NCBI RefSeq assembly: GCF_900103365.1
Contig: NZ_LT629703.1
Location: forward strand, 2,108,001-2,172,000
Length of the DNA: 64,000 nucleotides
Source: Afipia sp. GAS231
Lineage (GTDB): Bacteria > Pseudomonadota > Alphaproteobacteria > Rhizobiales > Xanthobacteraceae
Direction of reading: 5' to 3'
The notes beneath the pieces are model-generated. The model was not told the DNA's origin. It saw nothing but the letters and a program-made list of their open reading frames with translations, and made no database searches. Shown piece after piece: positions 1 through 64,000 of this stretch; within the stretch, counting starts at the first letter, position 1, and every line of letters starts with the position of its first letter. The position numbers and the translations under genes are program-made.

Positions 1-1
1 G

Positions 2-352
2 ATTCGCGTCGGCCAGGCGCATGGCTATCAACTGGAAGAGGTCCTGCACATCGAGCCCGAGACCATCGCGCGCGCCGGCGAAGGCGACGATGCGGCGATG
101 CGCGCCTGCGACGAACAGCGCTTCAAGGACTCGAAGAAGACCGCCGCCGGGCAGCGCCCGTCGATGGGTCAGGACATGCAGAAGGGCCGCCGCACCGAGA
201 TCGAATTCCTCAACGGTTTTATCGTTGGTGAAGGCAAGAAGGTCGGCGTCGCCACCAACGCCAACGCCGTCCTGACCGACATCGTGCTGCGCGTCGAACG
301 CGGCGAGTTGAAAGCCGATCCGAAGCACATCACCGAGTTGCGCTTGAACTGA
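2..352 (+). CDS. Ketopantoate reductase family protein, C-terminal part (5' end outside window)
   Basis: The reading frame is open from the first bases of the window and ends at a TGA at 350-352, giving about 116 residues. The segment PSMGQDMQKGRRTEIEFLNG matches the helical C-terminal domain of the ApbA/PanE family, where a Ser-Met-x-x-Asp-x-x-x-Gly-x-x-x-Glu-Ile-x-x-Leu-Asn-Gly signature forms the substrate pocket. Members reduce 2-dehydropantoate to pantoate with NADPH for coenzyme A synthesis, but many paralogs act on other 2-oxo acids. The NADPH-binding half lies upstream of the window, so the exact role cannot be judged. Confidence 0.75.
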   Translation: MRVGQAHGYQLEEVLHIEPETIARAGEGDDAAMRACDEQRFKDSKKTAAGQRPSMGQDMQKGRRTEIEFLNGFIVGEGKKVGVATNANAVLTDIVLRVERGELKADPKHITELRLN

Positions 353-383
353 TGTCGGTGGTGATGGGCGCGCCTATTTTTTG

Positions 384-436
384 CGCATGATCTCTTCGGA
401 AAACCGGTTCCCACTTTTCCGGATCATGCGCTAAGC
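384..436. repeat. Short palindromic intergenic repeat (GACGCGTTTTC-type family, diverged)
   Basis: The stretch carries the 'gaaaaccggttcccacttttc' type of sequence seen in diverged form at 14258, 59917, 62822, 63301 and 63730. It lies just past the stop codon of the first gene and next to the convergent one. Such repeats are common in rhizobial intergenic DNA. It could help transcript ending but has no clear U-tract. Confidence 0.5.
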
Positions 437-1735
437 GCCCGTCACCCGCCAGATCACGTCGCCGACGTCGTCCGCCATCAGCAGCGAGCGGCCGTCGGGG
501 CCGATCACCACTCCGACCGGCCGGCCGTAGGATTCCTTTTCGTCCGGCGCGAGGAAGCCGGAGAGAATGTCGCGTGCCGGCCCGGACGGCTTTCCGTTTT
601 CGAACGGCACAAACACCAGTCTGTAGCCGCTCAGCGTGCTGCGATTCCAGGAGCCGTGCTGGCCGATCGCCATGCCGTCGGGAAAGCCCGGCAGCGTGCC
701 CGCCGGTACCCAGCACAGGCCGAGCGAGGCGGTGTGGCCGCCCAGCGCATAGTCCGGCGTGATCGCCTTGGCGACCATGGCGGCATCCTGCGGCACGCGG
801 TCGTCGACCGTCTGGCCCCAGTAGCAATAGGGCCAGCCGTAGAAGCCGCCGTCGCGCACCGACGTCAGATAGTCCGGCGGCGTCTCATCGCCGAGACCGT
901 CGCGTTCGTTGACCACGGTCCAGAGCACACCGGTGTGCGGTTCCCAGGCCATGCCCACGGCGTTACGGAGGCCGCCGGCGAAGATGCGGTTCGAGCCCGC
1001 AGCGAGATCGAGCTCATAGATCGCCGCGCGGCCTTCCTCGACCGCCATGCCCATCTCGGCGATATTGCTGAGCGAGCCGACGCCGGCATAGAGCTTCTTG
1101 CCGTCGGGGCTCGGCAGCAGGCTCCGCGTCCAGTGACCTGCGGGCTTGAAGCTGACGAGCTTCTTTCCTGATGCAGTGATGTTGTCCGCACCGGCCGCGT
1201 AGGGGAAGGCCACCACGCCGTCGGTATTGCCGACATAGAAGGTGTCGCCGACCAGCGCCATGCCGAACGGCTGGCTCAGCCCTTCCATGAAGGTTTTGCG
1301 GACTTCGGCGACGCCGTCGCCATCCGGATCACGGAACAGCGTGATGCGGTTGGCGCTGTCGCCGAGCGCGCGGGCACGCCGCATCGTCGCCTGCATCGCA
1401 TAGTGGAATACGGTTCTGGGCTTTCCGGCGATCTGGTTCGACTCGGCGACGAGCACGTCGCCGTTCGGCATCACGTTGATCCAGCGCGGATGCTGCAGGT
1501 TGGTCGCGAACGCGTTGACCTTGAGCCCGGGCGCCGCCACCGGCTTCTGGCCCTCGCTCCAGCCCCTGGCCGACGGCATCTTCAGCGTCGGCAGCGCGCC
1601 TTGCGGCTTTGCTTCCGGCACTACCGGCGCGGTGCCCCAGGCAGGCGCAGGCGCGTCGCCCTGCAGCTTCCGCCACTGCAGCGCGAGGCCGCCGACCAGC
1701 GCGACGAAACGCGCCATAATGCTGGACATGGTCAT
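431..1735 (-). CDS. PQQ-dependent sugar dehydrogenase-like (L-sorbosone dehydrogenase family) beta-propeller protein
   Basis: This 434-residue protein starts with a short hydrophobic stretch (about residues 7-19) that could direct export. It then has the repeated blade motifs of the soluble glucose/sorbosone dehydrogenase fold, such as HPRWINVMPNGDVLVAE near residue 82, a GLRNAVGMAWEP blade, and a conserved C-terminal GPDGRSLLMADD. Family members oxidise aldoses or sorbosone in the periplasm using PQQ; many homologs have no proven substrate. The start has a good ribosome site (AAGGGAATGAC). It stands alone, convergent with the preceding gene. Length is normal for the family. Substrate is unknown. 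Confidence 0.8.
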   Translation of the reverse strand: MTMSSIMARFVALVGGLALQWRKLQGDAPAPAWGTAPVVPEAKPQGALPTLKMPSARGWSEGQKPVAAPGLKVNAFATNLQHPRWINVMPNGDVLVAESNQIAGKPRTVFHYAMQATMRRARALGDSANRITLFRDPDGDGVAEVRKTFMEGLSQPFGMALVGDTFYVGNTDGVVAFPYAAGADNITASGKKLVSFKPAGHWTRSLLPSPDGKKLYAGVGSLSNIAEMGMAVEEGRAAIYELDLAAGSNRIFAGGLRNAVGMAWEPHTGVLWTVVNERDGLGDETPPDYLTSVRDGGFYGWPYCYWGQTVDDRVPQDAAMVAKAITPDYALGGHTASLGLCWVPAGTLPGFPDGMAIGQHGSWNRSTLSGYRLVFVPFENGKPSGPARDILSGFLAPDEKESYGRPVGVVIGPDGRSLLMADDVGDVIWRVTGA

Positions 1736-1870
1736 GTCATTCCCTTTTTTCCTTTGTTGCCGCGCACCCTATCCGACACCACAGGGCATTGCCAATGAAC
1801 CATCGGCGAAATCGGCGCACCAATGATTGGACCGTCGCGGACGGCAAATCATCATGACTGGGCGGCGGAC

Positions 1871-2392
1871 ATGAGATATCGGCGTATCGTTCTGGCTATA
1901 GCGCTGGTCATCGGCGCGACCGTACGCGCCGCGGCGTTCGCGCCTGACGGTTGCGAGCAGCAGCGCAAGCAATACCCGGAAAAGTGGAACGACACCTCGG
2001 CCGAGAGGAAGCTGTTCATCTGCGAGTCGCAGCAGGGGCGTTACATCGTCAAGGTCGGCACAATCGACACCGCGGGCCGGACCCTGATGAGCCTGGTGCC
2101 ATTCTCGCGCACGAACAAGGGAGAGATCACCGAGACCGACCAGGACGTGCTGCGGATCTGGCTCGACAGGGAGCAGATCGCTCGGCTGCGCGACGGCAAA
2201 TACATGGCGACGATCGTGCGCAAGGAAGAATCATGTTGGATTCGCGGCAACATGGATGGCGATATCATCTTCCTGATGGACAACGCCCATCCCAAAGAAG
2301 ACAACCCGGGCGCCGCGGGAGTTTTCTATAACAAGGCGCCCCGCTTCTCGGCGATCGGCGGCAGCTACGTATCCTGCGAGCCCGTCAAATAG
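1871..2392 (+). CDS. Secreted hypothetical protein
   Basis: The predicted product is about 173 residues. I chose the ATG at 1871 because the next residues (MRYRRIVLAIALVIGA) make a clean signal peptide ending near AAAFA; a longer frame begins at 1823 but would bury it. The mature part has four cysteines and the pattern CESQQGRYIVKVGT, GKYMATIVRKEESCWIRG and a C-terminal GSYVSCEPVK, suggesting a small disulfide-bonded periplasmic protein. I do not recognise the family. It is transcribed away from the sorbosone dehydrogenase gene. Confidence 0.6.
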   Translation: MRYRRIVLAIALVIGATVRAAAFAPDGCEQQRKQYPEKWNDTSAERKLFICESQQGRYIVKVGTIDTAGRTLMSLVPFSRTNKGEITETDQDVLRIWLDREQIARLRDGKYMATIVRKEESCWIRGNMDGDIIFLMDNAHPKEDNPGAAGVFYNKAPRFSAIGGSYVSCEPVK

Positions 2393-2558
2393 CTCGACCT
2401 ATTGTTTCCCAAGGTTTCGAACAAGGATCCATCGTCTGAAGGAATGATGCCGGTAGCTGCGCCCTGCTCTGGCGTTGCCCTCCCCACCCCTGTAAAACCC
2501 TAGCGGGTTCAATAGGTCCGGGGGGACGACGCGTCTGCCGAAGTATCTGAAAATAGTT

Positions 2559-4097
2559 TTGGCCGCGGTTGCGGTCGTCGCGGTGTCGTTCGTCGCCAGC
2601 CTGAAGGTCATGGACTGGCTGGCGCCGCGCGGCACAGTGCAATCGCCGGTACTGGTCGAACTGCCACCGCTGCCGCCGACACCGCGCTCCTCGGTGGTGA
2701 TGGCGCCGGTTGCGGTCGCGCTGTCGGCGATCCGCGATGCCGCCGACCGCGCCGCGCAGCGGACGTTCACCGGCAAGGCCGAGAATCCGGTGTCGCAGAT
2801 TTTGCAGAATGCCGACATCGGCTGGACCGCCTCGCGCGGCGCGATCTCAGCGACCGGCGGCCAGGACGTGCTGTCGCTGTCGACGCCGATCACCGGCACG
2901 CTCAATGTCACCGGCTCGCTGTCGGCGAAGGCGACCGGCGCGGTCGGTGACGCCATCGGCGGCCTGCTCGGCGGCGATATCGGCAAACGCATCGGCGGCA
3001 TCAACATCAAGAATCTCAACGCCAGCGCCGAGATCAAGGGCAACGTCGCCATCACGGCGCGGCCGAAGATCGCCGCCGCCTGGCGGATCGAGCCCAACCT
3101 CGCAGCTTCGGTCAATCTCGGCGACACCAGCCTGACCGTGGCGGGCGCGCGCGTCAACGTGCCGGCGCAAGTCAAGCCGCTGATCGACAAACAGGTCGCC
3201 GATCAGATCGCCGCGGTGGAAGCGCGGATGCGCAACGATAAGGCGTTCGAAAACAATGCGCGGGCGCAATGGGCCAAGGCCTGCCGCTCGATCCCGCTGC
3301 AAGGAACGGGTCCGAGTTCGTCGTTGCCGGCGCTGTGGCTCGAATTGCGCCCGACGCGGGCGATTGCAGCCCAACCGCGCGTCGACGCTTCAGCGGTGAC
3401 GCTGACGCTCGGCATCGAGGCCGAGACTCGCGTCACGCCGGTCGAGACCAAGCCCGCCTGCCCGTTCCCTGCCACTATCACCGTCGTGCCGCCGACGCCG
3501 GGAAGGGTCACGATCGGCGTGCCGATCGACATGCCCTTCACCGAGATCAACAAGGTCGTCGAGGCGCAGTTTGCCGGCAAGACGTTTCCGGAAGACGGCT
3601 CGGGTTCGGTCGACGTCACGGTGAAGCGCGCCAGCGTCGCCGCCTCCGGCGATCGCCTGCTGATTTCGCTGCTGGTGAACGCCAAGGAGAAGAAGAGCTT
3701 CTTCGGCTTCGGCGGCGAGGCCACCGTGCATATCTGGGGACGGCCGGTGCTCGATCAGGCGCAGCAGACGCTGCGACTGACCGATATCCAGCTCGCGGTC
3801 GAGTCGGAGGCCGCGTTCGGATTGCTGGGAGCGGCAGCGCGCGCGGCCGTGCCGCATCTGCAGCGAGCGCTGTCGGACAAGGCGACGATCGACCTGAAAC
3901 CGTTCGCCAGCAATGCTCAGAAGAAAATCGCCGCCGTCATCGCCGACTTCCAGAAGAACGAGGACGGCATACGGGTGGCAGCCGAGATCACCGCCCTGCG
4001 GCTGGCCGACATCGCCTTCGATTCCAAAACGCTGCGCGTGATCGCGGAAGCCGAAGGCACGATCAACGTCAATGTCAGCACGCTGCCGGGGTTGTAG
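2559..4097 (+). CDS. DUF4403 family protein with N-terminal membrane anchor
   Basis: The protein has a hydrophobic N-terminal anchor (AAVAVVAVSFVASL) followed by about 480 residues resembling DUF4403, a lipid-binding-tubule-like family of unknown function. It contains paired regions VSQILQNADIGWTASRG and INKVVEAQFAGKTFPEDGS that recur in the family. The start is uncertain: the frame's only standard start is a TTG at 2559 with no ribosome site, while a CTG at 2535 lies 8 bases after a GGGGGGA run and would add LPKYLKIV, the expected positive lead of a signal anchor. Probably faces the periplasm. It stands alone; a palindromic repeat follows. Confidence 0.72.
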   Translation: MAAVAVVAVSFVASLKVMDWLAPRGTVQSPVLVELPPLPPTPRSSVVMAPVAVALSAIRDAADRAAQRTFTGKAENPVSQILQNADIGWTASRGAISATGGQDVLSLSTPITGTLNVTGSLSAKATGAVGDAIGGLLGGDIGKRIGGINIKNLNASAEIKGNVAITARPKIAAAWRIEPNLAASVNLGDTSLTVAGARVNVPAQVKPLIDKQVADQIAAVEARMRNDKAFENNARAQWAKACRSIPLQGTGPSSSLPALWLELRPTRAIAAQPRVDASAVTLTLGIEAETRVTPVETKPACPFPATITVVPPTPGRVTIGVPIDMPFTEINKVVEAQFAGKTFPEDGSGSVDVTVKRASVAASGDRLLISLLVNAKEKKSFFGFGGEATVHIWGRPVLDQAQQTLRLTDIQLAVESEAAFGLLGAAARAAVPHLQRALSDKATIDLKPFASNAQKKIAAVIADFQKNEDGIRVAAEITALRLADIAFDSKTLRVIAEAEGTINVNVSTLPGL

Positions 4098-4117
4098 CTT
4101 CTCTTCGCTGTAGCGTC

Positions 4118-4254
4118 TCCCTCTCCCCGCTCTTGCGGGGAGAGGGTCGGGGTGAGGGGCTCTCTCCGCGAGCAGGGACGATCGAAAGACCTGTACCCCC
4201 TCACCCGGATTGCTTCGCAATCCGACCTCTCCCCGCAAGCGGGGCGAGGTAAGA
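4118..4254. repeat. Inverted-repeat intergenic element (CCCTCTCCCCGC family), copy 1
   Basis: Begins with CCCTCTCCCCGCTCTTGCGG, ends with CTCTCCCCGCAAGCGGGGCG and contains internal hairpins including GATTGCTTCGCAATC. A second copy with the same ends is at 6168-6305. It sits between the convergent DUF4403 and regulator genes and probably acts as a bidirectional transcription end. Confidence 0.75.
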
Positions 4255-4285
4255 AAATCACGCACGCTTTTTTGCTGTCGTTCGT

Positions 4286-5170
4286 TCAGTCTTTTGACGG
4301 CACGGGCTGCGACACGACCAGCGACCGTATCAACTCCGCATCCCCACTCGTCGCCGGATTATAAACGACCATGCTGAGATCAGGCCGGCCATCGACGGCA
4401 AACGCGGAATATTCCAGCGCGATCGGGCCGAGCAGGGGATGGCGGAGGCGCTTCACCCCCTCGCCGTGAACGTTGACGTCATTGTCGCGCCAGAGGCTAG
4501 CGAATTCCGGGCTGAGCTTGCAGAGTTCGTCGACGAGTTCGGCGACTTCGGAAACGGCGCCGGCGCGTGCGGCGTCGGCCCGGAACGATCCGACCACGAA
4601 ACGGGCGACCGTTTCCCAATCATACTGTGCGTCCCGGACACGCGGACTGCCGAAGATGAGGCGAAGGATATTGCGCTGGCCCGGCGGCAGCGCGCCATAG
4701 TCGGTCAGGACAGCTGCCGCCGCGCGATTCCACGCCACGACGTCCCAGGTCGCGGTCCTGATCAGCGCGGGACTGACCTCGAGCGCATCGAGCAGCCGTT
4801 GCAGGCGCGGCGTCACGCCCTCAGTGGCCTTGTAACGAACCTCGGGAGGTCGCCCGAGCCCGAGCAGAAACAGATGTTCGCGCTCGACGTCGGTCAGCAT
4901 CAGCGCGCCGGCGATCCGATTGAGCACATCCGCCGAGGGCGCGCCGCCCCGCCCCTGCTCCAGCCAGGTGTACCAGGTGGCGCTGATGTTGGAGCGCTGC
5001 GCGACCTCCTCCCGGCGCAGCCCCGGCGTCCGCCGGCGCCCGACCGGAAAACCGAAGGCCGCCGGATCGAGCCGGATGCGGCGATCCTTCAAATAGGTGC
5101 CGAGCAGATTGTTGGTCCGGTCATGGTGCCGGTTATCTCTTTCCTGCGGCATGCCGATCCTGTTGGTCAT
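4286..5170 (-). CDS. Helix-turn-helix transcriptional regulator with MmyB-like C-terminal domain
   Basis: This 294-residue protein has an XRE-type helix-turn-helix at about residues 23-90 (TPGLRREEVAQRSNISATWYTWLEQGR, the typical MmyB/HTH_31 signature). An MmyB-like ligand-binding domain follows, with TWDVVAWNRAAAAVLTDYG, which in this family binds small hydrophobic or fatty-acid-like ligands. It is divergent from the epimerase gene at 5250, with 79 bases between the starts. In many bacteria such regulators control the adjacent oxidoreductase, so it probably represses or activates that gene. No operator could be picked out with confidence. Confidence 0.85.
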   Translation of the reverse strand: MTNRIGMPQERDNRHHDRTNNLLGTYLKDRRIRLDPAAFGFPVGRRRTPGLRREEVAQRSNISATWYTWLEQGRGGAPSADVLNRIAGALMLTDVEREHLFLLGLGRPPEVRYKATEGVTPRLQRLLDALEVSPALIRTATWDVVAWNRAAAAVLTDYGALPPGQRNILRLIFGSPRVRDAQYDWETVARFVVGSFRADAARAGAVSEVAELVDELCKLSPEFASLWRDNDVNVHGEGVKRLRHPLLGPIALEYSAFAVDGRPDLSMVVYNPATSGDAELIRSLVVSQPVPSKD

Positions 5171-5249
5171 TATACCATGATAAGATCACTACTTTAATAG
5201 AATGGCAGTCTAGCCGATATCAGTCTCCGCACAACCTTGGAGACTTCCC

Positions 5250-6137
5250 ATGCGCGTATTCCTCACCGGCGCGACCGGCTTTATCGGCTCGGCCATCATT
5301 CCGGACCTCGTCAACGCCGGCCACCAGGTGCTCGGGCTGACGCGGTCGGACTTAGGCGCCCAGGCTCTCGCCGCCGCCGGCGCCGAGGTGCATCGTGGCG
5401 ACCTCGAAGATCTGGAAAGCCTGCGCGAGGGTGCCGCGAAATCCGACGGCGTGATCCACTGCGCCTTCGACCACAATTTTGCGAACTGGGTGGCGAACTG
5501 CGAAGAGGACAAGCGCGCCGTCGAGGCGCTCGGCAGCGCACTCACCGGATCGAATCGGCCGCTCGTCATCACCTCAGGCACCGGCATGGGCAACGCGGCG
5601 CCGGGCCGACCCGCGACCGAGGACGTGTTCAATTCCACCCGCGCAAATCCCCGCGTGGTTTCGGAACTGGCCGGCGCCGCGATGCTGGAGGACGGCGTCA
5701 ACGTGTCGGTGGTGCGGCTTCCGCAGGTGCACGACACCGTCAAGCAAGGCTTCGTCACCTACGCCGTGGCGATTGCGCGCGAGAAGCGCGTTTCGGCCTA
5801 TGTCGGCGATGGCAAAAACCGCTGGCCGGCGGCGCATGTGTCCGACGTCGCGCGCCTCTACAGGCTGGCTTTGGAGAAGCAAGAGCCCGGCGCGCGATAC
5901 AACGCGGTCGGCGAAGAAGGCATCGCGGTTCGCGACGTTGCTGAAGTGATCGGCCGAGGCCTCAACGTGCCGGTGGTCGGCCTGTCTCCAGAGGAGGCAG
6001 CCGGTCATTTCGGATGGCTTGCGCCCTTCGCCGGCATGGATCTCCCGGCCTCAAGTGCGCAGACGGAGGCACGGCTCGGATGGCATCCGACGGGTCCAGG
6101 ACTGATCGCCGATCTCGAACGGATGAATTACGATTGA
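5250..6137 (+). CDS. NAD-dependent epimerase/dehydratase family SDR protein
   Basis: This 295-residue protein is an extended short-chain dehydrogenase. It opens with the nucleotide-binding motif GATGFIGSAII (residues 7-17). It has the atypical-SDR pattern seen in NAD(P)-binding oxidoreductases next to MmyB-like regulators: HCAFDHNFANW and VVRLPQVHDTVKQGFVTYAV. The usual catalytic YxxxK is not obvious, which fits the atypical group. Start ATG at 5250 follows a GGAGAC ribosome site. Its regulator is divergent at 5170. Substrate unknown. Confidence 0.82.
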   Translation: MRVFLTGATGFIGSAIIPDLVNAGHQVLGLTRSDLGAQALAAAGAEVHRGDLEDLESLREGAAKSDGVIHCAFDHNFANWVANCEEDKRAVEALGSALTGSNRPLVITSGTGMGNAAPGRPATEDVFNSTRANPRVVSELAGAAMLEDGVNVSVVRLPQVHDTVKQGFVTYAVAIAREKRVSAYVGDGKNRWPAAHVSDVARLYRLALEKQEPGARYNAVGEEGIAVRDVAEVIGRGLNVPVVGLSPEEAAGHFGWLAPFAGMDLPASSAQTEARLGWHPTGPGLIADLERMNYD

Positions 6138-6167
6138 GAAGGTTACGCCATCGCACGGATTCTATCG

Positions 6168-6305
6168 CTCCCTCTCCCCGCGCTTGCGGGGAGAGGGTTG
6201 GGGTGAGGGGCTGCTTCGGCAAACTCGATAGACGTGAGTACGCGGAGAGTCCCCCTCCACCCGGCGCTTCGCGCCGACCTCTCCCCGCAAGCGGGGCGAG
6301 GTAAG
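6168..6305. repeat. Inverted-repeat intergenic element (CCCTCTCCCCGC family), copy 2
   Basis: Same outer sequence as the copy at 4118-4254, with a different middle and an internal GGCGCTTCGCGCC hairpin. The two copies flank the regulator/epimerase pair, one on each side, so this 1.9-kb segment is bracketed by repeats. Confidence 0.75.
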
Positions 6306-6435
6306 AAGCCAAGCCCGCTTTTTAGCCATTGGTAGCAGGTTCCAACATGGCGATTAACTTTACCCCCTTCGGCAAAGCCGGATACAAGGGGCCCATTGCA
6401 ACGAAGCCCTTAACAGAAGCTTGGGAGAAGAAACC

Positions 6436-7647
6436 ATGAAATCCATCGCAGCCGCGGTCGCGGCCGGTCTTGCTGTCGCCCTGTCGGGCGGCGCGGCGCA
6501 GGCCCAGATCTCCGACGATGTCGTCAAGATCGGCGTGCTCACGGACATGTCGAGCCTCTACGCCGACGCTACCGGCAAGGGTTCGCTGGCAGCGGTGCAG
6601 ATGGCGGTCGAGGATTACGGCGCCAAGGTCAAGGGCAAGCCGGTCGAGGTGGTGGCCGCCGACCATCAGAACAAGCCTGATGTGGGCGTCAGCATCGCGC
6701 GCAACTGGTATGACAACGACAAGGTCGACGCGATCTTCGACGTGCCGACCTCCTCGGTGGCGCTGCCGGTCTCCGCGCTGACGCGCGAGAAGAACAAGAT
6801 CAACATCAATTCCGGCGGCGGCTCTTCCGACATCACCGGCGTCGCCTGCTCGCCCAACACCGTGCACTGGACCTACGATACCTACGCGCTGTCGAACGTC
6901 GCCGGCAAGGCAATGGTCAAGCGCGGCGAGGACACCTGGTTCTTCGTCACCGCCGACTACGCCTTCGGCATGGCGCTGCAGCGGGATGCGGCCAACGTCG
7001 TCAAGGAGAGCGGCGGCAAGGTCGTCGGCGAAGTGCGTGCGCCGCTCAACTCGTCCGACTTCTCGTCCTTCCTGCTGCAGGCCCAAGCTTCCAAGGCCAA
7101 GGTGATTGCGCTTGCCAATGCCGGCGGCGACACCACCAACGCGCTGAAGCAGGCCGCTGAATTCGGCATCACCGACGGCGGCCAGAAGATGATCGCGCTG
7201 CTGATGGAAATCACCGATACCCATGCGCTCGGCGCCAAGGCGACCCAAGGCCTGATCGTCACCGACGCCTTCTACTGGGACATGAACGACGAGACCCGCG
7301 CCTTCTCGAAACGCTTCAACGAGAAGGTCGGCCACATGCCGACCATGATCCAGGCCGGCCTGTATTCGGCGACCATGCATTACCTGAAGGCGATCGAGGC
7401 CATTGGAACCGACGAAGCGCCGAAGGTGATGGCGCAGATGCGCGCCACCCCGGTCAACGACTTCTTTGCCAAGAACGGCAAGATCCGCATCGACGGCCGC
7501 ATGGTCCACGACATGTATCTGTTCGAGGTGAAGAAGCCGGCCGAGTCCAAGAACGAATGGGACCTCTACAAGCTGCTCGCCACCGTCCCCGGCGACGAAG
7601 CCTTCCGTCCGCTCGACAAGGGCGGCTGCCCGCTGGTCACGCACTGA
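6436..7647 (+). CDS. ABC transporter substrate-binding protein (branched-chain amino acid type, periplasmic)
   Basis: The product is about 403 residues, counted from the ATG at 6436 that follows a GGGAGAAG ribosome site (a TTG frame start at 6421 is less likely). A signal peptide (MKSIAAAVAAGLAVALSGGAAQAQ) is followed by a type I periplasmic-binding fold: VKIGVLTDMSSLYAD, VDAIFDVPTSSVALPVSAL and WFFVTADYAFGMALQRD. This matches the Peripla_BP_6/Leu-Ile-Val family that captures amino acids, amides or aromatic acids. No permease or ATPase gene is adjacent, so it is an orphan that must use components encoded elsewhere. Confidence 0.9.
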   Translation: MKSIAAAVAAGLAVALSGGAAQAQISDDVVKIGVLTDMSSLYADATGKGSLAAVQMAVEDYGAKVKGKPVEVVAADHQNKPDVGVSIARNWYDNDKVDAIFDVPTSSVALPVSALTREKNKININSGGGSSDITGVACSPNTVHWTYDTYALSNVAGKAMVKRGEDTWFFVTADYAFGMALQRDAANVVKESGGKVVGEVRAPLNSSDFSSFLLQAQASKAKVIALANAGGDTTNALKQAAEFGITDGGQKMIALLMEITDTHALGAKATQGLIVTDAFYWDMNDETRAFSKRFNEKVGHMPTMIQAGLYSATMHYLKAIEAIGTDEAPKVMAQMRATPVNDFFAKNGKIRIDGRMVHDMYLFEVKKPAESKNEWDLYKLLATVPGDEAFRPLDKGGCPLVTH

Positions 7648-7664
7648 ACCATCATTGCGAGAAA

Positions 7665-7795
7665 CGTAGGATGGGCAAAGCCACCGGGTCGCGCGAATGC
7701 GCGCCCGATGACAGGCTCCGCGTGCCCACCAACTTTCCTCGCGACGAAATGGTGGGCACGGCGCAAGCGCGCCTTTGCCCACCCTACGAAAAACA
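7665..7795. repeat. Dispersed intergenic repeat (GTAGG-TGGGC...GCCCA-CCCTAC inverted ends)
   Basis: The element has inverted ends (CGTAGGATGGGCAAAG and CTTTGCCCACCCTACG) around a middle rich in GCGCG. It belongs to the same broad group as the repeats at 21528, 22180, 25808, 55407, 56572 and 57345. It lies between convergent genes. Confidence 0.7.
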
Positions 7796-7832
7796 AAAAC
7801 GCGCCTGGCAAAACCGGGCGCGTTTCTTTTTG
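7796..7832. terminator. Bidirectional terminator between the binding protein and dodecin genes
   Basis: A strong stem (AAACGCGCCTGGCAAAACCG continuing to GGCGCGTTT) is flanked by A-rich sequence on one side and TTTCTTTTT on the other. It can end transcription from both converging genes. A near-identical stem lies at 10098-10134 after the PRC-barrel gene. Confidence 0.8.
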
Positions 7833-7857
7833 CAGTTCAGCTTTGGCTGCTGCGGCA

Positions 7858-8070
7858 TCAACCTTCAAACTTGAACGAGACTTTCAGCTTGGCGCGGTAG
7901 GCTTCGACCTTGCCCTTGGCGTCCAGTTGCAGATCGAGCGTGACGACCTCGGCGACGCGAAGATCGCGCAGGGATTTTCCGGCCCTGGCGACGGCCGCGC
8001 CGGCGGCCTTCTCCCAGGAGTCCTTGCTGGTACCGATCAGTTCGATCACCTTGTAGACGCTTTCAGCCAT
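7858..8070 (-). CDS. Dodecin family flavin-binding protein
   Basis: This 70-residue protein matches dodecin in full length: MAESVYKVIELIGTSKDSWE at the start, AVARAGKSLRDLRVAEV in the middle and an acidic/basic C-terminal strand ending KVSFKFEG. Dodecins form hollow dodecamers in the cytoplasm that store or buffer flavins. The strand 'KSLRDLRVAEV' carries the position where the stacking aromatic residue usually sits (Trp in halophiles); here it is Leu-Arg-Asp-Leu-Arg, as in other proteobacterial forms. The ATG at 8070 is preceded by a GGGAGGAC ribosome site. Standalone gene. Confidence 0.92.
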   Translation of the reverse strand: MAESVYKVIELIGTSKDSWEKAAGAAVARAGKSLRDLRVAEVVTLDLQLDAKGKVEAYRAKLKVSFKFEG

Positions 8071-8221
8071 GTCGTCCTCCCGTTGGTTTCAGGCAGGACG
8101 CAGGTGCTCCTGCCGCAACGTAAGCGTAGCATCGGGATATGCCGGCAGATAGGATGCGCTGCAGCATGGCTTGGCCGGTCAGCCCCCTAAACAACTCCCC
8201 AACAACTCGAAATATGAATCA

Positions 8222-8256
8222 AAACGGCCGGGCGGCAATGCCGTCCGGCCGTCCGA
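8222..8256 (-). terminator. Stem-loop, probable leftover terminator of the PRC-barrel relic
   Basis: GGCCGGGCGGCAATGCCGTCCGGCC forms a GC-rich hairpin 30 bases after the stop codon of the relic at 8287. No strong U-tract is seen. It is best read as the former 3' end of that decayed gene. Confidence 0.4.
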
Positions 8257-8286
8257 TGTCGGTTACATGGGCAGAGGCCTGGGGAA

Positions 8287-8385
8287 TTAGTTGGTCGAAT
8301 AAGTGAACTCCGGCATCGCCTTCAACTCGTCCTTGGTCGCAATGAACAAAGCGTGGTCCGGATACCGGGGATTGGGCTTGGCGTG
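8287..8385 (-). pseudogene. 3' relic of a PRC-barrel gene, paralog of the gene at 10158
   Basis: Read on the minus strand, this stretch encodes NPRYPDHALFIATKDELKAM followed by PEFTYSTN and a stop. The intact gene at 10158 ends NPWYPDHAVYNATKDELKAM followed by PEFKYSIN. Upstream of about 8390 the similarity stops and no start or signal sequence remains. Only about 30 C-terminal codons survive. It looks like the remains of a tandem duplication, since broken up by insertions. Confidence 0.75.
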
Positions 8386-8393
8386 TGCCGGCG

Positions 8394-8438
8394 ATTTGCC
8401 CGACGTGTCAATTTCCGAAAATAATCAAATGCAGAATT
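8394..8438. repeat. Short shared sequence, copy 1 (also at 9983-10023)
   Basis: GATTTGCCCGACGTGTCAAT followed by TTCCGAAAATAATCAA recurs almost unchanged at 9983-10023. The two copies bracket the decayed region containing the IS256 relic, so it may mark the edges of an old insertion or duplication. Confidence 0.6.
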
Positions 8439-8559
8439 CTATCGAGCAAGGCCCGCGAAGAATTTAAACCAGTCATTGCCATCCGGCGCATCGGATTTAT
8501 CCGGCAGACCGAAGACTTGCGGCGGAAGGGGCGACATGAGGCGCAATGCCGAGCTACTT

Positions 8560-9061
8560 GAAGAGGCGACGGAAGTTGTCGCCCGCAACGACAAGGATAG
8601 CGTTGTTGAAGTCGCCGTTGCGGTGCGCGAGATCCAGGGCCATCTGGCTCTACGGTATCGAGGTGTCCCTCGATACGATCAGCAAACCGACGTCACTCTC
8701 GACGAGGTCCGCGAACCGCAGAGCCGGCCGTTGGAATCGATCTATCCGATGGTCGTCTTCGACGCACTCAGGGTCAAGATGGGCGACGAGGGGATGGTCA
8801 AGAACAAGGCGGTCTACGTCGTGCCGCTTCGGCGAGCCCGCACTTGCGGACCACCAACCGCACCATCCAATCGAGGGCTACCCGTCGAACAGAACCGCGC
8901 TCGCGACAATTTTCAAACTGGTCGAGGCGGCGCAGAAAAGCTGGCGCTGTCTCGATGGTCACAACCAGTTGCCGAAACTCGTTCTCGGTGTGACGCTCTC
9001 CGACGGGATCGAGGTCATAGCCCAAGCAACCGGTCGTCACTCCAAAACCGCCCGCGCCTGA
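8560..9061 (+). pseudogene. IS256-family transposase relic, frameshifted and internally deleted
   Basis: Pieces of an IS256-type transposase occur in two frames. VREIQGHL (about 8620-8645) is in one frame. LYGIEVSLDTIS follows in a second. DEVREPQSRPLE and SIYPMVVFDALRVKMGDEGM (about 8700-8815) are back in the first. After about 8835 the C-terminal part TIFKLVEAAQKSWRCLDGHN and QLPKLVLGVTLSDGIEVI is in the second frame, to a stop at 9061. The catalytic DDE region between KNKAVY and the C-terminus is deleted, so this is a dead element. Confidence 0.85.
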
Positions 9062-9578
9062 CCGGCCCCCGTCTGTTACCAGAATTTGGCGGCAGCTCGA
9101 AATTGACTATCCTCAGATACAGCACGCCAAGCTTTTCGAGCCGTCCCCTCCTTCTCACGTGGGAAAAAATGGGTAATTTGGTCATCGCACCATCGACATC
9201 AATCGAAGCTATTCGCTCGTTATCCGCGAATACCAACTCTTTCTCCTCGAACAAGCAGCAGTCTCGTATGCCGCGTCTTTCACGGACGCCGTTTACTTGT
9301 ATGCTGCCGCCGCTCGCTGAAACGCTGACGTGTAGCATCACGCCCAATGACTTTATGTCGGCTACGCAACTCGTGCGGCACGCGACCACTCCTTCATCGC
9401 TCGCACTCCCCGCATCGACGCCATATTCCAGCATGTAGTCCATAGCGCTCGCGGAGCTGCCGCCGAAAAGCAAAAACAGTAATCCAACAGAACAAAGTGA
9501 TCTCAATGACAGCCGCACAGGTGAAACGCTGTCACGATCGCTTCCCAACCGCTTCGCTAGTAAGTCGACGATCAACAT
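9015..9578 (-). CDS. Secreted hypothetical protein, C-terminus altered by the IS256 relic
   Basis: The protein has about 187 residues. The ATG at 9578 follows a GGAGG ribosome site, which favours it over the longer frame from 9632. A signal-like segment (LRSLCSVGLLFLLFGGSSASA) precedes a mature part beginning MDYMLEYGVDAGSASDEGVV with three cysteines. The last ~15 codons (ending WSDDRLLGL) overlap the opposite strand of the IS256 relic, so the original C-terminus was probably replaced when the element inserted. I do not recognise the family. It may still be expressed or may be a decaying gene. Confidence 0.5.
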   Translation of the reverse strand: MLIVDLLAKRLGSDRDSVSPVRLSLRSLCSVGLLFLLFGGSSASAMDYMLEYGVDAGSASDEGVVACRTSCVADIKSLGVMLHVSVSASGGSIQVNGVRERRGIRDCCLFEEKELVFADNERIASIDVDGAMTKLPIFSHVRRRGRLEKLGVLYLRIVNFELPPNSGNRRGPVRRGRFWSDDRLLGL

Positions 9579-10097
9579 CGCAACCTCCACACCATCTCTG
9601 CCAGCAGCAACAGAATGAACGCCAACCAACATGCAGCGGTCAGAAGCAAAAGTGCGTATTCAATACACCAATCTGCAAACAGCAATAACCTAGCGACCAT
9701 CCTGCACATCAGAAAGGCAATGACGGCCAGATATTTGCGGCAATGTGTGGGCGGCAGAATGCCAAGAATTCATTTTGAGAACCCGGTAAAGGCCTGCCTG
9801 CGGCAGGTCTGCAAAGCTACCGGTCCTGAGGGCTTCGTCGATTCAGCCAAGTGAGCCTGGGCGCGGAAGCGCCATTTCCGGTTCGGCTTGCGGGATATCT
9901 TCGCCGGGCGCCTTGTACCCGGGGAAGCCGCGAGCGGCTTCTCGATGCGGGGCTTACAGTTCTTGCGATGTTGAACATATACCGGTGATTTTGCCCGACG
10001 CGTCAATCTCCGAAAATAATCAACAGCAGAGACGGCCGCCAAAGGCGGCCTATGCTCTCCCGCGCGCGGGGACGAGGTTTAGAAACCGCATCAATAA
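9579..10097. other. Intergenic stretch without a supported gene
   Basis: About 520 bases. The first 200 are relatively AT-rich; the part around 9780-9960 has several GC-rich inverted segments (for example GGCCTGCCTGCGGCAGGTC and GGGCGCGGAAGCGCC). The short repeat shared with 8394 is at 9983-10023. Open frames here are short and lack ribosome sites or family resemblance. Confidence 0.5.
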
Positions 10098-10134
10098 AAA
10101 ACGCGCCCGGCAAAACCGGGCGCGTTTTCATTTT
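10098..10134 (-). terminator. Rho-independent terminator of the PRC-barrel gene
   Basis: AACGCGCCCGGCAAAACCGG continuing to GCGCGTTTT forms a stem with an A-rich/U-rich surround, 23 bases past the stop codon of the gene ending at 10158. It closely resembles the stem at 7796. Confidence 0.8.
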
Positions 10135-10157
10135 AGGCGATCAATTGAAACGATGCC

Positions 10158-10709
10158 TTAGTTGATCGAATACTTGAACTCCGGCATCGCCTTCAACTCA
10201 TCCTTGGTCGCGTTGTACACGGCGTGGTCCGGATACCAGGGATTGGGCTTCGCGGTCGCCGCCGGCGCGATGGTCGCAGCGCCCGTCGTCGTGGTCGAAG
10301 AAGGCGGCATGGTCGAAGACGTCCTGGCGGCCCCGGATGCGCCCGGCGCGTTGGCCGCACCGGTATAGGCCACCGGCTCGGTGACGAACTTCACCTTGTC
10401 GAACGGTACGGCGACGAGATGTTCGCCGACGCCGAGGAAGCCGCCGACGCCGATCACGACCGCCTTGATGTTACCGCTCTTGTCGGTGAGCAGGTCGTTG
10501 ATCGAGCCGACGCTCTCGTTGTTGTCGTTGTAGACGCTCAGGCCGGCGATCTTGGACGCACGCCAGTCACCCTGGAGCGACGAAGATGTCGTGGACGCGG
10601 GCGCCGCGCCGGCGCTGTCGGTGGTGGTCGCGGCAGGTGTCTGTGCGAACGCGGCACCGGCAAGCAGCGCGGAACCGGCAAGGGCCGCGATGGTATATCT
10701 GGCTAACAT
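10158..10709 (-). CDS. PRC-barrel domain protein, exported
   Basis: The 183-residue protein has a signal peptide (MLARYTIAALAGSALLAGAAFAQ) and a PRC-barrel domain at about residues 48-110 (WRASKIAGLSVYNDNNESVGSINDLLTDKSGNIKAVVIGVGGFLGVGEHLVAV in pieces). A Thr/Pro/Ala linker and the conserved end NPWYPDHAVYNATKDELKAM come next. PRC barrels are small beta-barrel protein-binding modules; exported ones in Rhizobiales are linked to envelope and general stress responses. A sigma-EcfG-like promoter lies at 10746-10770. It is co-directional with a second PRC-barrel gene at 10796, and a paralog relic lies at 8287. Confidence 0.85.
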   Translation of the reverse strand: MLARYTIAALAGSALLAGAAFAQTPAATTTDSAGAAPASTTSSSLQGDWRASKIAGLSVYNDNNESVGSINDLLTDKSGNIKAVVIGVGGFLGVGEHLVAVPFDKVKFVTEPVAYTGAANAPGASGAARTSSTMPPSSTTTTGAATIAPAATAKPNPWYPDHAVYNATKDELKAMPEFKYSIN

Positions 10710-10745
10710 TTCAAGTTCTCCTCAGTCTGAAATCGATACTGGGAA

Positions 10746-10770
10746 AACCCGTGAACGCAGCAACTGTTCC
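10746..10770 (-). promoter_or_regulatory. Candidate sigma-EcfG (general stress) promoter
   Basis: On the minus strand GGAAC (10766-10770), 16 bases, then GGTT (10746-10749) approximates the alphaproteobacterial EcfG consensus GGAAC-N16/17-cGTT. The start codon is 36 bases further on. A better match serves the neighbouring PRC-barrel gene. Confidence 0.5.
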
Positions 10771-10795
10771 GCAAATTTACACGGGAACACTGCGA

Positions 10796-11173
10796 TCAAA
10801 AGCCGCCCCAGTAAGGCGGCATGCCGTAATAGCGATGCAGCTCCGCTTCCTGCGCACGATCGCCCCAGTCGAAATCCTTGTCGGCGCGGAACGAAGGCGC
10901 GCGCTTCAGTTCCTCATCCTCGATGTCGAGTTCGTAGGCCTCGAACCTGGTGTTGTAACAGAGCCGGCCCCAGGGCAGCGGCAGCAGATTGGTTCCGATG
11001 CCGAGGAAGCCGCCAAAACTCAGTATGGCGTAGGACACCTTGCCGGAGACCTTGTCGATCATCAGCCGTTCGACGTGGCCGATCTTGTCGCCGTTCGGCC
11101 GCCGCACCGCGGTGCCTTCGATCCGGTCGCTCGCGATCAACTGATGCGGCCTGGTCATGACCTCGATTGCCAT
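10796..11173 (-). CDS. PRC-barrel domain protein, cytoplasmic
   Basis: The 125-residue protein has no signal peptide. Residues 10-80 form a PRC barrel (IASDRIEGTAVRRPNGDKIG, YAILSFGGFLGIGTNLLPLPW). The tail is charged and ends with RYYGMPPYWGGF. Many Rhizobiales have this exact layout, with the tail pattern 'PYWG' conserved. Function is unknown but the family is stress-induced. A textbook EcfG promoter lies upstream (11204-11228). The ATG at 11173 follows a GGAGGGTGCG ribosome site. Confidence 0.85.
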   Translation of the reverse strand: MAIEVMTRPHQLIASDRIEGTAVRRPNGDKIGHVERLMIDKVSGKVSYAILSFGGFLGIGTNLLPLPWGRLCYNTRFEAYELDIEDEELKRAPSFRADKDFDWGDRAQEAELHRYYGMPPYWGGF

Positions 11174-11203
11174 CGCACCCTCCAGACGTAAATTAAACGG
11201 GTT

Positions 11204-11228
11204 AACGTCGCATCGTGGCGCCGGTTCC
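11204..11228 (-). promoter_or_regulatory. Sigma-EcfG promoter of the cytoplasmic PRC-barrel gene
   Basis: Minus strand GGAAC (11224-11228), a 16-base spacer and CGTT (11204-11207) match the EcfG consensus GGAAC-N16/17-cGTT exactly. The start codon is 30 bases downstream. This predicts induction under general stress through PhyR-NepR-EcfG. Confidence 0.7.
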
Positions 11229-11257
11229 GCGCCGATTGGAAACGCCGCGAAAATACA

Positions 11258-11298
11258 ACAGCCACCCTTCCCTTTCGGGAAGGATGGCTGCCTGACAC
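11258..11298 (-). terminator. Terminator of the Ser/Gly-rich protein gene
   Basis: AGCCACCCTTCCCTTTCGGG followed by AAGGATGGCT forms a long stem beyond the stop at 11337. On the minus strand it is followed by TGTTGTATTTT. Confidence 0.65.
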
Positions 11299-11336
11299 GA
11301 TCCGAGGGTCGCGCGTCGCCCGCGTCAGAAAGGATT

Positions 11337-11960
11337 TCAGCTCTGGTAGTCGATCAGCAGCGCCGAAAGCGACGAGCTGCTACTCGACGAACTGGTGCTG
11401 CCGGTCGAGCTGTAGGAGCTCGACGACGAGCTGCTCGCCGCTTCCTGCAGCGATTGCAGGAATTGCTGCAGCAGGTCGCTGGCCGAACTCGTGCTCGACG
11501 AGGACGAGCTCGAGGAATCCGAGGACGAGGCGTCGCCGGACTTCGATCCGCCGCCGTGATGTCCATGATGGGCGCCACCGGCACCACCCGGGCCGCCTGC
11601 TCCACCCGGACCGCCGCCGCCCGAAGCATCGCCGCCGGCCCCGCCGGGACCGTTGGCGAAGGCGGCCTTGAAGACGCCCTGCAGTTCGGTGGCCTGGTCG
11701 CTGGTCAGCTTGCCCGAGGAGACCTCGCTTGAGATCAGGTCGTCGATCTTGGACTTGATGTCTCCGGGCTGGCTACCGCTGGACTGGTCGCTGGAGCGGC
11801 TGGACTGGATCGAGGAATCGATGTCGGTCAGCGCCGAGGACAGTGCGTTCTGGTCGGTCGAGGAGATCGCGCCGGAGGTGACTTGGGACTGCAACTCAGC
11901 CTGCAATTTCTGCAGGGGCGACTGGTAGGTGCTGGCAGAGGCCGCCGAGATCGAGGTCAT
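11337..11960 (-). CDS. Ser/Gly-rich hypothetical protein
   Basis: The 207-residue protein opens with MTSISAASASTYQSPLQKLQ and has a helical N-terminal half with two EF-hand-like helix patterns (ISSTDQNALSSALTDIDSSI; KLTSDQATELQGVFKAAF). A glycine/histidine linker (GGAGGAHHGHHGGG) follows, then a serine-rich C-terminal half in which a short helix LLQQFLQSLQEA is set between poly-Ser runs. No signal peptide is seen. I do not recognise a named family, though this layout is familiar from Bradyrhizobium annotations. It is divergent from the response regulator gene at 12134, which may control it. Confidence 0.7.
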   Translation of the reverse strand: MTSISAASASTYQSPLQKLQAELQSQVTSGAISSTDQNALSSALTDIDSSIQSSRSSDQSSGSQPGDIKSKIDDLISSEVSSGKLTSDQATELQGVFKAAFANGPGGAGGDASGGGGPGGAGGPGGAGGAHHGHHGGGSKSGDASSSDSSSSSSSSTSSASDLLQQFLQSLQEAASSSSSSSYSSTGSTSSSSSSSSLSALLIDYQS

Positions 11961-12133
11961 GATAGCTCCAGGAAAAGGTTCGTATTCGACGCCCCGACCG
12001 TAGGGTTAACGGTCTTAACGAGACCTTTTCAGCGGCGTCTTAGCTGTTACCTTGTGTTGCCCGGGGGAACCCGGAAACATCCGGAAACAAAAATCATTCG
12101 CCCTTCGCCCCGAATCTCCGACAAAAGGTCGAT

Positions 12134-12862
12134 ATGGCCCAGCCCGTGCCCAACATCCTCGTCGTGGAAGACGACCGCGAGACGCGAACGCTGATCGCGA
12201 AATACCTGCGCACCAATTCCTGCAACGTCACCACAGCGACCGACGGCCGCGAAATGGCGCGCGCGATGACCGACCATCGCGTCGATCTGTTGATCCTCGA
12301 CGTCATGCTGCCCGGCGAAGACGGCCTCAGCCTGTGCCGCAAGGTGCGCGCGGAATCGCAGACGCCGATCATCATGCTGACCGCGCGCGGCGAGGACGTC
12401 GATCGTATTCTCGGCCTGGAGATGGGCGCCGACGACTATCTGGCAAAGCCGTTCAATCCGCGCGAATTGCTGGCCCGGATCAATGCGGTGCTGCGCCGGC
12501 AGGCCGCGGCCCAAACCGCCAGCACCACCGAGGGCGCGACCGCGCTGAGTTTTGCCGGCTTTCGCATCGACCTCCGTTTGCGGGAATTGCGCGATCCCGA
12601 AGGCGCCCGCGTCGCGATGACATCAGCCGAATTCGATTTGCTGCGCACCCTGTGCGAGCGGCCCGGCCGCGTGCTGTCGCGCGACAGCCTGCTCGACCTC
12701 ACGCAAGGGCGCAACGCCGGCTCGTTCGAGCGCTCGATCGACGTGCTGGTGAGCCGCATCCGCCGCAAGATCGAGCCCGATCCGCTGGAGCCGACGTTGA
12801 TCAAGACGGTGCGGTCCGGCGGCTACGTGTTCACGCCGAGAGTCGAACCGATCAAGAGTTGA
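12134..12862 (+). CDS. OmpR-family response regulator
   Basis: The 242-residue protein has a receiver domain (residues 8-120) with the acidic pair EDD at 12-14, phospho-acceptor Asp56 (LLILDVMLPGEDG), Thr at IIMLTARG and Lys in LAKPF. A winged-helix DNA-binding domain (residues 140-235) ends with TVRSGGYVF. It is followed 46 bases later by the sensor kinase gene, so the two form a two-component system. The start ATG follows AAAGGTCGAT. Target genes are unknown; the divergent Ser/Gly-rich gene is a candidate. Confidence 0.93.
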   Translation: MAQPVPNILVVEDDRETRTLIAKYLRTNSCNVTTATDGREMARAMTDHRVDLLILDVMLPGEDGLSLCRKVRAESQTPIIMLTARGEDVDRILGLEMGADDYLAKPFNPRELLARINAVLRRQAAAQTASTTEGATALSFAGFRIDLRLRELRDPEGARVAMTSAEFDLLRTLCERPGRVLSRDSLLDLTQGRNAGSFERSIDVLVSRIRRKIEPDPLEPTLIKTVRSGGYVFTPRVEPIKS

Positions 12863-12908
12863 ACCGACAGCAGCCGCCGGCAACTGAGCCGGCGTTGTCC
12901 GCCATGAA

Positions 12909-14252
12909 ATGCGCGTTATGAAGTTTTTCGGTTTCCTCAACCTGCGCGGCATCAGCGGCCAGATCGCAGCATTGGTCGTTGCCTCCATCGTGGCGCTGCA
13001 TCTGATCATCACCGCGAGTTTCCTGATCCACCGGCCGGACCAGCCGGATTCGTCGTTCGACCGCGGCCATTCGCAGCTCGCCGCTTCAGCGCATTTGCTC
13101 GGCGCGGCGGCGGCGCCGGATCGGCCGCGGCTGATGGGCGATATCGCACGCGCCTTCCCGCTGCTCGGCATCGCGAGCCTCGCGCCGGGAACGCCGGTAG
13201 CGGCGGAACCTGACGGCATCAACCTGCGCGGTCTGCACCGGCGCCTTGGCAATGGCTATCACATCTTTGCGCTGCCGCCCGATGGCGAGACCCGTAAACT
13301 CGGCATCGCGTTGCCGGACGGCGCGATGATCTCGGCCAACATCCTGTCGGATCAGCGGCAGCGCCCGCCGTTCCTGGGCAGCCCATGGATGATGACGCTA
13401 TTGTTCGCCGTGATCAGCGTCACCCTGCTCGGGCTGTGGGCGGCGCGCGCGTTGACGGCGCCGCTGTCGTCGTTCGCCAGGGCCGCCGAAAGTTTCAGTC
13501 TCAACGGCGCCGCCGCGCCGCTGCCCGAACGCGGGCCGGAGGAGATCCGTTCGGTGGCGAAGGCGCTGAACCGGATGCGCGAGCGCATCACCGGCCTGAT
13601 CGACGACCGCACCAAGATGCTGGCCGCGATCAGCCACGACCTGCGCACGCCGATCACGCGGATGCGGCTGCGCTCGGAATTCATCGAGGACGAAACCCAT
13701 CGCAGCCGCATGCTCGGCGATCTCGACCAGATGCGCTCGATGCTGGAGTCCGTGCTGTCGTTCCTGCGCAACGATCGCAAGCTCGAAGCAATGACACTGG
13801 TCGATATCGCCTCGACCTTGCAGCTTGTCACCGATCAGTTCAGCGATATGGGCCGCAAGGTGAGCTATGACGGGCCGCCGCACGCGATGGCGACCGTCCG
13901 CCCCGACGACCTGCTCCGCAGCGTCACCAATCTGGTCGAGAATGCTGTCAGGTTCGGCGCCGAAGCGACCATCCGCCTGCGCACCTCGCCTGATGTCGTC
14001 ACCATCGATGTCGAGGACGATGGCCCCGGCATTTCGGACGCGCAGAAGAACAACATGCTGGAGCCGTTCGTGCGCGGCGACGACGCCCGCAACATGGACG
14101 AGACCTCGGGCTTCGGCCTTGGTCTATCGATTGCGAATGCCATCGTGCTGGCCCATGGCGGCGCGCTGTCGCTGCACGACCGCCAGCCGCACGGGCTGGT
14201 GGTGCGCATTCAACTGCCGGTGCATCAGCAGATCGAGCGCACGGCCGCCTGA
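12909..14252 (+). CDS. EnvZ-type sensor histidine kinase
   Basis: The 447-residue inner-membrane kinase has a first membrane helix at about residues 17-40, a periplasmic sensor part (about 41-158), a second helix at 160-180 and a HAMP linker. The dimerisation domain carries His243 in ISHDLRTP, and an ATP-binding domain follows with the N box (NLVENAVRFG), DDGPGI and GLGLSIAN. It partners the response regulator just upstream. A second ATG at 12918 (MKFFGFLNL) is an equally likely start. The signal sensed is unknown. Confidence 0.92.
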   Translation: MRVMKFFGFLNLRGISGQIAALVVASIVALHLIITASFLIHRPDQPDSSFDRGHSQLAASAHLLGAAAAPDRPRLMGDIARAFPLLGIASLAPGTPVAAEPDGINLRGLHRRLGNGYHIFALPPDGETRKLGIALPDGAMISANILSDQRQRPPFLGSPWMMTLLFAVISVTLLGLWAARALTAPLSSFARAAESFSLNGAAAPLPERGPEEIRSVAKALNRMRERITGLIDDRTKMLAAISHDLRTPITRMRLRSEFIEDETHRSRMLGDLDQMRSMLESVLSFLRNDRKLEAMTLVDIASTLQLVTDQFSDMGRKVSYDGPPHAMATVRPDDLLRSVTNLVENAVRFGAEATIRLRTSPDVVTIDVEDDGPGISDAQKNNMLEPFVRGDDARNMDETSGFGLGLSIANAIVLAHGGALSLHDRQPHGLVVRIQLPVHQQIERTAA

Positions 14253-14257
14253 TTTAC

Positions 14258-14322
14258 ATAGCGTTTTCAAGCGAAGTGTTTTTGCGGTTCGCGTGAAGAA
14301 AACGCGTCAAATCTAAAACGCG
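14258..14322. repeat. Palindromic repeat of the GACGCGTTTTC family, inverted orientation
   Basis: GCGTTTTCAAGCGAAGTG through TTCGCGTGAAGAAAACGCGT is the reverse of the sequence at 63730-63785 (GACGCGTTTTCTTGACGCGA ... CGCTTGAAAACGC). It lies directly after the kinase stop codon and can form a stem, possibly helping end transcription. Confidence 0.7.
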
Positions 14323-14325
14323 TTG

Positions 14326-14520
14326 TTACGCCGCGATCGCGTCCGGATCCGCTTCGTCGTAGATCGCAATCGCCTCGAAGCGATAATTGCAGGCGCGGCA
14401 GAACCAGAGGAACGAGGTCCGGCCCGGGCTGCTTTCAATCCAGTCCGGTCGTGCGATCGGCTTGCCGCATTGCGCGCAGGGATTTTGGCGGGGCTGATAA
14501 CTCGAGCCTGATCCAATCAT
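14326..14520 (-). CDS. Small zinc-ribbon protein
   Basis: This 64-residue protein has two CxxC knuckles, CAQCGKPI (residues 15-18) and FCRACNYRF (about residues 41-44), spaced for one tetrahedral zinc site. The tail is acidic (YDEADPDAIAA). It has no membrane segment and could bind nucleic acid or a protein partner. The ATG at 14520 follows GAGGGAGATGCGCC. Function is unknown; convergent with the kinase gene. Confidence 0.75.
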   Translation of the reverse strand: MIGSGSSYQPRQNPCAQCGKPIARPDWIESSPGRTSFLWFCRACNYRFEAIAIYDEADPDAIAA

Positions 14521-14923
14521 GGCGCATCTCCCTCAGATTTTATTTTGATTTGATTTGCAGTTGAATTGCAGATTCTGGACTTGGGACAGATTTGCTGTCG
14601 CAACCGTGCAACGCTGCCGAAAAAAATCTTAGACCCGCTTTGCGTCTTTTGCACGACAATCATGCGTGTTGGCGGTGCGGAAAAATACGGAGAAAATATT
14701 AGACCCACATGGTGAGGCGCGCGGCTTCGCACCTCTGCATCGCCGGGCGAACCATGAGGCCGCGATCGCGCCGCCTATCCTTCGAGACGCCGCGGAGCCT
14801 GTCATTATCCCCGTGTGCCAAAGCCATATCCCGTCCGCTTTTCGCCACATCTGGCCGCGATAGTGCGCCGCCCAAATCATTAACGCGCGCCCAAATTCAT
14901 CGCGCCCGGCTGAGACCCTTTTC
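14521..14923. other. Intergenic region, no gene supported
   Basis: About 400 bases with an AT-rich left part (around 14535-14575) likely to hold the promoter of the zinc-ribbon gene, and a right part leading to the transglycosylase. Open frames here are short, without ribosome sites. Confidence 0.5.
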
Positions 14924-15742
14924 ATGAAGCGTTTGCCTGTTATTGCCTGGCTCGCCGCCGCGGCAGCGCTGCTGTTTTCGCCCGAGGCGAAAGCGCAGAG
15001 CCGCGCGGCTTACGAAAAGATGGTCGCGGTTCACGCGCACGCGAACGGGGTACCGGAAGCGCTGGTGCATCGGGTGATCGTGCGCGAAAGCAAATATCAC
15101 CCGGACCTGATCGGGCGCGGCGGCACCATCGGGCTGATGCAGATCAAGCTCGCGACCGCGCGCGGCGTTGGCTACCAGGGCGACGCCGAAGGCCTGCGCG
15201 ATCCCGAAACCAACCTGACCTATGGCGTCAAATACCTCGCCGGCGCCTACCGCGCCGCACAGGGCGATCACGACCGCACCGTGCGTCTTTATGCCGCCGG
15301 CTATTACGAGGTCGCGAAGCGCCAGCGGTTGGCGCGGCCCAGGCAGCCCGAGCCTGTGCTTGCGAGTGCACCGCCGAAAGACGCCGAGCCCGCGAAGGAA
15401 GCGTCCGTCGAGCTGAAGCAGTCGGTCTCCGAGCCAAAGGAAGCGGCGGTGGATACCGCGGTGCCCGCTGAGGCCGAGCCCGAGCAAACCGAAAAGCCGA
15501 CGGAGGCCGTCAAGCCAAGGGAAGTCGCCGCCCGGCCCAAAGGCCACCATGCCGCGAAGCCAAAGCCCCCGCCAGGGCCGCTCGTGCTGACGCCGATCCT
15601 TGCGAAGCTCAAGTCGGTGCTGACGCCCTCGCCAAAGGCTGCCCACAAGAAGCTCGCGGACGCCAAAGAGCGGGTTCCCCGACCGTCTGCCGGCATGGCT
15701 GCCAGTTCTTCCAGCGGTGCAAACGCCGCACAGCCGCGTTGA
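14924..15742 (+). CDS. Lytic transglycosylase, SLT domain with Pro/Ala-rich tail
   Basis: The 272-residue exported enzyme has a signal peptide (residues 1-25, ending AKAQS) and an SLT domain at about residues 30-130. The catalytic Glu sits in HRVIVRESKYHPDLIG, followed by GTIGLMQIKLATARGVGY and NLTYGVKYLAGAYRAAQGD. It cleaves the glycan strand of peptidoglycan to 1,6-anhydro products. The rest (about 140 residues) is a Lys/Pro/Glu/Ala-rich region with no fold, perhaps a wall-spanning or protein-binding tail. Standalone gene preceding the thiamine operon. Confidence 0.88.
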   Translation: MKRLPVIAWLAAAAALLFSPEAKAQSRAAYEKMVAVHAHANGVPEALVHRVIVRESKYHPDLIGRGGTIGLMQIKLATARGVGYQGDAEGLRDPETNLTYGVKYLAGAYRAAQGDHDRTVRLYAAGYYEVAKRQRLARPRQPEPVLASAPPKDAEPAKEASVELKQSVSEPKEAAVDTAVPAEAEPEQTEKPTEAVKPREVAARPKGHHAAKPKPPPGPLVLTPILAKLKSVLTPSPKAAHKKLADAKERVPRPSAGMAASSSSGANAAQPR

Positions 15743-15774
15743 CACCTCGGTCCATCGGCCTACATTAGACCCGT

Positions 15775-15893
15775 TCCGAGGGGAGCTCCGACGAGGAGCT
15801 GAGATACCGCATGCTTTGGCTGACCTTTTCGGAGGTGAAGCCGGGGACCGCGGTGACCCTTTGAACCTGATCCGGGTCATGCCGGCGAAGGGA
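15775..15893 (+). promoter_or_regulatory. TPP riboswitch (thi box)
   Basis: The conserved thi-box pieces are present in order: GGGGAGC (15779-15785), GAGCTGAGATACC (about 15796-15808), ACCCTTTGAACCTGATCC (15856-15873) and the closing GCCGGCGAAGGGA (15881-15893). The last element supplies the ribosome site (AAGGGA) for thiO, whose ATG is at 15899, so thiamine pyrophosphate binding can hide it and block translation. Confidence 0.95.
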
Positions 15894-15898
15894 CAGGG

Positions 15899-16927
15899 AT
15901 GTTACAGGGTTCGAAGTCGCGGGGGGATTCCCCCGTTTCCATCATCGGAGCGGGCATTGCCGGCGCCTGGCAGGCGCTGCTGTTCGCGCAGGCCGGCCAC
16001 GCCGTCACGCTATACGAGCGCAGTGACGACGCCATGACGCTGGCCACCAGCCATTGGGCCGGCGGCATGCTGGCGCCTTGGTGCGAGGCCGAGGCCTCTG
16101 AGCCCGTGATCGGCCGGCTTGGCTTGCGCTCGCTCGATCTCTGGCGCGAGCATTTTCCCAAAACCCCGTTCAACGGTTCGCTGGTGGTGGCGCATGCGCG
16201 CGACCGCGCCGATTTCGAACGCTTTGCCAAACTCACCACCGGCCACGTCAGGCTCGACGCGAGCGCTGTGAGCGAACTCGAACCGTCGCTGGAAGGCCGT
16301 TTCCGCGACGGGCTGTTTTATGCCGACGAAGGCCATGTCGAGCCGCGCCGCGTGCTGCCGGAGCTGCATGCGCGGATCACGGCGGCCGGCGGCACCATCA
16401 AGTTCGACAGCGACGTCGATGTCGACGATCTCGGCGGCCAAAATCTTGAAGGCATCGTGATCGATTGCCGTGGCCTTGCCGCGCGCGACCGGCAGAAGGA
16501 GCTGCGCGGCGTCAAGGGCGAGATGATCATCGTCGAAACCAGTGAGGTCGAACTGTCGCGCCCGGTGCGGCTGATCCACCCGCGCTGGCCGCTCTACGTC
16601 ATCCCGCGCGGCGACGGCAAGTTCATGCTGGGGGCGACCTCGATCGAGGCCGAGGACACCGGCGTCAGCGTGCGCTCGGCGCTGGAGCTGTTGGGTGCCG
16701 CCTATGCCGTGCATCCGGCGTTTGCCGAGGCGCGGATTCTCGAATTCGGCTCCGGCCTTCGTCCCGCCTACCCTGACAACCTGCCGCGGATCACGGTGGA
16801 GAAGAAAAAGATCGCCGTGAACGGGCTCTATCGTCACGGTTTCCTGCTGGCCCCGGCGCTGGCGGAACTGACGCTGGCGCATGTCGAGCGCGGCGCGATC
16901 GACAATGAGGTGATGCGATGCGTGTAA
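15899..16927 (+). CDS. thiO: Glycine oxidase ThiO
   Basis: The 342-residue FAD-dependent amine oxidase starts with the dinucleotide motif IIGAGIAGAWQALLFAQAGH (residues 15-34). It has the family's HWAGGMLAPWCEAE near residue 50 and the C-terminal FAD region GLRPAYPDNLPRI...NGLYRHGFLLAPALAE. It oxidises glycine to iminoacetate (dehydroglycine), the substrate ThiG uses to build the thiazole of thiamine. It is first in the riboswitch-controlled operon and overlaps thiS by 10 bases, a sign of translational coupling. Confidence 0.95.
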   Translation: MLQGSKSRGDSPVSIIGAGIAGAWQALLFAQAGHAVTLYERSDDAMTLATSHWAGGMLAPWCEAEASEPVIGRLGLRSLDLWREHFPKTPFNGSLVVAHARDRADFERFAKLTTGHVRLDASAVSELEPSLEGRFRDGLFYADEGHVEPRRVLPELHARITAAGGTIKFDSDVDVDDLGGQNLEGIVIDCRGLAARDRQKELRGVKGEMIIVETSEVELSRPVRLIHPRWPLYVIPRGDGKFMLGATSIEAEDTGVSVRSALELLGAAYAVHPAFAEARILEFGSGLRPAYPDNLPRITVEKKKIAVNGLYRHGFLLAPALAELTLAHVERGAIDNEVMRCV

Positions 16928-17115
16928 CTGTTAACGGCGAAGCGCGCGAGATATCAGCCTCGCGCATCGACGCACTGCTCAGCGAGCTCGAATACGAAGG
17001 CACGCATTTTGCGATCGCCGTGAATTACGACGTGCTGCCGAAGAGCCGCTGGGCCGAAACCACGCTGAAGAGCGGCGACGAAATCGAGATCATCACGCCA
17101 CGGCAGGGAGGGTGA
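16918..17115 (+). CDS. thiS: Sulfur carrier protein ThiS
   Basis: This 65-residue ubiquitin-like protein begins [12 protein letters not shown] and ends in the required Gly-Gly (PRQGG), the site adenylated and converted to thiocarboxylate. It hands sulfur to ThiG for thiazole formation. It overlaps the end of thiO. No ThiF-type adenylating enzyme is in this operon; a MoeB/ThiF elsewhere must activate it. Confidence 0.95.
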
Positions 17116-17137
17116 GGATGATGCTTGCGCCCCACAC

Positions 17138-17242
17138 TCCGCTGTCATCGCCCGGCTTGACCGGGCGACCCAGTACGCCGCGGCCTCTCGGTTCAATCTC
17201 CGGTTTCCCGGCGTACTGGATCCCCGCCTTCGCGGGGATGAC
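17138..17242. repeat. Palindromic intergenic repeat inside the thiamine operon (TGTCATCGCCCGG...GGGATGACA)
   Basis: TGTCATCGCCCGGCTTGACC begins and GGATCCCCGCCTTCGCGGGG ATGACA ends the element, which also contains CCAGTACGCCG and CGGCGTACTGG as inverted arms. Related copies are at 24154 and 32436. It separates thiS from thiG and, if transcribed, would form a long stem in the operon mRNA. Confidence 0.8.
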
Positions 17243-17263
17243 AGACGTGGCCGGGAGGACGAA

Positions 17264-18058
17264 ATGAGAAACACCATGCTGAACTTCTACGGCAAAACCT
17301 TCACCTCCCGCCTCCTCATCGGCAGCGCGCTGTATCCGTCCCCGGCGATCATGCAGGGCGCCATTCGGGCGTCCGGCGCCAACATCGTCACGGTGTCGCT
17401 GCGGCGCGAGGCCGCCGGCGGCAAGACCGGCGATGCGTTCTGGTCGCTGATCCGCGAGCTCGACGTCATGGTGCTGCCGAACACCGCCGGCTGCCGCAGC
17501 GTGCGCGAGGCGGTGACCACCGCAAAGCTGGCGCGCGAGTTATTCTCCACGCCCTGGATCAAGCTCGAGGTGATCGCCGACAACGACACGCTGCAGCCCG
17601 ACGTGGTCGGCCTGGTCGAGGCCGCCGCGATCCTGATCAAGGACGGCTTTGAAGTGTTCCCCTATTGCACCGAAGATCTTGGTGTTGCGATGCGGCTGGT
17701 CGATGCCGGCTGCAAGGTGGTGATGCCGTGGGCAGCACCAATCGGCAGCGCCAAGGGGATCATCAACCGCGACGCGCTAAAGCTGCTGCGCGACCGGCTG
17801 CCCGATATCACGCTGGTGGTCGATGCTGGTTTGGGCGCGCCGTCGCATGCGGCGCATGCGCTCGAACTCGGCTACGACGCCGTGCTGCTCAACACCGCGA
17901 TTGCCAAAGCCGCCGATCCGGTGGCGATGGCGAACGCGTTCCGCCTTGCCGTGGAAGCCGGCCGCACCGCTTTTGAGGCGGGCTTGATGGAAGCCCGCGA
18001 CTTCGCCTCCCCTTCCACCCCTGTCATCGGGACACCCTTCTGGCATGCTGTATCCTGA
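17264..18058 (+). CDS. thiG: Thiazole synthase ThiG
   Basis: The 264-residue protein is a TIM-barrel enzyme that joins 1-deoxyxylulose 5-phosphate, dehydroglycine and ThiS-borne sulfur into the thiazole phosphate. Visible signatures are [12 protein letters not shown], the Schiff-base lysine region WIKLEVIAD (about residue 100), [12 protein letters not shown] and the phosphate-binding [30 protein letters not shown]. The ATG at 17264 has a GGGAGGACGAA ribosome site. The 3' end overlaps thiE by 14 bases. The family often has ILGTSRYPS at the start; here GSALYPS is a modest variant. Confidence 0.95.
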
Positions 18059-18653
18059 CAAGTTCTATCCGGTCGTCGACAGCGTCGCCTGGGTGGCGCG
18101 GTTGACCAAGCTTGGCGTCGGCACCATTCAGCTGCGCGCCAAGGACCTCAACGACTCGCAGGCGCTGCAGATCGTCAGCGATGCGCTGGCCGTGACCAAG
18201 GGCACGCGGACAAAACTCGTGGTCAACGACTACTGGCGCGCGGCCATCGTCGCCGGAGCGCAGCATCTGCATCTCGGCCAGGAAGATCTCGTCGATGCGG
18301 ACCTCGCCGAAATCCGCAACGCCAGACTGACGCTCGGCATTTCCACCCATGACGACGCGGAGCTTGAGACCGCGTTGCGCGCCGAGCCCGATTACGTCGC
18401 GCTGGGCCCGATTTTCCCGACCACGCTGAAATCGATGCGCTTCGCGCCGCAGGGCATTCCAAAAATCACCGAGTGGAAGAAGCGCATCGGCACCATCCCG
18501 CTGGTCGCGATCGGCGGCATCAAGTTCGAACAGGCGGCCGAGATTTTCGCCGCCGGAGCCGATTCCATCGCCGTCGTCAGCGACGTCACGCAAAACGCCG
18601 ACCCCGATGCGCGGGTGCGGCAATGGCTCGGCCAGAACGCGGAGGCCGCGTGA
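18045..18653 (+). CDS. thiE: Thiamine-phosphate synthase ThiE
   Basis: The 202-residue TIM-barrel enzyme couples the pyrimidine (HMP-PP) and thiazole phosphate to thiamine phosphate. Seen are [17 protein letters not shown] (family QLR[DE]K), the substrate loop [52 protein letters not shown] and the phosphate site [27 protein letters not shown]. It begins within the thiG reading frame, so translation is coupled. Confidence 0.94.
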
Positions 18654-18676
18654 GACAGTTTACGAAACCAACCACC

Positions 18677-20722
<2,046 letters not shown>

Positions 20723-20779
20723 GGGAGAGCTCTCGCCGCGTCATGCCCGGGCTTGACCCGGGCATCCATCGGAAAACGA

Positions 20780-20812
20780 AAGGCCGGGCGAGAGCCCGGC
20801 CTTTTCGCCCAG
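20780..20812 (+). terminator. Terminator after thiC
   Basis: AGGCCGGGCGAGAGCCCGGCCTTTT is a GC-rich hairpin with a U-tract about 60 bases after the thiC stop. A CGTCATGCCCGGGCTTGACC repeat fragment (20740-20770) lies between. This is the likely end of the thiamine operon. Confidence 0.85.
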
Positions 20813-20895
20813 AATTGCGCTAGGCTGCGCTCACAACTAAAGCTATTTTAAGCAAACTCCAATCAGGCCGCCGCATCAGCGAAATCGAATCCACC

Positions 20896-21531
20896 ATGGG
20901 CTCTTTCATTGCTGACTATCATGAAACGGAGGAGGCTCTTCCACTCGTCTACAATCTCGGCCGCCTCTCACTCGAATGGAATATGGTCGAGCAATTCTTC
21001 ACGACCATAATTTGGGAATTGCTCGGCGACTATTCTTCCGGAATGGCCATCACGGGAGGGATGGGAAATACTTCTAAGGCTGATGTTGCCTTACGATTGT
21101 CGAAGCAACGTCTCAAAGATCAAGACGTGTTAAATGCGATATCTTTTGCATGTAAGGCATTCAACATCCTGCGCGTAAATAGGAATATGCTGATCCATTC
21201 TCACAGTATTTTCCGCGGAGACAATGGCGACAAACCGCAATGGCGAAGAGCAACTGGGAAAGGACCGGTCGGGCATGCTAGTGCAGAAGCCGATTTCGAA
21301 GACCTAGAACGATTGATTGCCGAAGTTTGTACGCTGGGATTGTTCGTCACCGCATTGGTACCATTCCTTCACCCAAAGCGTCGCAAGCATTGGCGGAACA
21401 AAAGCCGCCCCCAGCTTCCGACCGAATTTCCCATGCCAAGTTTGCTTGTTCAGCCACCAGAACCGGAAAGCCAAAAAGCGAAAGAGAAGGCCGCACGAAA
21501 GAAGGGGGAAGATCCGGCTACCGACCGCTAG
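20896..21531 (+). CDS. Hypothetical protein, lower-GC accessory gene
   Basis: The 211-residue protein has visibly more AT-rich codons than its neighbours. It is largely helical (YNLGRLSLEWNMVEQFFTTIIWELLGDY, ALRLSKQRL, CKAFNILRVNRNMLIHSHSI). The pattern of an early LEWxxVEqFF and a central NxLxH resembles proteins of the abortive-infection/HEPN-like helical class, but the match is weak. It ends in a Lys-rich tail (KAKEKAARKKGEDPATDR). No signal peptide. Likely acquired horizontally; function unknown. Confidence 0.6.
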   Translation: MGSFIADYHETEEALPLVYNLGRLSLEWNMVEQFFTTIIWELLGDYSSGMAITGGMGNTSKADVALRLSKQRLKDQDVLNAISFACKAFNILRVNRNMLIHSHSIFRGDNGDKPQWRRATGKGPVGHASAEADFEDLERLIAEVCTLGLFVTALVPFLHPKRRKHWRNKSRPQLPTEFPMPSLLVQPPEPESQKAKEKAARKKGEDPATDR

Positions 21532-21630
21532 GACCGCAGGGCGGATTGGCGCAGCGTAATCCGCCGCATCTCTCCGCGACAGCATCCGGATCGCGGTGGG
21601 TTACGGCTTCGCCTAACCCACCCTACCCCG
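21528..21630. repeat. Dispersed repeat of the GTAGGGCGGATTAGCGAAGCG family
   Basis: GCAGGGCGGATTGGCGCAGC at the left and GGTGGGTTACGGCTTCGCCT...CCACCCTAC at the right are diverged inverted arms. The same family occurs at 22180, 25808, 56572 and 57345. Confidence 0.75.
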
Positions 21631-21635
21631 TCCCC

Positions 21636-22142
21636 CTACTTCACCCGCCGATAAAAATTACTCGCACTCCCCCGCCCGCCGCCGACGTTCGGGTTGGTGT
21701 TGACGAACTCGTCGTCGGTGAGCTTGTCGATATTGCGGGTCTGCGCCTCGCCCTCCCAGTTCGGGAATGAGGACGACACGATGTTATAGGTGACAGTCTT
21801 TTTGGCCTCGTCGACGGTGTAGGTGCCGAACACCGACAGGCTGCGCCGCATGATCCCCGCGTATTCCTCCGGCGTGCCGGTCATGCGATTGTTGGAGGCG
21901 ATCTTCGGCACGTCGCCGGCGACGTGGATCTGCGCGAAGCGGCCGTCGGCGGTGAAGATCAGGACGCCCTTCGGCGTCTCGCCAAACGGGAACGACTTCT
22001 TGCCGTCGGGCGCCGCGACTTCGGCGACCACGAAATTCCAGGTGCCGACGATCTGCTCCTTGAGATTCTTGGCCGGTTGCGCGGCGGCGGCGCCGGCCGA
22101 CAAAGCAAGCGCGAGCAGACTGGCAGCGATCTTCAACTTCAT
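21636..22142 (-). CDS. Lipocalin-like domain protein, exported
   Basis: The 168-residue protein has a signal peptide (MKLKIAASLLALALSAGAAAAQ) and a lipocalin-like domain (pfam13924 type). The domain starts LKEQIVGTWNFVVAEV and has the strand pairs GVLIFTADGRFAQIHV and GTYTVDEAKKTVTYNIVSSSFPNWEG, with TRNIDKLTDDEFVNTNP near the end. Homologs are small periplasmic beta-barrels of unknown ligand. A GGGGAGGAAACC ribosome site precedes the start. It lies between two copies of a dispersed repeat. Confidence 0.85.
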   Translation of the reverse strand: MKLKIAASLLALALSAGAAAAQPAKNLKEQIVGTWNFVVAEVAAPDGKKSFPFGETPKGVLIFTADGRFAQIHVAGDVPKIASNNRMTGTPEEYAGIMRRSLSVFGTYTVDEAKKTVTYNIVSSSFPNWEGEAQTRNIDKLTDDEFVNTNPNVGGGRGSASNFYRRVK

Positions 22143-22179
22143 GGTTTCCTCCCCGGAGACGTTTGGCGCGCATGCTAGG

Positions 22180-22278
22180 GCCGTAGGGCGGATTAGCGAA
22201 GCGTAATCGGCCGCCTTTCTTTCGATAACCGAGCTTGCAAGTTGGTGGGTTACGCTTCGCTAACCCACCCTACGGCGG
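22180..22278. repeat. Dispersed repeat of the GTAGGGCGGATTAGCGAAGCG family
   Basis: CGTAGGGCGGATTAGCGAAG on the left and GGTGGGTTACGCTTCGCTAACCC on the right are near-perfect inverted arms. With the copy at 21528 it brackets the lipocalin-like gene. Confidence 0.85.
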
Positions 22279-22334
22279 CTCGCTGAGATTCTGATTCCAT
22301 TTCGAGCACAAGAACAATTTTTCGTCGCAACCTG

Positions 22335-22452
22335 CGACAAAGTAGCCCGACGGGCAAATCACCCAAACCCTGTCCAGCCCTTCGCGCAAAAATAAATCGC
22401 TGGCCCCGTCGGGCAAATCAAATTCATAACTCCCGCCATCCTGTCCCACCAG
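22335..22452. repeat. Left part of the long structured repeat, cut off by the IS110 element
   Basis: Contains two CCCGWCGGGCAAATCA blocks and ends AACTCCCGCCATCCTGTCCC ACCAG. The second long-repeat copy (minus strand, about 55290-55395) has GCCCGACGGGCAAATCA and AACTCCGTCCATCCCGTCCC GAGCAG. The repeat resumes on the other side of the insertion sequence at 23761. Confidence 0.7.
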
Positions 22453-22611
22453 AGCAACTGTGCTGAAGTAAACCGGCGATCGGCCGGGCCTCAAGGCTGG
22501 TGCGGGGCGCGCCCCGCCTTCGGCGGCTTACGGCCTTGACCCCGTCCGCTCTCCGGTCTGTTGGCTTGGCATGCGCTCGGTCGATGACCGAGCGCGGTGA
22601 GGTGCGCTCGC

Positions 22612-23574
22612 TCAGTTCAGTGCGTAACGGCTGGGATCCCATTTCTGCCGTCGTGCGATCATGATGTTGAGGATGACGATGAGCTTGCGCATGCAGGCGA
22701 CAAGCACCACTTTCGGCTTCTTTCCCTTGGCAATCAGGCGGTCGTAGAAGGCCTTGAGCACCGGGTTGTTCTGCGTGGCTGCGCCGAGGCAGGGCATGTA
22801 GATGGCGTTGCGGACCCAGCGGCGGCCACCCTTGATATGACGCTCACCGCGCCGATGGCCGCTATCGTCGTCGTACGGGGCGGCGCCTAATAACGCACCG
22901 GCGATCTTGTTGCTCACCTGCCCAAGCTCCGGCATCCCCGCAATGAGGTTGGCGGAGGTCGTTTCGGCGAGGCCCGGCACGCTCTCGATGATCTCGGCAC
23001 GCTCGGCAAGGTGTGGCGAGGCCTTGATCTTGGCCGCAATTGCCGCCTCGAGCTTGGCAATTTCACTGACCAGATTCTTCAAGACGCGGGCATGCGTTTT
23101 CTGAACCAGTCCTGGTGCAGCATGCTCGTTTTGGCTTTGCAAGCGCGTCTTGAGATCACCCAGACCGATGCGCGCTTTCACCAGCGCCAGCAACTCCTCG
23201 CGTGCGGCATCGTGGGTCTGGCTCGGCGCCTCGGTAAATATCTCGGCGAACCAGGCGATCATCTCCGCGTCGATCACATCGTTCTTTGCCAGCCGGCCGG
23301 CCGATAGCGCGAAGCTGCGGACGCGTTTGGGGTCGACGATCCGCACCTCGACACCGGCCTGGCGCAGTAGCTTGGCCCAGTCACGCTCGTAACCGCCGCT
23401 CGCCTCCATCACAGCCCTGGTTGCCTTGTACTTGCGAAGCCAGGCCACCAGCTTGCGGTGGCCTTGTCCCGTGTTCGGACAGACCTGACGCAATGACAGC
23501 GAGCGAATGCACGCATCCACCTTGTCCTTTGCCACATCGATGCCCACGACAATGCGATCATCTTGTGCCATCAT
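22612..23574 (-). CDS. IS110-family transposase (DEDD recombinase)
   Basis: I chose the ATG at 23574, after a GGAAGGGAG ribosome site, giving about 320 residues. The N-terminal RuvC-like DEDD domain shows VVGIDVAKDKVDA (first Asp), AVMEASGGYERDW (Glu) and LAKNDVIDAEMIAWFA (two Asp). The C-terminal Transposase_20 part has ESVPGLAETTSANLIAGMPELG, the catalytic-serine region GAAPYDDDSGHRRGERHIKGGRRWVRNAIYMP (read in pieces), and ends KWDPSRYALN. It is full length with no frameshift, so the element could be active. These enzymes use a structured RNA from the element to choose target and donor. Confidence 0.95.
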   Translation of the reverse strand: MMAQDDRIVVGIDVAKDKVDACIRSLSLRQVCPNTGQGHRKLVAWLRKYKATRAVMEASGGYERDWAKLLRQAGVEVRIVDPKRVRSFALSAGRLAKNDVIDAEMIAWFAEIFTEAPSQTHDAAREELLALVKARIGLGDLKTRLQSQNEHAAPGLVQKTHARVLKNLVSEIAKLEAAIAAKIKASPHLAERAEIIESVPGLAETTSANLIAGMPELGQVSNKIAGALLGAAPYDDDSGHRRGERHIKGGRRWVRNAIYMPCLGAATQNNPVLKAFYDRLIAKGKKPKVVLVACMRKLIVILNIMIARRQKWDPSRYALN

Positions 23575-23760
23575 CCACTCCCTTCCTTGCTCGGTACGGG
23601 CTCGAAGCCCTTGCAACTGTTCGGGTTGAGGAAGACGCCGGAGCTGTCCCTCGCTCTGGTACAGGCTCTGTCGCCTTTGGGGCGTACGGGCTCAGTTCCA
23701 GCAACGGGCGGTTGGTCCGCAACCGCCCGTTCGCTCATTCTGCCAAATTTTTTGGACACA
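23575..23760 (-). ncRNA. Candidate bridge-RNA region of the IS110 element
   Basis: This 186-base noncoding stretch lies between the element's edge and the transposase start. It contains a 12-bp stem (AACGGGCGGTTG/CAACCGCCCGTT, 23704-23732) and further pairing segments toward the gene. In the IS110 group the bridge RNA is transcribed from this side. The other noncoding end (22453-22611) also has a good hairpin (GCGCTCGGT/ACCGAGCGC), so a 3' RNA of the IS1111 type cannot be excluded. Confidence 0.45.
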
Positions 23761-24102
23761 AGGGGCGTAGGCCATCGTCGCAAACGAGGGGCAGGGAGCG
23801 GTGGACGTGGGATCGCGACTGACGAGCGTGGTCTTTACGTACGGTGAAATCGTTTGGGTCCGACGCCCCGATGCAGGCGTCAAGTTCGAAGGCAGCCAAC
23901 GCTGCCCGAGAGCGATGGTGTCACAAAAAGCAGGGTCACCAGGACGATCTCGTATAAGCCGTAAAGCCATTGCGCAGGGAAGGCCGGAGGCTTCCGCCAA
24001 ACCTGTATGCTCGTGCGCAAATCTTGTTGCAACTATCGCGTACGAGACCGCGGGTGCGGCGCGCACCCGGTCTTCCCTGCGCCCTCTGATTTCCAAGAGG
24101 GC
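23761..24102 (+). ncRNA. Structured repeat element, copy 1 (candidate RNA with a four-way junction)
   Basis: Core 23972-24082: closing helix GCGCAGGGAA (23972-23981) with TTCCCTGCGC (24073-24082). It encloses a hairpin GG-C-CGGA/TCCG-CC (23982-23998), a helix CTCGTGCGC/GCGTACGAG (24010-24018 with 24038-24046) around a conserved CTTGTTGCAAC loop, and a hairpin GGGTGC/GCACCC (24052-24068). An outer hairpin GCCCTCT/AGAGGGC follows (24081-24102). A leader identical in both copies for 38 bases lies at 23934-23971, and a GACGCC/GGCGTC hairpin with flanks at about 23838-23885. No protein frame is supported on either strand. The second copy is at 54960-55292, minus strand. Confidence 0.65.
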
Positions 24103-24153
24103 AAACGAAATGGAAAACTTCGGGCAGATGATGCCGCGAGAATGATTTCCGCT

Positions 24154-24262
24154 GTCATCGTCCGCGAAGGCGGACGATCCAGTATTCAAGAGACGTTCGT
24201 GATGGAATCGATGGGCCGCGGAGTACTGGTTCGCCCGGTCAAGCCGGGCGATGACGGCAGGG
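24154..24262. repeat. Palindromic intergenic repeat (TGTCATCG...CGATGAC family)
   Basis: TGTCATCGTCCGCGAAGGCG opens, CCCGGTCAAGCCGGGCGATGAC closes. Same family as 17138 and 32436. It lies between the structured repeat and the HD-phosphohydrolase gene end. Confidence 0.75.
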
Positions 24263-24294
24263 CTGTTTGATAGTTGAATAGGAACACCGAGCCG

Positions 24295-24843
24295 TTATTG
24301 GCTCAACGACGCCAACTCCCGCGCAATATTCTCGCGGGCCTTGCGGTCATACGCCTCGGCAAAGCCGGCATCGGGAAAGATGAACGGGCGGGCCGCGAAG
24401 TGACCGAGCACCCTGGCGCGGCCGGCACGGTAGTCGCGATCCGCCACATGGGCGTACTCCTGCCGGATCGCAGCCGCATAGGCGTCGTACCGCGCGGGCT
24501 CCGCGCCGAGGATGCTGAGGTCGATCGAGATCAGGATTGCCCCAAGGCGGTCATGCGGTTCGACCTCGTGGGTTTTGGTCAGGCGGATAAGCCGGCCCAC
24601 CTCCGCACGAAGATCCTGGCGGACGTGCTGCTCGGCCAAACGAGCGCTGAGATCTTCGTTGTCGGCCCGCGTGGCATCGTAAACGACATCGTGCCACCAG
24701 ATGGCCTCGGACAGAATCTCTCGCTCGGCCGCCGAAAGATTGTCCACCCGCGCCAGCGCGGCGAGGCAATCTTCGATATGCGCCAGGTTGTGATAGTGAC
24801 GACACGGCGCCGCGTAAGCCGCGGCCAGCGATTCGCGGTCCAC
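24295..24843 (-). CDS. HD-superfamily metal-dependent phosphohydrolase
   Basis: This 182-residue protein starts with GTG at 24843 and has the HD metal-binding pattern: HYHNLAHIEDCL (residues 16-27), AIWWHDVVYDATRADNEDLSARLA (HD pair near 50) and ILISIDLSILGAEPARYDAYAAAIRQEYAHV. It matches the family often named 'N-methyl-D-aspartate receptor NMDAR2C subunit-like', predicted cytosolic phosphohydrolases of unknown substrate. It begins 7 bases after the stop codon of the secreted-protein gene upstream, so the two are likely co-transcribed. Confidence 0.82.
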   Translation of the reverse strand: MDRESLAAAYAAPCRHYHNLAHIEDCLAALARVDNLSAAEREILSEAIWWHDVVYDATRADNEDLSARLAEQHVRQDLRAEVGRLIRLTKTHEVEPHDRLGAILISIDLSILGAEPARYDAYAAAIRQEYAHVADRDYRAGRARVLGHFAARPFIFPDAGFAEAYDRKARENIARELASLSQ

Positions 24844-24850
24844 CGGTTCG

Positions 24851-25291
24851 CTACCGCATCGTGATCGCGAGCCCGCTGAGATCGGCGTTCGCCATCAACC
24901 CGGTCTGGCTGCCGGACAGTTCCAGCACGGCGCCCTTCTGGTTGGTCAGCACGATGGCGCGGGCGCCGCGGCCCACCGCGAGGCCGGCACCGGCGGCGCC
25001 GTAGACGCCGGCGACATCGGACGGGCGATAGATGTTGCTGACGCGGCCGCGCAGCACCGTCTTCGAGCCACCGAACACCAGGCCATAGTCGAGGCCGCCG
25101 GTCGAGAGAGCATAGGTTCGCCCGCGGAACGTCAGGCTGCCGCTGCCGCCGGAGCCGCCGATGATCCAGCCGGCCTTGTAGATCACAAGCTGCACAAAGC
25201 CCTCGTCGGCATGCGAGGCCGAGGACAGCATGGTGCCGGCAAAGGCGGTCAGGGCGAGCAGAGCGACACGGAGGGCGGATGACATCTTCAT
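24851..25291 (-). CDS. Small exported hypothetical protein
   Basis: The product has 146 residues from the ATG at 25291; the open frame runs further back to 25684 but only this start gives a signal peptide (MKMSSALRVALLALTAFAGTMLSSASHA). The mature part is Gly-rich and beta-like: YKAGWIIGGSGGSGSLTFRG, YALSTGGLDYGLVFGGSKTV, GVYGAAGAGLAVGRGARAIV. The pattern of repeated GG-strands recalls small periplasmic proteins near EipA/DUF1134, but I cannot assign it. It heads a two-gene unit with the HD phosphohydrolase and is divergent from ridA. Confidence 0.65.
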   Translation of the reverse strand: MKMSSALRVALLALTAFAGTMLSSASHADEGFVQLVIYKAGWIIGGSGGSGSLTFRGRTYALSTGGLDYGLVFGGSKTVLRGRVSNIYRPSDVAGVYGAAGAGLAVGRGARAIVLTNQKGAVLELSGSQTGLMANADLSGLAITMR

Positions 25292-25424
25292 GAATGGGTT
25301 TCCCGGGATTGATGAATGCGTGTTGCGTTGCGAAGCGAGTCGCGCTTTGGCGATTGTAACCGATGGGACGGATGGGCAAAGTGGTTCCATCATTGCGTTG
25401 CCACCATGGCGAAAAGGAGTCCCC

Positions 25425-25811
25425 ATGTCCCCCATCAAACACTTCGCCCCTCCATCAGGCATCAAATCGCCGCCGCTGTCGTTTGCCGCCCGCACCGGCG
25501 ACCTGCTGTTCATCTCGGGCATTCCCGGCTTCGACGAAAACGGCGAGCTGGCCGAGGGTTTTGAGGCGCAGTTCGGCTTTGTGGTCGCCAACATCAAGCG
25601 CGTGCTCGGCGAGGCCGGGGCGACGTTGCGCGACCTGGTCAAGGTCAACGTGCTGCTGACCCGCGCCTCCGACGTCGCCGCCATGAACGCGCTGTATGCG
25701 TCCGCGTTCGGGCCGGCGCCCTATCCGGCCCGCACCACCTGCGTGGTGGCGGCGCTGCCCAATCCCAAGATGCTGATCGAGATCGAGGGTGTCGCGCAGT
25801 TGAAGCCGTAG
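25425..25811 (+). CDS. RidA-family (YjgF/UK114) enamine/imine deaminase
   Basis: The 128-residue protein matches the RidA fold over its full length: FAARTGDLLFISGIPGFDENGEL, NIKRVLGEAGATLRDLVKVNVLL, the key Arg in PYPARTTCVVAALP and the Glu in MLIEIEGVAQL. RidA trimers hydrolyse reactive 2-aminoacrylate and related imines. The ATG at 25425 follows AAAAGGAGT. RidA paralogs are several per genome, so this copy may act in a pathway rather than as housekeeping RidA. A dispersed repeat follows. Confidence 0.88.
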   Translation: MSPIKHFAPPSGIKSPPLSFAARTGDLLFISGIPGFDENGELAEGFEAQFGFVVANIKRVLGEAGATLRDLVKVNVLLTRASDVAAMNALYASAFGPAPYPARTTCVVAALPNPKMLIEIEGVAQLKP

Positions 25812-25902
25812 CCGTAGGGTGGATTAGCGAAGCGTAATCCACCGAAACTGATCGCGGCGTGACATGGTGGGTTACGCCTCCGGCTAACCCACCCTACGAA
25901 GC
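25808..25902. repeat. Dispersed repeat of the GTAGGGTGGATTAGCGAAGCG family
   Basis: CGTAGGGTGGATTAGCGAAG and GGTGGGTTACGCCTCCGGCT...CCACCCTAC are inverted arms. It ends 14 bases before the next gene's start. Confidence 0.8.
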
Positions 25903-25915
25903 AAGAGTGCATCAC

Positions 25916-26608
25916 ATGCTCACCCTGTATTCCTATCCAAAGCTGTTCGGCGTCGCCGACAACAACGGCTACGGCCTGAAGGTCTACGCCTTTCTCAAGC
26001 TCGCCGGCGTCCGGTTCACGCATGAACATGTATTCGACGCGTCGAAAGCGCCGCGGGGGCAGTTGCCCTATATCGTCGACGACGGTGTGGCGATCGGCGA
26101 CAGCGAAACCATCCTCGCGCATCTCATCGAAAAATATCGCCTGACCATCGACGCTCAGCTTACGCCGGCGCAGCGCACCACCGACCATCTGGTCACGCGC
26201 CTGCTCGACGATCTCTATTGGGTGATGTCGTATTCGCGCTGGAAGGATGATCGCTTCTTCCCGGCAGTTCGCGATGCCTTCATGGCGCAGCATGCGCAGA
26301 TCGACGAGGCCGGGTTGAACAAGGCCAGGGAATACAACGCGCAGCGTTATTACTTCCAGGGCATCGGCCGCTATGCGCCCGACCAGGCCTATGCGCGGGG
26401 ACTGTCGGACCTGCAGGTGCTGGCCGACCTGATCCCCCCTGACGGCTATGTGCATGGCCCCAACCCCGGCAGCATCGATGCCGGCATCTACGGCTTCATC
26501 GCCAACATCCACTACTATCCGATCCCGACGCCGCTGAAGGCATTTGTTTCCGATCATCCCAACCTGGTACGGCATTGCGAGGCCATTCATGCGGCGGTGA
26601 GCCGCTGA
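25916..26608 (+). CDS. Glutathione S-transferase family protein (metaxin-like type)
   Basis: The 230-residue product is counted from ATG 25916; the longer frame from 25859 runs through a repeat. The N-terminal thioredoxin-like domain begins MLTLYSYPKLFGVADNNGYGLK and has KAPRGQLPYIVDDG and GDSETILAHLIEKY (the cis-Pro and the SE/T pair that bind glutathione). The helical C-terminal domain has RLLDDLYWVMSYSRW and SIDAGIYGFIANIHYYP. It resembles the GST_N_4/GST_C_6 group. Substrate unknown. Confidence 0.85.
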   Translation: MLTLYSYPKLFGVADNNGYGLKVYAFLKLAGVRFTHEHVFDASKAPRGQLPYIVDDGVAIGDSETILAHLIEKYRLTIDAQLTPAQRTTDHLVTRLLDDLYWVMSYSRWKDDRFFPAVRDAFMAQHAQIDEAGLNKAREYNAQRYYFQGIGRYAPDQAYARGLSDLQVLADLIPPDGYVHGPNPGSIDAGIYGFIANIHYYPIPTPLKAFVSDHPNLVRHCEAIHAAVSR

Positions 26609-26712
26609 CGGTGACCGGAATCGAAGAAGCGGATTTGAACCAATCGCGGCTTCGCCGGACAAAATCCATAGCCGGGCCCGAACGCCCTGTTTTTTCAGAA
26701 TGGAGATTGTCG

Positions 26713-26967
26713 ATGCGTCGCCTGTTTGCCCTTTCCGCCGTTGCCGCCATTGGTTTCACCGCGCTCGCCGCGTCAAGCCCCGCCGAGGCCGCGTTTCACC
26801 TGATCCGCTGGCAGGATTCCGGCTTCTGCCAGATCTGGGACGAGAGCGTCCCGACCGCGCCGTGGCCGTCGAACTATAGCGTCATCGTCGGCAGCGAAGT
26901 CCCGACCTTCGGCGACGCGCTGATATTCAAGGACGGCATGCTGCGCGACGGCACCTGCTCGTTCTGA
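26713..26967 (+). CDS. Small exported protein of rhizobia, function unknown
   Basis: The 84-residue protein has a clear signal peptide (MRRLFALSAVAAIGFTALAASSPAEA). The mature part of about 57 residues has two cysteines, in SGFCQIWDE and DGTCSF at the end, likely to pair in the periplasm. The tryptophan-rich segment IRWQDSGFCQIWDESVPTAPWP is distinctive. Homologs are familiar from Bradyrhizobium but unnamed. A GGAGATTGTCG ribosome site precedes the start. Confidence 0.75.
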   Translation: MRRLFALSAVAAIGFTALAASSPAEAAFHLIRWQDSGFCQIWDESVPTAPWPSNYSVIVGSEVPTFGDALIFKDGMLRDGTCSF

Positions 26968-27103
26968 CCGGGTTGCCGAAGGGCGGGCAAATGCCCGCCC
27001 GAAAGCGCGCCGTGGCATATCTGCCCGCAACTCTTGCCACCTTGTGCCGGCGGGCATGCTTGCTATCCTCTGCCAAAATCGCAAAACAGAGGAAACGCGT
27101 GCC

Positions 27104-27871
27104 ATGCCCCTTCTCGCCAATCATATCGCCGTCGTCACCGGCGCAGGCTCCGGCATCGGGCGCGCGATCGCCAACGGCTATGCCCGCGAGGGCGCGCGAA
27201 TCGTCATCCTCGATATGAACGAGAAGGCGGCGGCCGATGTGGCGAAGGAAATCCGTGACGCCGGCGGCAAGGCGGAAAGCTTTGCACTCGACGTCAGCCA
27301 ACGCGACGACTGTTTCGCAATGGCGAAGACTATCGCCGACAAGGTCGGGCAGGTCTCGATCCTCGTCAACAATGCCGGCATCGCCCGCCGCAACGGCATG
27401 CTGGGTGCCGCCGAAGCCGTGATCAAGGATTGGGAAGACATCATCGCCATCAACCTCAACGGCGTCTTCAACGTCACCTATGCCTTCCTCGCGCCGTTGC
27501 GCGCCCTGAAAGGGCGCATCGTCAATATCGGCTCGATCCAGTCCTTCGTGCATTTGAAGACGCCGAGTTCGCCGGCCTACACGGCCTCGAAGCACGGCGT
27601 GCTCGGCTTCACCAAGGCGCTCGCGGCCGAGCTCGGCAAGGACGGTGTCCGCGTCAACGCGATCGGCCCGGGCTTCATCGAGACGCCGCTGAACGAGAAA
27701 GTGCGCGCCAGCAATCCGGAGCTGGCCAAAGTCTTCGTCGCCCACACCCCGCTCGGCCGCGCCGGCACCGCCGACGACATCGTCGGCCCCGCGATCTTCC
27801 TCGCCTCCGACATGTCGGCCTATGTCTCGGGCTCGATCGTGATGGTCGACGGCGGCTACCGGACGATTTGA
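27104..27871 (+). CDS. Short-chain dehydrogenase/reductase (classical SDR)
   Basis: The 255-residue enzyme has the cofactor motif TGAGSGIGRAIA (residues 11-22). LDMNEKAA near strand 2 has Asp, favouring NAD(H). NNAGIA, the catalytic Ser in NIGSIQS and YTASKHG (Tyr-x-x-x-Lys) follow, then RVNAIGPGFIETPL. ATG 27104 follows ACAGAGGA; a longer frame from 27044 lacks one. The stop is 7 bases before the P450 start, so the two form an operon and probably act on one substrate in sequence (hydroxylation and alcohol oxidation). Confidence 0.93.
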   Translation: MPLLANHIAVVTGAGSGIGRAIANGYAREGARIVILDMNEKAAADVAKEIRDAGGKAESFALDVSQRDDCFAMAKTIADKVGQVSILVNNAGIARRNGMLGAAEAVIKDWEDIIAINLNGVFNVTYAFLAPLRALKGRIVNIGSIQSFVHLKTPSSPAYTASKHGVLGFTKALAAELGKDGVRVNAIGPGFIETPLNEKVRASNPELAKVFVAHTPLGRAGTADDIVGPAIFLASDMSAYVSGSIVMVDGGYRTI

Positions 27872-27878
27872 GCACACC

Positions 27879-29048
27879 ATGTCCAACGCCCCGCATTTCG
27901 ACATCGACGTATCGGCGTTCTGGGCCGATCCCTATCCGGCGCTGGCAAAAATGCGCAAGGAAGCGCCGATCGCGTTCGTGCCGCAGCTCAACTCCACCGT
28001 ATTCACGCGGCGCGATGATATCTTCACGCAGGAGAAGCGCATCGACATCTTCTCCTCGCACCAGCCGGCTGGCCTGATGAACGTGCTGATGGGCCACAAC
28101 ATGATGCGCAAGGACGGCGATGCGCACATGGCGGAGCGGACCGCGATGTTTCCGGCGGTGTCGCCGCGTACGGTGCGCGACACCTGGGTGCGGCAGTTTA
28201 AGGCCCATGCCGACCGCATCCTCGACGAACTGGCGCCGCGCGGCTCAGCCGATCTCTGCAAGGCGTTCGCGCTGCCGCTGTCGGCGGAATGCCTGAAAGA
28301 CGTCACCGGCCTCACCAACATGCGCTTTGCAGACATGGACGCGTGGTCGCAGGCGATGATCGACGGCATCGCCAACTACACCGGCAACAGGGAAGTCGAG
28401 GCGCGCTGTCATGCCGCCACCGCCGGCATCGATGCCGCGATCGACGACATGATTCCCGTGGTGACCAGGCATCCGAACACCTCGATCCTCAGCGTGCTCT
28501 TGGCCGCAGGCCAGCCGATGGAGAGCATCCGCGCCAATATCAAGCTCGCGATTTCGGGGGGCCAGAACGAGCCGCGCGACGCCATCGCCGGCGCGATCTG
28601 GGCGCTGCTGACGCATCCGGATCAATTGGCGCTGGTGCGGGATGGCAAGGCCAAATGGCTCGACGTGTTCGAGGAATATGCGCGCTGGATCGCGCCGATC
28701 GGGATGTCGCCGCGCCGGGTGGCCAAACCGTGGTCCTATGGCGGCGTCGATTTCGAGCCTGAGGACCGCGTGTTCTTCATGTTCGGTTCGGCCAATCGGG
28801 ATGAAGCCTGCTTCGACGACCCCGATCGTTTCGACGTCACGCGCAGCACGCAAAAGAGCATCGCGTTCGGCGCCGGGCCGCATTATTGCGCCGGCGCCTT
28901 CGCCTCCCGCGCCATGGTGGCCGACGTCGCTCTGCCCGGCATCTTCGCGCGATTGAAGGGCTTGCGGCTCGATGCGCGCGAGCCGGTGCGGATCGGCGGC
29001 TGGGCGTTTCGCGGCCTGCTCAACCTGCCGGTCGAATGGGACGCCTGA
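27879..29048 (+). CDS. Cytochrome P450
   Basis: The 389-residue soluble bacterial P450 has the heme-thiolate motif FGAGPHYCAGAF with Cys337, and the K-helix ExxR in FEEYARW. The I-helix reads LAISGGQNEPRDAI in place of the usual AGxDT/AGxET, so the acid-alcohol pair for O2 cleavage is missing at its normal position. It needs a ferredoxin and reductase from elsewhere. It is translationally close to the SDR gene upstream. Substrate unknown. Confidence 0.92.
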   Translation: MSNAPHFDIDVSAFWADPYPALAKMRKEAPIAFVPQLNSTVFTRRDDIFTQEKRIDIFSSHQPAGLMNVLMGHNMMRKDGDAHMAERTAMFPAVSPRTVRDTWVRQFKAHADRILDELAPRGSADLCKAFALPLSAECLKDVTGLTNMRFADMDAWSQAMIDGIANYTGNREVEARCHAATAGIDAAIDDMIPVVTRHPNTSILSVLLAAGQPMESIRANIKLAISGGQNEPRDAIAGAIWALLTHPDQLALVRDGKAKWLDVFEEYARWIAPIGMSPRRVAKPWSYGGVDFEPEDRVFFMFGSANRDEACFDDPDRFDVTRSTQKSIAFGAGPHYCAGAFASRAMVADVALPGIFARLKGLRLDAREPVRIGGWAFRGLLNLPVEWDA

Positions 29049-29291
29049 TCACGGCGCGGAATGACCAGCGCCGGGATCGGCGCCGGGGTCAATATGATTC
29101 TGCGGCAACAGCTTCATCCACTGGAACGACCAGCGCATGGCGCGATACCAGAAATAGCCAACGGCGGCGGCGCAAAGCGCCAGGATGACGACGTTGGCGG
29201 GCGTGAAGGTTCCGCTCCACCACAGCATCCAGCCGCCCCACAGAACGGCGAAGGCAATCGAACAGTATTTCAGGGGTATCGTCGGCGTCAT
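29049..29291 (-). CDS. Small membrane protein, two transmembrane segments
   Basis: The 80-residue product is counted from ATG 29291. Two hydrophobic segments (CSIAFAVLWGGWMLWWSG and NVVILALCAAAVGYFWY) are separated by a short loop, with a basic/polar tail RWSFQWMKLLPQNHIDPGAD. The longer frame from 29447 runs over the neighbouring gene and is unlikely. No family recognised; inner-membrane location expected. Convergent with the P450 gene. Confidence 0.7.
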   Translation of the reverse strand: MTPTIPLKYCSIAFAVLWGGWMLWWSGTFTPANVVILALCAAAVGYFWYRAMRWSFQWMKLLPQNHIDPGADPGAGHSAP

Positions 29292-29376
29292 GGCATCGCT
29301 CCAGTGCAGGTTGAAGCCACGGTAGGCATGGCCTCCTCTGCGCACCGTGAGCTGCATCACGCCAATGGAAGCGCGC

Positions 29377-29643
29377 TCAACCGAACCTTGCCTTGGAGCG
29401 CTCCTTCGCCTTGGCCGCCTCCACCTCGCGGTCGCGCGCCGGCGCATTCGTTTGCAGGGCCGTCAGCAAACGCCTCGCGCTGTCGGAGACTTCGGAGACC
29501 GCACGGTTGAAGGCCTCGGCGTTGGCCTGCGAGGGCGAGTTGAAGCCGGACAGCTTGCGCACGAATTGCAGCGCCGAGGCGTGGATTTCAGCATGCGTCG
29601 CCGGCGGCTCGAAATTGAACAGCGTCTTGATGTTGCGGCACAT
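29377..29643 (-). CDS. DUF2277 family protein
   Basis: The 88-residue protein starts with the family signature MCRNIKTLFNFEPPATHAEI and has ASALQFVRKLSGFNSPSQAN. It matches DUF2277, small cytosolic helical proteins of unknown function found across proteobacteria. The Lys/Glu/Ala-rich end (REVEAAKAKERSKARFG) is typical. The ATG has a GGAGAGGACC ribosome site. It may be co-transcribed with the small membrane protein gene downstream (85 bases). Confidence 0.9.
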   Translation of the reverse strand: MCRNIKTLFNFEPPATHAEIHASALQFVRKLSGFNSPSQANAEAFNRAVSEVSDSARRLLTALQTNAPARDREVEAAKAKERSKARFG

Positions 29644-29775
29644 GGTCCTCTCCTTCGCCCGCGATGCAGCAGCAGCCGTGCCCCGAGGACGAACGGCCGG
29701 TGTAATTTCCGACAGCGCGGGCTATTCTGTCATAGAATGAGCGGCGCGTTCACCCCCGGCAAAGCGAGTTCCCTG

Positions 29776-30015
29776 ATGAGCCATGTGACTTACAAGGTCG
29801 TCCAGCACGACGGCGGCTGGGCCTATACCGTCGACGGCGTGTTCTCCGAGCCGTTTCCGAACCGGGGCGCGGCGCTCGCCGCAGCACGGCGGGTGGCGGC
29901 CGAGCAGCGGGTTCCCGGACGCACGGAGGCCATTGAATACGAGACGGCGGACGGCAAATGGCACACCGAGACCGCCGCCGGCAGCGACCGGCCGGAAACC
30001 GACGTCGAGGGTTAG
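29776..30015 (+). CDS. DUF2188 domain protein
   Basis: The 79-residue protein is counted from ATG 29776 (an alternative ATG at 29737 adds 13 residues). It has the DUF2188 layout: a strand pair YKVVQHDGGWAYTVDGVFSEPF, then a helix RGAALAAARRVAAEQR and a last strand pair IEYETADGKWHTE. The family is small, cytosolic and of unknown role. Standalone. Confidence 0.75.
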   Translation: MSHVTYKVVQHDGGWAYTVDGVFSEPFPNRGAALAAARRVAAEQRVPGRTEAIEYETADGKWHTETAAGSDRPETDVEG

Positions 30016-30107
30016 GGCGCCGCGCGCCGATCTGGTGACGCCAAAACAGCCGATGTGATAGCCTCTCCGCAAGCGGCCCGAAGCGGCCGCACCCCGGGGA
30101 GAACACC

Positions 30108-31169
30108 ATGAATTTTTCGCAACTAGCCTTGTCGGTAGCCCTCGCCTTGACGCCCCTCACCGCCTCCGCCGCCGACTATCCGGCCCCGAAACAGGGCGAC
30201 TGGATCGCCAGGGATTTCAAATTCCATACCGGCCAAACCATGCCGGAGCTGCGGCTGCACTACACCACCATCGGTGAGCCGACCGGCCAGCCGGTGCTGG
30301 TGCTGCATGGTTCGGGCGGCTCGGCGGCCAACATGCTGACGGCGGCATTCGCCGGCGAACTGTTCGGCCCCGGCCAGCCGCTCGATGCCGCGAAATACTA
30401 CATCATCATTCCGGATGGCCTCGGTCACGGCAAATCGTCCAAGCCCTCCGACGGCATGAAGACGGCATTTCCGAAATACGACTACGAAGACATGGTCGAT
30501 GCGCATTACCGCCTGGTCAGGGAAGGGCTCGGCGTCAAACACCTGCGGCTCGTGATCGGCAATTCGATGGGCGGCATGCACACCTGGATCTGGGGCGGCC
30601 GCTACCCGCAATTCATGGATGCGCTGGTGCCGATGGCCTCGCAGCCGACCGAGATGGCGGCGCGCAACTGGATGCTGCGGCGGATGATGATCGAGACCAT
30701 CCGCAACGACCCCGATTACAACGGTGGTAACTACACCGCGCAGCCGCGGATGATGAAATACGCCGTCAACGCCTATGGCATTGCGACCGGCGGCGGCACC
30801 CTCGCCTATCAGATGCTGGCGCCGACGGCAGCCGCGGCCGACAAGATGGTCGACGAACGGCTCGCTGTGGCGGTCACCGCTGATGCCAACGACTTCATCT
30901 ATCAGTGGGAAGCCTCGCACGACTACAATCCGTCTGTTAGCCTCGACAAGATCGAGGCCACGCTGCTCGCAATCAACGCCGCAGACGACGAGCGCAATCC
31001 GCCGGAAACCGGCGTCACCGATGCGGCGCTCAAACATGTCAGGAACGGCCGGCTGCTCCTGATACCGGCCTCGACCGAGACGCGCGGCCATCTCACCACC
31101 GGCAACGCGGCGTTCTGGAAACAGCAGGTGCAGCAATTGCTGCGGACCGCGCCGCAACGGACCATGTGA
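30108..31169 (+). CDS. Exported alpha/beta hydrolase, MetX-like
   Basis: The 353-residue protein has a signal peptide (MNFSQLALSVALALTPLTASAA) and an alpha/beta-hydrolase domain of the homoserine acetyltransferase type: LRLHYTTIGEPTGQPVLVLHGSGG, IIPDGLGHGKSS and nucleophile Ser in VIGNSMGGMHTWIWGG. A late His is in TRGHLTT, with Asp/Asn in NAADDERNPPETG. True MetX is cytosolic; export and the divergent middle argue for a periplasmic hydrolase or esterase instead. A GGGGAGAACACC ribosome site precedes the start. Confidence 0.85.
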   Translation: MNFSQLALSVALALTPLTASAADYPAPKQGDWIARDFKFHTGQTMPELRLHYTTIGEPTGQPVLVLHGSGGSAANMLTAAFAGELFGPGQPLDAAKYYIIIPDGLGHGKSSKPSDGMKTAFPKYDYEDMVDAHYRLVREGLGVKHLRLVIGNSMGGMHTWIWGGRYPQFMDALVPMASQPTEMAARNWMLRRMMIETIRNDPDYNGGNYTAQPRMMKYAVNAYGIATGGGTLAYQMLAPTAAAADKMVDERLAVAVTADANDFIYQWEASHDYNPSVSLDKIEATLLAINAADDERNPPETGVTDAALKHVRNGRLLLIPASTETRGHLTTGNAAFWKQQVQQLLRTAPQRTM

Positions 31170-31351
31170 GCCGGCGAGACATGGAAGACTGCGATACAGC
31201 TGCTGATTTCGCACCGCATCAATCTTGCGATCGCCCGCATCGCTCATTATTTGAGCGTGCATCCGCAATCAGGCTCCGGTTGAATTGCTTGGCTTACGAT
31301 TTGCGGACGCATCCGCGCCCGCAATGAAACGAGGACACGGCGGAGGGTCGG

Positions 31352-31705
31352 ATGCGAAGGCTCGCGCAATCTGTTTTGCTCGCGTGTCTGTCGGTAGTGG
31401 CAAGTGCCGCGATCGCGTTCGACAACGGCCAGTACGACAACGTCGCGCCCGACATCCGCGCCTGGTTCAAGAGCGTGACGGCCCCGAACGGCGTACCCTG
31501 CTGCGATATCTCCGACGGCCATCGCACCACGTACGACGTTCGCAAGGGCGCCTATTGGGTTCCGATCGATGGCGAGTGGATGGTGGTGCCGGAGCGCGCC
31601 GTCATTCGCGACCGCGGCAACCCGGTCGGCGAAGCCGTGGTGTGGTATGTGCATCACCGCGGCAGCATCATCATCAACTGTTTCGTGCCGGCCGACTCGA
31701 TGTGA
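31352..31705 (+). CDS. Small exported protein of rhizobia, function unknown
   Basis: The 117-residue protein has a signal peptide (MRRLAQSVLLACLSVVASAAIA). The mature domain has a CC pair (NGVPCCDISDGH) and a later Cys (IIINCFVPADSM). It also has VRKGAYWVPIDGEWMVVPERAVI and AVVWYVHHRG, a pattern repeated in a family of small periplasmic proteins of Bradyrhizobium. Role unknown. GGAGGGTCGG precedes the ATG. Confidence 0.8.
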   Translation: MRRLAQSVLLACLSVVASAAIAFDNGQYDNVAPDIRAWFKSVTAPNGVPCCDISDGHRTTYDVRKGAYWVPIDGEWMVVPERAVIRDRGNPVGEAVVWYVHHRGSIIINCFVPADSM

Positions 31706-31805
31706 GTACCGCGGAGGATCGACTGGCCATGGCGCCGATAGCAGTGGCCGCCGAAGCAAGGCGATGGTATTTTGGCGGCCTGACGACACGGCTTCGGAGG
31801 ACATC

Positions 31806-32408
31806 TTGACCGATTTCAGCGCCAGCGACCTCGCCACGATTTACCCCGCCCCCACGCCGCGCGTGATCGCCAAGGCGCGGCCGGCCATCGACGTGCATGC
31901 GAAAAAATTCATCGGCATGTCGCCGTTCTGCGTACTGGCGACATCCGGCTCCGACGGCAGCGTCGATGCCTCGCCGCGCGGCGGCAATCCCGGCTTCGTC
32001 AGCGTCGCCGGTCCGAACGAATTGCTGATGCCGGATCGCTCCGGCAACAACCGGATCGACAGTTTCAGGAACATCGTCGAAGGATCGGGCTGCGTGCAAC
32101 TGATCTTCTTTGTGCCGGGGATCGACGAGACGCTGCGGGTCGGCGGCAAAGGAAAACTGTCGGCCGATCCTGAGCTGCTGGCCTCGATGGTCGAGTTCGG
32201 CAAGGAGCCGCGCGCGGCCCTGCGCATCGACGTCAGCGAGGTCTATTTCCACTGCGGCAAGGCGCTGATGCGCTCGAAGCTATGGGGAGGCGATCGCGTC
32301 GAGCGTTCGGTGATGCCCAGCATCGGCGAAGTGATCCACGACCAGACCGGGCTCGGCGAGCGCGAAAGCCAGGATGTGATCTACGAGCGCTACAAGACGC
32401 AGCTGTAG
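31806..32408 (+). CDS. Pyridoxamine 5'-phosphate oxidase-type FMN flavoprotein (MSMEG_1061-like)
   Basis: I favour a TTG start at 31806 because a CGGAGG ribosome site lies 6 bases upstream; this gives 200 residues beginning TDFSASDLATIYPAPTPR. The split-barrel FMN fold shows FIGMSPFCVLATSGSDGSVDASPRGGNPGFV, ELLMPDRSGNNRIDSFRNIV and VQLIFFVPGIDETLRVGGKG (read in parts). The end is KALMRSKLWGGD. Such enzymes bind FMN and reduce or oxidise unknown substrates. A longer frame exists but overlaps the preceding gene. Confidence 0.85.
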   Translation: MTDFSASDLATIYPAPTPRVIAKARPAIDVHAKKFIGMSPFCVLATSGSDGSVDASPRGGNPGFVSVAGPNELLMPDRSGNNRIDSFRNIVEGSGCVQLIFFVPGIDETLRVGGKGKLSADPELLASMVEFGKEPRAALRIDVSEVYFHCGKALMRSKLWGGDRVERSVMPSIGEVIHDQTGLGERESQDVIYERYKTQL

Positions 32409-32435
32409 GGACCCCGTGTCTTCGCCACCCCAAAA

Positions 32436-32538
32436 TGTCATCCCCTGCGAAAGCGGGGGATCCAGTACGCTGGGGATTCTCGATTCAGCTCCTACGGTCT
32501 CGGAATACTGGATCACCCGCTTTCGCGGGTGATGACAG
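32436..32538. repeat. Palindromic intergenic repeat (TGTCATCCCC...GGGTGATGACA family)
   Basis: TGTCATCCCCTGCGAAAGCG opens and CACCCGCTTTCGCGGGTGATGACA closes the element. GGGATCCAGTACGC and AATACTGGATCACCC are inner arms. Same family as 17138 and 24154. It lies between convergent genes. Confidence 0.8.
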
Positions 32539-32559
32539 CTACGAACGTCGCAAAATCCT

Positions 32560-33045
32560 TTAGTGCTCGCTCTCGAGCCCGCCGACGTGCTTCTGGGTGT
32601 AGAGCTCGAGCCCGATGCGCTTGATCAGATCGAGCTGGGTTTCGAGGAAATCGATGTGATGTTCCTCGTCCTTCATCAGCTGCTCGAACAGGTCGCGGGT
32701 GACGTAGTCCTTGACGCCATGGCAGTAGGTTGCGGCTTCCTGGTAGAGCGTGCGCGCCGCGATCTCGGAGGCAAGATCGCAGTCGATGATTTCCTTGACG
32801 TTCTGGCCGATCCGCAACGGATCCAGCACCTGCAGGTTGGGAAAGCCGTCGAGGAACAGGATCCGGTCGGTGAACTTGTCGGCGTGCTCCATCTCCTCGA
32901 TGGATTCCTTGCGCCAGACCTTGGCCATGTCCAGCAGGCCCCAATTGTTGAGGAGCCGGTAATGCAGCCAGTACTGGCTGATGGCGGTGAGCTCGCTGCG
33001 GAGGCCCTTGTTGAGATAGTCGATGACTTTTGGGTCGCCCTGCAT
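32560..33045 (-). CDS. bfr: Bacterioferritin
   Basis: The 161-residue iron-storage protein shows ferroxidase-site ligands in [14 protein letters not shown] (Glu18), IEEMEHAD (Glu51, His54; Met52 as heme ligand), [14 protein letters not shown] and [14 protein letters not shown] (Glu127, His130). Twenty-four subunits form a cytosolic shell that oxidises Fe2+ and stores it as mineral, with heme between dimers. An Irr-type box lies 43 bases upstream of its start, and the ferredoxin needed for iron release is the next gene upstream. Confidence 0.96.
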
Positions 33046-33087
33046 GGTGCACTCCAGATTTTGAGGCCAGATCGGCCTGAAACTGTA

Positions 33088-33104
33088 TTTAGAACGCTTC
33101 TAAA
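33088..33104. promoter_or_regulatory. Irr iron-control element (ICE) upstream of bfr
   Basis: TTTAGAACGCTTCTAAA is a perfect 17-base palindrome (TTTAGAA-N3-TTCTAAA) matching the rhizobial ICE bound by Irr. It sits between bfd and bfr, 43 bases before the bfr start, where Irr would repress transcription in low iron. Confidence 0.85.
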
Positions 33105-33181
33105 TGAGTTCAGAGGCAAGAGCAACCACTTCCCCAAGAAAGCGGTTGGGAACCACAAAATCGAGAAGATTCAGAGGGTTT

Positions 33182-33457
33182 TCAGCTTGCCGCGAGCGCG
33201 AAGGCTTGCGTGACTTCCTGGGCCGGCTCGTCATTGGCGGCGGCATGGCTGTGGGGGCAGCCCGAGCAGCAGGCCTTGGCGCAGGCGCCAAGCGCTTCGT
33301 CGATGATGGTCTTGATGGTGCGTGCGCAGCGGCCGCATTCGGCGCTGCAGCCGAGGCAGCCGTAGATCTGCTTCGGATGGCGCGCCAAGTCACCAGCTGC
33401 GCTGACGGCATTGCGGACATCATGGTCGCTGAGGACGTTGCAGGAACAGACGATCAT
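33182..33457 (-). CDS. bfd: Bacterioferritin-associated ferredoxin
   Basis: The 91-residue protein binds 2Fe-2S through CSC near the start (MIVCSCNVLSDHDVRNAV) and the later pair in GCLGCSAECGRCARTI. It docks on bacterioferritin and passes electrons to reduce and release stored iron. It is longer than the usual ~65 residues; the extra C-terminal part contains CAKACCSGCPHSH, a Cys/His-rich stretch that could bind metal. It lies upstream of bfr on the same strand, with a degenerate Irr-like box at 33572. Confidence 0.92.
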   Translation of the reverse strand: MIVCSCNVLSDHDVRNAVSAAGDLARHPKQIYGCLGCSAECGRCARTIKTIIDEALGACAKACCSGCPHSHAAANDEPAQEVTQAFALAAS

Positions 33458-33571
33458 GAAGTCGGCGGGCCCATCGGTGATGCTTCTGATCTTTCAGATA
33501 TTGAAGCGCCGCAGCGGATGCAAAAGGAAAAACCGCAGTTTCAAGCAATTCCAAACTGATGCTGAATACAG

Positions 33572-33588
33572 CTTGGAATGAATCTAAA
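33572..33588. promoter_or_regulatory. Degenerate Irr-like box upstream of bfd
   Basis: On the minus strand TTTAGATTCATTCCAAG resembles the ICE palindrome, with one half intact and three mismatches in the other. It lies 115 bases before the bfd start. It overlaps an inverted repeat ATTCCAA...TTGGAAT (33548-33579). Confidence 0.45.
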
Positions 33589-33640
33589 GAGATATGCCGC
33601 GACAGCTAAAAACCCGCTGTTTTCCCGGGAATTTGCGGGC

Positions 33641-34015
33641 TTAATCGCCACCCCCGCCGCCATCTCCACCACCGCCGCCGCTGTCCCCGCCGCCGCCTCC
33701 GCTGTCGGAACCGCTCCAGTCTCCAGAGGCGCCCGAACTATCCGATGAGGAGTTGCTGCTGAACCATGAGGCGACGTTCCAGCCATCGCCGCCGTAGCCA
33801 CCGGTATAGGTCCCACCGGTGTCCGCGCTATCGCCGGACGCGCCCTGCCGACGGGCACTGCGGTTTTCTGCCCGGTTCATCAGCCAGTAGCAAACCAGCG
33901 ATGTGCCGCCGACTGCCGCCAAAAATGCCGCTATTCCGCCGGTCATGACACCCTCTGGTTCGCCCCCGGACCCGGATCCCGCTGGACGGCCCGATTTCCT
34001 CCCATTGGTCGCCAA
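33641..34015 (-). CDS. Small membrane protein with Gly/Ser/Asp-rich tail
   Basis: The 124-residue protein has one hydrophobic helix (MTGGIAAFLAAVGGTSLVCYWLMN, about residues 24-47) after a polar Gly-rich lead. A tail of Ser/Gly/Asp follows, ending in GGGGG runs (SGGGGGDSGGGGGDGGGGGD). Low-complexity tails of this kind often sit at the C-terminus of TPM-domain or other envelope proteins, but no domain is seen here. Function unknown; codon use is normal for the region. Confidence 0.6.
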   Translation of the reverse strand: MATNGRKSGRPAGSGSGGEPEGVMTGGIAAFLAAVGGTSLVCYWLMNRAENRSARRQGASGDSADTGGTYTGGYGGDGWNVASWFSSNSSSDSSGASGDWSGSDSGGGGGDSGGGGGDGGGGGD

Positions 34016-34118
34016 ATAAGGCTCAGCCGTTCATTGATCATTCAAGCGAAATGTGGAATTTTCGCCGGGACAGAACGCTTTAGGAACTGTCCTTTGCTCC
34101 CATGAGAAAGGTGAGGCC

Positions 34119-34418
34119 ATGAAGAAGACATTGATGGCGCTCGGTGCCGTCGCGGCGCTGGCTATTTCTGCCGTTGCGATGCCCGCTCCCGCCCAAGCGC
34201 AGCGTGGCGTGGCGGCAGGTGTCGCCGCCGGATTGATCGGTGGCGCCATTGTCGGTGGTGCGATCGCTTCGCAGAACGGCTATTACGGTGGTCCCGGCTA
34301 CTATGCGCCCGGTCCGGCTTACGTCGTCGAACCCGGCTACGGTGATTGCTACCTGCAGCGCCAGCGCTTCTGGGACGGCTATGGCTGGCGCGTTCGCAAC
34401 GTCAGGGTCTGCAACTAG
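34119..34418 (+). CDS. Exported glycine-zipper protein, first of two paralogs
   Basis: The 99-residue protein has a signal peptide (MKKTLMALGAVAALAISAVAMPAPAQA), then a glycine-zipper helix (GVAAGVAAGLIGGAIVGGAIAS). A Gly/Tyr/Pro linker follows and a conserved end CYLQRQRFWDGYGWRVRNVRVCN with two cysteines. Glycine zippers pack in membranes. The gene at 34643 has the same plan. A AAAGGTGAGG ribosome site precedes the start. Confidence 0.85.
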   Translation: MKKTLMALGAVAALAISAVAMPAPAQAQRGVAAGVAAGLIGGAIVGGAIASQNGYYGGPGYYAPGPAYVVEPGYGDCYLQRQRFWDGYGWRVRNVRVCN

Positions 34419-34448
34419 TCCCGTTCACCTTCATTAAATCTGATCCGT

Positions 34449-34482
34449 CGCCCCGGAAAACAGCCTGTTTTCCGGGGTGATT
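34449..34482 (+). terminator. Terminator between the two glycine-zipper genes
   Basis: CCCCGGAAAACAGCCTGTTT TCCGGGG is a perfect 12-bp stem 35 bases after the first gene's stop. The following bases (TGATTGTCATTT) are only moderately U-rich. It suggests the paralogs are separately transcribed. Confidence 0.8.
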
Positions 34483-34642
34483 GTCATTTGCGGCAGAAAA
34501 AAACCGCTTTTGCGGCCCAACAGCCTGATGCGTTTGAATTGAACCGGGTGCGCGACGGCTCATACGAACGACAGCGTGTTCCAAACCCAGGTGTTCCAAA
34601 CTCAGGTGCCGGCGAAGGCGCCACTCCAGGAGAGCCAAAGAT

Positions 34643-34915
34643 ATGAAGAAGACATTTGCTGCCTTGATCGCGGTTACGACACTTGCGGCTTCGCTCGCTG
34701 CGACGCCCGCAAGCGCGCAGCGTGGCGTCGGCGTTGGTATCGCAGCGGGCCTCCTCGGCGGCGCGATTGTCGGCGGCGCGATCGCTTCGAGCCGCCCGGC
34801 CTACGGTGGCCCGGTCTATGTGGAAGACGCGCCTTACCCGGCCTGCCGCATGGTCCGCGAGCGTTTCTGGGACGGTTACGGCTGGCGTTTCCGCCGCGTC
34901 GAGGTCTGCGACTGA
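34643..34915 (+). CDS. Exported glycine-zipper protein, second of two paralogs
   Basis: The 90-residue protein repeats the plan of the gene at 34119: signal peptide (MKKTFAALIAVTTLAASLAATPASA), glycine zipper (GVGVGIAAGLLGGAIVGGAIAS) and the end CRMVRERFWDGYGWRFRRVEVCD. The middle Tyr/Gly linker is shorter. The two cysteines are kept. The tandem pair probably arose by duplication. Function unknown; periplasmic or membrane-associated. Confidence 0.85.
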   Translation: MKKTFAALIAVTTLAASLAATPASAQRGVGVGIAAGLLGGAIVGGAIASSRPAYGGPVYVEDAPYPACRMVRERFWDGYGWRFRRVEVCD

Positions 34916-34955
34916 TCCAACCGACCGGCGCGTAACCTGCGCGCTTTGATTCCAA

Positions 34956-34990
34956 GCCCGGCCGATATTTCGGCCGGGCTTTTTCATTTC
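34956..34990 (+). terminator. Terminator after the second glycine-zipper gene
   Basis: AAGCCCGGCCGATATTTCGG CCGGGCTTTTTC is a GC-rich hairpin with a U-tract, 41 bases past the stop. Confidence 0.88.
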
Positions 34991-35068
34991 CTCAGGCTGA
35001 GGAGCACGCACTTGCGTGCGCCTCGAAGGCGGCGCTAACGCGCCTCCTCACCATGAGGAGCTGGAGCA

Positions 35069-36316
35069 TCAACGCGCGGCGCTCATCGATTGCAGCACCG
35101 CTTCGCTGGGCCAGCAGTCGACCTTGAGGCCGGCGGACTTCTGATAGGCGCCGAGCGCCGCGCGGGTCTGCATGCCCGCCTTGCCGTCGAGCTTGTCCTT
35201 GTAGAGTCCGATCCGCGTTAGATGGCGCTGCATCGCCTCGACGTCCTTGGTGCGCAATTGCGTCGATGCCGACCATGGTGTCGCGAACGGCAGCGGACTT
35301 CCCATGAAGTCGCTGAGATGGCCGACGAACAGCACATACAGATCGGAAAAATTATACTCCTTGATGACGAAGTAGTTCTTCGTCGTCAGGAACGCCGGAC
35401 CGTAAACGCCCTCGGGCTGTAGCAACGAGGCCGGCTGCGCCTGTTCGGCCGCATTCAGCTTCGCGCCGCGCACCGGCACAAAGCCTGCGCGCAGCCACTC
35501 GCCGATCGGCTTCGTCACCTCGGGCACGCCCGTCGTGCAGTCGACATTTCCGGGCGCCCGCACTTCGTAAGCCCAGCGCACGCCCGGCTGCCAACCCTTG
35601 TTGACGAGTTGCTGGGCGGCGGAAGCCAGCGCGTCCGGCACCGAATGCCAGATGTCGACGCGGCCGTCGCCGTCGAGATCGACGCCGTGCTTGTAATATT
35701 CGGACGGCAGGAATTGCGTGTAGCCGGTGGCGCCGGCCCAGGACGAGCGGAACTCCTTGCGCGTCACCGCGCCCTCGCCCAAAATTTTCAGCGCCAGGAT
35801 GAATTCGGCGCGATATTGATCCTTGCGGCGGCCGACATAGGCCTGCGTCGCGACCACGCGCAACGTATCATACGGCAGAGCGTAACGGCCGTAGTCGGTC
35901 TCGCGTCCCCAGATCGCAAGCACGACGCTGGCGGGAACGCCGAAACGTTGTTCGATTCCGTCGAGCGCCGCGCGATGCTTCGCCATCAGCTTCTGGCCTT
36001 CGGTGGCGAGCCGCGCGATCGAAGCTTCCTTGATGTAATCCGCCGGCACCTGCACGAACTCGGCCTGCGACGGCGCACCGGTCGCGGGCCGTCCCGGCAG
36101 GATCAGGTCGGGCAGTTTGTAATCCGGCTCCAGCCCGCGGGTCTGCAAATCAAAGGTCTCACGCGAGACGCCGGCCGCCTGCGCCTCGGGCCACAGCGAA
36201 GCGATGAACTGGGTGAAGCCGGCGTCGGCGGCGCAAGCGGGCGAGTGCAGCGTCAGCGCCACAAGCAGCACGCCAACGGCAATCAAGCGGCATTGCACCC
36301 GCAACGATCTGCTCAC
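35069..36316 (-). CDS. Lytic murein transglycosylase (MltB-type) with peptidoglycan-binding domain
   Basis: The 415-residue exported enzyme has a signal peptide (first ~29 residues, ending SPACAA). Its SLT_2 catalytic domain has FDLQTRGLEPDYKLPDL and the catalytic Glu in VVLAIWGRETDYGRY, then SWAGATGYTQFLPSEYYKHGVDLDGDGRVDIW. A C-terminal PG_binding_1 domain follows (HLTRIGLYKDKLDGKAGMQTRAALGAYQKSAGLKVDCWPSE, read in parts). It cuts glycan strands in the periplasm. Standalone gene; family-typical length. Confidence 0.94.
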   Translation of the reverse strand: MSRSLRVQCRLIAVGVLLVALTLHSPACAADAGFTQFIASLWPEAQAAGVSRETFDLQTRGLEPDYKLPDLILPGRPATGAPSQAEFVQVPADYIKEASIARLATEGQKLMAKHRAALDGIEQRFGVPASVVLAIWGRETDYGRYALPYDTLRVVATQAYVGRRKDQYRAEFILALKILGEGAVTRKEFRSSWAGATGYTQFLPSEYYKHGVDLDGDGRVDIWHSVPDALASAAQQLVNKGWQPGVRWAYEVRAPGNVDCTTGVPEVTKPIGEWLRAGFVPVRGAKLNAAEQAQPASLLQPEGVYGPAFLTTKNYFVIKEYNFSDLYVLFVGHLSDFMGSPLPFATPWSASTQLRTKDVEAMQRHLTRIGLYKDKLDGKAGMQTRAALGAYQKSAGLKVDCWPSEAVLQSMSAAR

Positions 36317-36394
36317 GTGTCGATATCGAAAAACGCCATGGTCAATCCTATCATGACCATCCCTCGCTGTGAACTCGGACAGTAGAACCCGCGA

Positions 36395-36979
36395 TCAGTG
36401 CGCGCCCTGCTGCTTCGCCGCCTCGATCGCGCCGTTGGAGAGCTTGTCGACATAGGCGATGCCGACGGCCGACAGAATGAACACGGTGTGGATGATGGTC
36501 TGCCACATCACGCCGGTTTCGGTATAGCCGGTCTTTCCCGACGCCAGCCCGCCGGCTTCGATGAACGTGCGCAACAGGTGGATCGAGGAAATGCCGATGA
36601 TCGCCATCGCCAGCTTGATCTTCAGCACGCTGGCATTGACGTGGCTGAGCCACTCGGGTTCGTCGGGATGACCCTGCAGATTGAGGCGGGAGACGAAGGT
36701 CTCGTAACCGCCGACGATCACCATCACCAGGAGGTTCGAGATCATGACGACGTCGATCAGGCCGAGCACCGCCAGCATGATCTGCTGCTCGCTGAAATCG
36801 AAGGAGTGCGCGAACAGGTGCCAAAGCTCCTTCACGAACAGCACGACGTAAATGCCCTGGGCCACGATCAAGCCGATATACAGCGGCAATTGCAGCCAGC
36901 GCGAGCCGAAGATCAGCATCGGCACGGGACGCAGCGATCTGCCCTTCGGCGCAAGGGCGGCTTCGGTATTGAGGGTCAT
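36395..36979 (-). CDS. UPF0114 (YqhA/TIGR00645) family membrane protein
   Basis: The 194-residue inner-membrane protein has four predicted helices: [72 protein letters not shown] and [19 protein letters not shown]. The motif [21 protein letters not shown] is the family signature. Function is not established. Separate promoter likely; the next gene upstream is ettA, 256 bases away behind a repeat. Confidence 0.92.
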
Positions 36980-37092
36980 GTTTGTCGGCTCGCGGGAGGA
37001 TGAGAACGGCGGGAAGTGCCGTATCTAACGCCTCTCGCCGCGACGTGAAGTGACAGTTGGCCGCACCGGCCCGCGGCAAAATTGCCGCAGTC

Positions 37093-37190
37093 TCCCCGTC
37101 ATTGCGAGCGCAGCGAAGCAATCCATCGCGCCGCGTAAAGAAAGAATGGATTGCTTCGTCGCTTCGCTCCTCGCAATGACGAGAGGGACA
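37093..37190. repeat. Palindromic intergenic repeat (GTCATTGCGAGCG family)
   Basis: CCGTCATTGCGAGCGCAGCG opens and CGCTCCTCGCAATGACGAG closes the element, with GAAGCAATCCATCG and GAATGGATTGCTTCG as inner arms. This is a classic widespread intergenic repeat of Bradyrhizobium-like genomes. It lies between ettA and the UPF0114 gene. Confidence 0.88.
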
Positions 37191-37235
37191 CAATCCACTC
37201 GTCGCGCAGCCGCCCATGTACCCGCGGTCCTGCTG

Positions 37236-38885
<1,650 letters not shown>

Positions 38886-39138
38886 CGCGATCCCTTGAAA
38901 CCAGAGGATTTATGGAAATTTGCTGCCGCTGATGTAGCGGCGCGGGCCCCAAAGGGCAACCGCGGGAACCCGTTTTCGATCTGTTCACCACGGATGAATA
39001 CGGGATCGACACCATGTGTGCGTCAGATCACGCCAATTGAAACTAACTTTTAATAAATCGGGCGAAAACTGGTTTTCAGGCCGTCTAACAGGGCATCAAG
39101 GGCGGCAAAAGCCGCCGATGAAAACAAAGGCTCGCGTC

Positions 39139-39333
39139 ATGGCTACGATCACTTCGGCATCTATTTCGACCCCCGCGCACCGCAGCGACGGACTTGCGAA
39201 GCCGTTGGCTGAACTCTGCGCCTTCTGGCGCAAGTTCGTGGAGCGGGCGTTCAACCCCTATCGGCCGGAACTGCATTATATGCGCGGCCCCGGCCCGGCC
39301 TGGCGCGCCAAGCACCTCGCCCGCTCGAACTGA
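39139..39333 (+). CDS. Small hypothetical protein
   Basis: The 64-residue protein is counted from ATG 39139 (a frame start at 39118, MKTKARV, is possible; AAAGG precedes 39139). It has a central helix KPLAELCAFWRKFVERAFNP and the end YRPELHYMRGPGPAWRAKHLARSN. There is no signal peptide. It resembles small basic proteins annotated as hypothetical in Bradyrhizobium. A short GGGCGGCAAAAGCCGCC hairpin lies at 39099-39115 just upstream. Confidence 0.6.
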   Translation: MATITSASISTPAHRSDGLAKPLAELCAFWRKFVERAFNPYRPELHYMRGPGPAWRAKHLARSN

Positions 39334-39459
39334 CCTCCCCGGATATTCCGGGCTGCTCTGTATTTAAGTCCGCTTGCGCGCCTCCCGATTGCGCGCAACC
39401 ATGGCGATCCTCCCCGACGGCCATTTCCGCCGTCATTCTTGCCATGAACGGACCTCCCC

Positions 39460-40419
39460 ATGACGCGGCTGCGCTGTGCAATTCTCGACGACTACCTCAA
39501 TGTTTCCCGGACGGTCGCGGACTGGTCAGGGGTAGCCGACCGCGTCGACGTCACCGTCTTCAACCAGCCTTTCGCGACCGCCGAGGCCGCCGCCAGCGCG
39601 CTGAGGGATTTTGAGATCATCTGCGCGATGCGTGAGCGCACGCCGTTTCCGCGGACGCTGTTTGCGGCTTTGCCGAACCTGAAGCTGCTGATCACCTCGG
39701 GCATGCGCAATGCCGCGATCGATATGGAAGCCGCCAAGGACCACAAGGTGGTGCTGTGCGGCACGCAATGGGCCCGCGATCCGACCGCGCCCCTGACCAT
39801 GGGCCTGATCCTGGAACTGACCCGCAATATCGGCCGCGAGAACGCCCGCATGCATGCCGGAGAACCCCTGCAGAAATTCGTCGGCATGGAAATCGAGGGC
39901 CGGACCTTGGGCGTCATCGGCCTCGGCAAGCTCGGCACCAAGGTATCGAAGCTCGCCCAGGCGTTCGGCATGAACGTGATCGCCTGGAGCCCCAACCTGA
40001 CGCCGGAGAAGTGCAAGGAGGCCGGCGTTACCTACGCCACCAAGGAGGAACTGTTCTCGACCGCCGACATCATCACCATCCACGTCGTGCTGAGCCAGCG
40101 CTCGCGCGGACTGGTCGGGGCGGCCGACCTCGCACGCATGAAGCCGACCGCCTATCTCGTCAACACCGCGCGCGGGCCGATCGTCGACGAAGGCGCACTG
40201 CTGGATGCACTGGTCCAGAAGAAGATCGCCGGGGCCGGCATCGACGTGTTCTCGGTCGAGCCGCTGCCGGTCGATCATCCGTTCCGCAAGGTCGACAATC
40301 TCGTGCTGACACCGCATCTCGGCTACGTCACCGAGGACAGTTTTCGCAACCACTACACCCAGATGGTCGAGGGCGTCGACGCCTGGTTCAGGGGCGAAAC
40401 GCCGCGCCGGCTGGCATAA
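39460..40419 (+). CDS. D-2-hydroxyacid dehydrogenase family protein
   Basis: The 319-residue NAD-dependent enzyme of the D-isomer family has the cofactor motif GVIGLGKLGTKVSKLAQAFGM (about residues 150-170). Catalytic residues appear as Arg in NTARGPIVDEGAL, Glu in DVFSVEPLPVDHPF and His in VLTPHLGYVTED. The residue after the second beta strand is Ser (AWSPNL) rather than Asp, which can allow NADP. It interconverts a 2-hydroxy and a 2-oxo acid; it is a diverged paralog, not SerA itself. Confidence 0.9.
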   Translation: MTRLRCAILDDYLNVSRTVADWSGVADRVDVTVFNQPFATAEAAASALRDFEIICAMRERTPFPRTLFAALPNLKLLITSGMRNAAIDMEAAKDHKVVLCGTQWARDPTAPLTMGLILELTRNIGRENARMHAGEPLQKFVGMEIEGRTLGVIGLGKLGTKVSKLAQAFGMNVIAWSPNLTPEKCKEAGVTYATKEELFSTADIITIHVVLSQRSRGLVGAADLARMKPTAYLVNTARGPIVDEGALLDALVQKKIAGAGIDVFSVEPLPVDHPFRKVDNLVLTPHLGYVTEDSFRNHYTQMVEGVDAWFRGETPRRLA

Positions 40420-40427
40420 ACGAAATC

Positions 40428-40452
40428 GCCCTCCTGCGCGGAGCAGGAGGGC
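40428..40452. terminator. Bidirectional stem-loop between convergent genes
   Basis: GCCCTCCTGCGCGGAGCAGG AGGGC forms a 10-bp stem between the dehydrogenase stop and the L,D-transpeptidase stop. No strong U-tract on either side. Confidence 0.6.
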
Positions 40453-40476
40453 GAGCGTCTCGCAGATAATTCAGAT

Positions 40477-41703
40477 TTAGCGAACCGTGACCGGCGCGGG
40501 CAGCGGCGGCACGACGGTCGGCTGCGTGCCGGGAATGGGTGCGAGCTGGGCCTGCGCCGGCGCGGGGCCACCGGGCGGCGGCGCGGCCGAAGCGGTCGCG
40601 GTTCCCGGCGGCGGGCCGCCGGGCATCACCACCACGCGGGTGCCGACCTTGGTGCGCTCGAACAGATCGGACACGTCGTCGTTCAGCATGCCGATACAGC
40701 CGGACGAGACGAACTTGCCGATCGTCGAGGGCTGGTTGGTGCCGTGAATGCGGTAGACGGTCGATCCCAGATACATCGCGCGCGCGCCGAGCGGATTGCC
40801 GGGGCCGCCCGCCATAAAGCGCGGCAGGTAGGGTTGGCGCTCGATCATTTCGGTCGGCGGATGCCAATCCGGCCACTCCGCCTTGCGGCTGATCTTCTGC
40901 ACACCGGTCCAGGTAAAGCCATCGCGGCCGACGCGAACGCCGTAGCGGATCGCGCGTCCGCCGCCGAGCACGTAATAGAGGTAGGTGTTGGGCGTATCGA
41001 CGACGATGGTGCCAGCGGGCTCCTTGGTCGGGAACGCGACTTCCTGGCGACGCAGGTTAGGCGGCAGTTGCGCGGGCGCGGCGTCCGGCTGCTCTTCCGG
41101 CGGCAGCGCCGACAGTTGCACCGGCCGGCCGTCGGCTCCGACGGGGGCCTGTTGCTGGACCGATCCGGTCGCGCCGGGCGCAGCACCGACGGCCTCGGGC
41201 GGTCGCAGACCTGCACGGTCGTCGTTCGGATAAACGATGCCCGCACCGGGAATTCGGCTGTCGCCGCGATCGGAATAGACCGGCTGCTGTGAAGGAGGAC
41301 CCCGGTCGCCATAGATCACCGGCGGTGGGCCTGCCGGGCGGCCATAACGGGGATCGTCGGGCGACATCACAGGACCGGTCGGCATCGGCGGGCCACGATC
41401 GGAATAGATCGGCGCGGGGCGGCCATAACGCGGATCGGCCGGCGACATCACCGGACCGGGCGGCGGCAGCGCGGTCGAACTCTGCGCGTTCGGTGACTCG
41501 TCATCCTCCAAAGCATCGAAATCGGGCGCGCCGGGGCCACGGCGTTCATCGACCGCATAGCCACCGGGCACATAGGGTCCCGGAGCCGCCGAATAGACCG
41601 CGCCCGGAGGCGTCGGATAGGCCTGCTGCGCCTGGGCAAGCGAGGTTCCCGCCGCGCCCGCGGCAACGGCAGCACAAATCGTCAGAATGCGGTTAATCAT
41701 CAT
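40477..41703 (-). CDS. L,D-transpeptidase (YkuD) with Pro-rich repeat region, exported
   Basis: The product has about 408 residues from the ATG pair at 41700-41703; the signal peptide is MMINRILTICAAVAAGAAGTSLAQA. Residues 30-200 are Pro/Gly-rich, with near-repeats of GPVMSPxDPRYGRPA and YSDRG. The YkuD domain has RYGVRVGRDGFTWTG and KAEWPDWHPP. The active site is HGTNQPSTIGKFVSSGCIGM, with the catalytic Cys; the usual Arg after Ile is Gly. It forms 3-3 cross-links in peptidoglycan or attaches proteins to it. A longer frame from 41769 is unlikely. Confidence 0.92.
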   Translation of the reverse strand: MMINRILTICAAVAAGAAGTSLAQAQQAYPTPPGAVYSAAPGPYVPGGYAVDERRGPGAPDFDALEDDESPNAQSSTALPPPGPVMSPADPRYGRPAPIYSDRGPPMPTGPVMSPDDPRYGRPAGPPPVIYGDRGPPSQQPVYSDRGDSRIPGAGIVYPNDDRAGLRPPEAVGAAPGATGSVQQQAPVGADGRPVQLSALPPEEQPDAAPAQLPPNLRRQEVAFPTKEPAGTIVVDTPNTYLYYVLGGGRAIRYGVRVGRDGFTWTGVQKISRKAEWPDWHPPTEMIERQPYLPRFMAGGPGNPLGARAMYLGSTVYRIHGTNQPSTIGKFVSSGCIGMLNDDVSDLFERTKVGTRVVVMPGGPPPGTATASAAPPPGGPAPAQAQLAPIPGTQPTVVPPLPAPVTVR

Positions 41704-42039
41704 CGCTTTTGTATAGACCCCAAGCCACACCGGACCGTTAACGGCAGATGGCCGAAGATAGCGGCGCATTCAAGACAAACCAGCGAAATTCGGCCCAAAC
41801 GGACATTTGTGATAGCCCGTAAATCTGCGGCAAAGATGCCTCAGCGCTCCGAAAATCGCCATTCAGCGGCCTGCGGACACAGTCAGATGCCAATGTTATA
41901 ACAAACAGATTCGAGGCGTTGAGATACTCTCGAATCGGCCTGATTCGTGGCGACGAAGCCGGGCCCTCTCAGTGGTCACCGCGTTCCCTTTGGCGTCAAC
42001 AGCCCTGCAGCCTCCTGGCAAGGTGGGAAACTCGCGTCC

Positions 42040-42813
42040 ATGCTCCCCGGTTTTCGCTTTCTGTTTGCCGCCATCGTTCTCTCGATGTCGATTCTGATCT
42101 TCGGGCTTGGCGCGGCGGCACTGCTACGTTCCGCGCATGAGGAATTTGCCAACCTGCCGTCGCGGCGGGCGCCGGCGGAACCCGTTTTCACCCGCCAGAA
42201 CGAACCGTCGATGCCGACACTGGCCCTGCTCCGGTTCGATCCGCCGGTTGCGGACAACAAGCCGCCGGAGAATGCACCGGCGGCTGCGGCTTCCGAAACC
42301 ATGACGCCGGCTGAACCGGCCGCGGAGGCCAAGTCGGCCGAGCCGGAGAAACTCGCCGCATTGAAACCGGAAGAGCCGATGCCGGCCGCTGCGGCGACGC
42401 CGGAAGTGGCTGTTGTGGACACAACGGCGACGCCGCCGGTCACATCCGCGGAGACCGCAACGCCGATCGCCAGCGAGGACGTCAAGGTAGCCGCGATGGC
42501 GGACACGCCAGAGCCTGCGGCGGCCGCGGCGCCGGCGACCGATGGGCAGTCGCTGGAAGGCAACGCCGCCGCCACGAAAATCGCCACGCTGGGTGGGCCC
42601 GCCATCATCATCGAGGAAAAGACTGCAGCGACGACGACCGAGGCCAAACCGGACCGCAGCGCCGTCCGAAAGCGGAGCGCACACCGCGCCCGGGAGCGGC
42701 GACGCATCGCGGCGCGGCGTGCCCGGCTGGCGGCGCAGCAGGCCGCGGCAGTGGCCGCTCAGCAGCAGGCCAATCCGTTCGGGCAAACCGCCACCGCGCG
42801 TACAGCGCGGTAG
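42040..42813 (+). CDS. Membrane-anchored Ala/Pro/Glu-rich protein
   Basis: I favour the ATG at 42040 (AAGGTGG upstream), giving about 257 residues; the open frame begins with GTG at 41947. A signal anchor (FRFLFAAIVLSMSILIFGLGAAALL) is followed by about 150 residues of Ala/Pro/Glu/Thr-rich sequence. The basic coiled end reads RSAHRARERRRIAARRARLA AQQAAAVAAQQQ. It has the shape of a periplasm-spanning linker protein. No family recognised. Confidence 0.65.
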   Translation: MLPGFRFLFAAIVLSMSILIFGLGAAALLRSAHEEFANLPSRRAPAEPVFTRQNEPSMPTLALLRFDPPVADNKPPENAPAAAASETMTPAEPAAEAKSAEPEKLAALKPEEPMPAAAATPEVAVVDTTATPPVTSAETATPIASEDVKVAAMADTPEPAAAAAPATDGQSLEGNAAATKIATLGGPAIIIEEKTAATTTEAKPDRSAVRKRSAHRARERRRIAARRARLAAQQAAAVAAQQQANPFGQTATARTAR

Positions 42814-42829
42814 CTATGCCGGACGTTTG

Positions 42830-43687
42830 CTAGGCCGGACCGGTCGCAATCGGCGGTCCGTCGGGCAGTCCCCATTCGGACCAGGATCCGTCGTAGAGCG
42901 CCGAGCCGCGTACGCCGAGACGATAGAGCGCGAGCGTCAGCACCAGCGCCGAGACGCCGGAGCCGCAGGTGGTGACGATCGGCTTGGTCATGTCGACACC
43001 GGCGCCCGCAAACGCCTTGCGCAACTCGTCGAGCGGCTTCATTGCGCCGGTCCTGGCGTCAAACAATTCGGCGTAAGGCACGTTGCGGCTGCCGGGGATG
43101 TGGCCTGAGCGGGAGTCCGGACGAGGCTCCGGGGCGGTGCCTTCGAAACGTCCGCGCGGGCGCGCATCTACCAGTTGCTCGGCGCGCGTGCCGATATTGG
43201 CAAGCACCTGCGCCTGGCTGCGAATGTAACTCGGGTCGAGCTTGGCCGTGAACTTTCCCGGCTTCGCCGTGACCCTGCCGGAATGGCTCGGGCGGCCTTC
43301 CTGAGTCCATTTCTTCAGGCCGCCATCCAGCACTCTTACGTTGGGATAACCGAACGACAGGAACATCCACCACGCCCGCGGCGCCGCAACCCAGCCGCCG
43401 GAATCGTAGGCGACCACGGTATCGCCAGTGGAAATGCCGAGGCCTGCAATGTCGCGCGCGAACTGCGCCGCATCGGGAAACATGTGCGGTCGCGGGTTCT
43501 TGTGATCCGAGATCGCATCGACGTCGAAGAACACCGCACCGGGGATATGCGCGGCGAGATAGTCGTCGACCGGCAGCGGCAGCACGCCGGGCAGCTTGAA
43601 CGACGCGTCGATCACCTTGACCTTGGGATCGTCGATACGCGCGGCGAGCCAGTCGGTGGAGACAAGCGGATCATCGGTGGTGGTCAT
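42830..43687 (-). CDS. sseA: 3-mercaptopyruvate sulfurtransferase
   Basis: The 285-residue protein has two rhodanese domains. The first has VKVIDASFKLP and HIPGAVFFDVDAISD; the second carries the active-site Cys241 in TTCGSGVSALVL, the CGSGV(T/S) loop that marks mercaptopyruvate rather than thiosulfate as donor. ATG 43687 follows GAAAGGATCC; the frame runs upstream to 43720 without a better start. It moves sulfur to thiols or cyanide in the cytoplasm. A second rhodanese gene follows the repeat on the same strand upstream. Confidence 0.92.
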   Translation of the reverse strand: MTTTDDPLVSTDWLAARIDDPKVKVIDASFKLPGVLPLPVDDYLAAHIPGAVFFDVDAISDHKNPRPHMFPDAAQFARDIAGLGISTGDTVVAYDSGGWVAAPRAWWMFLSFGYPNVRVLDGGLKKWTQEGRPSHSGRVTAKPGKFTAKLDPSYIRSQAQVLANIGTRAEQLVDARPRGRFEGTAPEPRPDSRSGHIPGSRNVPYAELFDARTGAMKPLDELRKAFAGAGVDMTKPIVTTCGSGVSALVLTLALYRLGVRGSALYDGSWSEWGLPDGPPIATGPA

Positions 43688-43707
43688 AGTGGATCCTTTC
43701 AGTTCGT

Positions 43708-43832
43708 CATGGCTGGGCATAGCCGTCCAAAGGACGGCGTCGCTTCCGCTCGCCTATGTCCCGGCCATCCACGTCTTGCTTCGCGAGCGGTGAAGACGTG
43801 GATGCCCGGGACAAGCCCGGGCATGACGGTAA
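43708..43832. repeat. Palindromic intergenic repeat (CGTCATGGC...GCATGACG family)
   Basis: TCGTCATGGCTGGGCATAGC opens, GACAAGCCCGGGCATGACGG closes, with CCATCCACGTCTT and AAGACGTGGATG as inner arms. It lies between two sulfurtransferase genes. A fragment of the family follows thiC at 20740. Confidence 0.78.
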
Positions 43833-43850
43833 TTATTACAGGCCGCACTG

Positions 43851-44267
43851 CTAGCCCTTCGGCTTCTTCGGTTCCCACTTCTCGATCGGACCGCCGGCGT
43901 CGCGCCAGGCGGCAAAACCGCCGCCCATATGCGCGACCGGCTTCAGGCCCATGTCCTTGGCGGTCTTGGCCGCCAGCGCCGAGCGCATGCCGCCGGCGCA
44001 GTGGAAGATGAATTTCTTGTCTTCCTGGAAGATCGGCTTGGCGTAGGGGCTCGCCGGGTCGATCCAGAATTCGAGCATGCCGCGGGTGCAGGAGAACGCG
44101 CCGGGGATCTTGCCGTCACGCTCGATCTCGCGGGGGTCGCGGATGTCGACGATCACGACGTCGGCGCTTTGCGCCGCCTTGATGGCCTCGGCGGCGCTGA
44201 CGGTCTCGATCTCGGCATTGGCTTCGTCGATCAGGGATTTGATGCCGCGGTGAATGGTCTGGGGCAT
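43851..44267 (-). CDS. Single-domain rhodanese-like sulfurtransferase
   Basis: The 138-residue protein has one rhodanese domain: DVVIVDIRDPREIERDGKIPGAFSCTRGMLEFW, then active-site Cys90 in FHCAGGMRSALAA and the end HMGGGFAAWRDAGGPIEKW. The loop CAGGMRS has the six-residue size for sulfur transfer. Cytosolic, no signal peptide. It is upstream of sseA on the same strand, so the pair may share a sulfur-handling role. Confidence 0.9.
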   Translation of the reverse strand: MPQTIHRGIKSLIDEANAEIETVSAAEAIKAAQSADVVIVDIRDPREIERDGKIPGAFSCTRGMLEFWIDPASPYAKPIFQEDKKFIFHCAGGMRSALAAKTAKDMGLKPVAHMGGGFAAWRDAGGPIEKWEPKKPKG

Positions 44268-44289
44268 GTTTCCACCTTTGTTGTTATTG

Positions 44290-44392
44290 GCGTCATTCCG
44301 GAATGGTCCGAAGGGCCAGACCCGGAATCTCGATCGAGTGCAATTACCTCTGGATTCCGGGTTCGCACTTCGTGCGCCCCGGAATGACAGTG
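44290..44392. repeat. Palindromic intergenic repeat (GTCATTCCGG...CCGGAATGAC family)
   Basis: CGTCATTCCGGAATGGTCCG opens and TTCGTGCGCCCCGGAATGACAG closes; ACCCGGAATCTCG and GGATTCCGGGTTCGC are inner arms. Same family as 18677 and 53755. Confidence 0.82.
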
Positions 44393-44400
44393 AGAAGTTT

Positions 44401-45576
44401 TTACCGCACCAGTTCCTTCATCGCAGCTTCGAGGCCCTCGATCGTGATCGGAAACATGCGCGTCGAAAACAGCCGGCGGATGATGGTGGTGGATTCCGAA
44501 TAGTCCCAGTGCTTCTGCGCCACCGGATTGAGCCACACCGCATGCGGATAGGTGCGCGTCACCCGATCGAGCCAGACCGAGCCGGCTTCCTCATTGACGT
44601 GCTCGACCGAGCCGCCGGGCACCATGATCTCGTAAGGCGACATCGAGGCGTCGCCGACGAACACCACCTTGTAGTCGTGCGGGTACTTGTGCAGCACATC
44701 CCAGGTCGGCGTGCGGTCGGTGAAGCGGCGCTTGTTCTGCTTCCAGACGCCTTCATACAGGCAGTTGTGGAAGTAGAAATACTCCATGTGCTTGAACTCG
44801 GTCTTCGCCGCCGAGAACAGTTCCTCGACCTGTTCGATATGCGAATCCATCGAGCCGCCGATATCGAAGAACACCAGGAGCTTGACCGCGTTGCGCCGCT
44901 CGGGGCGCATGACGACGTCGAGATAGCCGTGGTTGGCGGTCTCCTTGATCGTATTGTCGAGATCGAGTTCGTCCGGCGCGCCGGTGCGCGCGAACTTGCG
45001 CAGGCGCCGCAGCGCGATCTTGATGTTGCGGATACCGAGCTCGACATTGCCGTCGAGATCCTTGAACTCGCGCTTGTCCCACACCTTCACGGCGCGGTTG
45101 TTGCGGTTCTTTTCCTGCCCGATCCGCACGCCTTCGGGATTGTAGCCCTGGGCGCCGAACGGCGAGGTGCCGGCGGTGCCGATCCATTTGCTACCGCCCT
45201 GGTGGCGGCCTTTCTGTTCCTCAAGCCGCTTGCGAAGCGTCTCCATGAGCTTGTCCCAGCCCATCGCTTCGATCTGCTTCTTCTCTTCCTCGGTGAGGTA
45301 TTTCTCCGCCAGCTTCTTCAGCCATTCGGCCGGAATGTCCGCCTTCTCCATCGCGTCCAGCAGGTTTTCCAGCCCCTTGAACACGGAGCCGAAGACGCGG
45401 TCGAACTTGTCGAGGTTGCGTTCGTCCTTCACCAGGGTGGCGCGGGACAGGTAATAGAAGTTCTCGACCGTCTGATCGGCGAGATCGGCGTCGAGCGCCT
45501 CCATCAGCGTCAGGTATTCCCGTAACGTGACAGGGACCTGAGCGTCGCGCAGCGATGTAAAGAATTGCAGGAACAT
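44401..45576 (-). CDS. CoxE-like VWA-domain protein
   Basis: The product has 391 residues from the ATG at 45576 (MFLQFFTSLRDAQVPVTLREYL, the typical family start). The N-terminal helical part has AEKYLTEEEKKQIEAMGWDKLM and WIGTAGTSPFGAQGYNPEG. The C-terminal VWA-like domain begins KLLVFFDIGGSMDSHIEQVEELF, where the metal site DxSxS reads Asp-Ile-Gly-Gly-Ser. These proteins work with MoxR AAA+ ATPases to insert metals or mature enzymes; a moxR gene lies divergently at 46058. Confidence 0.9.
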   Translation of the reverse strand: MFLQFFTSLRDAQVPVTLREYLTLMEALDADLADQTVENFYYLSRATLVKDERNLDKFDRVFGSVFKGLENLLDAMEKADIPAEWLKKLAEKYLTEEEKKQIEAMGWDKLMETLRKRLEEQKGRHQGGSKWIGTAGTSPFGAQGYNPEGVRIGQEKNRNNRAVKVWDKREFKDLDGNVELGIRNIKIALRRLRKFARTGAPDELDLDNTIKETANHGYLDVVMRPERRNAVKLLVFFDIGGSMDSHIEQVEELFSAAKTEFKHMEYFYFHNCLYEGVWKQNKRRFTDRTPTWDVLHKYPHDYKVVFVGDASMSPYEIMVPGGSVEHVNEEAGSVWLDRVTRTYPHAVWLNPVAQKHWDYSESTTIIRRLFSTRMFPITIEGLEAAMKELVR

Positions 45577-45701
45577 GGAATACAGATTGCCCGCTGGACC
45601 GCTGGCGTCAAGGGCCAGCGCATGCCAGACAGGCCTAGACCGGGAGGGTTTTTCAACTACAATTGAGCCATAAAAGGCTTTTTCCGGCAGGGGAAATATC
45701 A

Positions 45702-45947
45702 ATGGGCATCATTGCGGCACTGGTTATCGGCGCGATCGCGGGCTGGCTGGCCGGACTGATCGTGCGCGGCGCCGGTTTCGGGCTGATCGGCAACATCGTG
45801 ATCGGCATCATCGGCGCGCTGTTGGCGAGCTGGCTGTTGCCGCAACTTGGCGTCAACCTCGGCGGCAGCGCTATCAGGGATATCGTCAACGCCACCATCG
45901 GCGCGGTGATCATCCTCGTCATCCTGTCGTTCATCAGACGCGCCTGA
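45702..45947 (+). CDS. GlsB/YeaQ/YmgE family membrane protein
   Basis: The 81-residue protein is counted from ATG 45702, after a CAGGGGAAA ribosome site. It has three short hydrophobic segments: MGIIAALVIGAIAGWLAGLIV, GLIGNIVIGIIGALLASWLL and VNATIGAVIILVILSFIRR. It is full length for the transglycosylase-associated/GlsB family of stress-induced inner-membrane proteins. It lies between the divergent VWA and MoxR genes. Confidence 0.9.
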   Translation: MGIIAALVIGAIAGWLAGLIVRGAGFGLIGNIVIGIIGALLASWLLPQLGVNLGGSAIRDIVNATIGAVIILVILSFIRRA

Positions 45948-46057
45948 CGAACCTCTTTCACTCCATTGCGACCGCTGAACCGGCAGTCGTTTACGGTTCA
46001 GGCTGCTACAATTCAGGTTATGGCGGCTCAAGAACGAACAACAAGGCAACCAGATAG

Positions 46058-46900
46058 ATGAAATTTACCGGCACCAAGAACTACGTCGCCACCGACGACC
46101 TCAAGGTCGCCGTCAACGCATCCATCGTGCTCGAGCGCCCGCTCCTGATCAAGGGTGAACCCGGCACCGGCAAGACCGTGCTGGCGGAGGAAGTCGCCAA
46201 GGCGCTCGGCGCCCCGCTTCTGACATGGCACATCAAGTCGACCACCAAGGCGCAGCAGGGTCTCTATGAATACGATGCGGTGTCGCGCCTGCGCGACAGC
46301 CAGCTCGGTGATAGCAGGGTGTCGGATATCTCCAACTACATCAAGCGCGGCAAATTGTGGGAAGCTTTCACCCATGAGAAGCGCCCGGTGCTGTTGATCG
46401 ACGAAATCGACAAGGCCGACATCGAGTTCCCCAACGACCTCTTGCTCGAACTCGATCGCATGGAGTTCTTCGTCTACGAGACCGGCGAGAACATCAAGGC
46501 GAGCCTGCGCCCGATCGTGATGATCACCTCGAACAATGAAAAAGAATTGCCGGACGCGTTCCTGCGCCGCTGTTTCTTCCACTACATCAAGTTCCCCGAC
46601 GCCGACACCATGAACAAGATCGTCGACGTCCACTTCCCCGGCATCAAGCATCGCCTGGTGGAAGAGGCGCTACGGATCTTCTTCGAGGTGCGCGAAGTGC
46701 CGGGCCTGAAGAAGAAGCCCTCGACTTCGGAACTGCTCGACTGGCTGAAGCTGCTGCTCAACGAGGACATCACCCCGGAGATGCTGAGGGAGCGTGATCC
46801 GCGCAAGCTGATCCCGCCGCTGCACGGCGCGCTGCTCAAGAACGAGCAGGACGTGCATCTGTTCGAGCGGCTGGCGTTCCTCAGCCGCCGCGAAGTGTAA
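46058..46900 (+). CDS. MoxR-family AAA+ ATPase
   Basis: The 280-residue ATPase has Walker A GEPGTGKTVLAEE (about residue 33), Walker B VLLIDEIDKAD and sensor 1 MITSNNEKELPDAFLRRC with the arginine finger. It starts MKFTGTKNYVATDDLKVAVNAS. The C-terminal part LLKNEQDVHLFERLAFLSRR is typical. It acts as a chaperone-like ATPase with a VWA partner, probably the CoxE-like protein at 44401. A terminator follows. Confidence 0.93.
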   Translation: MKFTGTKNYVATDDLKVAVNASIVLERPLLIKGEPGTGKTVLAEEVAKALGAPLLTWHIKSTTKAQQGLYEYDAVSRLRDSQLGDSRVSDISNYIKRGKLWEAFTHEKRPVLLIDEIDKADIEFPNDLLLELDRMEFFVYETGENIKASLRPIVMITSNNEKELPDAFLRRCFFHYIKFPDADTMNKIVDVHFPGIKHRLVEEALRIFFEVREVPGLKKKPSTSELLDWLKLLLNEDITPEMLRERDPRKLIPPLHGALLKNEQDVHLFERLAFLSRREV

Positions 46901-46914
46901 TTGCGGCCCAACGG

Positions 46915-46946
46915 CGCCAGAACCCCGGTTCTGGCGTTTCGTTTTC
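46915..46946 (+). terminator. Terminator after moxR
   Basis: CGCCAGAACCCCGGTTCTGG CG forms a 10-bp stem followed by TTTCGTTTTC, 14 bases past the stop codon. Confidence 0.85.
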
Positions 46947-46992
46947 AAGGGCGAAAGACCATCAAACGCGACAGACAAGAAGAACAGGGAAG

Positions 46993-48498
46993 ATGAACGT
47001 TCAAACCCAGATCGACAAGACCTTGCCCCGTGCCACCGAGCATTTCGACGTCCTGATCGCGGGCGCCGGCATCTCCGGCGTCGGTGCGGCCTATCACCTC
47101 GCCAAGCAGTGTCCGGGAACGAGCTTCGTTGCGCTCGAAACCCAGAAGACGTTCGGCGGCACCTGGAGTACCCATCGCTATCCCGGGATCCGCTCCGACA
47201 GCGACCTGCACACCTTCGGCTACAGCTTCAAGCCGTGGACCAGCGCGCCGATCGCCAGCGCCGCCGAGATTTTGAAGTACATGGGCGAAGTGATTGAGGA
47301 GAACGATCTCGGCCGCCATATCCGCTACCAGCACACCATCACCGCGGCGAAATGGTCGAGCGCGGAAAACCTCTGGACCATCGATGCGGTGCGCAACGAT
47401 ACCGGCGAGCAGCTTCGCTTCACCACCAATTTCTTCTGGATGTGCCAGGGCTACTACCGCCACACCGAAGGCTATACGCCGGAGTGGAAGGACATGGCCA
47501 AATTCAAGGGCCCGGTCATCCACCCGCAGAAGTGGCCGGAAGATCTCGATTACAAGAACAAGCGCGTGATCGTGATCGGCTCCGGCGCCACCGCTGCGAC
47601 GCTGATCCCGGCGATGGCCAAGGACACGGCGCACATCACCATGCTGCAGCGCTCGCCGACCTATTTCCGCACCGGGCGCAACGCGATCGAGATCGCCGAA
47701 ACGCTGCGCCAGTTGCAGGTGGATGAAAAGTGGATTCACGAAATCACCCGGCGCAAGATCCTGTTCGACCAGGACGCCTTCACCCGCAAGACGTTCGAGG
47801 AGCCGGAAGCCGCCAAGAAGGACCTGCTGTCGGCGGTCGAGGCCTATCTCGGCAAGGACTACGACATCGCCACCCACTTTACGCCAAGGTACCGGCCGTG
47901 GCGGCAGCGCATCGCCTTCATTCCCGACGGCGACCTGTTCCAGGGCATCAAGTCCGGCAAGGCCTCCGTCGTCACCGACGAAATCGAGCGCTTCACCGAG
48001 AAGGGCATCCTGCTGAAATCCGGCAAGGAACTCGAAGCCGACATCATCATCACCGCGACCGGCTTCAACCTCTCGGCCAATGGCGACATCGACTTCGCGG
48101 TCGACGGCAAGAAGCTCGATTTCGCCGATACCGTGACCTATCGCGGCATGATGTTCACCGGTGTGCCGAACCTGGTCTGGGTGTTCGGCTATTTCCGCGC
48201 CAGTTGGACGCTGCGGGTCGACCTGGTCGCCGATTTCGTCTGCCGGATGCTCGCGCACATGAAGCAAACCGGCGTGAAGAAGGTCACGGCGGAACTTCGC
48301 GCCGAAGACCACAACATGCCGCTGCTGCCGTGGATCGATCCGGAGAACTTCAACCCCGGCTACATGATGCGCGGCATGCACCTGATGCCCAAGCGCGGCG
48401 ACAAGCCGGAATGGCAACACAACCAGGACTACTGGGCGGAAAAGGACGAATTTCCGAACATCGACCTGAAGGACAAGACCTTCGTGTACGGCGCCTGA
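46993..48498 (+). CDS. FAD-dependent monooxygenase, Baeyer-Villiger type
   Basis: The 501-residue enzyme has an FAD motif IAGAGISGVGAAYHLA (about residues 21-36) and the fingerprint FKGPVIHPQKW (residues 171-181, FxGxxxHxxxW). An NADPH motif VIGSGATAATLIPAM follows. It inserts oxygen next to a carbonyl using NADPH and O2. Substrates are often ketones or alkyl chains. It has its own terminator and no co-transcribed partner, but begins the catabolic stretch running to 54.8 kb. Confidence 0.92.
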   Translation: MNVQTQIDKTLPRATEHFDVLIAGAGISGVGAAYHLAKQCPGTSFVALETQKTFGGTWSTHRYPGIRSDSDLHTFGYSFKPWTSAPIASAAEILKYMGEVIEENDLGRHIRYQHTITAAKWSSAENLWTIDAVRNDTGEQLRFTTNFFWMCQGYYRHTEGYTPEWKDMAKFKGPVIHPQKWPEDLDYKNKRVIVIGSGATAATLIPAMAKDTAHITMLQRSPTYFRTGRNAIEIAETLRQLQVDEKWIHEITRRKILFDQDAFTRKTFEEPEAAKKDLLSAVEAYLGKDYDIATHFTPRYRPWRQRIAFIPDGDLFQGIKSGKASVVTDEIERFTEKGILLKSGKELEADIIITATGFNLSANGDIDFAVDGKKLDFADTVTYRGMMFTGVPNLVWVFGYFRASWTLRVDLVADFVCRMLAHMKQTGVKKVTAELRAEDHNMPLLPWIDPENFNPGYMMRGMHLMPKRGDKPEWQHNQDYWAEKDEFPNIDLKDKTFVYGA

Positions 48499-48525
48499 AG
48501 CCAGCCGGCCTCGACGCCGAATTTC

Positions 48526-48558
48526 GAAACCGCTCCTTCGGGAGCGGTTTTTTTATAC
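48526..48558 (+). terminator. Terminator after the monooxygenase gene
   Basis: AAACCGCTCCTTCGGGAGCGG TTTTTTT is a compact hairpin with a tetraloop and a run of seven Ts, 28 bases after the stop. Confidence 0.92.
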
Positions 48559-48583
48559 CTTTCTTTCCAAAATGATCTATAAT

Positions 48584-48656
48584 TTGTATACCGAATAGGC
48601 CATTTGTGTCGAAAAATCGAATTTTTTATCGACTTTCCAGCCGTTTCTGTATACAA
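48584..48656 (+). promoter_or_regulatory. Paired GntR-type operator sites upstream of the Rieske oxygenase gene
   Basis: TTGTATACCG (48584-48593) and CTGTATACAA (48647-48656) share the core TGTATAC, and together fit the FadR-subfamily GntR half-site pattern (TNGTnnnACNA). They lie 63 bases apart before the vanA-like start at 48690, and the FCD-type GntR gene is the next gene in the operon. The AT-rich stretch between them should hold the promoter. Confidence 0.6.
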
Positions 48657-48689
48657 CTTGCACCCATAGATCAGTATGGGAGTGCAGCC

Positions 48690-49736
48690 ATGCCCACCTT
48701 TTTTCCGCTCAATGCCTGGTATGCCGCCGCCTGGGACGTCGATCTCAAGCACGCGCTGTTTCCGCGCACGATCTGCGGCAAGCATGTCGTGATGTACCGC
48801 CAGTCCAACGGCCAGGTCAGCGCGCTGGAAGATGCCTGCTGGCATCGTCTGGTGCCGCTGTCCAAGGGACGGCTCGACGGCGACACCGTGGTCTGCGGCT
48901 ATCATGGTTTGAAATACAACGCGCAGGGCCGCTGCACTTTCATGCCCTCGCAGGAGACCATCAACCCGTCGGCCTGCGTGCGCGCCTATCCGGTGGTCGA
49001 ACGGCATCGTTTCATATGGCTGTGGATGGGCGATCCGGCGCTCGCGGACCCTGCGCTGGTGCCGGACATGCACTGGAACGACGACCCGGCCTGGGCCGGC
49101 GACGGCAAGACCATTCACGTGAAGTGCGATTATCGTCTCGTGGTCGACAATCTGATGGACCTCACCCACGAGACCTTCGTGCACGGCTCCAGCATCGGCA
49201 ACGAGCACGTCGCCGAAGCCCCGTTCGACGTCACCCACGGCGACAAGACGGTGACGGTCACGCGCTGGATGCGCGGCATCGAGGCGCCGCCGTTCTGGGC
49301 GGCGCAATTGCAGAAACCCGGCCCGGTCGACCGCTGGCAGATCATCCACTTCCAGGCGCCCGGCACCGTCAACATCGACGTCGGCGTCGCGCCCGCAGGA
49401 ACCGGCGCGCCGGAGGGCGACCGCTCGCAGGGCGTCAACGGCTTCGTGCTCAACACCATGACCCCGGAGACCGAAACCACCTGCCACTATTTCTGGGCGT
49501 TCGCGCGCAATCACCGCATCACCGAACAGAAGCTCACCACCGAAATCCGCGAAGGCGTTGCCGGCATCTTCAAGGAGGATGAAATCATCCTCGAAGCGCA
49601 GCAGCGCGCGATGGACGCGAACCCGGACCGCACCTTCTACAACCTCAACATCGACGCCGGCGCGATGTGGGCGCGGCGGGTGATCGACAAGATGGTGGCG
49701 CGCGAAACCGCCCCGCACGTCCAGGCCGCGGAGTAA
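48690..49736 (+). CDS. Rieske oxygenase, vanillate O-demethylase alpha-subunit-like
   Basis: The 348-residue protein is counted from ATG 48690 after TATGGGAG. The Rieske 2Fe-2S site is CWHRLVPLSKG then CGYHGLKYN (Cys-x-His and Cys-x-x-His). The mononuclear iron site is DNLMDLTHETFVHG (Asp/His/His). This matches VanA-type oxygenases that demethylate aromatic methyl ethers or hydroxylate small aromatics. It is first in an apparent operon with the GntR regulator (3 bases on) and vanB-like reductase. True substrate unknown. Confidence 0.9.
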   Translation: MPTFFPLNAWYAAAWDVDLKHALFPRTICGKHVVMYRQSNGQVSALEDACWHRLVPLSKGRLDGDTVVCGYHGLKYNAQGRCTFMPSQETINPSACVRAYPVVERHRFIWLWMGDPALADPALVPDMHWNDDPAWAGDGKTIHVKCDYRLVVDNLMDLTHETFVHGSSIGNEHVAEAPFDVTHGDKTVTVTRWMRGIEAPPFWAAQLQKPGPVDRWQIIHFQAPGTVNIDVGVAPAGTGAPEGDRSQGVNGFVLNTMTPETETTCHYFWAFARNHRITEQKLTTEIREGVAGIFKEDEIILEAQQRAMDANPDRTFYNLNIDAGAMWARRVIDKMVARETAPHVQAAE

Positions 49737-49739
49737 GCC

Positions 49740-50492
49740 ATGAGCGACCGCGACGTCGAACGCTCCGTCTCGCAGACCGTGCGGGCGCAACTCGCGCTGC
49801 GCGACATGATCCTGTCCGCTCAGTTGCGGCCGGGCGAACGTATTTCCGAACTGCAGGCGGTCGACATAACAGGCGTGTCGCGCACCCCGGTGCGGCTGGC
49901 GCTGGTCCGGCTCGAGGATGAGGGCCTGCTGCAGGCGATCCCCTCCGGCGGCTTCATGGTCAAGGCCCTCACCGAGCGGGACATCCTGGATTCGATCGAG
50001 CTGCGCGGCACGCTGGAAGGCCTTGCCGCCCGCTTCGCCGCCGAGCGCGGCGTCAGCGCCCGCAGCCTCGAGCCGCTGAAGGAGTGCCTCGCCGACATCG
50101 ATCAGCTGGTGCGGCAGGATCCGATCTCGGTCGAGGCCTTTTCGGCCTATGTGACGATGAACGCACGCTTCCACGCCATTCTCAACGAACTGTCCGCCAG
50201 CGCGCCGCTGATCCGCGAGATCGACCGCGTCTCGGCGCTGCCGTTCGCTTCGCCAAGCGGCTTCGTGATGGCGCAGTCGGCGCTGCCCGAGGCGCATCAG
50301 ATCCTGCTCATCGCGCAGGATCATCACCGCGTCGTGGTCGACGCCATCGAGAATCGCGAGGGCGCGCGCGCCGAAGCCATCATGCGCGAGCACTCCCGGC
50401 TTGCCGCACGCAATCTGCGGCTGGCGCTGCGCAACCGCGCGCATCTCGACCTGTTGCCCGCGCTCGCTTTGCTCAAATCGTCCGCCGACTAG
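49740..50492 (+). CDS. GntR-family regulator, FCD (FadR) subfamily
   Basis: The 250-residue regulator has a winged helix at residues 10-78 (LRDMILSAQLRPGERISELQ, GVSRTPVRLALVRLEDEGLL) and an FCD ligand/metal domain with ELRGTLEGLAARFAAERG, NARFHAILNELSASAPL and two His in AQDHHRVVVDAI and MREHSRLAA that usually bind metal. It sits between the oxygenase and reductase genes, starting 3 bases after the oxygenase stop. It likely represses the operon through the TGTATAC sites until the substrate arrives. Confidence 0.93.
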   Translation: MSDRDVERSVSQTVRAQLALRDMILSAQLRPGERISELQAVDITGVSRTPVRLALVRLEDEGLLQAIPSGGFMVKALTERDILDSIELRGTLEGLAARFAAERGVSARSLEPLKECLADIDQLVRQDPISVEAFSAYVTMNARFHAILNELSASAPLIREIDRVSALPFASPSGFVMAQSALPEAHQILLIAQDHHRVVVDAIENREGARAEAIMREHSRLAARNLRLALRNRAHLDLLPALALLKSSAD

Positions 50493-50501
50493 GGAGCCGC
50501 C

Positions 50502-51479
50502 ATGCGCTTTGCCGAGCAATGGAGCTGGTGCACCGTGGATGATATCCGCGACGTGACGCCTACGATCCGCGAATTCCGCTTGCGTCCCGACCACGGCCAG
50601 GTGCCGCCCTGCCCGCCCGGCAGCCATATCGGCGTCACCGTGCTGATCGACCGACAGCCGGCCCGGCGGTCCTACTCGCTGGTGGCGAACGACGATCCCG
50701 GCACCTATCGCATCGCGGTGCGGCTGGCGCCGGACAGCCGCGGCGGCTCGCGCGGCATGTGGAATTTGAATGCGGGTGCGCGGATCGAAATTTCCAGCCC
50801 GGCATCGCTGATCGAGATCGACTGGAGCCGGAAAAATTATTGCCTGATCGCGGGCGGCATCGGCATCACCCCGATCACCGGCATTGCCACCGCATTGCGC
50901 CGCCGGAACGTCGATGCAACCCTGCACTATGCCGTGAAGTCGCGCGGCGACGCCGCGTTCCTCGACGAGTTGTCCGCGTTGCTCGGCGACCGGCTGACCG
51001 TGCACGCCGGCGATGAGGGCGAGCGGATCGATCTCGAAGCCACCTTCCACGCCTTGCCCGCTGACACGATCGCCGTGATGTGCGGACCGATGCGGATGCT
51101 GGAGGCCGCGCGGCGCGCCTGGAACGACGCCGGCCGCGCACCGGCCGACCTGCGCTACGAGACCTTCGGCTCGAGCGGCCTGCTCCCGACCGCCGAATTC
51201 CGCGTGCGGCTGAAGGACTCCGACACCGAGCTCGTGGTTTCGCAGACGAGTTCGATGCTCGACGCGCTCAACAGCGCCGGCTTCGAGGTGATGTCGGACT
51301 GCCAGCGCGGCGAATGCGGCGTCTGCGCCGTCGATGTCATTGCGGTCGACGGCGAGATCGATCATCGCGACGTCTTCTTCAGCGATGCGCAGAAGCGTGA
51401 CAACCACAAGATCTGCCCTTGCGTATCGCGCGCGATCGGCGTCGTCACCATCGACACGCTGTATCGGCCGGAAGTTTAG
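50502..51479 (+). CDS. Vanillate demethylase reductase-like (PDR/VanB family)
   Basis: The 325-residue reductase has an N-terminal FMN-binding domain (RQPARRSYSLVAND), an NAD-binding domain (YCLIAGGIGITPITGIA, VMCGPMRMLEAAR) and a C-terminal plant-type 2Fe-2S domain with CQRGECGVCAVDV and a later KICPCVSRA. It passes electrons from NADH to the Rieske oxygenase encoded two genes upstream. Start ATG follows AGGGAGCCGCC. Confidence 0.93.
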   Translation: MRFAEQWSWCTVDDIRDVTPTIREFRLRPDHGQVPPCPPGSHIGVTVLIDRQPARRSYSLVANDDPGTYRIAVRLAPDSRGGSRGMWNLNAGARIEISSPASLIEIDWSRKNYCLIAGGIGITPITGIATALRRRNVDATLHYAVKSRGDAAFLDELSALLGDRLTVHAGDEGERIDLEATFHALPADTIAVMCGPMRMLEAARRAWNDAGRAPADLRYETFGSSGLLPTAEFRVRLKDSDTELVVSQTSSMLDALNSAGFEVMSDCQRGECGVCAVDVIAVDGEIDHRDVFFSDAQKRDNHKICPCVSRAIGVVTIDTLYRPEV

Positions 51480-53113
51480 GCCGGCAACTTCACGGCTTCC
51501 GGCGACGTCTTGCCGCGGATCATGTCGGAGGCCTTGTCGGCGATCATCAGGGTCGAGGCGTTGAGGTTGGCCGAGATCATCCGCGGCATGATCGAGGCAT
51601 CGACCACGCGCAGGCCCTCAAGCCCGTGCACGCGCAACTGGTCGTCGACCACGGCCCATTTGGCGTCCGCCGGTCCCATCCGGCAGGTGCAGCCGGGATG
51701 GAACGTGGTGGTGCCGCGCTCGGTGACGGCGGCGAGGAATTCGTCGTCGCTCTGCACCTTCGGTCCCGGGAAATCTTCATAGGCGTAATATTGCGACAGC
51801 GGCGCGGAGGCCATCAGCCGGCGCGCCAGCTTCATGCCGGCGACGACGACGCGGCGGTCGAGTTCCTCGACCAGATAATTGGTCTGGATGATCGGCGGCG
51901 TAAACGGATCGGCCGAACGGAGACGGACATAGCCGCGGCTTTCGGGCCGCTGCTGCCAGGATGCGATGGTCATGCCGGGCTCGTCCTCGAGCTGGCCCTG
52001 CACGCCTTCCTTGTAACTCGCGGGCGTGAACGTCAATTGCAGGTCGGAGCTCTCGGTGGTCTCGCCGGAGTGCCAGAAGCAATAGACCATGGTCGGCGAC
52101 AGCGAGAGCAGGCCGCGGCGCGTGGTGGCCCATTTCAACGCCTCGACCCAGAGGCTGAGGCCGCGCCGCATTTCATTGATGGTCCGGATGTTCTTGACGC
52201 GCGCGACCGTGCGCGGCGCGTAATGGTCCTGCAGGCCTTCGCCGACACCCGGCAGTGCGTGACGCACCTCGATGCCGAGCGAGCCCAGCAATTCCGGCGA
52301 GCCGACGCCGGACAATTGCAGCACCTGCGGCGAATTATAGGTGCCGCCGGACAGGATGACTTCCTTGGCCGCGCGCACCTCGACCGGCGCGCCGCCCTTG
52401 CCGCCCCTCAGGTAGCGCACGCCGACCGCGCGCTTGCCTTCGAAAATGATGTTGGTGACATGTGCGTGCGTCCGCACATCGACGTTGCCCCGCTTCACCG
52501 CCGGATGCAGGAATGCCTTCGCTGCACTCATGCGCAGGCCGTTCTCGATCGTGCGCTGGCAGTACGACACCCCCTCCTGGATCGCGCCGTTATAATCGGG
52601 ATTTCTGGGGATGCCGAGACTGACGGCCCCCTCCATGAACGCTTCGCACAGCGGATCCTGCCAATCCATGGTCGTGACGGTCAGATTGCCGTCGCGCCCG
52701 CGAAACGTTTCGTCGCCTTCACCGATCCGCCGTTCCAGCCGCTTGAAGTAGGGCAGGATATCTGGATAGCCCCAGCCGCGATTGCCGAGCTGCGCCCAGG
52801 TGTCGAAGTCCTGGCGCTGGCCGCGGTTGTAGATGTGGCCGTTGATCGAGGACGAACCGCCGAGCGTCTTGCCGCGCGGCGCGTAGATGCTGCGGCCGCC
52901 GGTCCACGGGCCGACCTCCTGCTGATAGGCCCAGTTGATGCTCTTCATATGGAACGTCTTGATGAAGCCGGCCGGCAGATGGATGTAGGGATGCCAGTCC
53001 GTCGGCCCCGCTTCGAGTACGCAGACGCGAGTCGAGGAATCTTCGCTGAGCCGGTTGGCGAGCACACTGCCCGCGGAGCCCGCGCCGATGATCACGTAAT
53101 CGAACGTTTCCAT
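51476..53113 (-). CDS. GMC-family FAD oxidoreductase (choline/alcohol dehydrogenase-like)
   Basis: The 545-residue enzyme has the FAD motif IIGAGSAGSVLANRLSED (residues 7-24), GKTLGGSSSINGHIYNRGQ (GMC signature 1), GGTYNSPQVLQLSGVG (signature 2) and the catalytic His in TFHPGCTCRMGP near the end, with NLNASTLMIADKASDMI. It oxidises primary alcohols, choline or alkyl alcohols to aldehydes. It overlaps the vanB-like gene by 4 bases at the 3' ends. The GNAT gene lies upstream on the same strand. Confidence 0.93.
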   Translation of the reverse strand: METFDYVIIGAGSAGSVLANRLSEDSSTRVCVLEAGPTDWHPYIHLPAGFIKTFHMKSINWAYQQEVGPWTGGRSIYAPRGKTLGGSSSINGHIYNRGQRQDFDTWAQLGNRGWGYPDILPYFKRLERRIGEGDETFRGRDGNLTVTTMDWQDPLCEAFMEGAVSLGIPRNPDYNGAIQEGVSYCQRTIENGLRMSAAKAFLHPAVKRGNVDVRTHAHVTNIIFEGKRAVGVRYLRGGKGGAPVEVRAAKEVILSGGTYNSPQVLQLSGVGSPELLGSLGIEVRHALPGVGEGLQDHYAPRTVARVKNIRTINEMRRGLSLWVEALKWATTRRGLLSLSPTMVYCFWHSGETTESSDLQLTFTPASYKEGVQGQLEDEPGMTIASWQQRPESRGYVRLRSADPFTPPIIQTNYLVEELDRRVVVAGMKLARRLMASAPLSQYYAYEDFPGPKVQSDDEFLAAVTERGTTTFHPGCTCRMGPADAKWAVVDDQLRVHGLEGLRVVDASIMPRMISANLNASTLMIADKASDMIRGKTSPEAVKLPA

Positions 53114-53138
53114 TTTTTCTTTTCTGGCGCGGCTAACG

Positions 53139-53732
53139 TTACCGCGGCTTGTCGTTGAGTTGATAATTGAGATGCGCCTTCACCGTCGGCCATTCGCTGG
53201 CGATGATGCTGTAAACCACGGTGTCGCGCAACGTGCCGTTCGGCGCGATCTGGTGGCTGCGCAAAATACCGTCCTGCTTGGCGCCGAGCCGTTCGATGCC
53301 GCGCCGGCTCTGGTGATTGAAGAAATGCGTGCGGAACTCGACCGCGATGCAATCCATCTTCTCGAAAGCGTGGGTCAGCAGCAGCAATTTGCACTGCGTA
53401 TTGACCGCGCTGCGCTGCACACGCTTGGCATACCAGGTCGATCCGATCTCGACGCGGCGGTTGGCCGCATCGACGTTCATGTAGGTCGTCATGCCCGCGA
53501 TCTTGCCGTCGGCGTCGTAAACCGTGAACGGCAGCATGGAGCCTGCCGTGAGCAGGCCGAGCCGGCGATCGATTTCCTTGCGCATGCCTTCCGGCGTGGG
53601 CACGGCGGTGTACCAGAGCTTGTACAGATCGCCGTCGCTGACGGCTTCGGTGAGCCCGGCACATTGATCTTGCGACAGCGGCTCGAGCCGCGCGTGTTCG
53701 CCGCGCAGGGTGACAGGTTCAAGGAAGGGCAT
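53139..53732 (-). CDS. GNAT-family N-acetyltransferase (RimJ/RimL type)
   Basis: The 197-residue product is counted from ATG 53732, with GGAGTCCCAA ahead. It shows the RimJ/RimL-like N-acetyltransferase pattern: LRGEHARLEPLSQDQCAGL, AGMTTYMNVDAANRRVEIGSTW and the acetyl-CoA region TQCKLLLLTHAFEKMDCIAVEFRTHFFNHQSRRGIERLGAKQDGILR (in parts). Acceptor unknown. It is 25 bases upstream of the GMC gene and may be co-transcribed. Confidence 0.88.
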   Translation of the reverse strand: MPFLEPVTLRGEHARLEPLSQDQCAGLTEAVSDGDLYKLWYTAVPTPEGMRKEIDRRLGLLTAGSMLPFTVYDADGKIAGMTTYMNVDAANRRVEIGSTWYAKRVQRSAVNTQCKLLLLTHAFEKMDCIAVEFRTHFFNHQSRRGIERLGAKQDGILRSHQIAPNGTLRDTVVYSIIASEWPTVKAHLNYQLNDKPR

Positions 53733-53754
53733 TTGGGACTCCGTTCGTGAGGCG

Positions 53755-53832
53755 ATCATTCCGGGATGGTGCGTTAGCACCAGACCCGGAAGTTCGAGAT
53801 TCCGGGTTCGCGCTAAGCGCGCCCCGGAATGA
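53755..53832. repeat. Short palindromic repeat (ATCATTCCGG...CCGGAATGACG family)
   Basis: ATCATTCCGGGATGGTGCGT opens and GCGCGCCCCGGAATGACGG closes. A shortened member of the family at 18677 and 44290. Confidence 0.78.
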
Positions 53833-53846
53833 CGGCCTTTCGGCCG

Positions 53847-54776
53847 TCACTTATTCAAAAAATTCAGCGCCAGACCGGGCCGCGCCCAGTCCATCGCGAC
53901 CAGTTCGCCCTTGCCTGACAGCGTGATGTAGGCGGTCTTCAGATCGGGGCCGCCGAAGGCGATGTTGGTGGTCATGCGGTCGCCGGTCTCGACCTGCTCG
54001 ACCAACTTGCCATCGGGCGCGATCACCGAGATGCAGCCCGAGATCAACGTCGCGACGCAGATATTGCCGGAGGCTTCCACCGCCAGCGAATCGAACATCT
54101 GGTAGCCGCCGAGTCCCGCGATCGGCTTGCCGCGTTCGCCGCGGTAGATCGGATCGCGCGGCTTGACCTCGCCGGGCGCGGCGAGATCGAACGCCCACAG
54201 CCGCGCCGTCGGCGTCTCCGCGACATAGACGGTGTTTTCGTCCGGCGAGATGCCGATGCCGTTGGCCGGCATCATGCCGAAAGCGCCTTCGACGACCTCC
54301 TTCATGCCGGGCTTGAGATAGTAGAACGCGCCGACATCCATATCGCGGGCGCGGCGCTTGCCGAGATCGGTGAACCAGAGCCCGCCGTGTTTGTCGAACA
54401 CGAGGTCGTTCGGCCCCTTCAGCGGATGCTCGCCGACCTTGTCGATCACGGTCTCGACCTTGCCGGTGGTGAGATCGACGCGCTGGATCGAGCCGCCGAT
54501 ATATTCGGCCGCCGACGGCGGGCCCGGCATGAAGGTATTGCGCGTCGGGATCCAGCCAAAACCGCCGTTGTTGCAGATGTACATCTTGCCGTCAGGACCG
54601 AGCGCCGCGCCATTGGGGCCGCCGGGGATTTCCGCGACCACTTGCTTGCGGCCGTCGGGCCAGCAGCGCGTCAGGCGTTTACCGCGGATTTCGACCAGCA
54701 CCACCGAGCCGTCGGGCATCACCACCGGCCCTTCTGGAAACTCCAATCCAGTGGCGATCACGCGAACATTGGCCAT
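53847..54776 (-). CDS. SMP-30/gluconolactonase family protein
   Basis: The 309-residue product is counted from ATG 54776, after GGGAGGATTTC. It is a six-bladed propeller lactonase: VIATGLEFPEGPVVMPDGSVVLVE, GGPNGAALGPDGKMYICNNGGF, KGPNDLVFDKHGGLWFTD and GIGISPDENTVYVAET. These carry the Glu/Asn/Asp metal ligands. It hydrolyses sugar or aromatic-derived lactones and often follows oxygenase steps, including esters made by Baeyer-Villiger enzymes. A repeat separates it from the GNAT gene. Confidence 0.9.
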   Translation of the reverse strand: MANVRVIATGLEFPEGPVVMPDGSVVLVEIRGKRLTRCWPDGRKQVVAEIPGGPNGAALGPDGKMYICNNGGFGWIPTRNTFMPGPPSAAEYIGGSIQRVDLTTGKVETVIDKVGEHPLKGPNDLVFDKHGGLWFTDLGKRRARDMDVGAFYYLKPGMKEVVEGAFGMMPANGIGISPDENTVYVAETPTARLWAFDLAAPGEVKPRDPIYRGERGKPIAGLGGYQMFDSLAVEASGNICVATLISGCISVIAPDGKLVEQVETGDRMTTNIAFGGPDLKTAYITLSGKGELVAMDWARPGLALNFLNK

Positions 54777-54959
54777 GAAATCCTCCCGGCTTGTAGCTGC
54801 TGGCGGATTCCAGTTCGGCCCCGCACGCACACAATTTCGTTGCTTCGGTTATGGCAAAGTCGTCAGGGATTGCCAACCCGACTGCGAGCATGGCGGTATG
54901 TTCTCGCGGCGCCAGGCGCCCGAAGTGCTCCGATTGCTCTCGCCCATGAAAATCAGAGG

Positions 54960-55292
54960 GCGCAGGGAAAGCCGGGTACACGCTGTACCCGCGGTCTCGC
55001 GTGCGTGTTGCACAAGAATAGGCTGCACACGAGCATACAGGTTCAGCGGAGGCACTCCGACTTTCCCTGCGCAATGGCTTTACGGCTTATACGAGATCGT
55101 CCTGGTGACCGGCTTTCTTGCCACCATCGCCGGCTTGAAGCGTTAGCCTCTCGCCAACTTGACGCCAGCACCGGGGCGTCGGACCCAAACGATTTCACCG
55201 TACGCAACCGTGCGCTCGTCTTTCGCACCATCGCGTCCACCGCATCCCCGCCCCACGTTCGTGACGATGGCCAACGCCCTCTGCTCGGGACG
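54960..55292 (-). ncRNA. Structured repeat element, copy 2 (candidate RNA with a four-way junction)
   Basis: Read on the minus strand this is the uninterrupted homolog of 23761-24082. Core 54960-55072: closing helix GCGCAGGGAA/TTCCCTGCGC, then hairpin AG-T-CGGAG/CTCCG-CT, helix CTCGTGTGC/GCACGCGAG and hairpin GGGTAC/GTACCC. The 38-base leader at 55073-55110 is identical to copy 1. Further upstream the block TACGGTGAAATCGTTTGGGT (about 55183-55202) and the GACGCC/GGCGTC hairpin are kept. Base changes between copies preserve pairing. It lies between the lactonase gene and a small exported-protein gene; no protein frame supported. Confidence 0.65.
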
Positions 55293-55406
55293 GGATGGAC
55301 GGAGTTGTAGGTTTGATTCCACCCAGCCGCGAAGCGGAATATTTTCGCGCGAAGAGATTGACCCACATCTTGGGTTGATTTGCCCGTCGGGCAACATGCC
55401 TATGGT

Positions 55407-55492
55407 GGGTCGGGACTTGGGTTGAGCGAAGCGAAACCCATCGACGGCGGCGCTTGGCTGATGGGTTTCGCTTCGCTCAACCCATCCTACGA
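55407..55492. repeat. Dispersed inverted repeat (TGGGTTGAGCGAAGCGAAACCC family)
   Basis: CTTGGGTTGAGCGAAGCGAA and TTTCGCTTCGCTCAACCCAT are long near-perfect inverted arms. It lies just past the stop codon of the gene ending at 55494 and next to copy 2 of the structured element. Confidence 0.8.
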
Positions 55493-55493
55493 A

Positions 55494-55874
55494 TTAGTTC
55501 TTGGCGCGGATGAACCCGGACAGCCTGGTCTTCTGGGCCTCGCACCAGGCGGTCATGCCGAGACGCCGCTGGTCGGCATCCGTCGCCCTTGTGGCGACCG
55601 CGACCTCGGTCATCAGATCGTCAGATTGCTTTTCGCCCATCTTGCCGCCGGTGTGCATGTAGGCGATGGCCTTGCGCACCTGCTCGGTGGTCTCGTCGGC
55701 GAGCTGCATCTCCTTGGCCTTCTGCACCAGATCCTGATAGGCGACGTCGGTGCCGGGACACTCCACCTTGGTGGCGAACGCTTGCAGGACCATGGTGACG
55801 TACTCGGCGCGGGACTCGGCATGCGCCGGGGTCGCAAGGGCCATCAACCCGATCACGAAAAGGCCATAGCGCAT
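55494..55874 (-). CDS. Small exported protein, function unknown
   Basis: The 126-residue product is counted from ATG 55874 (AGGGAGGAAGCG upstream); a longer frame from 55961 buries the signal. The signal peptide is MRYGLFVIGLMALATPAHA. The mature helical part has two Cys (KVECPGTDVAYQ and MTAWCEAQKTRL). It also has YVTMVLQAFATKV and TTEQVRKAIAYMHTGGKMGEKQSDDLM. No family recognised; periplasmic. Confidence 0.75.
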   Translation of the reverse strand: MRYGLFVIGLMALATPAHAESRAEYVTMVLQAFATKVECPGTDVAYQDLVQKAKEMQLADETTEQVRKAIAYMHTGGKMGEKQSDDLMTEVAVATRATDADQRRLGMTAWCEAQKTRLSGFIRAKN

Positions 55875-56069
55875 CGCTTCCTCCCTGATTGTTTCGAGAG
55901 AGGCTAGCCTTGGCTGGATGACGGCGCAACCTCGCATGGAAGCATCTTTCCAGGTCACCATTGCCGGTGCGCCCCCGCGCAGGGATCCTATTCATCTGTG
56001 ATGGGTATCGCTTCGCTCGCCCCCATCCTGCGCATCCGGGAACTTCGTCGTCTTCCAACGCGCGCGCGA

Positions 56070-56095
56070 GGAACCAATGGTCGAGGCTGTTGGTT
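56070..56095 (+). promoter_or_regulatory. Candidate sigma-EcfG promoter upstream of the small-gene group
   Basis: GGAAC (56070-56074), 17 bases, then GGTT (56092-56095) approximates the EcfG consensus. The first small gene starts 35 bases later. This is a one-mismatch call. Confidence 0.45.
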
Positions 56096-56129
56096 GTAGC
56101 GGAAATGCCGCGCACCGAGGGAGTGGCGC

Positions 56130-56279
56130 ATGATCCGCAAGTTGAGCTCGGGTGAGTTCCGGCTTTATTCCCGCAAGAAAAATCCGAAGACGGGCAAGCG
56201 CCGCAACCTCGGCACCTTCAAGTCACGCGCCGCAGCGGAAAAGCACGAGCACGACGTGCAGTATTTCAAAAGGCATTGA
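56130..56279 (+). CDS. Very small basic protein (49 aa)
   Basis: The reading frame from ATG 56130, after GAGGGAGTGGCGC, encodes MIRKLSSGEFRLYSRKKNPK followed by TGKRRNLGTFKSRAAAEKHE and HDVQYFKRH. The plan (a basic beta-hairpin then an Ala/Glu/Lys helix) is a familiar Bradyrhizobium/rhizobial small protein in which the 'GTFKSRAAAEKHE' part recurs. There is no signal peptide, and the charge suggests nucleic-acid binding, though that is inference. First of three small genes with 8- and 1-base gaps. Confidence 0.75.
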   Translation: MIRKLSSGEFRLYSRKKNPKTGKRRNLGTFKSRAAAEKHEHDVQYFKRH

Positions 56280-56287
56280 GGTGTCCC

Positions 56288-56422
56288 ATGAAACACGGTC
56301 CTGTCATTGATCATACGCTGATCGAACAGCCACCCAGCGAGTCTGAGCGGAGCCGGGGTATACTGACCACCGGCGTCATTGCGCTTGTCGCGATCGGAAT
56401 CGCGATCTACTGGATGACGTAG
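56288..56422 (+). CDS. Very small single-pass membrane protein (44 aa)
   Basis: ATG 56288 opens MKHGPVIDHTLIEQPPSESE, then RSRGILTTGVIALVAIGIAI and YWMT. One transmembrane helix at the C-terminal end (about residues 24-43), N-terminus polar and probably cytosolic. It starts 8 bases after the first small gene with GAGGTGTCCC upstream. Function unknown. Confidence 0.65.
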   Translation: MKHGPVIDHTLIEQPPSESERSRGILTTGVIALVAIGIAIYWMT

Positions 56423-56423
56423 C

Positions 56424-56570
56424 ATGGTACGCGAAGGCCCTGCGCCCTATCCTGCCGAAAAAGCACGGGGTGGCGAAATCATTCTGAAGACGCCGGCTCG
56501 CCGGGCGATCTTCCTCGCCGGTCTGATCGGCGCCGTTCTGCTGGTGCTGATCCTGGGATTGATCCGCTAA
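56424..56570 (+). CDS. Very small single-pass membrane protein (48 aa)
   Basis: ATG 56424 is one base after the preceding stop. The product MVREGPAPYPAEKARGGEII continues LKTPARRAIFLAGLIGAVLL and VLILGLIR. One transmembrane helix covers about residues 29-47. A similar layout to its neighbour (polar lead, C-terminal helix) suggests a pair acting together. The tight spacing implies translational coupling. Confidence 0.65.
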   Translation: MVREGPAPYPAEKARGGEIILKTPARRAIFLAGLIGAVLLVLILGLIR

Positions 56571-56571
56571 T

Positions 56572-56645
56572 CCGTAGGGCGGATTAGCGAAGCGTAATCC
56601 GCCGTCCCAAATGTATCGGCGGATTACGCTGTCGCTAATCCGCCC
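56572..56645. repeat. Dispersed repeat of the GTAGGGCGGATTAGCGAAGCG family
   Basis: CGTAGGGCGGATTAGCGAAG and GGCGGATTACGCTGTCGCTA...TCCGCCC are inverted arms starting right after the third small gene. It may end that operon's transcript. Confidence 0.85.
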
Positions 56646-56672
56646 GCGTGTCTGAGCATTCTCGACCCTTCA

Positions 56673-56980
56673 TCATGCTTTGTCGTAGAGCGCGCGGAGC
56701 TCGTCCTTGGCTTTCTCGATCTTGACCTTGCGGATGGCGGAGAGATTTTGCCGGCGCGGTTTTCGTAGAAGCTGAGCATCGACATCGCCGAGCGGAACGG
56801 CGACGATTTTCGCCTTGTGCTTCGCTCGGCTGAGCGTTTCAGGGACAAGGCGAGGGCCCGAGGCGTCTTCTTGAAGACGCCATCCTCAAGGGTCATCGCA
56901 TCACTCGTCTCAGTCACCTTTTGAGACCAGCGCTTCGAGGTTGGTTTCTTTTTGGCAGTTTTTTTCGCCTTCCTGGCCAT
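56673..56980 (-). pseudogene. DUF3175 family gene with a one-base frameshift
   Basis: From ATG 56980 (GGAGGCGTTGTT upstream) the frame reads MARKAKKTAKKKPTSKRWSQ, KVTETSDAMTLEDGVFKKTP and SMLSFYENRAGK, matching DUF3175. At the T-run 56746-56749 (AAAA on the coding strand) one base is missing. Adding one A restores NLSAIRKVKIEKAKDELRAL and YDKA to a stop at 56673, the normal family end. As written the frame runs on to 56624 with unrelated sequence. Either a true mutation or a sequencing error in a homopolymer. Confidence 0.8.
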
Positions 56981-57104
56981 AACAACGCCTCCGTTTTCGA
57001 GACAATCGTCATCGCAACGCGCGGTTCCTCGCGGCCGGGAGCCGCCGCATTGTTCTACGCCAAATCGTGAAGCCGCGACGGCGTAGTCAGCGACAAATTG
57101 TCCA

Positions 57105-57129
57105 GGAACCAAATTCATCTACCGGAGTT
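57105..57129 (+). promoter_or_regulatory. Possible sigma-EcfG promoter before the 56-aa membrane protein gene
   Basis: GGAAC (57105-57109), 16 bases, then AGTT (57126-57129) is a near match to GGAAC-N16/17-cGTT. The ATG is at 57151. Confidence 0.4.
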
Positions 57130-57150
57130 TTTGCCCGCGGCAGGATTCCA

Positions 57151-57321
57151 ATGCTTCGCAAATTTTCAAATCTGGCAGTGCTTTGCATTGCGCTCGCGGC
57201 AGCGGCCGGCATGCTGGCGTGGGTTAGCACCATGGCCATCAACGTGTTGCTGGACGCGCCCGGCGATGGCGCCGCGGCCATGAGGAGCGTCCAGCCGGTC
57301 AATGAGACTGGGTCGAAATAG
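57151..57321 (+). CDS. Small membrane protein (56 aa)
   Basis: From ATG 57151 the product MLRKFSNLAVLCIALAAAAG continues MLAWVSTMAINVLLDAPGDG with a short polar tail ending VNETGSK. One or one-and-a-half hydrophobic segments suggest a signal anchor. The frame extends upstream to 57067 but the basic/hydrophobic start fits 57151. Divergent from the DUF3175 gene. Function unknown. Confidence 0.55.
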   Translation: MLRKFSNLAVLCIALAAAAGMLAWVSTMAINVLLDAPGDGAAAMRSVQPVNETGSK

Positions 57322-57344
57322 GAGTGGACGTCGGCCCGCGGCAG

Positions 57345-57460
57345 CCCGTAGGGCGGATTTGCGAAGCGTAATCCGCCGTCTGATACGCAATGGCGGATTA
57401 CGCCTTCCGCCTTCGCTCGCAGAGCTACGGCAGACAAGTCGGCTAATCCGCCCTACGCCG
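57345..57460. repeat. Dispersed repeat of the GTAGGGCGGATTAGCGAAGCG family, with insertion
   Basis: CGTAGGGCGGATTTGCGAAG and GGCGGATTACGCCTTCCGCC then CGGCTAATCCGCCCTACG are arms, with about 30 extra bases in the right arm. It abuts the stop codon of the cupin-like gene. Confidence 0.8.
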
Positions 57461-57462
57461 GT

Positions 57463-58605
57463 CTACTCGTACAAATACCCGACCGGCTTGCCTTCGGTAC
57501 GCAGGGGGCGGATGTCCTTGCGCGTAATGATTTGACCGGCCAGGCCGTCAATCTCGTCGCGCTGCGTCGGCGTCCAGCTGCGAAGATTCTCCATGCCTTT
57601 CAGCAAGCCGAGCCGGAGGATCTGGGTATTCTCGCCGACGCCCACGAGATTGATGGTGTTCTTGCCCGCCGTCACGGTATCGCCGGTCGCGAGTTCGAAA
57701 TTCTCCCCCGCGCTGTTGGTAAAGGCGGCGGTGCCGCGGATGACGCGATAGATCACGACCTCGCCTTTGTCGAGGAAGGCCGTATCCGCGGCGGCCGAGG
57801 TGCTCTTCGGCAACAGCGACTGACCACGCGGGTCGGTCGCGATGATGTGTCCCGTCGTCAAACGACCGCTCGGAATCTCGATACCGATATCACGCACATA
57901 AACCGGCCCGGCGGATTTGACCGGCGCACCAGGTGGCAGCGGCTTGTAGAGCGCGTCCAGCTCCAGCGGATCCTGGAGCCAGAAGCAGGCATCGGCCGGG
58001 CGATCATGCAGCGGATGGCTCCAGGCCACGCGTGGCGTTTCCGCTTCGTTGATCTGATCCGGACCCACCACGGTCGGGTTGGGAAAGGTCGTGGGATCGG
58101 TGATGAAGGCTTCGAGAAACTTGCCGGAATAGCCCATGGACATCGGATCCGGCACGACGGTCTGCGGCGTCTTCAGGTTCTCTTCCGTTGGTAACCCGGA
58201 CCAGGTGTAAAACAGCTGGCGATGCACGATCGCGCTCTGCAGCATCACCGCACCGGGGGCGACGTAGTAAAACCGGCCATCGTAATCGAAGGTGAACGTG
58301 CCCGACGTGACCAGCACGAGCTGGTAACCGCCCGGCGGCAGGTGAAGATGGAAATCGGTGGGGCCGGTATCGGGGAGGTAAATCGGCAGGTTGGTCGAAA
58401 CCTCGTGGAGCAGGAAGGTTTCGTTGTTGGCATGAAAGCCTTCGTTGGCGCGGTTGTAGAGCGCCTGCGGGCGATACGTTGCCTCGTGTGACGCATCCTT
58501 GTCGCGGTCGATCGCGACGAAATTCGTGTTGTTCAGCCGGAGGGGATCGCCGTTCGGGCGGGTAAGGCCGGGCATTTTGAGATCGATCGCGGCGTGCACG
58601 TTCAT
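57463..58605 (-). CDS. Cupin-like protein, function unknown
   Basis: The 380-residue product is counted from ATG 58605, after GGAGGGTGTC. The first half looks like a cupin barrel: FHANNETFLLHEV, TDFHLHLPPGGYQLVLVTSGTFTFDYDGRFYYVAPGAVML (in parts). A second barrel-like part has PKSTSAAADTAFLDKGEVVIYRVIRGTAAFTNSAGENFELATGDTV. No signal peptide. The double-barrel plan resembles homogentisate- or quercetin-dioxygenase-like bicupins, but a clear metal triad is not seen. Standalone. Confidence 0.7.
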   Translation of the reverse strand: MNVHAAIDLKMPGLTRPNGDPLRLNNTNFVAIDRDKDASHEATYRPQALYNRANEGFHANNETFLLHEVSTNLPIYLPDTGPTDFHLHLPPGGYQLVLVTSGTFTFDYDGRFYYVAPGAVMLQSAIVHRQLFYTWSGLPTEENLKTPQTVVPDPMSMGYSGKFLEAFITDPTTFPNPTVVGPDQINEAETPRVAWSHPLHDRPADACFWLQDPLELDALYKPLPPGAPVKSAGPVYVRDIGIEIPSGRLTTGHIIATDPRGQSLLPKSTSAAADTAFLDKGEVVIYRVIRGTAAFTNSAGENFELATGDTVTAGKNTINLVGVGENTQILRLGLLKGMENLRSWTPTQRDEIDGLAGQIITRKDIRPLRTEGKPVGYLYE

Positions 58606-58947
58606 GACACCCTCCAATCCGAGTCGTTCAACGAGATCTGAGGCATGTTCAATTGCTGCTCTGCCTGGCAGGGCGCTCGGAATCGCTCGTCGATCCCGAG
58701 CCTCACGATGCATGCTGCGATGCGAAATTTGGGCCAGTTGGGGCCGGGAGCATCACATCGCCTCGCAGGGGATGGGCGCATTGAAAAAAGGCTAGTTCGC
58801 ACAGGCTGTTATATCGGCCAACGCTGGGGGTTGCGTGGACCCCCATGATGCGATTCCAAAAGAAAAAGGATGGTGCCTTGCGTAAATTGTCAGCAAGCGG
58901 CGCCAAGGAAGGCGCAGTTGAAAAGCACGACGCCATCCCGAGCCGCC
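58606..58947. other. Intergenic region, no gene supported
   Basis: About 340 bases between two minus-strand genes. It should hold the promoter of the cupin-like gene. Short open frames occur on both strands, without ribosome sites or recognisable protein features. Confidence 0.5.
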
Positions 58948-59784
58948 CTACTCCCGCACCGGAATCCAGATCTCCAGCCCGCCATTGCCGGTCACCGGAT
59001 CGAACTTTTCGTCGTAGCGCTCAAAGTTCGGCGCATCGGCAGCCTTGAAACCGGACACCGGCAGCCAGTGATTCCAGATCGTGTTGACGGTGCGGCGGAT
59101 GGTCGAGATGTGTTCTGAGTGGGTGAACACCGCGTACTTCTGTTCGGGGATCCGCACCCGGGAAAATTCGCGCGGCAGGTCGGAAAAATCGGAAACCTCG
59201 ACGCCGGCGATGTAATCGAAGTTTCCGGAATCATCGCCATTGCAGCAAACGCCGTAAGCGAGGTTACCGACCCGGTCCGGAATATCGCCGGACTTCTGGT
59301 GAAACTGCTGCCACTGGCCGGGGATGCCGGCCCCGTTGTTCTGATGATTGATGCGGTCACCGATGCCGGCGACGAGCATGGCTTTGCTGGTCTCGAAACG
59401 CGGAGGCTTGAGATGATCGAGTGCGGTGGACTCCATGAGAATGGGCTCCTGTAACTTGAGATGGTCGAGACACGCGCCGTCGCGGACCGCTTCGGGCGTG
59501 ACGCCGAAGTGGTCGCGGAACGCACGGGTGAAGGCTTCGTGGGAGCTGTAGTCCGCATCCAGCGCCAGGCTCAGAATATCGGGCGCGCCGGCGACAAGCG
59601 CACGTGCCGCCTTGCTGAGGCGGCGGGCACGCACATAGCGCATCACCGAAAGTCCGCTCGCGGCGCCGAATGCCCGCACCAGATGAAAGCGCGAGACGCC
59701 GCTGACGCCGGCAATCTCGTCGAGCGTCAACGGCCCGGCCAAGTGGCTTTCGATGTACCAGAGCGCCTTGTTGGCTGGATTCAT
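58948..59784 (-). CDS. AraC-family regulator with GyrI-like effector domain
   Basis: The product has 278 residues from ATG 59784. Two AraC helix-turn-helix units occupy residues 6-100 (GPLTLDEIAGVSGVSRFHLVRAFG; ILSLALDADYSSHEAFTRAFRDHFGVTPEAVR). A GyrI-like domain follows (about 130-278) with FSRVRIPEQKYAVFTHSEHIS and NTIWNHWLPVSGF, and ends LEIWIPVRE. GyrI-like domains bind small drugs or dyes. This is the Rob/SoxS-like plan with an effector pocket. Target genes unknown. Confidence 0.92.
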   Translation of the reverse strand: MNPANKALWYIESHLAGPLTLDEIAGVSGVSRFHLVRAFGAASGLSVMRYVRARRLSKAARALVAGAPDILSLALDADYSSHEAFTRAFRDHFGVTPEAVRDGACLDHLKLQEPILMESTALDHLKPPRFETSKAMLVAGIGDRINHQNNGAGIPGQWQQFHQKSGDIPDRVGNLAYGVCCNGDDSGNFDYIAGVEVSDFSDLPREFSRVRIPEQKYAVFTHSEHISTIRRTVNTIWNHWLPVSGFKAADAPNFERYDEKFDPVTGNGGLEIWIPVRE

Positions 59785-59916
59785 GGACCAAAGTTTTCCC
59801 TCGAAGCGGCGCCACCATGGCCTGTCGGCGCGCGCCTCGTTTGACCGCACTTGCTCCCGCACGGGAAAATCCCGGGTTCCGCCGCACGGAAATTAGCGAA
59901 TAGTTCTCTGTTTTGA

Positions 59917-59985
59917 CGCGTTTTCTTCACGCGACCGGTACCACCCCGCATCAAGCGCGGGGCAGGCTTCGCTCGAAACCGCTCC
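59917..59985. repeat. Palindromic repeat of the GACGCGTTTTC family
   Basis: TTTTGACGCGTTTTCTTCAC then GCGACCGGTACCACCCCGCA, an insert CATCAAGCGCGGGGCAGG and the closing TTCGCTCGAAA. Same family as 63301 and 63730. It lies between the AraC gene and the divergent binding-protein gene. Confidence 0.75.
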
Positions 59986-60112
59986 AAAGGCTGCGCTGGT
60001 AACATAATCCCAATCGTGCATACTCGCTGCCTGCATTGAATCCGACGGCTCACCAAGCTGCCTCACAATGAAGACTGCAGAGCCTCGGCCAGCACGTCAG
60101 GGAGGACGATTG

Positions 60113-61342
60113 ATGCACTACCGTATCTCGAACCGTGTCACATCCGCAGCACTTGCGGGACTGTTCGCCATCGCCGTTGCAAGCTCAGCCAACGCCCAGA
60201 AGAAATACGATCCGGGTGCTACCGATACCGAGATCAAGATCGGCAACATCATGCCCTATTCGGGGCCGGCGTCCGCCTATGCGACGATCGGCAAGACCGA
60301 GGCGGCCTATTTCAACAAGATCAATTCCGAAGGCGGCATCAACGGCCGCAAGATCAACTTCGTCAGCTATGACGACGGCTACAGCCCGCCGAAGACCGTG
60401 GAGCAAGCACGCAAGCTGGTCGAATCCGACGAGGTGCTGCTGATCTTCAATCCGCTGGGTACGCCGGGCAATACCGCGATCCAGAAGTACATGAACTCCA
60501 AGAAGGTGCCGCAGATCTTCGTCTCGAGCGGTGCTGCGAAATGGAACGATCCTAAGAATTTCCCGTGGACGATCGGCTGGCAGCCCAACTACCAGACCGA
60601 GGCCCGAATCTATGCCGCCTATATTCTCAAAAACTTTCCCGGCAAAACCATCGGCGTGCTCTACCAGAACGACGATTTCGGCAAGGACTACGTGATCGGA
60701 CTGCGCGAGGGACTCGGCGAGCAGGCCAACAAGCTGATCGTCGTCGAAAGCTCCTACGAAACCTCATCGCCGACGGTGGATTCGCAGATCGTGCAGATCA
60801 AGGGCGCCAATCCCGACATCTTCGTCAACATCGCGACGCCGAAATTCGCCGCGCAGGCGATCAAGAAGATCGGCGAACTGAAATGGAATCCGGTCCACTT
60901 CCTCACCAACGTGTCGGTATCGGTCGGCAGCGTGATGAAGCCGGCCGGATACGAGAACGGCCAGGGCATCCTGAGTGCGGCCTATCTGAAGGATCCCAAG
61001 GACCCGCAGTGGAAGAACGATCCGGCCATGAACGAATGGCGTGCCTTCATGACCAAGTGGTATCCCGAAGGCGACCAGGAAGACGCCTCGACCACCTTCG
61101 GTTATGGCGTGGCGCAAGGCATCGTCCAGGTGCTCAAGCAGTGCGGTGACGACCTCACCCGCGAGAACGTCATGAAGCAGGCCGCCAGTTTGAACTTCGA
61201 ACTCGGCGTCTACCTGCCCGGCACCAAGATCAAGACCAGCCCGACCGACTTTGCCCCGCTCGAGCAGCTTCAGATGATGAAGTTCAAGGGCGAAAGCTGG
61301 GAATTGTTCGGACCGCTGATGTCGGGCGAGAAGAACTCGTAA
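60113..61342 (+). CDS. ABC transporter substrate-binding protein (branched-chain amino acid type, periplasmic)
   Basis: The 409-residue product is counted from ATG 60113, after CAGGGAGGACGATTG. A signal peptide (MHYRISNRVTSAALAGLFAIAVASSANAQ) precedes a type I periplasmic-binding fold: EIKIGNIMPYSGPASAYATIGKTEAAYFNKIN, EGGINGRKINFVSYDDGYSPPKTVEQARKLVE (in parts) and VLYQNDDFGKDYVIGLREGL. This is the subgroup often linked to aromatic or amide uptake. No permease genes adjoin, as for the protein at 6436. The upstream AraC gene is divergent. Confidence 0.92.
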   Translation: MHYRISNRVTSAALAGLFAIAVASSANAQKKYDPGATDTEIKIGNIMPYSGPASAYATIGKTEAAYFNKINSEGGINGRKINFVSYDDGYSPPKTVEQARKLVESDEVLLIFNPLGTPGNTAIQKYMNSKKVPQIFVSSGAAKWNDPKNFPWTIGWQPNYQTEARIYAAYILKNFPGKTIGVLYQNDDFGKDYVIGLREGLGEQANKLIVVESSYETSSPTVDSQIVQIKGANPDIFVNIATPKFAAQAIKKIGELKWNPVHFLTNVSVSVGSVMKPAGYENGQGILSAAYLKDPKDPQWKNDPAMNEWRAFMTKWYPEGDQEDASTTFGYGVAQGIVQVLKQCGDDLTRENVMKQAASLNFELGVYLPGTKIKTSPTDFAPLEQLQMMKFKGESWELFGPLMSGEKNS

Positions 61343-61355
61343 GGCTCGACTGGAT

Positions 61356-61387
61356 CCGGCGCATTCCGTAACGCACGGGTGCGCCGG
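61356..61387 (+). terminator. Stem-loop after the substrate-binding protein gene
   Basis: CCGGCGCA...TGCGCCGG forms an 8-bp GC stem with a 16-base loop, 13 bases after the stop. It lacks a U-tract but can serve both converging genes. Confidence 0.5.
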
Positions 61388-61417
61388 TTCATCAGGCGAT
61401 CGCACCCCCGACAGAGG

Positions 61418-62104
61418 TTACAAGCCGAAGCGCTTGAGGTCTTCCGGAAGGAACGCCTGACCACTGCGCTTCTTCACGCTCGGCAGCTCCGAAACCTTCG
61501 TTCGCCAGGCCGCCAGTGATGCGAGTTCCGGCGGCATCGCCAAGCCGGCGGCCTCGGCAAAATTGAGACTCGCGAAGACCGTGATGTCAGCCATCGAGAA
61601 TGCCTCGCCGGCGACGAAGGGCCGGCTTTTCAGTACGCCGTCGAAATACTTCATGCCCTGGACGGCCTTCGCGCCTTGCCTTTGGCCCCATTCCTGTCGG
61701 CCGGTCCATTCGGGACTTACATAGGGCTGCATCGCATCGCCCAGGCCCGGCGTCGCATAATGGAAATAGCCGTCCACGGCCCCCATCAGTTCGGCTTCGG
61801 CACGGTTCTGCATCATGTGAACCATGGCCTTTTCGCGCGGTGTCCTGCCGGTGAGAGTCGGATTGCCATCCAGATTGTCCAGATATTCGGTGATTGCCGT
61901 GGACTCAGAGATCAGGGTGCCGTCATCGAGTTCGAGCACCGGAATCTTGCCGGATGGATTGATGGCGAGAAAAGGCGGCTGCTTGTGCTCGGCGCCGATC
62001 AGATCAACGCTGACGAATTCGATTCTGTTCTCTAGCCGTTTTTCGGCCAGCACGATGCGGATACGGGACGAGTTGGGAAAGCCCGGACGATCATAGATCT
62101 TCAT
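61418..62104 (-). CDS. Glutathione S-transferase family protein
   Basis: The 228-residue protein has a thioredoxin-like N-terminal domain: MKIYDRPGFPNSSRIRIVLAEK with the active-site Ser region, FLAINPSGKIPVLELDDGTLISESTAITEYLD with cis-Pro and Glu-Ser for glutathione. The helical C-terminal domain has RPFVAGEAFSMADITVFASLNFAE. It detoxifies electrophiles in the cytoplasm. It is divergent from the TetR gene at 62219 and shares two operator palindromes with it, so substrate-induced derepression is likely. Confidence 0.93.
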   Translation of the reverse strand: MKIYDRPGFPNSSRIRIVLAEKRLENRIEFVSVDLIGAEHKQPPFLAINPSGKIPVLELDDGTLISESTAITEYLDNLDGNPTLTGRTPREKAMVHMMQNRAEAELMGAVDGYFHYATPGLGDAMQPYVSPEWTGRQEWGQRQGAKAVQGMKYFDGVLKSRPFVAGEAFSMADITVFASLNFAEAAGLAMPPELASLAAWRTKVSELPSVKKRSGQAFLPEDLKRFGL

Positions 62105-62124
62105 GGGAAGGCCTTTCTGTTGTT

Positions 62125-62140
62125 TATCTATCGATAGATA
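62125..62140. promoter_or_regulatory. TetR-type operator, site 1
   Basis: TATCTATCGATAGATA is a perfect 16-base palindrome 20 bases upstream of the GST start. An identical copy is at 62183. Confidence 0.85.
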
Positions 62141-62182
62141 GGTAATCCTAGTTAGGGCCTTCCATCCGGCATCGTCAATGTC

Positions 62183-62198
62183 TATCTATCGATAGATA
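62183..62198. promoter_or_regulatory. TetR-type operator, site 2
   Basis: Identical TATCTATCGATAGATA, 20 bases before the TetR start and 58 bases (centre to centre) from site 1. One site faces each gene, so the regulator probably represses both. Confidence 0.85.
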
Positions 62199-62218
62199 AC
62201 TTCGGGAAGTTCACAAAG

Positions 62219-62785
62219 ATGCGAACCACAGATACCAGAGAGGCGATCATGGCCGCCGGGCGCACAACGGTGCAGGCCCACGGCTACAACGGCCTTAGCT
62301 TCCGGGAGATTGCCAAGGCAGTTGGCGTCAAGAGCGCCAGCATCCACTACCACTTTCCGACCAAGGGCGACCTCGGAGCCGCGCTGGCGCGCGCCTATAC
62401 CGACGAGGCGAGCGAGCTACTCGACGGCTTTCTCGCCGCCTCGGAGGAGCCGACCGTATGCATGAAGAACTATGCCAGGGTTTTTCGTTCGGCGCTGCTA
62501 AACGACAATCGGATGTGCCTGTGCGGGATCATGGCCGCCGAACACGACGATCTGCCGCCGGAAGTCAAAGCCGAGGTGGATCGATTCACCGAGATCAATA
62601 TCCGGTGGCTGACGAAGGTGTTGGCGCCGCGAAGGCCCGGCGCCGCCAGCAAAGCCATTCAACGCCAGGCGCAGGCGGTGTTCGCAGCCATCCAAGGCGC
62701 GCAGTTGGTCGCGCGAGGTCGCAGCGACGTGACGGTGTTCGACGAAATCGTTGAAGCATACCGAGCCGCGGGCCTGTTTCCCTAG
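62219..62785 (+). CDS. TetR-family transcriptional regulator
   Basis: The 188-residue regulator has an N-terminal helix-turn-helix (TREAIMAAGRTTVQAHGYNGLSFREIAKAVGVKSASIHYHFPTKGDLGAAL in parts). A ligand domain follows with a TetR_C pattern (CMKNYARVFRSALLNDNRMCLCGIMAAEHDDLP). The CLCGIMAAE stretch is typical of the group that responds to electrophiles through cysteines, though here that is inference. Divergent from the GST gene with shared operators. Confidence 0.92.
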   Translation: MRTTDTREAIMAAGRTTVQAHGYNGLSFREIAKAVGVKSASIHYHFPTKGDLGAALARAYTDEASELLDGFLAASEEPTVCMKNYARVFRSALLNDNRMCLCGIMAAEHDDLPPEVKAEVDRFTEINIRWLTKVLAPRRPGAASKAIQRQAQAVFAAIQGAQLVARGRSDVTVFDEIVEAYRAAGLFP

Positions 62786-62895
62786 AGCCGTTTCCGTTCC
62801 GATCGAACCGGAACGGGGCTCTAGATTTTTGATTCGACGCGTTTCTTCGCGCGAACCCGTGTCCACCCCCGGATCAGGTCCGAGGGCATGCTTCG
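62786..62895. repeat. Stem-loop and GACGCGTTTC-type repeat after the TetR gene
   Basis: AGAGCCGTTTCCGTTCCG pairs with CGGAACGGGGCTCT (62786-62824), a good terminator-like stem followed by AGATTTTTGATT. The diverged repeat GACGCGTTTCTTCGCGCGAA CCCGTGTCCAC follows. Confidence 0.7.
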
Positions 62896-62906
62896 CAACG
62901 CCGTGA

Positions 62907-63284
62907 CTACTTTGTCCCCTCTTTTGCCGGCGCCGCGTCCTTGGCCGGCGCAGCATCGGCCTTCTTCTTCAGATCCTCGTCGGTCTTCTTCTGCGCCGCC
63001 TGCAAGTCGCTCACGGTCTTCAGCAGGCCCACCACCGTGCCCTTCAGTCCCTCGATCTGCCGGTTGGCGGCATCGATCTTCTGCTGGTGGTCCAGCGTCA
63101 GCTTGGTGATCGTCTTCTGCAGGAAATCGACGTTGCTCTGCAGGCAACTGGTGCGACGCTCCATGGTCTTTTCGACCGTGCAGATTTCAATGCCGGGGAC
63201 GTCCTGCGCATGACCGGTCGCAGGAAATGTGGCCGTCAACAACGCGGTAGCGGCAAAAGCCGTCGTGAAAATCCGGGCGATCAT
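62907..63284 (-). CDS. Exported coiled-coil protein
   Basis: The product has 125 residues from ATG 63284, after GAACGAGGATTTG. The signal peptide (MIARIFTTAFAATALLTATFPATGHA) is followed by two Cys (IEICTVEKTMERRTSCLQS). A long helix with heptad-like leucines comes next (NVDFLQKTITKLTLDHQQKI, LLKTVSDLQAAQKKTDEDLKKK), then an Ala/Pro/Lys tail. Probably a periplasmic coiled coil. Function unknown. Confidence 0.75.
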   Translation of the reverse strand: MIARIFTTAFAATALLTATFPATGHAQDVPGIEICTVEKTMERRTSCLQSNVDFLQKTITKLTLDHQQKIDAANRQIEGLKGTVVGLLKTVSDLQAAQKKTDEDLKKKADAAPAKDAAPAKEGTK

Positions 63285-63300
63285 CAAATCCTCGTTCAGT

Positions 63301-63357
63301 CCTGTTTTGACGCGTTTTCTTTCCGCGAACCGGTATCCACTTCGCGCGAAAACGCCA
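63301..63357. repeat. Palindromic repeat of the GACGCGTTTTC family
   Basis: TTTTGACGCGTTTTCTTTCC GCGAACCGGTATCCACTTCG then CGCGAAAACGCCA. It lies just upstream of the coiled-coil gene. Confidence 0.8.
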
Positions 63358-63519
63358 TGCGCATAAATCACGGCAAATTGCGTCAAGCGGGTCAACGGGG
63401 TCAGAGATACCACACTGATACCGCATTCGGGCGCTGTGCTTGGGACCGTTACAGAAGATGAATTTGGCTGGGGCGGCAAACATTCGGGTTTGCCGGATCC
63501 GGCAGCGGAGATTGATTAG

Positions 63520-63732
63520 ATGGCAACGCGTGAAAAGCGGCTGGCGCAGTTCGACGGCACTGGAGAACCGCCGCCGGACCAGCCGGTGGAAGTATTGTGC
63601 GAGGACCACAGCGGCACTTACCAGCTTCCATTTGCCTGCCGATGGGTCGATGGCCAATGGCGCAATGAGAGGACCGGTGGCGCGGTCGAGGCCACGGTCG
63701 TGGGTTGGCGGCTGCCGCGCGTCAGTCCTTAG
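63520..63732 (+). CDS. Small hypothetical protein (70 aa)
   Basis: The 70-residue protein reads MATREKRLAQFDGTGEPPPD, QPVEVLCEDHSGTYQLPFAC and RWVDGQWRNERTGGAVEATV, ending in VGWRLPRVSP. Two cysteines. The CRWVDGxWxNxxTGxxVxATVVGWR pattern is common in small rhizobial proteins encoded in several copies per genome. No signal peptide, function unknown. A repeat follows its stop. Confidence 0.75.
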   Translation: MATREKRLAQFDGTGEPPPDQPVEVLCEDHSGTYQLPFACRWVDGQWRNERTGGAVEATVVGWRLPRVSP

Positions 63733-63785
63733 TTTGACGCGTTTTCTTGACGCGAACCGGTACCCACTTCGCTTGAAAACGCTCT
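63730..63785. repeat. Palindromic repeat of the GACGCGTTTTC family
   Basis: TTTGACGCGTTTTCTTGACG CGAACCGGTACCCACTTCGC then TTGAAAACGCTC. Begins at the stop codon of the 70-residue protein gene. Confidence 0.8.
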
Positions 63786-63868
63786 CGGCGCGCGCATTGT
63801 GCCAGAATGCGACGCGCCCGCGCGTCATCTTAAGGTTCGGAACGCCAACGGAACGAACCGCGCCCGAA

Positions 63869-64000
63869 TCACTGCTTTAGCGCTGTACTCCCTTGTTCAC
63901 GGCTAGGTATCGGCCAAAACCCGAGGCGACGCCCTACATACAGGACGATGACAAAGGGCCACAGCCAGCGGCCGACGACAAAGGTTAATTCCTCTGGGGA
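63869..64000 (-). CDS. C-terminal end of a membrane protein (gene continues beyond the window)
   Basis: On the minus strand the frame is open from the window edge to a TGA at 63869. It encodes SPEELTFVVGRWLWPFVIVL, YVGRRLGFWPIPSREQGSTA and LKQ. It has one hydrophobic segment and a polar end. The start is outside the window, so nothing more can be said. Confidence 0.4.
   Translation of the reverse strand, partial: SPEELTFVVGRWLWPFVIVLYVGRRLGFWPIPSREQGSTALKQ

Follow-up and report, generated by a model that had tools for sequence, protein, structure and literature searches.

To our knowledge, bacteria have few large RNAs whose fold is conserved, and the roles of most of them are open. The ones closest to the present case are GOLLD, ROOL, OLE and HEARO, which are hundreds of nucleotides long and have multi-branched folds supported by covariation. 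In eukaryotes, SINEs are short dispersed RNA genes that consist of a promoter and a folded RNA and are moved in trans. Bradyrhizobium genomes contain dispersed intergenic repeats with stem-loops, the REPs and REPINs, comprising the Br-REP1, Br-REP2, GTAG and CGTC families. Dispersed repeats can also be targets of insertion sequences of the IS110 family, which use a bridge RNA; IS621 is described with REP targets (PMC11208160, PMC1525189) and with a CT core (PMC11208160).

In this work we focused on a 64,000-nucleotide stretch of bacterial DNA, referred to as the window, in which a structured repeat in two copies had been proposed from the sequence alone (the original prediction). Both copies belong to a larger element that probably encodes a large RNA without a match in Rfam; it occurs dozens of times in nitrogen-fixing Bradyrhizobium and, in relatives, is preceded by a recognisable promoter-like sequence. 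We describe its extent, fold and distribution, its use by an IS110 insertion sequence, and the readings that may account for its dispersal.

Methods

The genome containing the window (the source genome), one contig of 7.58 Mb, was searched using 350 bases of copy 1 as a query, and 40 copies, those of this DNA search, were fetched with their flanks. A covariance model of the core, named R1 (142 positions, 31 pairs), was built from 71 sequences and searched in genome samples of the family, the order and the class, with stricter filters by which weak matches are lost. Covariation was evaluated with a home-made test modelled on R-scape, and distinct from it, consisting of a G-test with average-product correction. 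For the null, the inferred substitutions were re-placed on the tree with per-site rates in 60 simulations.

Results

Reading and folding both stretches of the window confirmed that they are homologous and fold alike (Table 1). The repeat unit, which is intergenic, is about 0.55 kb long and thus larger than first noted. Position 23761, originally taken as the start of the repeat, is in fact the right junction of an IS110 insertion sequence that splits copy 1, the element extending from ~22331 to ~24149. The original prediction also lacked the 5' portion of the RNA, the predicted promoter, the REP-like neighbours and the occurrence in 18 genera. Upstream of the insertion, copy 1 consists of upstream hairpins, a stretch with weak resemblance to a promoter and ~20 nt from the start of the predicted RNA, and it stops at the left junction CCAGAG.

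Table 1. Copies of the element and inserted IS110 in the window, followed by the parts of the predicted RNA in 5' to 3' order
Feature	Position	Strand	Basis
Copy 1, 5' part	22331..22454	+	profile hit hmm 10-134, E 1.2e-19
IS110-family insertion sequence in copy 1	22455..23760	-	junctions compared with uninterrupted copies
IS110 recombinase, 334 aa	22612..23616	-	Pfam DEDD_Tnp_IS110 3.2e-20, Transposase_20 1.4e-11
Predicted bridge-RNA region: stem-loop AACGGGCGGUUG/CAACCGCCCGUU, then loop with UACGCCCC and CAGAG	23617..23760	-	single-sequence fold
Copy 1, predicted RNA body after the IS110 insertion	23761..24149	+	profile hit hmm 125-523 at 23753-24149, E 1.4e-109
Copy 1, core domain: GCGCAGGGAA/TTCCCTGCGC stem with branched interior (inverted arms 23972-23987 and 24067-24082)	23972..24082	+	covarying pairs
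Copy 2, whole element without IS110	54886..55397	-	profile hit hmm 19-531, E 3.1e-131
Copy 2, predicted RNA	~55300 down to 54905	-	estimate from alignment
Copy 2, core domain	54960..55072	-	sequence and profile hit
Helix at the very 5' start, UCCCGCCCC/GGGGCGGGA			consensus fold
Large multi-branched domain, closed by GCGGUGG/CCAUUGC			consensus fold
Conserved linker AAGCCGUAAARCCAU			consensus fold
Core stem with branched interior, GCGCAGGGAA/UUCCCUGCGC			consensus fold
Small hairpin after the core, CCCUC			consensus fold
Last hairpin, CGGGCGC/GCGCCGCG			consensus fold

The conserved span, as seen in 21 copies without IS110, runs from TGCGACAAA...GGGCAAATCA at the 5' end to ...CTCCGGGCGCATCGCGCCGCGAGAA at the 3' end, and the same span aligns across other Bradyrhizobium genomes at ~62-79% identity among the matches listed (130 of 146). 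By eye, near-identical copies part ways just beyond these ends. Most of the RNA is enclosed by an inverted motif, CAGAGGG(G)CG ... CGCCCTCTG, and the conserved unit reaches past this motif on both sides. Open reading frames run across element copies; the conserved signal is the pairing. A conserved open reading frame adjoining copy 1 (24295-24843, minus strand) has no Pfam match, and similar DNA occurs in 8 relatives of the genus.

The predicted RNA would be ~400 nt long, and ~530 nt in some other genera. RNAalifold, applied to 93 full-length sequences from the whole genus, gave -104 kcal/mol for the sense strand against -34 for the other strand, and the genus-wide structure pairs showed a strand-specific bias, with 991 G.U against 44 A.C cells. 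Among the 40 copies of the source genome 98.5% of 3,640 pair cells were paired, in a structure derived from the same copies, with 423 G.U against 16 A.C cells and a double change in 22 of 91 pairs. Addition of 18 sequences from other genera yielded a consensus of 421 columns and 116 pairs at -276.5 kcal/mol (ribosum scoring). In this combined alignment 92.5% of the cells pair, and the A.C cells rise to 233 against 1,422 G.U, which we attribute to misalignment of the variable arms.

When only the structure pairs were tested for covariation, 20 of the 116 reached E<0.05, compared with a mean of 0.03 under the null and at most 1 in any of the 60 simulations; with all column pairs tested, two passed, both inside the structure. 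Because the real structure was derived from the alignment used in the test, 12 simulated alignments were also folded independently; they reached -138 to -162 kcal/mol, and 11 of them had no covarying pair and the remaining one a single pair. An earlier test with a cruder null had given five hits, two of them outside the structure: 393-411 is not a standard pair, and 241-307 may be a pseudoknot or a misalignment. The test that we rate as the cleanest drew on 20 other-genus loci with 21 matches, all of them absent from the sequences from which R1 was built. There, 97.8% of 651 core cells were paired, in an alignment fitted to R1 and hence leaning towards the model, pairing dropped to 31-56% when the partner was slid, and 18 double-change cells were counted against 3.6 in shuffles.

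The tree-based covariation, the other-genus test and the strand-specific G.U bias bear out the original view that selection acts on the RNA fold, and constitute strong evidence for a new structured RNA family. Simple repeat decay was rejected, given covariation in many inner helices, including in other genera. The individual changes that had first suggested compensation fared unevenly. That from GGGTGC/GCACCC to GGGTAC/GTACCC is a real, full double change. In the pair given as GG/CC to AG/CT pairing is indeed kept, but the actual change is from GG/UC, with one G.U, to AG/CU and is partly wobble; likewise, the CTCGTGCGC stem keeps its pairing with one G.U in each copy, so that its compensation is also partly wobble.

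The four-way junction proposed for the core is plausible, its GGGUGC hairpin being well supported and the small hairpin beside it only suggestive. Among 21 sequences from other genera, the former appears as GGACGC/GCGTCC (9), GGGTGC/GCACCC (8), GGATGC/GCATCC (2) and GGGTGC/GCGCCC (1), one being unmatched by the pattern, whereas the latter forms five pairs in 16 of 38 distinct segments, swapped arms doing so in 29.7%. RNAalifold also offered a CCUGU/GCGGG pairing that competes with part of the GGGUGC hairpin; it is disfavoured, since the changes in other genera favour the hairpin. The CTTGT(T)GCAAC apical loop, originally given as conserved, is the most variable part of the core; free variation is seen in the loop at the tip of the CUCGUGUGC stem.

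No Rfam 15 family, HEARO included, matched the element. At the gathering threshold the whole window contained only a TPP riboswitch, and eight loci of other genera gave no match; at loose thresholds (E up to 5), one Bradyrhizobium and one other-genus copy retrieved unrelated families at chance level only. Nor did we find a description of the element in the open-access literature searched. The TPP riboswitch (RF00059, 69.7 bits) lies at 15769-15911 on the plus strand, ~2.9 kb upstream of thiC (18803-20722).

The DNA search located the element in at least 40 places of the source genome (the best 40 of 78 candidates scored), 77-100% identical and with E of 2.3e-65 or better. R1 found 46 core loci there, with E no higher than 7.7e-18; the remaining 41 rows were judged on inspection to be weaker signals from the opposite strand at the same places. 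With DNA searches, 33 of 36 genomes of its own genus matched, the source genome included, and none of 24 from other genera of the order. The original statement that such sequences are multi-copy in Bradyrhizobium proved right. R1 reached further. Among the 149 genomes sampled from the family, 53 matched, 46 of them from outside the own genus, and the matching genomes cover 18 of 47 genera; R1 gave no match in the other 96 at this sensitivity, from which it follows that the element is not essential. There were 1 to 21 matches per genome and only 1-3 in many genomes of other genera. These figures are not copy numbers, since scoring was limited to the best 21 candidates of each genome and may have counted opposite-strand echoes. 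In the order sample 6 of 199 genomes matched, all in the own genus, and in the class sample 1 of 289, the source genome. A pattern scan of named species genomes returned at least 120 rows, and the titles among the matches listed were Bradyrhizobium, Bradyrhizobiaceae, one Hyphomicrobiales MAG and one 'bacterium' MAG. The plasmid collection had no match to a Bradyrhizobium or an other-genus query, the phage collection none to the other-genus query, and an exact 35-base pattern of the element was absent from viral contigs.

A promoter-like sequence precedes the 5' helix in other genera. In locus L241 it reads TTGACA-18-TATATT, agreeing with the consensus at 11 of 12 positions, where shuffles give 0.3 such sites; a sense-strand terminator was not found at this locus. 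The strict pattern TTGAC...TTATA, which was written after viewing the sequences, stands before 8 of 18 other-genus copies; the corresponding value for shuffled sequence is 0.0004. By eye, others such as L231 and L239 have near versions, and L229 and L232 none. Also by eye, Bradyrhizobium copies have weaker versions at the same place, e.g. TTGAGC...TTTAAC, and those of both window copies are weak. The element is likely to be transcribed, its own sigma-70-type promoter being predicted. At the other end, 18-47 nt past the last hairpin, a TGTTTGA motif, which we take to resemble the rRNA boxA, was found in 8 of 15 other-genus copies (L226, L229, L230, L232, L235, L237, L241 and L243).

The insertion in copy 1 sits between CCAG-AG and AG-GGGCG, its target being CGCCC-CT-CTGG in the sense of the IS. 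Under the published pairing rules (PMC11208160), the left guide UACGCCCC fits by eye 8 of 9 positions of TACGCCC-CT, and CTCTG is matched by the right guide, CAGAG. In a related IS110 copy AACGCCCU takes the place of UACGCCCC. The same fixed site holds an IS110 in 19 of the 40 fetched copies of the source genome. The recombinase of the insertion in copy 1 has 34 relatives there, itself included. Of 22 at 80% identity or more, 21 are inside the element, where they carry a guide-like loop that fits the site; 20 of them occupy this site, including L075 in a truncated element, and one (L095) the inverted 3' motif. The last, L091, lies elsewhere. Among the 12 more distant relatives 8 were fetched, and seven have no element nearby; the eighth (L103) has only a 5' element fragment 1.4 kb away, which belongs to the neighbouring L094 copy. 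At one locus (L030, 2022200-2028600 of the source genome) an RNA copy stands between two opposite IS110s, one at the 5' motif and the other at the inverted 3' motif. An IS110-type split was not seen in 139 loci of other genomes, where 38 element matches are cut by the sequence end, so that use as a landing pad appears local to the source genome. As the insertion lies ~20 nt inside the predicted RNA, it would part the promoter from the RNA body.

Within the source genome, 34 of 40 copies have a REP-like tag no more than 130 nt beyond the downstream end of the aligned unit, whereas such a tag occurs in 3.7% of 5,000 intergenic windows used as controls. The tag patterns were chosen after reading the flanks; an earlier k-mer definition of REPs had found none. 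The REP-like palindromes that follow most copies (e.g. L006-L044) are of several different families, and by eye many 5' flanks resemble an inverted REP in degenerate form. Our home-made gene calls gave both neighbours for 37 copies, 3 of the 40 having been dropped, and in 26 of these 37 the upstream gene is co-directional with the RNA. Elsewhere in the window a short repeat, GAGATTCCGGGTTCGCGC...GCGCCCCGGAATGA at 53800-53836, resembles by eye the published Br-REP2 consensus, and the query end containing it matched very many places in the genomes searched.

Discussion

We propose that each copy is a gene for a non-coding RNA family outside Rfam, with its own promoter and a fold of ~400 nt, which has spread in a non-autonomous, SINE-like manner and of which IS110 is a secondary user; we consider this moderately probable. 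The sigma-70-type promoter of the element would drive the ~400-nt RNA, whose fold, kept by compensatory changes, would serve the spread or upkeep of the element itself, movement being provided in trans by an enzyme outside those found here. The IS110 bridge RNA would read the motif CGCCC-CT-CTGG at the 5' side of the structured RNA and, in one case, the inverted counterpart of this motif at the 3' side. The repeat would thereby become a landing pad for IS110, where insertion separates the promoter and the RNA body. Only tentatively would we put forward the full picture of a bacterial counterpart of SINEs, in which a self-transcribed RNA gene of ~400 nt both spreads in trans and is a landing pad for the bridge RNA.

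Life as a non-autonomous mobile element would be the best reading of the copy number, of the lack of a shared neighbour and of absence in relatives. All 21 uninterrupted copies of the source genome are nearest to another copy of the same genome, the 19 interrupted ones having been left out of the analysis. Over 16 multi-copy genomes this holds for 39 of 70 copies, compared with 6.3 in shuffles (maximum 18), but without the source genome for only 18 of 49. Beside the same neighbour gene, on ~2-2.7 kb fetched on the relevant side, the element was absent in all relatives, i.e. present in 0 of 8 for copy 1 and 0 of 12 for copy 2; these sites were anchored on one neighbour gene, the gene of the opposite side not being found in the fetched stretches. 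Such absence would fit a lineage-specific insertion and, with a one-sided anchor, is no proof of it. We grade mobility lower because of this anchoring and of the 18 of 49. No shared neighbour transposase was seen in the 20 other-genus loci, and tRNA genes occur in 5 of them, the nearest ~0.7 kb from the RNA. By eye, the flanks show no clear target duplication. When the RNA was compared with its own flanks, guide-like matches were shorter than in swapped combinations in three of four cases and slightly longer in the fourth, the 3' flank on the same strand (mean 5.78 against 5.13; at least 10 bases in 3 of 40 against 4.3%), which is taken as no signal.

The copies might instead encode a regulatory or housekeeping RNA of the host, the fold being kept for the cell and the gene passively multiplied, for example along with REP palindromes, the copy number then being a side effect. 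The REP-like tags, the TGTTTGA motif and the 1-3 matches in many other-genus genomes would fit it, and so would five loci in three other genera (L228, L230, L234, L242 and L243), where the RNA lies 85-316 nt upstream of, and in the same direction as, the same gene, presumably lytic-transglycosylase-like. As these loci keep the RNA beside that gene, some places are old, and they fit an old resident as well as a mobile element. Against a host function stand the 96 family genomes without a match, neighbours that vary between most loci and the cluster of near-identical copies in the source genome, and we regard it as doubtful.

A fold acting as single-stranded DNA, i.e. as a transposase or recombinase substrate on one strand like IS200/IS605 ends or integron attC, appears quite improbable. 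It would likewise tolerate G.T on one strand only and agrees with the dispersed copies and with the reverse transcriptase search (RVT_1), negative in the source genome and positive in 3 of 14 control genomes. The promoter-like pattern before the fold in other genera speaks against it, as do some 400 nt with many inner helices, the one-strand DNA substrates that we know of being far smaller. Also against it, the Y1 transposase domain Y1_Tnp, through which a RAYT would move a REPIN, had 0 matches in the source genome, the same search being positive in 5 of 14 control genomes; PF14239, the IscB-type protein of HEARO/IscB systems, had 0 matches in the source genome and in 0 of 14 controls. An ordinary MITE or palindromic transposon end, whose complementarity would stem from inverted ends, accounts for the inverted motif and the dispersed copies and is most improbable, the palindromic end being rejected, since the covarying pairs lie in many nested helices rather than one long inverted repeat and hold in other genera, and the conserved unit continues beyond the motif on both sides.

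Genomes with a single match would permit a clean deletion, and in those with many copies mobility could be put to the test. With the IS110 insertions, nature offers an example of a transposon, predicted to be RNA-guided, whose target is another family of repeats, by which it would be kept out of genes.

Compared with known systems, the element resembles GOLLD, ROOL, OLE and HEARO in its size and its multi-branched, covarying fold, and differs from them in having no Rfam match, in its confinement to one alphaproteobacterial family (in our samples) and in its dozens of dispersed copies in one genome. Like the REPs and REPINs of Bradyrhizobium, it is a dispersed intergenic repeat with stem-loops, but it is a unit of ~0.55 kb with a ~400-nt multi-branched fold rather than a palindrome of 20-40 bases, and the published Br-REP consensus sequences differ. 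Unlike SINEs, it is bacterial, with a sigma-70-type promoter and no reverse transcriptase found in the source genome. The insertions share with IS621 and its REP targets the DEDD recombinase, the CT core and a guide loop matching a dispersed repeat; they differ from the cases described there (PMC11208160, PMC1525189) in that the targeted repeat is, in its turn, a large structured RNA element and that insertions are seen only in the source genome.
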